A DNA stretch of 23,212 nucleotides, taken from positions 1-23,212 of the IMG/VR virus record IMGVR_UViG_3300035487_000955; one strand, written 5' to 3'. The translations under genes were made by a program, and so were the position numbers. Each line of letters starts with the position of its first letter. Position 1 is the first letter of the stretch. The stretch comes from a virus. Of this stretch, positions 1 through 23,212 are shown in pieces. Below the pieces are notes generated by a model. That model ran no database searches. It saw only the letters and a list, made by a program, of their open reading frames with translations, and had not been told where the DNA came from.

Positions 1-36
1 GCTACAGGGTTTCAAGGAGCTACAGGGTTTCAAGGA
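1..36 (+). repeat. Two tandem copies of an 18-bp collagen-coding unit
   Basis: The unit gctacagggtttcaagga occurs at 1-18 and 19-36 without a mismatch, and the next four bases (gcta) begin a third copy. Each unit encodes ATGFQG in the frame of the first gene. Identity at the third codon positions suggests recent tandem duplication or gene-conversion-like homogenisation. The array is cut by the window edge, so its true copy number is unknown. Confidence 0.9.
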
Positions 37-1362
37 GCTAAATATAATGACTCAATATCTATATCACTACCAAAATATATTAAAGGAGATCCAATAACTT
101 CTAATTATGAGTTAATTAGTGTAACTGGAGCTAGCGGTGTCGAGGGTGTAGTTAGCCAAGTTGTTAATGTAATTATAGATACTGATTATACAAATGAAGG
201 TTTATTTGGTAATGGCGTAGTGTTTAATGAAAACGGAGAGGTTCAAGCAATTGGAACTTTTGGCGGAGATACAACAACTCTTGAATCTACAATTGAACCA
301 ACGGAATTAGTTTGTAAAATACCTGAAATGGTAGAAGAGCAAAGAATAGCGGAGATAGCGAAAAGAATATGGTATGAGTTTGACGGATCCTATGCTTACT
401 GGGATTTTATTGAAAGTCTAAATAAACATAATACCTATATAGGTCCGATGGCTAAAAAGGTAAAGAAAGTCTTAGAAGCAATGTTATTTGATAATTATTT
501 TTATAATATACTAAACGAACTAAATACCGAATACGCAGATGAATTTAAGCCAGTTACTGGAACAAACCAAGAGAGATATATTGCCACAAAATTTAATGAT
601 AATTTAAAAGAATATATTGCTGCTGAAAATATTAGAATCTATGATAAGCGCGAAAAGGATTTAATAGCTCGAGTAAAATTAGAAAACCCTTTAAACAAAT
701 GTGTTTTTCAAGAAACCCACGAAATGAATAAAGATTCAATTCCAAATTGGCTTGTTGAGAAATATCTAGTAACATTTACTTATGTAAATTCAGTAGATAA
801 AGAATATTCATGGCTAGCCGATTCAGAAGAAGATATAAGACAAACCAACATATTTAGCACTCTAGCGATGAGGCTAACTCTTAAAACAATACAATACGAG
901 GCTGAAATAGAAAGGTTTGCTGCTCTCAAAAGAAAATGGATGCAGAGTGTTATTGATACAGAGATAGCGAAAGCAGAAGCAGAAGAAGCAAGTGAAGACG
1001 CTTTTGTAGATCCTTATGTTATTATGGCTGAAGCAACTATTAATTATTGGAAATCAACATTGGCACAACCATTCTCAAAATCACCAGCAATTCCTTTATG
1101 TAATATTCCAAGCCCTGGTACTTATATACCTATATATTATGGTAGCAAAACAAAGCTAGCAAATGATCTTAGAAAAGCATGGAATTCTGGAAAAACATTT
1201 AAAAAACCAGGTACCATAAATATAGCTACCAGAACAGTAGCGACAGCGGTCGCAAAAGCGCACGCTAAACATTTAGCCCAATTAAAATTTATATATGTTG
1301 GTCAATTAACAGTAGGAACGGTAACAATCCCGATGATAGGTATTTCACCGACTTCTTTCTAA
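1..1362 (+). CDS. Large virion/fibre-like protein with collagen-like repeats, 5'-truncated by the window edge
   Basis: The frame is open from base 1 to a TAA at 1360-1362, giving 453 visible codons. The GTG at 220 is internal, because the frame continues upstream of it without a stop. The visible part begins with collagen-like Gly-X-Y triplets (GATGFQGATGFQGA), encoded by two identical 18-bp units, so more repeats probably lie to the left. Next comes a short beta-rich part, then a long helical, charged region (roughly visible residues 110-345) and a C-terminal part rich in Pro and Gly with an Ala/Lys/His helix (AVAKAHAKHLAQLKFIYVG). Collagen-like stretches are common in phage fibres and other trimeric virion proteins. 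I do not recognise the helical C-terminal half. It sits upstream of the S1-like gene in the same direction. A structural role is inferred from the repeats and the neighbourhood. Confidence 0.7.
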   Translation, partial: ATGFQGATGFQGAKYNDSISISLPKYIKGDPITSNYELISVTGASGVEGVVSQVVNVIIDTDYTNEGLFGNGVVFNENGEVQAIGTFGGDTTTLESTIEPTELVCKIPEMVEEQRIAEIAKRIWYEFDGSYAYWDFIESLNKHNTYIGPMAKKVKKVLEAMLFDNYFYNILNELNTEYADEFKPVTGTNQERYIATKFNDNLKEYIAAENIRIYDKREKDLIARVKLENPLNKCVFQETHEMNKDSIPNWLVEKYLVTFTYVNSVDKEYSWLADSEEDIRQTNIFSTLAMRLTLKTIQYEAEIERFAALKRKWMQSVIDTEIAKAEAEEASEDAFVDPYVIMAEATINYWKSTLAQPFSKSPAIPLCNIPSPGTYIPIYYGSKTKLANDLRKAWNSGKTFKKPGTINIATRTVATAVAKAHAKHLAQLKFIYVGQLTVGTVTIPMIGISPTSF

Positions 1363-1370
1363 ATTAAAGC

Positions 1371-1380
1371 GATATATAAC
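1371..1380 (+). promoter_or_regulatory. Candidate AT-rich promoter element upstream of the S1-like gene
   Basis: GATATATAAC lies in the 60-base gap, 42 bases before the ATG at 1423. GATATATAA recurs at 2828-2836 ahead of the next gene. Recurrence in two of the few real gaps makes it a candidate promoter core, but in such AT-rich DNA chance is a serious alternative. Confidence 0.25.
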
Positions 1381-1422
1381 TAGAATTTAATATTTATTTT
1401 TAACTTTTTAAACAAACAAAAA

Positions 1423-2745
1423 ATGTCAACAGACAAAAAACAAAAAAAACCAAGAATCGGAGAATTAACTAAGAAATTAGTACAAGACACTCCGGTAAAA
1501 GAAGCTGAAGTTTTAGAAACAGAAGCAAAAATTGATGAAACTCCAAATGATGGCCGTGAATGGTACAATGAAGCTGGAGAATTTGATTGGGACTCGTTCG
1601 AAGCAACATGTCCAACAAGAACAAGAAAACCAAATCCACATATTAAAACACGTAAGGGTGAAAGAGTTTTTTCTAGAGAATCATATGCACAAGAATTATA
1701 TGATATAATGGACGACCATTACGAATCTAAAGGAGAATCTCTTAGATTTAAGATAAGTGTTGGTGAAACTATTGAAGGTACTGTAATTGGAGTTGACACT
1801 GCATGGTGTTCAATCGACATCGGATACAGAGAATCAGTGTATGTTGATATGTCTAAAGAATCTGAAATTTCTAAGACAAAGCTAGTACCAGGATCTCTAA
1901 TATCTGTACAGATTACAGGAGATCAAAAATCAAATCAAAGAGGATTTATATTAGGATCAGTTGAAGCTGGAATTAAGGCTGCTACGACCAGAGAAATATT
2001 ATCGACTATTGAAGAAGGAACAACAGCATATGTTGGTACTGTAGTTAGTATGATTCAAAATGGTGGATACATTGTTAGTATCCAAGGAATAGAATGTTTC
2101 ATGCCAGGTTCATTGGCTGGAATTAACAAATTAGTAGATTTTGAATCTATTATTGATACTGATTTATATGTAGTTCCGATGAGCTATTCTCCAGAAAAAG
2201 GAACAATTGTAGTTTCACATAGAAAATACCTACAAGCTATGATTCCTACTAGAATTGAAGAAATTTCTAATGATCTTAGTGTAGTAAGAACTGGTAATGT
2301 AACTGGATCCGCTAAGTATGGTGTATTTGTTGAGTTCGATGGTTGTTTAACTGGAATGATACACATCAATGACTTAGATGTTGAAACTCTAAAGAAGCAT
2401 AAATCTAGAGAAATAAATCCAGGAGATTCAATTGACTTTAAAGTAAAAGAAGTAATCAGCAACACTAAGATTACATTAACCCAAGTTGAACAGCAAGCAA
2501 TCGTAGACCCTTGGAAGTTAATTGCTGAAAAATATACATCTTTCCCAGTTGAAGTGTCTGGTGTTGTTAAATCAACTAAAGATTATGGTGTATTTTTAGA
2601 TGTCGGTGAAGGAGTTGTTGGATTATTACATGTCTCTGAATTACCAGATGATTTTGATAAAGAAACAATCAAAAAGAACGACACGATAACAGTACAAATT
2701 ACAAGAATTGAAGTTGAAACAAGAAAAGTTTTCTTAAAACTGTAA
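1423..2745 (+). CDS. Phage-encoded ribosomal protein S1 homologue with four S1 (OB-fold) domains
   Basis: The 440-aa protein starts with a charged, probably disordered tail (residues 1-45) and a segment with GEFDWDSFE (52-60). Four S1/OB domains follow at about 109-180, 197-267, 285-355 and 373-440. Domain 2 carries IECFMPGS and IVVSHRK, and domains 3 and 4 carry the classic KYGVFVEF...GMIHINDL and DYGVFLDV...GLLHVSEL patterns. Bacterial S1 usually has up to six such domains: 1-2 hold it on the 30S subunit and the later ones bind RNA. This protein resembles domains 1-4 and lacks the last two, so it could dock on host ribosomes with altered mRNA preference; that role is inferred. The ATG is chosen because it follows an A-rich leader without Shine-Dalgarno sequence and the tail has normal composition. 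An intrinsic terminator follows directly, so it may be expressed separately from the baseplate genes. Confidence 0.88.
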   Translation: MSTDKKQKKPRIGELTKKLVQDTPVKEAEVLETEAKIDETPNDGREWYNEAGEFDWDSFEATCPTRTRKPNPHIKTRKGERVFSRESYAQELYDIMDDHYESKGESLRFKISVGETIEGTVIGVDTAWCSIDIGYRESVYVDMSKESEISKTKLVPGSLISVQITGDQKSNQRGFILGSVEAGIKAATTREILSTIEEGTTAYVGTVVSMIQNGGYIVSIQGIECFMPGSLAGINKLVDFESIIDTDLYVVPMSYSPEKGTIVVSHRKYLQAMIPTRIEEISNDLSVVRTGNVTGSAKYGVFVEFDGCLTGMIHINDLDVETLKKHKSREINPGDSIDFKVKEVISNTKITLTQVEQQAIVDPWKLIAEKYTSFPVEVSGVVKSTKDYGVFLDVGEGVVGLLHVSELPDDFDKETIKKNDTITVQITRIEVETRKVFLKL

Positions 2746-2770
2746 TTGTTAATAACTTTTTAGAATAATT

Positions 2771-2803
2771 AAGCCGAGATTTTTTAGTCTCGGCTTTTTT
2801 GTT
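2771..2803 (+). terminator. Intrinsic (Rho-independent) terminator after the S1-like gene
   Basis: A perfect 9-bp stem is formed by AAGCCGAGA (2771-2779) and TCTCGGCTT (2788-2796), with an 8-base loop, followed by a T tract through 2803. It starts 25 bases after the S1 stop codon. It is the only strong terminator I find in the window and separates the S1-like gene from the amidoligase/baseplate run. Confidence 0.93.
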
Positions 2804-2827
2804 TATATTTAATAGTTATTTAATAAA

Positions 2828-2866
2828 GATATATAATCTAACTATAGTTTAATAATATATCGATAA
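2828..2866 (+). promoter_or_regulatory. Candidate promoter region for the amidoligase/baseplate run
   Basis: The stretch between the terminator and the ATG at 2867 is nearly pure A/T. It holds a second copy of GATATATAA (2828-2836) and TATAGTTTA, which is close to the Bacteroidota -7 element TAnnTTTG but lacks the final G. A promoter is needed here because transcription from the left should stop at the terminator, but the exact element is a guess. Confidence 0.3.
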
Positions 2867-4159
2867 ATGAATAATCTAAACGACTCGAAAATACTTGGAA
2901 ACTCCTTAGTTGGTGTTAAATTTGAATTTTATTCAAATAAGGATATTGATGCTACCGCAAATGAGCTAGCTGCGACACTTGGTAAGAAAATAAAAGTAGA
3001 AGATGCAAATAGCATAGAATTTGCCGCGACACAAGATGTGTTTAAAATAAAACTAGGAATGTCTGCTGGTTCTAAATTAATAGAGCTTACTACTGGTAAT
3101 ATGTCGTATCATACATCTAGATTAATGGTTATTAATGTATGTTCTTGGATCGAAGAGAACGGACACACTGATGAAATGACTTCAATTTATTTAAATTTAG
3201 GATTCGATAATAAAAAAGTAGATAATAAATATAGGATATCAAAAATGAATGTTCTTAAGTTTGTTCTTGATTTTGATGAGGATCAAGTCTTTAAGTTTTT
3301 TCCAAATAGAAAAAAATCAGTGTATTCTAAATCTATTAAATTTGTAGTACCTAAAGATGATTTTTCATTTTTTGATGGTAAACATATTAATCAACAGAAT
3401 TTTATATACCCTCAAACAAAAAACTATGGAGTAAATTTCGAAACAAGATTAAATAATTATTTAGAATTTAAGTATATTGGAGGAGAGGACTGGCAAAAAA
3501 AGACCACAACGATACTTCATTTAATTGATAGGTTTTTAATTCAATTATGGAATTCTACAGATTCTACTAGTTTTAACCAATTAAATGCTATTGAGTTAAA
3601 CAAAATCATGTCTAATAATCAAAAAAACATTGATGCTAGAAGAGACTGGACTACTATATCAAAAAACTTTAAAGATTCTAGTTTTACTGTTGATTTAAGT
3701 GATGATCCAAAAATAGTTTCTCTTTACTGGAACAATGTAAAGGAAAGAGTTTCAAAGTTATTTACCCATGGCGGCTTTTCTAAAGGACATATTAATTATG
3801 ATTCTGATTCTGGAAAAGTGCAAGTACAGAATGGTAGACTAGAGTACTGCGTAGAATTAGAGGGTTATGAATTTGTAAATTGTTTTTTAAGAGGACATCT
3901 TAAAAATTGCGATATGTTTTCATGTCAAGTTGAAGGATCTGATATTGATTCATGTAATTTTTATGCAGGATCTCAAATAAATCATTCAAAGCTTAAAAGT
4001 TCATATATCCACCATAGTGTAGTTGTTGACGATTGTCTTGTTTATGGAAAAGGAGCATTTAAAGGAACTATGAATAGAGGAATATTTAGAGAAGGTGGAT
4101 ATTCTAAAAAAGCTACAGTTTTTAATCAAACTGAAATAATATTATCAACACCAATATAA
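2867..4159 (+). CDS. Divergent amidoligase-like protein with a Cys-rich repeat-like C-terminal domain
   Basis: The 430-aa protein shows the motif order of the amidoligase (COOH-NH2 ligase, glutamine-synthetase-like fold) family. It has an N-terminal GVKFEF (16-21; usual form GVEhEh), IELTTGNM (72-79; usual ELVTGPh), SIYLNLGF (106-113; usual hHVNh) and YLEFKYIGG (198-206; usual hEFRhhGG). Family members join a carboxylate to an amine using ATP. Three normally conserved positions differ here: K18 for Glu, Y108 for His and K202 for Arg. Activity is therefore uncertain, although E20 and E73 remain. Residues about 330-405 form irregular repeats with Cys at 339, 348, 353, 363 and 390, suggesting a small beta-helix-like or pentapeptide-like domain. 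The gene is followed after 15 bases by virion genes, so the product may act on, or be part of, the particle. The family assignment rests on motif reading only. Confidence 0.55.
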   Translation: MNNLNDSKILGNSLVGVKFEFYSNKDIDATANELAATLGKKIKVEDANSIEFAATQDVFKIKLGMSAGSKLIELTTGNMSYHTSRLMVINVCSWIEENGHTDEMTSIYLNLGFDNKKVDNKYRISKMNVLKFVLDFDEDQVFKFFPNRKKSVYSKSIKFVVPKDDFSFFDGKHINQQNFIYPQTKNYGVNFETRLNNYLEFKYIGGEDWQKKTTTILHLIDRFLIQLWNSTDSTSFNQLNAIELNKIMSNNQKNIDARRDWTTISKNFKDSSFTVDLSDDPKIVSLYWNNVKERVSKLFTHGGFSKGHINYDSDSGKVQVQNGRLEYCVELEGYEFVNCFLRGHLKNCDMFSCQVEGSDIDSCNFYAGSQINHSKLKSSYIHHSVVVDDCLVYGKGAFKGTMNRGIFREGGYSKKATVFNQTEIILSTPI

Positions 4160-4174
4160 AAATATAATTTAAAA

Positions 4175-5002
4175 ATGAGTAATATTTACGTAGGAAATGC
4201 AGGTAACGTGCAAAATCCCCAATTCGAAACTGATTGTTTTAACATTTTTGTTAATGAACTTGCTGATGAAATAACAGGATCGTGCATGATTCCAATGAAT
4301 CTTCCTAAAAAAGAGGTACAGAACATTGTTAAGCGTGCTAAAAAATGGTTTTATAAAAATTATGAATACTCTGTAAAAGAGAATTTTGTGGTTTTACCAA
4401 TAGAATTGTTTAAAACAGAGCATTTTAAAAAATCAAGAAGTTTCACCTTTGAACCGCCAACTGATGGTAGCGGAGGAGAGATATTCTCAATATATGGATG
4501 TGCTCCTATGGGAGCCAATTGGGGTGGATCAATGGATATTAACTTTACACAAGGTGATTTTGCTATTGAAAGAATGATGCTTGGTGGAACATATGGTGGT
4601 TCTAAAACAGGAGCCGCGGCTGAAAATTTACAATATTACGTAATTAATGAAAGTTTCTTTGATTTAGCGCGACAAATAATACATAACCCAATATCGTTTC
4701 AATATAGTCAATTAACACATGAGCTGAGGTTTACTGGAGAAACTCCAAATAAAAATGTTGTTCTTGAAGTTTATGAAACTATTCCAGATTGCGCATTATA
4801 CGGAGATGAGGTATTCTTCAGGTATTGTGCAGCTAAAATTAAAGTTTCTTTAGGGCAAAAACTTGGAATCTTTGGATTCGTTTTACCTGGAAATATAACG
4901 GTAAATGCAGATCTTATACAGGGTATGGGAGAAAGTGAACTTGAAGCTGTCATCGAAGAGATTAAAACAGACGAAGGAACTGATTGGATGATGCACTCTT
5001 AA
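4175..5002 (+). CDS. Putative phage structural protein (possible neck/adaptor or baseplate component)
   Basis: This 275-aa protein has an N-terminal helix-rich part (about 15-60) followed by a Gly-rich central part (about 95-150). Its C-terminal segment contains FFRYCAAKIKVSLGQKLG, then LPGNITVNADLI and an acidic tail (EAVIEEIKTDEGTDW). A helix with 'K..LG' followed by 'LPGGhTh...hh..G' resembles a segment I associate with structural proteins of large phages, but I cannot name the family. It lies 19 bases before the gp25-like gene in the same direction, so assembly into the tail or neck is likely. The ATG follows an A-rich leader with no Shine-Dalgarno sequence. Confidence 0.5.
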   Translation: MSNIYVGNAGNVQNPQFETDCFNIFVNELADEITGSCMIPMNLPKKEVQNIVKRAKKWFYKNYEYSVKENFVVLPIELFKTEHFKKSRSFTFEPPTDGSGGEIFSIYGCAPMGANWGGSMDINFTQGDFAIERMMLGGTYGGSKTGAAAENLQYYVINESFFDLARQIIHNPISFQYSQLTHELRFTGETPNKNVVLEVYETIPDCALYGDEVFFRYCAAKIKVSLGQKLGIFGFVLPGNITVNADLIQGMGESELEAVIEEIKTDEGTDWMMHS

Positions 5003-5021
5003 AAATTGAATATATAACAAT

Positions 5022-5375
5022 ATGGAATTTTACATAAAGAACATGGAGGATCCTGGGTTTGATGCCTCTTTTATGCAATCTGACGAGGAAATAGGAATGC
5101 TATTGACTCAAATAGAAACATGCATTTTTACAAAAAAAGGAGATGTGTTAGGAGACCCTGCGTTTGGTGCAAATTTAGAAGACTACGTGTATTCATTTAT
5201 GTTTAATGATTCAATGTTAAAGAATGTTATAACCGAACAATTTAATAGATACATTCCTTTAGCAAGAAAATATAACACGCAAGTTGAGGTTGAATTTTTA
5301 GGCCAAAATGAAAGAAACGTAGTGTTTGTAGATATAACGATAGATAATACATACAAAGTAGAAATCTATATATAA
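5022..5375 (+). CDS. gp25: Baseplate wedge protein, gp25-like (GPW/gp25 family)
   Basis: At 117 aa the protein is close to the usual size of T4 gp25 and phage P2 gpW-type wedge proteins. The core signature is visible at about 33-63: an amphipathic helix, then CIFTKKGDVLGDPAFGANLEDYV, shown here as FTKKGDVLGDP and FGANLEDYV, matching the family pattern of a Gly-rich turn and 'FG..L...hF'. In contractile tails gp25 connects the baseplate wedge to the tail sheath and helps trigger sheath assembly. It is directly followed by the gp6-like gene, the usual partner in the wedge core. The C-terminal half (VEVEFLGQ...VFVDITI) fits the family's beta-strands. Confidence 0.9.
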   Translation: MEFYIKNMEDPGFDASFMQSDEEIGMLLTQIETCIFTKKGDVLGDPAFGANLEDYVYSFMFNDSMLKNVITEQFNRYIPLARKYNTQVEVEFLGQNERNVVFVDITIDNTYKVEIYI

Positions 5376-5392
5376 AATAGAATAAATAACAA

Positions 5393-7213
5393 ATGGCAGA
5401 ATTTAAATTTTTATCAACGGCTAGAATAAGAGCCAGTGAAATGATCGATGACACTCAATCATACATTGCTAGGGTTTATGGCCGAGCTGGCGAATTATTT
5501 ACGTCAGCATCTCCATTTTCTCAAATATTGAGCGTTCTTTCTCAAATAACTGAAATGATATTCTATTATGTTGAAGATTCTACAATCGAGCAGAATATTT
5601 TAACAGCACAAAATCCAGAATCAATATACGGTTTATCAAGGTTGGCCGGTCATGACTCATTTAGAGGTACCTCCTCTATTGGAGAAATCAAATTAAGATT
5701 AAATACTTCTGCTGGAGACGAAATTGCTGGAGATGCTCTAAATATACCAGCGAATACAGTTATTAAGTCTGAAAAGAACGGCTTAGAATATGTTTTAAAA
5801 ACAAATCAAGATCAATTTAGAATTGAAAAAAGTAATTCAGGCTATATAAATATCCCAGTAGTACAGGGTAAAATAGAAAAACAAGATGTTACGGGTACTG
5901 GAGATAGTTTACAATCATTCAATATTATTATTAAAGGAAACACGGATCATCATTCAGTTAGGATTCTAGTTAATAGTGAACTATGGAGTAAATATGATTC
6001 ACTATACGACATGAAAGTAGGAACTAAAGGATATTTAGTTAAGACTGGAATTTCTGGTGGTTTAGATATTTATTTTGGTAATGGATCATTTGGTGATATT
6101 CCAAATGAAGGGGCTACTATTGAAATAGAATACATAATTACAGATGGTGCCGCTGGTAATTTAAGTGGTTCGAAAGATTTAAGATTTAAATTTGAAACAG
6201 AAGGATCTGATTCTGTTGGAGAGACATATGATTTAAACGAAATGCTAGAAGCAAGCTTCACTATTGCTCCAAAAATGGGATCAGATCCTGAGAGTACTGA
6301 GCTTACTAAATTATTAGCACCACTACAATCACATTCTTTTGTTCTAGCAACACCGAATAATTACGAAGCATTTTTATCTAAGTATGGTATGTTTTCATAT
6401 CTAGATGCTTATAATACAACAGACGACGGTTATATTGACGATGACAATGTGATATATTTATTTATGTTACCAGACACTAAAAGAAAACTAACAAAGAATA
6501 ATGACTACTTTAATATTCCTATAGATGAGTTCTTCTTTTCTGAAGATGAAAAGAATGGAATTTTACAAACTTTAGAAAATAGTGGAAGACAAATGGTAAC
6601 TACTGAGGTAAAAATTGTAGAACCTAAAGTACAGTATTTTAGAATGGATGTTAAGGTAAGATATTTTGAAGGTTTTAATAAACCAGCTCTTTATTCTGAA
6701 ATTAGAGCTAAAATATCTGATTACTTAATTAATATAACAAGAAGAGATCGCTTACCAAAATCAGACATTATTGCTCTTTTAGAAGGCATTGAAGGTATCG
6801 ATTCAGTAAACGTTAAATTTACATCAGAAAAAGAAGAAACAGCAAGAAGACTTGGTTATTATGTTACTGAAACAGTAAATGTTACACCATCTACGCCGGT
6901 TCTTGAAGGTATCGGTAACGGAAAACAAAAATATGTTTTCTTTAAAAGAACAGTATCTAAGAATCAGGTTAATTTTGAACCGAATGCAGCTCTTCCAGAA
7001 AATGTAATAAATTTAGATTCATTTGGAGATATACTTCTTGAAAAAGAAGAAGTTGCACTATTTAGAGGAGATTGGATGGATAGAGAAAGCGCAATAATAT
7101 TAGATGACGCTAAAATGGGAGAACATGCAGCTCTTTCAATATACTTTGATGAACCTGCTGTTAAAAACACTATTTTCTCTAAAATACAGGCACAAAATAG
7201 AAAAGCACTATAA
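5393..7213 (+). CDS. gp6: Baseplate wedge protein, gp6/baseplate J-like
   Basis: The 606-aa protein has an N-terminal helical part (1-90) and a baseplate-J core. The most telling piece is at about 222-258: GGLDIYFGNGSFGDIPNEG, followed by IEIEYIITDGAAGNL, the J/gp6 signature. Residues about 412-475 hold the C-terminal alpha/beta part (VRYFEGFNKPALYSEIRAKI ... LPKSDIIALLEGIEGI), as in gpJ homologues. A tail of about 130 residues extends beyond the minimal J fold and contains ALFRGDWMDRES. In contractile systems this protein dimerises and forms the ring of the baseplate with gp25 and gp7/gpI partners. The gene begins 17 bases after gp25, and its TAA overlaps the next ATG by one base (TAATG), implying coupled translation. 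Confidence 0.9.
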   Translation: MAEFKFLSTARIRASEMIDDTQSYIARVYGRAGELFTSASPFSQILSVLSQITEMIFYYVEDSTIEQNILTAQNPESIYGLSRLAGHDSFRGTSSIGEIKLRLNTSAGDEIAGDALNIPANTVIKSEKNGLEYVLKTNQDQFRIEKSNSGYINIPVVQGKIEKQDVTGTGDSLQSFNIIIKGNTDHHSVRILVNSELWSKYDSLYDMKVGTKGYLVKTGISGGLDIYFGNGSFGDIPNEGATIEIEYIITDGAAGNLSGSKDLRFKFETEGSDSVGETYDLNEMLEASFTIAPKMGSDPESTELTKLLAPLQSHSFVLATPNNYEAFLSKYGMFSYLDAYNTTDDGYIDDDNVIYLFMLPDTKRKLTKNNDYFNIPIDEFFFSEDEKNGILQTLENSGRQMVTTEVKIVEPKVQYFRMDVKVRYFEGFNKPALYSEIRAKISDYLINITRRDRLPKSDIIALLEGIEGIDSVNVKFTSEKEETARRLGYYVTETVNVTPSTPVLEGIGNGKQKYVFFKRTVSKNQVNFEPNAALPENVINLDSFGDILLEKEEVALFRGDWMDRESAIILDDAKMGEHAALSIYFDEPAVKNTIFSKIQAQNRKAL

Positions 7214-7482
7214 TGGACGTTACTAAAAATTTATTTAAAGTAAGAAAAAAGAGAAACTATGATGTTAGAAAGAATATCTTAGATGATCGAAAGCATGTTG
7301 GTAATGATTATAGAGAGAACGTTTTATTAAATTCTCTTTCAAGACACATTCAAAGAAATCCGAATTTAACAGATTTTTTAATAATGATACAACACGTTGT
7401 TGCTGATTTAATTGATAGTGTTTCGTATTTAAAAACATATAAGTCGTATACTATTAAAAAGAATGACAAAAAAGTAAGATAA
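7213..7482 (+). CDS. Small basic protein between gp6-like and gp7-like wedge genes
   Basis: This is an 89-aa, strongly basic protein, rich in Lys and Arg at both ends (KVRKKRNYDVRK and KKNDKKVR), with a hydrophobic helical centre (LTDFLIMIQHVVADLIDSVSYL, about residues 52-73). Its start overlaps the gp6-like stop by one base (TAATG), and the next gene starts three bases after its stop. This tight packing supports a real gene and a role in wedge assembly. I do not recognise the family. The central segment is probably an amphipathic packing helix rather than a membrane segment, because it holds Asp and His. It is too short and has no visible LysM repeat to be called gp53. Confidence 0.65.
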   Translation: MDVTKNLFKVRKKRNYDVRKNILDDRKHVGNDYRENVLLNSLSRHIQRNPNLTDFLIMIQHVVADLIDSVSYLKTYKSYTIKKNDKKVR

Positions 7483-7485
7483 CAA

Positions 7486-10251
7486 ATGGCAATTCAAAAT
7501 TTAAGATTTTTTGATAGTGACTCAAATGACCTAAACCTGATTTATAATCAGGATGATCTTGTTTGGGAGGGTGTTTGTTATTTACCAGAAGTTTCTTCTG
7601 GGTTATATGAAACTCTTTCAATTCATGTACTTGAAAAAGTAGAAGGTAAGCTTGGAAACGAGAGAATGGTTTCGCCAATCTCAAATTCAGGTCAACCCGC
7701 AACATACGCTGCTGAATTTTTAAATGATTATGAATTTAGTAACGATATATTTCTATATAGTGCGACAGAGAAGGATGGAGAATTATTTGTAGAAAAGAAT
7801 AACGTACAAGAGGCTAGTATACTAAATCAACTTAATACCGCTGGTTTTAATCAAACATCAGGACTTTTTATAGTTGAGTCTGGAACACCTTCTAATGCTA
7901 TAACATATAATATAGCTTTAAACAGCGATGTTGAAGGATATCACACTAGAATACTTAGAATATGGGAACCAACAACAGGTGGAGACGTAATTGAAGTTGC
8001 TAGAATCAGAATATACGGTGAAGTTGAAGCAGAAGACGAAAGATTAAGAGTTCTTTTATCAAACATGGGAATGTTACTTGAAGAAACTGATTATTTTATC
8101 TTTAAAAAATCAGACATTAAAGAGCTTTCAACTGACTGGAAAATATTAAATGAAAAAAGAAAGGAATTATTATTACAAGCCTCTCAAATCAAACCATTTA
8201 TTGGAACTTACAAAGCTCTTTTAAGTGCAATTGATTTCTTTGGTTATGATAAAATAACCCTAAAAGAATATTGGCTAAATATAAATGAACAATCTGAAAA
8301 CTTTGGTAAATTAAAAGCAGTTGCTGTACCAAATCAAGATGTTGTTGGTTTTTTAGCAAACAAGAATAATGGAAATCAACTTCCAAATTCAAACCAAAAG
8401 AAAACATCAAGATTTTCTTTAGTATATAGACTGAATGAAGCAGATGGCGGTTTAGATGAATGGGATATTCCAACAGTAAAAGAATCTCTTGATTTTTCTC
8501 CAGATGAGGTACTTATAAAATTGTATGGTCTTAAGAGAAAACTACAAAAAGATTATTTACCACTACAAGCTAAAATTGTAGATATTACAGGAGAAGGGGA
8601 TTACTTTTCACAATTTAATATGAATGTTTGGAATAACCAGCAGGTTATTAAAAACCAAACCGCTGGTGTAGAAGTTGAATTTAAAAGATACCCTGAAGAT
8701 AGACAATTATTTATTGAAGATTTAAGAAAGGTTGATTATAGATTAACGGGAATGGATCAAACATTTCCTCTTGATGTTACTGTAAATCCAATAACTGAAA
8801 CTTCAGTTAATACAGAGGTTATTGATTCTATTAATAATTTCTACACAGAATATTACGATAAAAATTTAAATACGTTTAACACTATTACAGGAATTCCAGT
8901 TGGAGCACCTCTTGTATTAAATGTAGAATCATATAAAGATACCTGGGATGAAGCTGAATTTTCATGGATGGACGCAACAGATACTGGAGACGATCATTTA
9001 GAATGGAATAATTGGTGGAAACAAAATATTTATGAAGTTGAATGGATCATATCAGGACCTAATGGATATTTAAAAACATATAGAGGAAGTATAGATACGT
9101 ATTCAAAGCTTGCAATTGTTTTACCATTTGCTGGTGATTATAGTATAGAGTTGGGTATGCATGATTTATTTAATGTTAGAAGTTCTTACAGAAAACCTAA
9201 CTATATTAATGTAAAAAATAAAAATGTAGAGGTTTACGGTGTTTCTCAAAAATTACTTCCAAAATTAAATTGGAATCAATATAAATATCAATGGGATCAT
9301 GCTGGTTCAGATTGGGATCATTCAGCAGAGCATTTAGATGAGGTTGATGATATTATCGCGACCTATTATTTAACTCTCGATAGAGCAAATTATGTACATG
9401 ACTCTGAAGATGTTGGTGGTTTTGAATTCTCAACAGTTAGAAGATTTGCTGATACTTCAAGTCCAACTGGATTTGGAGAAACTACTGGACCATATAGATG
9501 GAATGAATTAAAACCGCATGTTTGGAACGATGGTCAAGATATTGATTGGAATATGACAAGAGTAGGTGGAGACATAAACGCTTCGTTTAAAATAGATATT
9601 AGAACTAATCAAGGATATTCTAACGGTCATTTCTTTCAAATTTCACAAATCCATCCAGTAACTAATCAATTAATTACTGATTCTTATATAATACAAGCAG
9701 CATATCCGACAGATCACTTAGATTTAGCAGAGTGGAACAACGTTGCGACTGAATTAAATTCATTAAATCCAATCGATTATCCAATTATCACTAAATTTAA
9801 TTTTAATGCGATACTAATAGATAATAATGGAGATGGAATAGTTGACGAATGCTATCATATATTAGTTGTAGGTAAAGAGCCTTCAAGATCATATGAATAT
9901 GAAAACGTTGGGTTTAATAACCCATTAGGAGGTACTGTAATTGCAGGGTCTGAACAGCATCATGAATGCTACAATCCAACGTTCTTTGACTTAGAGCTAA
10001 TAGATTCTCATAAAGAATTAAGAATGTTAAATCACTTGACGCTGTCATATGATATAACAAACATGCCAGGTATTGTTTCTCAAAAATGGGTGTTGAAAAA
10101 TAATACACTAAATATAAAGGATATATATTATAATAATAAGTATCTGACTCATTTGTTTAAGAACAAAGGTGATTACTCAGTTGAGCTAGAACTTATGGAT
10201 GTTAATGGAAATATAAATACAACAAATAAAAATATAATTAAAATCATTTAA
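7486..10251 (+). CDS. Large baseplate wedge candidate, gp7/tail protein I-like core with PKD/Ig-like domains
   Basis: The 921-aa protein follows the gp6-like and small genes, where T4-like phages carry the gp7 wedge gene. Residues about 222-266 (KRKELLLQASQIKPFIGTYK, then ALLSAIDFFGY) match the tail protein I pattern of a helix with 'KR.LI......KGT..AL...L...G', and gp7 is regarded as the T4 counterpart of gpI. A beta-rich domain at about 516-568 (DYSIELGMHD) and the C-terminal domain at about 851-921 (GDYSVELELMDVNGN) look like PKD/Ig-like folds. Between them are Trp-rich stretches at about 485-512 and 596-614. Residues 779-788 (DNNGDGIVDE) form an EF-hand/dockerin-like calcium loop. The start is three bases after the previous stop. 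The gp7-like role is an inference from position and the short helical motif; the Ig-like parts may decorate the outer baseplate. Confidence 0.6.
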   Translation: MAIQNLRFFDSDSNDLNLIYNQDDLVWEGVCYLPEVSSGLYETLSIHVLEKVEGKLGNERMVSPISNSGQPATYAAEFLNDYEFSNDIFLYSATEKDGELFVEKNNVQEASILNQLNTAGFNQTSGLFIVESGTPSNAITYNIALNSDVEGYHTRILRIWEPTTGGDVIEVARIRIYGEVEAEDERLRVLLSNMGMLLEETDYFIFKKSDIKELSTDWKILNEKRKELLLQASQIKPFIGTYKALLSAIDFFGYDKITLKEYWLNINEQSENFGKLKAVAVPNQDVVGFLANKNNGNQLPNSNQKKTSRFSLVYRLNEADGGLDEWDIPTVKESLDFSPDEVLIKLYGLKRKLQKDYLPLQAKIVDITGEGDYFSQFNMNVWNNQQVIKNQTAGVEVEFKRYPEDRQLFIEDLRKVDYRLTGMDQTFPLDVTVNPITETSVNTEVIDSINNFYTEYYDKNLNTFNTITGIPVGAPLVLNVESYKDTWDEAEFSWMDATDTGDDHLEWNNWWKQNIYEVEWIISGPNGYLKTYRGSIDTYSKLAIVLPFAGDYSIELGMHDLFNVRSSYRKPNYINVKNKNVEVYGVSQKLLPKLNWNQYKYQWDHAGSDWDHSAEHLDEVDDIIATYYLTLDRANYVHDSEDVGGFEFSTVRRFADTSSPTGFGETTGPYRWNELKPHVWNDGQDIDWNMTRVGGDINASFKIDIRTNQGYSNGHFFQISQIHPVTNQLITDSYIIQAAYPTDHLDLAEWNNVATELNSLNPIDYPIITKFNFNAILIDNNGDGIVDECYHILVVGKEPSRSYEYENVGFNNPLGGTVIAGSEQHHECYNPTFFDLELIDSHKELRMLNHLTLSYDITNMPGIVSQKWVLKNNTLNIKDIYYNNKYLTHLFKNKGDYSVELELMDVNGNINTTNKNIIKII

Positions 10252-10252
10252 A

Positions 10253-10822
10253 ATGGCAAACATTACACAAATATTAGGAACAGATAGTCTATCTTCTTCT
10301 AGAATTATCCTTAACGATAATTTTTCAGAATTAAACACTGGACTTTCTGCAATCGAGGCATTATTAGATACTAGTAATCAGAATTTAACGCTTACTGGTA
10401 AAGTTATTTCCGGAGAATTAGAAGTATTCAATGGTTCTATTAAATTCGCGGTAACACCAACTCAAATTGTTAGCAATGTAGAATCTAAGCATACTGCTGA
10501 CGTAGTTTTACAAAAAGGTATTAGCTACGAAACAAGCAGCTCAGCAGGGTCTGGTATAACAATACTACCTACTGTTAATCAATACGATGAATCTACTATT
10601 TTTATAGATGCATCGTCATTCTTAACTCCTATCTCTCTGTTTGCAGCACAAGAAGGTAGAGAAGTTACGTTTATTGCGGATGGAGGTCCAGTTACTTTTG
10701 CAGTAAATGGTTTAAACCAGCCAATTGTTGGATATGGTACTACTGATATTACAGTATTACAAGATAGAACAATCACACTTAGATATTACGGATCTTCATG
10801 GTATGTAATTTCTAATTGCTAA
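10253..10822 (+). CDS. Short fibre-like/baseplate peripheral protein
   Basis: The 189-aa protein has an N-terminal module NITQILGTDSLSSSRIILND (3-22) followed by NFSELN, resembling the first residues of the right-edge fibre gene (NIKEIF...INNNFKQL). A putative coiled helix follows. The rest is beta-rich and ends with VTFAVNGL, ITLRYYGSSWYVIS and a terminal Cys, a composition typical of phage fibre tips. It starts one base after the preceding stop. The shared N-terminal module suggests attachment to the same kind of baseplate site. It may be a short tail fibre, a plug or a trimeric spike; I cannot tell which. Confidence 0.55.
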   Translation: MANITQILGTDSLSSSRIILNDNFSELNTGLSAIEALLDTSNQNLTLTGKVISGELEVFNGSIKFAVTPTQIVSNVESKHTADVVLQKGISYETSSSAGSGITILPTVNQYDESTIFIDASSFLTPISLFAAQEGREVTFIADGGPVTFAVNGLNQPIVGYGTTDITVLQDRTITLRYYGSSWYVISNC

Positions 10823-10855
10823 TAACTCATAATAAAAAACAAAAAACTAAATTAA

Positions 10856-12808
10856 ATGGCTACACCATTAATAAGAATCCCGCAGGAACAAGGTGGTACT
10901 ATGTACGCATTCTCAAGTGCTGCAAGGGACTTGACGAGAGCATACTACAACCCAGATATAAATTTTGAATACTCGAAGTTTGCGCTTCTTGACATTCCAG
11001 TTGTTGCTACGCCTTCAAGTGGTGATAATTACATTCAATTTAGTAATTTATATGATGGTCAAACGACAACGCAATATGACGATGGTACAGGAGCTGGTGT
11101 TGCAGATCCTGATGCAAATATACACTTTGCACAAACCTTTCAAAATTACGCTTTAAACTTAGAAAACTTTATTTTAAATGATGATGACTTTGATTCAGTT
11201 CTATATGCGTCTGATGCTGAAAAAATATTCTTTAAATGGTTAAACCATATTGGAGGTATTAGATTACAGCAAGGAACTTCGCAAGAAGTTGCTAGTTCAT
11301 ATTCTAGAGCAATTGAAGTCCCAAATAATACTTCAAACATCGGTACTAATTATAGTAAAGTTGTTCAGTATATTGGAAACATAGACGTTTCGAATGATAA
11401 AAACTATCAAGGAAATGTTTACAATGAAATATTTGTAAATGTTCCCTCTTCAGTTGGATATACGCCAAATATCCTTTTTAAATCTTCGAATTTTAACACA
11501 ACAGCTACTGAGTATAATATAACTCAAAACGAGATAAACGGTAGAGCAAGCCAAACACACCCAGATCCAAAAATTAATTTAGAATCTATTGGAGATACCT
11601 CAACCGGTAATATCAGTCTTGATACAACAACGGGGTATTCTTATGGAATCGAGTGGAATCCTGAAATATATGCAAAAGTAATAAATGATGCTAAGCTAAA
11701 TAATTTCTTAGAATACTCACAAAGAGGTGGAGATTTTAGATTTAACGCTATCTTAGTTTATTACGATGTATATTCAAAATCAAACATTGCAAACAAAGCA
11801 ACAAACCTATACGGTATTATAATTTTAGATAATTGGAAAAATGATCCAGCAAGTTCTGGTTATTATATACCTGAATTAACTAAATATAAACCAAACGAAG
11901 TAACTGGTCTAAATGGTAACGCTTTCGCTCTTAAGCTAAACGTTAAATTTAATAGCTCACTTGATAATGTTGGTGTTGAGAATAACATTAATGACTTCTC
12001 GACATTTTCTATGGATATATTCTTAGATACTACAACTTCTCTTGAGAATGCTGCTAGATTACTTGTTGAAGCAACAAATGCTTATAATAAAATAGCAGAA
12101 AGAGTTGATGAACTAGAAAACTTATTATTTACATCAAATCAACAAGAGAATATTCTAAACAGAGTGGAATCTTTAGAATCAGATGTAGAATCAGCTTCTT
12201 TAAATTATGCTGATTCCTCTTCAGTATTAGACATGATAACGTCAGTCAATGGAAGAGTTAACCAAATAATCAACGGTGCAATTCCCGCCGAAATTCAATA
12301 TAACACCGATGTTGTTGGTGCTGGTAACGGTACAATTATTGATAAATCAACAAAAGGTAAAATTAAAATTGTAAACTCTAATTATGGGTATTCTTTACCT
12401 AAGTTATATAATTATGATATAGTATCAGGAAATGCTGGTACTTTGATTAATGCAGTTAATAAGTTTAACCCGTCAAACGCTTCGGCTGAAGGTATTATTT
12501 CAAGAGTAAAGCCATATGATAATCTATTAATGGTACATCTTGGAACTGGTTCTCTAAACGGAAATATCGATATATACTTAGACGATAGTATTAATCAATG
12601 GGAAGTTGGACAAACTATTAAATTATCTTTTAAAGATGATTTACCAGACTTAGGAACAAAAAAGATTAATATCTACACAGATAAAAATAATGGTTGGATG
12701 CTTAAGGCTACAATCGATACAAATAACCTATTAAGTTTTAAACCTTACTTTGAACTTATTTGTACTGATAAAGTAGCAAAAACATTTGAACTAGAAATTA
12801 TAAGATAA
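10856..12808 (+). CDS. Putative virion structural protein with C-terminal coiled coil, unrecognised family
   Basis: The 650-aa protein has a large soluble N-terminal part with many aromatic and Asn residues (about 1-390), including RGGDFRFNAILVYYDVYS and a later FALKLNVKF strand. A heptad-like segment at about 397-460 (ARLLVEATNAYNKIAERVDE, then LENLL) suggests a trimeric or dimeric stalk. A beta-rich C-terminal domain follows (LLMVHLGTGSLNGNIDIYLD). Its place between fibre-like and large baseplate-type genes supports a virion role. The 33-base leader is almost all A/T with poly-A runs and no Shine-Dalgarno sequence, typical of this window. I considered gp8 because of position, but the sequence does not resemble T4 gp8. 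No signal peptide or membrane segment is visible. Confidence 0.5.
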   Translation: MATPLIRIPQEQGGTMYAFSSAARDLTRAYYNPDINFEYSKFALLDIPVVATPSSGDNYIQFSNLYDGQTTTQYDDGTGAGVADPDANIHFAQTFQNYALNLENFILNDDDFDSVLYASDAEKIFFKWLNHIGGIRLQQGTSQEVASSYSRAIEVPNNTSNIGTNYSKVVQYIGNIDVSNDKNYQGNVYNEIFVNVPSSVGYTPNILFKSSNFNTTATEYNITQNEINGRASQTHPDPKINLESIGDTSTGNISLDTTTGYSYGIEWNPEIYAKVINDAKLNNFLEYSQRGGDFRFNAILVYYDVYSKSNIANKATNLYGIIILDNWKNDPASSGYYIPELTKYKPNEVTGLNGNAFALKLNVKFNSSLDNVGVENNINDFSTFSMDIFLDTTTSLENAARLLVEATNAYNKIAERVDELENLLFTSNQQENILNRVESLESDVESASLNYADSSSVLDMITSVNGRVNQIINGAIPAEIQYNTDVVGAGNGTIIDKSTKGKIKIVNSNYGYSLPKLYNYDIVSGNAGTLINAVNKFNPSNASAEGIISRVKPYDNLLMVHLGTGSLNGNIDIYLDDSINQWEVGQTIKLSFKDDLPDLGTKKINIYTDKNNGWMLKATIDTNNLLSFKPYFELICTDKVAKTFELEIIR

Positions 12809-12809
12809 T

Positions 12810-15800
12810 ATGAGCGCTAGCAATTCAATATCACAATTACTTGAACAATTCTTAGAGTTAAACACTAACTCCTTAGAGACATTCAATAGAATTAATGAAG
12901 CAATAACAACAGATAAAGAAACTGTTGTTATTGACTTGTTTAATAACAAATCAGGCCAGATGGAAACTATTCAGATCCCTGCATTTGGTTATTTAAAATC
13001 TGAAATTGAAAGGTTAAATAAGAACATGGCTTCAATTAGCGGAATTGGCGGTGCCAATGCTAATGTAAGGCTTAAAGATGGTTCATATAGAAAAATACAT
13101 ACGTCGAGACTTAAAGGTCCTTCTAAATCAATAACTTCACTTGCTGCTCCTACTGAGTTTAGTACGAAATTAAATGAATTTTTTGAAGACTTTTTAAACC
13201 CACTACTAACTGTTAATTTAGATGTAAGTGGTCAAATTCCAGTCGAGACAGAAAGAGTTTACATTGAAAGATATATTTTAAATAATGACGATGCGGCTAC
13301 CATAGAGTTTTTTGATGATAATTTAAAAGGTGGTAGCGAAATTGCATATTCTAATTTTAAGGATAATATTTCTACTGAAAATTTAAAATATTATTTAGAT
13401 TCAGAAGTGGTTGATATGCCAATAAGAGATGTTCAATATACCGGTGCATTCGATGTTGTTAAGATAGACAGCACTCAGAGAACAGTAACTATTGACGGCT
13501 CAACCCAAACAAAAACTATTAAATTATACACTCTTAATAAATTAAGTTATACAGATTCATCTAAATCACTTAATGATACAGAAGCTTTAAAAGTTGGAGA
13601 TTCTTTAATTATTAATTCTGGAAATTATTCAACAAGATATTTAGTTAAATCTATAGACAATTCAACTACTCAAATTGAACTTCAATTACTTGAAGGATTT
13701 GAATCAATAAAAATTGGAGTAAATCAACTTGGAATCTATAAAGACTTAGATACTAATATTGAAATCGAAGTTAAAGTTGGATATGACGAAAGACAAATTG
13801 TTTTTGTAAAACCAATTGATCCTATTTCAAACGTGCCTGCTGAGAATTTCTCTCCAGGTATTGGGTTCTTTTCGAATGAGTTAGTTATTCTAGATTCTGA
13901 AGGAGATAAAAAGAATCTTGCAGAATATTATAGAGATGAAGTTTCTGATTTTGGACAATTTATTAAATCTTTAAAAGTTGATTATATTCCGCCAGCTGGT
14001 TCAGGTATTATACCAGACAGTCCGGTAATTAATGAATCTAATTTTAAAGTAGTTCAAATAAACAAACACTTAACTAATAATACAACGGTTGCTAAAATTA
14101 AGCAATTAAAATCTGATAAAATATCCGTTGAACAGAACCTTAAGCAATTAGATGAGGTTATTAAACAGAAAAAAGCTGTATTAAATACTAAGAAATTTGA
14201 ATCTTCTACAGAAAGAGACAGTCAAAAAAGTGAATTGTCTTCTTTAATTAATGAAAGAGATTCAGAATCTAAGTTATTTGCATCTATTGTAACTGAAATA
14301 AAAGCTGCTGCTGAATCTGTTGATTTAGCTAAAGTTTCTCCTAAATTTAGAGTTCGTGGTTTTTGGTCTATTCCAAATGCTAAAAAACTAGGTGATGGAG
14401 TTTCACAAGAAGTAGTACAGTTTAAAATAAGATATAGATACGTTTCTACTTCAGGTAAAACTAGTGAAGTTGAACAAATGAAATTTACAGATGATAATAA
14501 TCAATCTGAAAAAACAGCAGCATTCTCAAATTGGGTAGAATCAAATGGCCCAGTAAGAAAAAGAGAATTAAACGACGCTGGAGTATATAAGTGGGTAGTT
14601 GAAAGTGAAGAAGATGCACAAGCTGTAAACTTTAACTCTTTAGATATAGCAATTAGTTCTGGCGAAATTGTTGAGATAATGGTTAAGTCATTATCTGAAG
14701 CAGGATTTCCTGCAAACCCAGTAACTTCTGATTGGTCTGAAATAACAAGAATAGAATTTCCTGAAGGAGAATTATCAACTGATGCGATTTCTGATATTCT
14801 TGGTGTAAACAACTTTGATAATTTAAAAGTTCAAGTAGATCAAGACCTAGAATCAAAAGGAGTATATACTCACGTTAGCGATTCGTTTACGACAAGCGAC
14901 AAGTATTTTGCGCATAACGCCGCTTCAGTAGCTTCTGGATTTACTACAGAAGGTTTAGCACCATTAAGTGTTTATGAAAAATTATTAAGCCTTCAAAACG
15001 AAGTATTAAGATTAAGAGGAATCATTGAAGATGAGGTTGGAGAATTAGTAGTTAAGATAATTGATGAAGACGGAAGTGCAACACCAATCACAAACAATAC
15101 TAGAGTTAAATTATTCGCTGGATATTATGTTGATGAAATACCTACAGAAGATTTTAAAGGTAGTATTGTAACAAAGAATTTTAGAATTGATGTTTCAAAT
15201 ACTAAGGCTTCTGATTTAGAATTAATTTCTAGAGTTATTGGAGATACAACTAAAGAAGTATATGCTTCAACAACTTATAATCCATTTGGGATTCCTAATA
15301 TAGATAATAGCGGTAATATAAGCGGCTCAGTTAATACATCTCCATTGGATGCCGCCGTTATTAATGATGCATATTATACAAACGAGGCTCAATATGATTT
15401 AGCGCCAATTGTTTATCAAAATATATTAACGCAAGATCAAAATATTTATTCAAATCCTGGTCCTGAACAATCTATGCAATTAAGAGGACAGTGGATTTAT
15501 GCAAGATATAAAAACTTAGCGAATGATGGAAGACACTATGTCTCAACCGATGATGGATCATATGGAGATATAGATCTTCTTGATACATCAGGATATGATC
15601 AGTATGGATATGGTATTTCATACAATTATTCAACGTTACTGCCTACTACTACTGGAGGTAAAAATTATAGCGCCGCAACTGATATACCATTTAGTGCGAC
15701 GAATGGAGTTGACGATTTTATATGGTCTGGTACATTTTCTGCTGCAGTTTCTGGAGGAGGTATTAATATAGACACAACAAACCTTGGAGGATCTCAATCA

Positions 15801-16568
15801 AATGTCGTAACATATAATGAATACAGTAACGGTATATTCTTACACAAAGACCATCCATTACTGGAAGGCCAAGGTGCTTCTTATATCGCTAACTATGGAA
15901 CCTCTTCGCAAGAACATCCAATATTAGATATTCAAAGTAATGGACTTGTAGGAATTCCTAAAACAGCGGTTAGAAGATCTACTGATTCTTATGGAAAAAT
16001 GCAAACTCCAATAAGATTTACAAGAACTATTAATAATGAAGGTAACGCTGGTATTAGATTAACTTCTAACAATTCTTTCCAACCTGAGGATAAGTATCTA
16101 TTAGGTGGACATTCATGCGGATCATTCTTATATCTTTCACCTCTTAATGAAAAAGATATTGTAGTAGATGCTGTTAATAAGTCTGGTAAGAAAATTGTAC
16201 CTGGAGGTTCAAAGAATTCTATTAGTATTGATTTAGTATTTCAATATAGAATGACAGATTATTATGGAGTTAACCCTGGTGAAACTGGAAGAATTGGAGG
16301 AATTGTAAACAATAAATTTACAAACCTAGTTTATTCTAAAATAATAGGTATAGATATCTTTGATAAAGCTGGTAACGAATTTAAGTTCGACGTTGAGGTA
16401 TATGCACAATATAAAGCTGGAGGTAAAAACATAAATAACATAACTAAGAGTATGTTAACATCGTATAACGCTAATTCTACAATAGCATCTGGTTTTGCTG
16501 GAGGCGGTAGAAGACGTTATTTATCAGAACTGAATGACTTCTCTTTACCGGAGATTGATAATTTCTAA
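12810..16568 (+). CDS. Large baseplate/tail peripheral protein with coiled coil and FN3-like module
   Basis: At 1252 aa this is one of the largest products here. The N-terminal 110 residues are helical (ISQLLEQFLELNTNSLETFN). A strong Lys/Glu-rich coiled coil spans about 425-505. It leads into a fibronectin-III-like module at about 510-653: FRVRGFWSIPNA opens it, VVQFKIRYRYVSTSGK forms the central strands, and IVEIMVKSLSEAGFP with SDWSEITRIEFPEGE close it. The rest is beta-rich and Gly/Ser/Asn-rich, ending with SIDLVFQYRMTDYYGVNPGE and a Gly-rich GGGRRRYLSEL tail. FN3 modules are common accessory domains on phage tail proteins and can help bind cell-surface glycans. The start is one base after the preceding stop. 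I do not recognise the overall family. Confidence 0.5.
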   Translation: MSASNSISQLLEQFLELNTNSLETFNRINEAITTDKETVVIDLFNNKSGQMETIQIPAFGYLKSEIERLNKNMASISGIGGANANVRLKDGSYRKIHTSRLKGPSKSITSLAAPTEFSTKLNEFFEDFLNPLLTVNLDVSGQIPVETERVYIERYILNNDDAATIEFFDDNLKGGSEIAYSNFKDNISTENLKYYLDSEVVDMPIRDVQYTGAFDVVKIDSTQRTVTIDGSTQTKTIKLYTLNKLSYTDSSKSLNDTEALKVGDSLIINSGNYSTRYLVKSIDNSTTQIELQLLEGFESIKIGVNQLGIYKDLDTNIEIEVKVGYDERQIVFVKPIDPISNVPAENFSPGIGFFSNELVILDSEGDKKNLAEYYRDEVSDFGQFIKSLKVDYIPPAGSGIIPDSPVINESNFKVVQINKHLTNNTTVAKIKQLKSDKISVEQNLKQLDEVIKQKKAVLNTKKFESSTERDSQKSELSSLINERDSESKLFASIVTEIKAAAESVDLAKVSPKFRVRGFWSIPNAKKLGDGVSQEVVQFKIRYRYVSTSGKTSEVEQMKFTDDNNQSEKTAAFSNWVESNGPVRKRELNDAGVYKWVVESEEDAQAVNFNSLDIAISSGEIVEIMVKSLSEAGFPANPVTSDWSEITRIEFPEGELSTDAISDILGVNNFDNLKVQVDQDLESKGVYTHVSDSFTTSDKYFAHNAASVASGFTTEGLAPLSVYEKLLSLQNEVLRLRGIIEDEVGELVVKIIDEDGSATPITNNTRVKLFAGYYVDEIPTEDFKGSIVTKNFRIDVSNTKASDLELISRVIGDTTKEVYASTTYNPFGIPNIDNSGNISGSVNTSPLDAAVINDAYYTNEAQYDLAPIVYQNILTQDQNIYSNPGPEQSMQLRGQWIYARYKNLANDGRHYVSTDDGSYGDIDLLDTSGYDQYGYGISYNYSTLLPTTTGGKNYSAATDIPFSATNGVDDFIWSGTFSAAVSGGGINIDTTNLGGSQSNVVTYNEYSNGIFLHKDHPLLEGQGASYIANYGTSSQEHPILDIQSNGLVGIPKTAVRRSTDSYGKMQTPIRFTRTINNEGNAGIRLTSNNSFQPEDKYLLGGHSCGSFLYLSPLNEKDIVVDAVNKSGKKIVPGGSKNSISIDLVFQYRMTDYYGVNPGETGRIGGIVNNKFTNLVYSKIIGIDIFDKAGNEFKFDVEVYAQYKAGGKNINNITKSMLTSYNANSTIASGFAGGGRRRYLSELNDFSLPEIDNF

Positions 16569-16696
16569 AATATTATTAGATTAATAAATTGTGATATATA
16601 GTGTATAGAACTATATATGCGCAACGAGACTTTAAGCGATTCTAAAGGTGTATGCATATTTCTACAATATATAGAATATAAATATACAAACATAGA
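16569..16696 (+). other. 128-base intergenic gap with inverted repeats and a T4-late-promoter-like box
   Basis: No gene is visible. ATATATAG (16594-16601) and CTATATAT (16611-16618) form a perfect 8-bp inverted repeat with a 9-base loop. ATATATAG recurs at 16667-16674. ATATGC (16615-16620) can pair with GCATAT (16654-16659), and CTTTA (16630-16634) with TAAAG (16643-16647) inside it, so alternative folds exist. The central part, about 16618-16650, is less AT-rich than its surroundings. There is no T tract after any stem, so a terminator is unlikely. An RNA element, protein-binding site or promoter region is more likely. Confidence 0.5.
16677..16684 (+). promoter_or_regulatory. TATAAATA box, matching the T4 late promoter core
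   Basis: TATAAATA is identical to the T4 late promoter -10 consensus. It lies 12 bases before the ATG at 16697, so a transcript would have a leader of only a few bases. Nearby AT-rich DNA makes chance occurrence possible. A phage late sigma factor would be needed, and none is in the window. Confidence 0.3.
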
Positions 16697-19600
16697 ATGA
16701 GTATTTACAACCCAGGAGATCCAGAATATTTAGGATTCATAGATAATGACGGTGACGGAATATCTGATATTGGTGGGATTATTTCCCCAATTGAAAATAA
16801 GTCATTTGCGCTACTGCGAACAAATCCTAAATTAACCACTAACATCAAGCTTATTGTTGATTCTAACGAGTTGATGTATTTTAGTGCGTTTAAGGCTAAT
16901 AAGGAGCTAGCAAAAGTAGAATTTCAAAAGTACCCTATTAAATCTTCTGGAAGTTTTTCATCTGACATTGCTAAGTTTTATAAAAACATACCTAATAGTT
17001 TAAGATATCAAACTCTTAAAAAATATTCAGATCTTTCAATATATTCTGACTATTCTAATCAATACGAGACTCAATACCAATATGGAGCCACTCAAAATGT
17101 AACTAAATTATACGATGAGCAATATAGATTATTTGCTCCGATTTGGTTGGATAAAAAGACACCTACGAAATTTGTTATTTACAGAATAGAAGATGTTGAT
17201 TATAACGAGGAATACTCTGAAAATATCGAAGGCCAAAATAAAAGAATATTAGAGCTATTAAATAAGGCTACTATAATTAAAACATTTGATCTTAGCAAGA
17301 GTTCTGAACTTGGAAAATATATACACTCTCATGTAAATGATCGTAACTTTCCAAATGGAGCTATAACGATGAATTTTAAAGAGGATGAGAAATCATATTT
17401 CAATGGAATCGATATTGTAAAAGGTGGTTTTGCAAACAAAGCAGAGGTTTTAGATAATTCATACACTTCGGTTGATTATCCTGAAATAATGAGCAACGAA
17501 GTAATTACAAATGGTTTTGCAAGACATGGTTTAGTTTCAGCTAACATTATGAATCTTGAATTTCTTTTTGACGATTATACTGCTGAAGATTATAAAATAT
17601 ACAGGTACTTTGGGCTATATTGTGATGCAACAGATGAAGGTTCATTTAGCATTGACAACATTGATTCTAAGGGATTTATCTCACCTAATGTTAATTCATA
17701 TAAAAGTAATTATATAGTTGATCAGACTACACTTTCTGATATCGACATGATAACGAACGAAGACGATTTGGCAATGCCAACTCTTAACTACGTAAAAGAT
17801 AAAAACGGTAAATTTTATCACATAAAAAATGCCGTTAAAAATATAAAAAATCACGATTTACCAGTTTCTATAGATTCTTCTAGTTTATCTGATTTTAAAG
17901 GGTTTGCTAAGACTGGAGAAAGATTAACAGCGGTAAATAAAGATTCTGCAACTAAAGGATTTATTAAAATTACGATTAACCAAAATCCAGACAATAATGA
18001 TAGACTATTTATTGGTGATAGAGGAGAAATAAGTATCGAAAATAATAATTTAGGAAGCTTTACATATATTGCAGATAGTTCATTAGCTGCTGGTACTTTT
18101 AATAGTAATAAATTTTCTAGTAACGGTAACTTACAGCAAGTATCAAATGCGATAGCACAATCTATTAGATCTGAGTCTTTAATTGATTATAAAGTACATG
18201 TAATAGATACTTCAATTATTATTGAGGATTTTTTAGATGGTAACAGAAGAAGACATACTGCTTTTGGTATTTTTAAATTAAATAACGTCGATTTTATAAC
18301 ATTAAATGACGGCGAAAAAGACACTGTTAATTTACCAACTGCGATAACACAAGACTGGAATATTATTACACCAATATCTGGTTCTTCTAAACAAAACATG
18401 CTGTTTGTTGATTTTAAAGAGATTGGCCAATTGCAAATAGGTGAATATATTAAGAATAAGAATTTTGAAAAATTCTCTAAAATTATAGAGATTAATCAGG
18501 ATCCTTTAGATACGGATTTATGGAGAGTAATACTTGATGGTCCAGTTAAAATATCTGAAGATAGAGTTTTTAACGTATATCAAATATATGATACCGTTCA
18601 CGGGAAATTTGCAGCATACGATTTTAAAGATTTTGACTTTGACTTTTATTCTACAAGAAACACAGATACTGGAGATATATTAAAAGCATCACCGTCAACA
18701 TATTCAATAGATATATTAGAATACCCTCTTATTGACCCTCTTCAACCAAGAGATTATAATATTGATATCAGTGCAAATGCTATTATTTTGTATAATGTGG
18801 ATGCTCAATCAGATATTAGTGCAGGAGACTATGTTGTATTATCGACTGGTGAAGAACTTGAGGTAGTAGATGTTTCTTTAGCTGATGGAGGAACATTCAT
18901 TGAAATAGATACTAGTACGCCTTTACCGGCAGCGTATTTGGGACAATGGGGTACCGTTTTTTATGGGCCTGGCGATTTACATGTACTAGAAAAGTCATAT
19001 GATTCACCGGATTTATACTTCTCATGGTTAACTCCATTACTAACAGAAGAAAATATAGACGGTGGTTCAACTATTAATAATGAATATGACAGACTAAATG
19101 AAAATGAACTAAAAGAAACTTCTTTAAAAAGTAGACTGGTTCCAACCATATGTAAATTTCACTTAAAGGATGCTTCAAACGCAAAGAACTTCGATTATAT
19201 TTTAAATGCAAATGAAGCGTTTGGCTCAGACAATATGTCGCCAAACATAGAAGTTATTGGAGATCGAAACATAGAGTATCTTAACATGGAGCATTTCCAT
19301 TTTAACAATACACCATCCTATTATTTAAATAGTCCTGAAATAGATTTAACAAATTATGTTAGTACTACGATTGAGAATGGATTAGTTAGCCCTGATAATC
19401 TAACAATAGAAAAATTAAAAGACGTTAATTTTAACTTCTTTAATCACAACTTAATTTTTAATGGATATTCTAAAGATTATAGTTTGTTAAATACATGGGT
19501 TGATAACAAATTAAAAGTTAATTACTCTAAATTTAACGGAGGAAGTACTCAAAAAGATGCTTCAGCTGTTTTTAGAGGACTCAGATATAATTTTAGAAAA

Positions 19601-21466
19601 AGAAAAGAGGATGAGAAAGATTCCCCTACTGATTTTGCAAATTCGTTTGATGCTAATGGATATAAGTTCGCTACAGTTGTTAATTATAATGATAAGAATG
19701 TAGTGGAAAATTCAATATCTTACGACGTTATTAAAAACGAAAGATTTAAATTTATATGTGTTTATATTAGTGTTAATGTCGTTGATAATGATGTTAAATA
19801 TCTTGATAGGTATAATGTATACCATTTAAACGATATTAAATTAAATAAAGAAGTTATCGATACTGCGCTACCGTTTGAAATTGATCTTGGTAATTCAGCA
19901 TGGGGTGACGTAGATGATGATCTTATATTAACAGCCTCTCTATTTTCAATAGCTGATGGTACTGCAGATTTTGAAAAGTACATAACGAAGGACTCAGAAG
20001 GTAATTATTCATGGATATTATTTGAAGCATACGGTACCCCTGGGAATCCTGATACATGGGGAATGAAAGTTTCTAGTGTGATAGATAAAACTAAGGTCGT
20101 TGTTAAAGGACATCCTTATTTGTGGAACACTACAATCAACGGACCTGCTATCGCTGTACAGAGATTAGATCAAGGTCTATCAAGCGCTGGCGCGCCGTTG
20201 ACAACAGTATTTAAGTACTTTAATGCTGGTAGTAATCAATTTTCTAATATTTTAGAAGAATTAAACGCCTCTAGCTTTGCAGAAAGATTTAACAAGTATA
20301 AAGATATAGAATACACTACAATTCTTAAAGACGGTTCTGAGATTAAAGACGAATTTGTTCTTAGTGTAGAGTCTGGTGTTAGCTTTGTTAAACCATCTCT
20401 AATTAAAGCTAGCACAGATCCAGATAAGCCTAAAGCATATCAATTACAGTCGGGTTCTATAGGAAACGTTATTGTTGATAGAGAAGATGGCGGTTATATT
20501 ACAGTTTTAAGAAGAATGAATGGAGATTACAACCCACTATTTAACAAGGTTGTTGGGTTTACAGATATTTACACAGAATGTAAAATTCCTGACATAACGA
20601 ATGATGAGAGAAAACGACTGATATACAATAAATTTAATTATAGTGGAATATCGTTCGAGTCTTACAAGGAAAGAGAACTTGGATTTGGTTATATTGAGAA
20701 TTATTTTTACCACAAAGTTAACGATGAGAATTCAAAAGGAATACTTAAACTTTCTCAAACATCTGATAAACTTCCAATATACCCAAGAATCGGAGAGATT
20801 GCAATTGATAAAAAGAATATAAACTTGTTTAAGTCAAAATATTCATCAGATTTTTTCAATAAAGCATTTCCAGCAGGAGAAAGTAAATTAGTACATGGTA
20901 CATTAAGTCCTATTGAAAAGGAAAACTTCTTTGCTTCGACTATTATGAAAGTAAAAGATACTTATGATATTACATCATATTCTCAAGATAGAGAAGATTC
21001 AATTGAAATTCTTGATAGAGTTAGGTTGAATAACTTAAATGAAAGCTCAATACATTGGACAGAGGACATAGATACGATATATGCTGATTTTTATTTACCA
21101 AAGGCAATATCTTCAGAGTTAAAGGAAGATTATATACAAAATCAGTTTAAAACATATGTAAATCCTGCTAATTCATTTGGTGATAAGACGTCAATTGAAG
21201 ATGATTTAGATATTTACATTAATAATAATATTTCTACTAGATTTATTATAGATAATATTAAAGTATATGGAATTGAGCAAAAAGGAGTTAAGACTGAATT
21301 TAATTCGGTAGAAAATCCTGAAGACATTAAAAGAGATAATTATAAAGAACTTACAAACTATGCTATTCAAGGCTATCAGTCAGATGCACTTAGTTTTAGA
21401 CTAATATATAATAAAAGACCTGGATACTCTTATAAGTTAAGAGTCCATATTAAAATACAAGCTTAG
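16697..21466 (+). CDS. Very large (1589 aa) virion structural protein, unrecognised family
   Basis: The protein opens with a calcium-loop-like DNDGDGISD (16-24) and then a compact segment rich in Lys, Tyr and Phe (about 40-130). Most of the sequence is beta-rich with many Asp, Asn, Ser and Tyr residues and few Cys, which fits a large multi-domain tail or baseplate-periphery protein. I see no catalytic motif, signal peptide, membrane segment or internal repeat. The C-terminal end (LSFRLIYNKRPGYSYKLRVH) looks like a closing beta domain. Its stop is followed by a second in-frame stop (TAG then TAA) and immediately by the ATG of the next gene. Its own intergenic region suggests it may be transcribed separately from the preceding genes. 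The function is not known to me. Confidence 0.55.
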   Translation: MSIYNPGDPEYLGFIDNDGDGISDIGGIISPIENKSFALLRTNPKLTTNIKLIVDSNELMYFSAFKANKELAKVEFQKYPIKSSGSFSSDIAKFYKNIPNSLRYQTLKKYSDLSIYSDYSNQYETQYQYGATQNVTKLYDEQYRLFAPIWLDKKTPTKFVIYRIEDVDYNEEYSENIEGQNKRILELLNKATIIKTFDLSKSSELGKYIHSHVNDRNFPNGAITMNFKEDEKSYFNGIDIVKGGFANKAEVLDNSYTSVDYPEIMSNEVITNGFARHGLVSANIMNLEFLFDDYTAEDYKIYRYFGLYCDATDEGSFSIDNIDSKGFISPNVNSYKSNYIVDQTTLSDIDMITNEDDLAMPTLNYVKDKNGKFYHIKNAVKNIKNHDLPVSIDSSSLSDFKGFAKTGERLTAVNKDSATKGFIKITINQNPDNNDRLFIGDRGEISIENNNLGSFTYIADSSLAAGTFNSNKFSSNGNLQQVSNAIAQSIRSESLIDYKVHVIDTSIIIEDFLDGNRRRHTAFGIFKLNNVDFITLNDGEKDTVNLPTAITQDWNIITPISGSSKQNMLFVDFKEIGQLQIGEYIKNKNFEKFSKIIEINQDPLDTDLWRVILDGPVKISEDRVFNVYQIYDTVHGKFAAYDFKDFDFDFYSTRNTDTGDILKASPSTYSIDILEYPLIDPLQPRDYNIDISANAIILYNVDAQSDISAGDYVVLSTGEELEVVDVSLADGGTFIEIDTSTPLPAAYLGQWGTVFYGPGDLHVLEKSYDSPDLYFSWLTPLLTEENIDGGSTINNEYDRLNENELKETSLKSRLVPTICKFHLKDASNAKNFDYILNANEAFGSDNMSPNIEVIGDRNIEYLNMEHFHFNNTPSYYLNSPEIDLTNYVSTTIENGLVSPDNLTIEKLKDVNFNFFNHNLIFNGYSKDYSLLNTWVDNKLKVNYSKFNGGSTQKDASAVFRGLRYNFRKRKEDEKDSPTDFANSFDANGYKFATVVNYNDKNVVENSISYDVIKNERFKFICVYISVNVVDNDVKYLDRYNVYHLNDIKLNKEVIDTALPFEIDLGNSAWGDVDDDLILTASLFSIADGTADFEKYITKDSEGNYSWILFEAYGTPGNPDTWGMKVSSVIDKTKVVVKGHPYLWNTTINGPAIAVQRLDQGLSSAGAPLTTVFKYFNAGSNQFSNILEELNASSFAERFNKYKDIEYTTILKDGSEIKDEFVLSVESGVSFVKPSLIKASTDPDKPKAYQLQSGSIGNVIVDREDGGYITVLRRMNGDYNPLFNKVVGFTDIYTECKIPDITNDERKRLIYNKFNYSGISFESYKERELGFGYIENYFYHKVNDENSKGILKLSQTSDKLPIYPRIGEIAIDKKNINLFKSKYSSDFFNKAFPAGESKLVHGTLSPIEKENFFASTIMKVKDTYDITSYSQDREDSIEILDRVRLNNLNESSIHWTEDIDTIYADFYLPKAISSELKEDYIQNQFKTYVNPANSFGDKTSIEDDLDIYINNNISTRFIIDNIKVYGIEQKGVKTEFNSVENPEDIKRDNYKELTNYAIQGYQSDALSFRLIYNKRPGYSYKLRVHIKIQA

Positions 21467-21469
21467 TAA

Positions 21470-23212
21470 ATGGCAATCAATATTAAAGAAATATTTAAGA
21501 GTGATCTAGATCCAAACAGTAATAGCTGGTGGTCTCAAGATAAGGTTGATAAGATTAATAATAATTTTAAACAACTTTCATCAGGAGGGATGACAGGGCC
21601 AATGGGTTCTCAAGGTTCGTTTGGTTTAAGTGGTTTGTTTGGGAGTCAAGGTGCGCAAGGATCAAAAGGAACTTTAGGTAATCAAGGTAATCAAGGTTCT
21701 ATCGGATATTCAACATGGATTGGTGTTGAAGGAACGCTAACCGGATCTATTCATATATTTCCCGAAAAACAAAATATAGAGTATACAACAACATCAATAA
21801 TAGTAGGGAATTCTGTTCCTTCAGCATCTGCAATACAGCCTGTTCACTATCTTTCTCCTTTAAGTTCTACTTTAAAAATACACGCAGGTCAATGGAGCCA
21901 TCCAGGTAGTATTGAATCTATAGTTAATTTAAAACTAACAACATACACGAATGACAGATATGGTGTTGAAACTAACATTTTAAAAGATTCACAACATAGA
22001 ATTTCATATGATAGTGTTAATGCAAATGACATATATGAAGAGGGTAGGTTGAGAAATGGAGGATCTGGATTCACAAGAAGAATTAATCTAGGACCAAATG
22101 ATACATATTCTATTAGAACACACAGTAGCGGTAACGCATTCGATTCTATATTAATATCTGGTGCTGGTACTACTTTTAAAAATAATATAAAGATTAACAA
22201 TTTTGCATTTATTGATGGAGATCTATATATACCGAATATTGCTGGTGTTGATAAAGTACTAATATCGACTAATGCTATAGGAACCGTTAAATGGGTTGAT
22301 AAACATCAGGCCTTTCCAGGATATAAAGACGGTATGATTATATCAATACCTGATTGGGCTTTTAATAGTACTAATTTTGATTTACAAATACAGTATCAAC
22401 AAAACCCTTTAACTCAAGAACCTATCAGATTTACATATGGTAGAGGAATAGTAGGAGGAGAATATGAAGGATGGTATCTATGTAACGGTAGAGAATGGAA
22501 CACTAATGCTGGCATTAATGAAACATTGGTACCAAACATGCATTATACTGAGTTAATAATTGATTCCAATGGACAGCAAGTTAATGTAAATCAAACAAAT
22601 GTATCTTCTATAATGGGAGGTCATGATATTGAAATGAGCGCTACATATATCGGTGGAAATAAATATGATATAGAATACAATACACCATTCCATGGTAATA
22701 ACGATGATGCTAGTGTTGGAATAAAACAAAATATTGGAGGTACTCATACTCATTACGTAAACAAGATGATATACCTTGTTAAATTGCCATATAACAATTT
22801 AGAATGGGAAGAATCTACGGCTTCTGCACCGTCTCTTCTGCAAATTCAATTACAGTATGGCACTACTTCAACTGCTTCGTGTAATTCAACATCATCTAAT
22901 ATGTACAGGTGGGATGCGCCTTCGGGTATTAACACAAGCACGGCATGGTGTAGTTTTACTGGATATAAGCTATATCAATTAACTACACTGTCATTTGCGC
23001 CTACTGGGTGGTATAAATTCAATAATCAATATACAGTATGTTCAAGATATTGGAATGCAGCTACAGGATCTTTTTCAACATCAGTAACATGTCCTACTTG
23101 GAATAGTATTACGCTTAGTGAGGGTTCAAGAATCTCGTTGTTAAACAATTTAGCGTTTCCCGTTCCAAACAGTGTTATCGCAGAAATGAATTCTACTTCA
23201 TTTTCAACAGCA
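21470..23212 (+). CDS. Fibre/receptor-binding protein candidate with collagen-like stalk and tail-collar-like domain, 3'-truncated
   Basis: The frame runs from ATG 21470 to the last base of the window without a stop (581 codons). The N-terminal module (NIKEIF...VDKINNNFKQL, 4-36) resembles that of the 189-aa protein at 10253. Thirteen Gly-X-Y triplets follow at residues 40-78, forming a predicted collagen-like stalk. A tail-collar-like domain lies at about 330-445: GWYLCNGREW (334-343), then LVPNM, and GGTHTHYVNKMIYLVKLP, in which His426 and His428 form the HxH pattern that binds metal in some T4-type fibres. After residue 450 comes a Cys-containing module (SLLQIQLQYGTTSTASCNST and later TVCSRYW, VTCPTW), like repeat modules in some Bacteroidota surface proteins. 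Host recognition is the likely role; the receptor is unknown. Confidence 0.75.
   Translation, partial: MAINIKEIFKSDLDPNSNSWWSQDKVDKINNNFKQLSSGGMTGPMGSQGSFGLSGLFGSQGAQGSKGTLGNQGNQGSIGYSTWIGVEGTLTGSIHIFPEKQNIEYTTTSIIVGNSVPSASAIQPVHYLSPLSSTLKIHAGQWSHPGSIESIVNLKLTTYTNDRYGVETNILKDSQHRISYDSVNANDIYEEGRLRNGGSGFTRRINLGPNDTYSIRTHSSGNAFDSILISGAGTTFKNNIKINNFAFIDGDLYIPNIAGVDKVLISTNAIGTVKWVDKHQAFPGYKDGMIISIPDWAFNSTNFDLQIQYQQNPLTQEPIRFTYGRGIVGGEYEGWYLCNGREWNTNAGINETLVPNMHYTELIIDSNGQQVNVNQTNVSSIMGGHDIEMSATYIGGNKYDIEYNTPFHGNNDDASVGIKQNIGGTHTHYVNKMIYLVKLPYNNLEWEESTASAPSLLQIQLQYGTTSTASCNSTSSNMYRWDAPSGINTSTAWCSFTGYKLYQLTTLSFAPTGWYKFNNQYTVCSRYWNAATGSFSTSVTCPTWNSITLSEGSRISLLNNLAFPVPNSVIAEMNSTSFSTA
21587..21703 (+). 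repeat. Collagen-like Gly-X-Y coding stretch (13 triplets)
   Basis: Codons 40-78 of the right-edge gene encode uninterrupted Gly-X-Y triplets such as GSQ, GAQ, GSK and GNQ. Two GNQ triplets are encoded by a perfect tandem 9-bp unit, ggtaatcaa, at 21677-21685 and 21686-21694. Gln and Ser are common and only one Pro is present, which is usual for phage collagen-like stalks that cannot use hydroxyproline. Confidence 0.88.

Follow-up and report, generated by a model that had tools for sequence, protein, structure and literature searches.

A four-domain bS1-like protein is a core gene of a phage group and may act on Bacteroidia ribosomes

Results

The DNA analysed here, from a large virus that probably infects Bacteroidia, is a stretch of 23,212 nucleotides (IMG/VR record IMGVR_UViG_3300035487_000955, positions 1 to 23,212; hereafter the window). 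By sequence comparison, one of its genes belongs to a real bS1-like family that is a fixed core component of the window's phage group. Its product probably helps viral messages to be translated, because the parts that serve docking and mRNA binding are kept and the gene occupies the same place in hundreds of viruses.

A colinear D1-D4 form of bS1

The gene is a single ORF with an ATG start at positions 1423-2745 (plus strand, as are all window features given by coordinates below up to position 7213), encoding a 440-aa protein to which we assigned four OB/S1 domains by homology, an AlphaFold2 model and Foldseek. In a phmmer search against the PDB, the protein matched E. coli bS1 (E = 7.5e-42), residues 111-438 aligning with E. 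coli residues 18-344, colinear with D1-D4 and without rearrangement, and a profile built from 21 relatives matched bS1 at E = 1.2e-55. The Pfam S1 model PF00575 gave E = 5.7e-24 but by itself passed just two stretches; a generic S1 model would therefore yield fewer than four domains, and D1 and D2 are visible through the bS1 alignment instead. AlphaFold2 predicted four OB barrels, with a short helix (residues 56-61) and a second helix (residues 89-103) preceding OB1, at a mean pLDDT of 73 and a pTM of 0.46, the low pTM plausibly reflecting free packing of the domains. The top Foldseek matches of this model were bS1 chains in 30S mRNA-delivery complexes (E = 2e-24). Together, the phmmer, profile and Foldseek matches rule out a chance domain resemblance.

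D5 and D6 are absent. In 95 distinct relatives the C-terminus lies 0-3 residues past the end of the window protein, so the loss characterises the family and does not reflect gene damage. The reading in the preliminary description, four S1 domains corresponding to D1-D4 with D5-D6 missing, was thus borne out by the HMM searches, the predicted structure and the common stop after D4. Four-domain bS1 proteins are known in other bacteria. Against the curated rpsA equivalog the phage S1 scored 129 bits, short of the cut-off of 577 bits, which was likewise reached by 0 of 60 Bacteroidia bS1s, and PHROGs held no S1 family naming the window protein.

The N-terminal module and OB1

The protein begins with a variable tail (residues 1-44, positions 1423-1554; mean family identity 31%) that was modelled at low confidence, with pLDDT below 50 at residues 1-42. 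An F-x-W motif, GEFDWDSFEA (residues 52-61, positions 1576-1605), is common to Bacteroidia bS1, and its F54 and W56 are invariant in all 95 phage S1s. Such a motif precedes OB1 in 38 of 49 bS1s of a Bacteroidia sample, the class of the Paludibacter genome L145, versus 0 of 30 from neighbouring classes. These 30 are bS1s of the same phylum whose scores exceed the family cut-off, which no member of the Bacteroidia sample does. We infer that the motif is an anchor of bS1. It is followed by a phage-specific insert (residues 62-83, positions 1606-1671) that does not occur in host bS1 and carries a basic RKPNPHIK stretch and a conserved cysteine, C63, kept in 86 of 95 phage S1s. Next comes the predicted docking helix region (residues 86-103, positions 1678-1731), in which Y88, A89 and Q90 are kept in 93, 95 and 88 of the 95 proteins; the Y88-A89-Q90 helix lies where the uS2-binding helix of E. 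coli does, in an uncertain register relative to F5 and F9.

In E. coli bS1, three elements fix OB1 to uS2: an aromatic helix at the N-terminus (F5 and F9, with Q7 and E10), K43 in the zinc pocket, and F79 (PMC10123108). OB1 of the phage protein spans residues 113-180 (positions 1759-1962), and its R136 aligns with K43. This position, which enters the uS2 pocket, is R or K in 95 of 95 phage S1s and K in 23 of 23 Bacteroidia bS1s. Equivalents of E. coli F79 and K117 are not kept in the phage family according to the alignment, and identity between phage and host bS1 amounts to 20% in OB1 and 20-33% per domain. The preliminary description held that the ribosome-docking half was retained; a loss of the 30S contact residues, which would have contradicted it, was not seen, although the alignment at F5 and F9 is not confident. 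The K43 position, the strong constraint and the Bacteroidia-specific N-terminal motif strengthen the docking reading, in which binding to the 30S subunit is a prediction.

In the Lak phages L066 and L253, the N-terminal F-x-W/YAQELYD module of S1 is closely kept. Their S1 has 369 aa, with an OB1 devoid of the K43-type residue and with OB4 missing; reading TAG as Q gave the same end, which rules out a recoded TAG as the cause of the shortening.

The mRNA-binding domains

OB2 (residues 201-270, positions 2023-2232) is the most conserved domain of the phage S1 (71.5%), with Y216, F226 and the FMPGS stretch invariant in the alignment of 95 sequences. E. coli OB2 presents K117, F120 and F130 to mRNA (PMC10123108); the F120 position is Y in 95 of 95 phage S1s, and F130 and PGS are invariant. 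In OB3 (residues 287-355, positions 2281-2487) the RNA-face residues F302, H314 and K349 are kept, and in OB4 (residues 375-440, positions 2545-2742) Y388, F391 and H403 are kept as well. All of these are invariant among the 95 proteins, K349 corresponding to E. coli R254, except H314, which is found in 90. The earlier claim that the RNA-binding half persists is supported by these near-invariant positions. E. coli rpsA lacking D5-D6 is viable and D1-D3 bind the 30S subunit fully (PMC3858243), so the phage form matches a minimum that still works, and its truncation need not impair it.

A fixed position next to the baseplate genes

Upstream of the S1 gene, positions 1-1362 hold the 3' part of a tail-region gene that encodes 722 aa in the contig of the close relative L002, where further tail genes lie on the upstream side, one of them gp5/VgrG-type hub-like by eye. 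Downstream, positions 2867-4159 carry a conserved gene with no function assigned, which directly follows S1 in the relatives, and positions 4175-7213 carry head-tail adaptor-like, gp25-like and gp6-like baseplate wedge genes, named from PHROG matches and synteny. The same baseplate-module genes directly follow S1 in the IMG/VR relatives, and S1 was present at 55 of 55 gp6-like loci whose upstream sequence extends 5.4 kb or more. A profile scan found relatives of the window S1 encoded in 505 IMG/VR stretches. Recent gene pick-up and bacterial contamination are ruled out by the baseplate synteny and by the separate clade described below.

An intrinsic-terminator-like hairpin follows the S1 gene (positions 2771-2796) and is identical in L002 and L047; it occurs in some other relatives but not in all, ruling out an S1-specific terminator as a family trait. 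At the far end of the window, positions 21470-23212 contain an ORF that resembles tail-fibre genes and includes a collagen-type repeat (Pfam Collagen, 3e-5).

Phylogeny of phage and cellular S1

We compared host and phage S1s in a tree of 66 sequences based on the D1-D4 columns, which is unrooted and has long branches and narrow cellular sampling. A branch supported at 100/100 separates all phage S1s (the window clade, Lak phages and phages of 462-735 kb) from those of Bacteroidia, other classes of the Bacteroidota phylum, the short paralogue and E. coli, which sets the phage copies apart from the sampled cellular S1s. The phage S1 does not group with Bacteroidia bS1 in the best tree, and a tree uniting the two was not rejected (AU p = 0.133); descent from Bacteroidia is therefore neither supported nor rejected. 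The short paralogue is a second S1-like protein of about 480-560 aa (L183-L191), found in some Bacteroidota-phylum genomes and forming its own clade. Descent of the phage S1 from this paralogue was not supported by the 66-sequence tree.

Missing Shine-Dalgarno sequences and the host class

All 12 complete starts in the window lack a Shine-Dalgarno (SD) sequence of the GGAG/GAGG type. Among 167 ORFs of relatives, GGAG occurred 0 times and GAGG once, and SD matches of at least 4 nt were no commoner than in shuffled sequences (36 versus 46). Bacteroidia ribosomes hide the anti-SD, and Bacteroidia genes lack SD sequences (PMC8710568, PMC9976891). Since hosts of this class lack SD sequences as well, their absence from the phage is no evidence for a role of the phage S1. 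The absence described earlier thus stood, at the 12 window starts and over the 167 ORFs, and was discarded as a sign of S1 function because it is confounded by host class.

Three observations lead us to infer that the host belongs to the Bacteroidia: the F-x-W motif, the relatives among the Lak phages of Prevotella, and the A-rich leaders without SD. At the 167 ORF starts in the relatives, the leaders are rich in A, which peaks at -13/-14 and -3; at -6, T is as frequent as A, unlike the A-6 of F. johnsoniae. In F. johnsoniae, bS1 boosts initiation on one SD-less mRNA (PMC9976891).

A phage bS21 often accompanies S1

A search with PF01165 detected bS21, a neighbour of bS1 on the 30S subunit, in 12 of 50 S1-bearing contigs, and in 11 of the 16 that extend at least 28.5 kb upstream of S1; these counts, like those that follow, are not independent events. 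The five long-upstream contigs with no detectable bS21 fall into two lineages (L003/L005/L011 and L061/L063). Wherever its position was mapped (12 of 12 cases), bS21 lies 15-29 kb upstream of S1 on the same strand. It was also found in 24 of 40 further long contigs and in 4 of 5 distinct 462-735 kb phage genomes tested, and in an annotated phage collection the nearest bS21 relatives are nearly all in the same huge phages (5 of 6 records). As L002, whose S1 is 91% identical to that of the window, encodes bS21, the window's own phage probably does so too, in a part of the genome outside the window. In E. coli, bS21 clamps OB1 to 16S rRNA (PMC10123108).

In the 735 kb phage LR756501 (L256), bS21 at 542936-543088 is preceded by a strong SD (aaaggaggataa-ATG), like Flavobacteriales rpsU, which suggests that an autoregulatory control may have come along with the gene. 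The other phage bS21 genes that we checked, 11 in number, have no strong SD. At most loci, a conserved small ORF (54-73 aa; L257-L267, e.g. MEEKTAKELIKQLTRIADALE) lies about 1.2 kb upstream of bS21. On the reverse strand near 56800 of contig G178 (L433), bS21 is flanked by genes that by eye are DnaJ-like, PhoH-like and RNase HII-like.

Discussion

We consider it reasonably likely, from the sequence features above, that the protein is a phage bS1 analogue fitted to Bacteroidia ribosomes, which would dock on the 30S subunit and aid phage translation. It would presumably be made late, together with the products of the baseplate and tail genes. The F-x-W module, the docking helix and OB1 would anchor it to uS2, where mRNA leaves the subunit, presumably displacing host bS1 from the 30S subunit. 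OB2-OB4 would bind single-stranded mRNA leaders, recruiting or unfolding them as bS1 does, and would help to place start codons without SD pairing. In relatives with bS21, both phage proteins would jointly remodel the 30S platform, and the remodelled subunit would keep the abundant phage mRNAs translated, perhaps in preference to others. A bolder form, in which S1 and bS21 are a matched pair that rebuilds the SD-blind exit platform into a phage-specific initiation site, with F-x-W as a class-specific anchor, is possible but doubtful.

Alternatively, the protein might work off the ribosome as an RNA-binding protein that protects, unfolds or delivers late mRNAs or acts in transcription or RNA decay, its N-terminal module binding another partner. 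The RNA-face residues of OB3 and OB4 are indeed the most rigidly kept, the Lak S1 retains the N-terminal module without the basic D1 residue and without D4, host S1 also acts away from the ribosome in phages T4 and Qbeta, and Al-Shayeb et al. 2020 leave the site of action as "on or off the ribosome" (PMC7162821). We nevertheless regard this explanation as unlikely, given that the window's family shows little or no variation at the K43 equivalent and in the FMPGS of OB2, and that it retains an N-terminal motif specific to bS1 of the host class.

The location of the gene among baseplate genes led us to consider a virion or baseplate protein, either an S1-derived OB chain in the tail or a protein packaged and injected. 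The S1 gene does lie inside the baseplate module in all relatives that have the module, and adjoins tail proteins in the 634-642 kb phages, but such a protein has no need of invariant RNA-binding residues, the S1 genes of the 735 kb and Lak phages have no tail neighbours, and both the predicted structure and the Foldseek search point to bS1 on the 30S subunit, which makes this improbable. A dominant-negative shut-off, in which the phage S1 displaces host bS1 and, without D5-D6, blocks translation of host mRNA, would fit the kept docking residues, the absence of D5-D6 and the 30S binding of truncated S1 forms (PMC3858243), but is likewise very unlikely because E. coli S1 without D5-D6 supports growth, so that truncation alone would not block translation, and the RNA-binding residues of OB3-OB4 are kept.

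The preferred reading, a bS1 analogue acting on the ribosome, has a precedent: Al-Shayeb et al. 2020 proposed hijacking by phage rpS1 and noted rare SD sequences, so the takeover idea, including its link to missing SD, is already published (PMC7162821). The S1s of the 462-735 kb and Lak phages fall in one clade with the window S1. The possible huge-phage rpS1 of that study was described with up to six S1 domains in a few genomes and was unconfirmed there as a true rpS1, whereas the window family has D1-D4, more than 500 IMG/VR stretches, F-x-W, a fixed baseplate site and frequent bS21. Within the literature searched, the apparent additions are the core-gene status of one D1-D4 family in this phage group, the host-class-specific F-x-W motif, the S1/bS21 arrangement, and a constraint on docking and RNA residues that holds across the family.

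Bacteroidia bS1 (rpsA, F. johnsoniae type) has in common with the phage S1 the F-x-W motif, the docking-helix position, OB1-OB4, the K43-type residue and FxPGS, but has six OB domains in about 580-740 aa, whereas the phage protein has four and a basic insert after F-x-W. The jumbo cyanophage PhiMa05 likewise encodes a bS1 homologue, alongside five further ribosomal proteins; this homologue, set beside the window S1 here by description only, may derive from a Vampirovibrio-like host (PMC13157829). The bS21 of Bacteroidetes phages (PMC9723584) is a different protein of the same 30S neighbourhood that is also thought to act late; its gene neighbours are terminase and capsid genes there and dnaJ-, phoH- and rnhB-like genes here, and we found no mention of bS1 or rpS1 in that paper.

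The same host confounder may underlie the correlation reported earlier between phage rpS1 and rare SD sequences (PMC7162821), so that this link may be a host effect. There is so far only a partial explanation of how Bacteroidia ribosomes choose their start codons in the absence of SD pairing. A compact, independently evolving phage bS1 flags, through its invariant positions, the parts of bS1 that matter, and with the phage S1 and bS21 together it can be tested directly whether ribosomes are re-equipped by phages.
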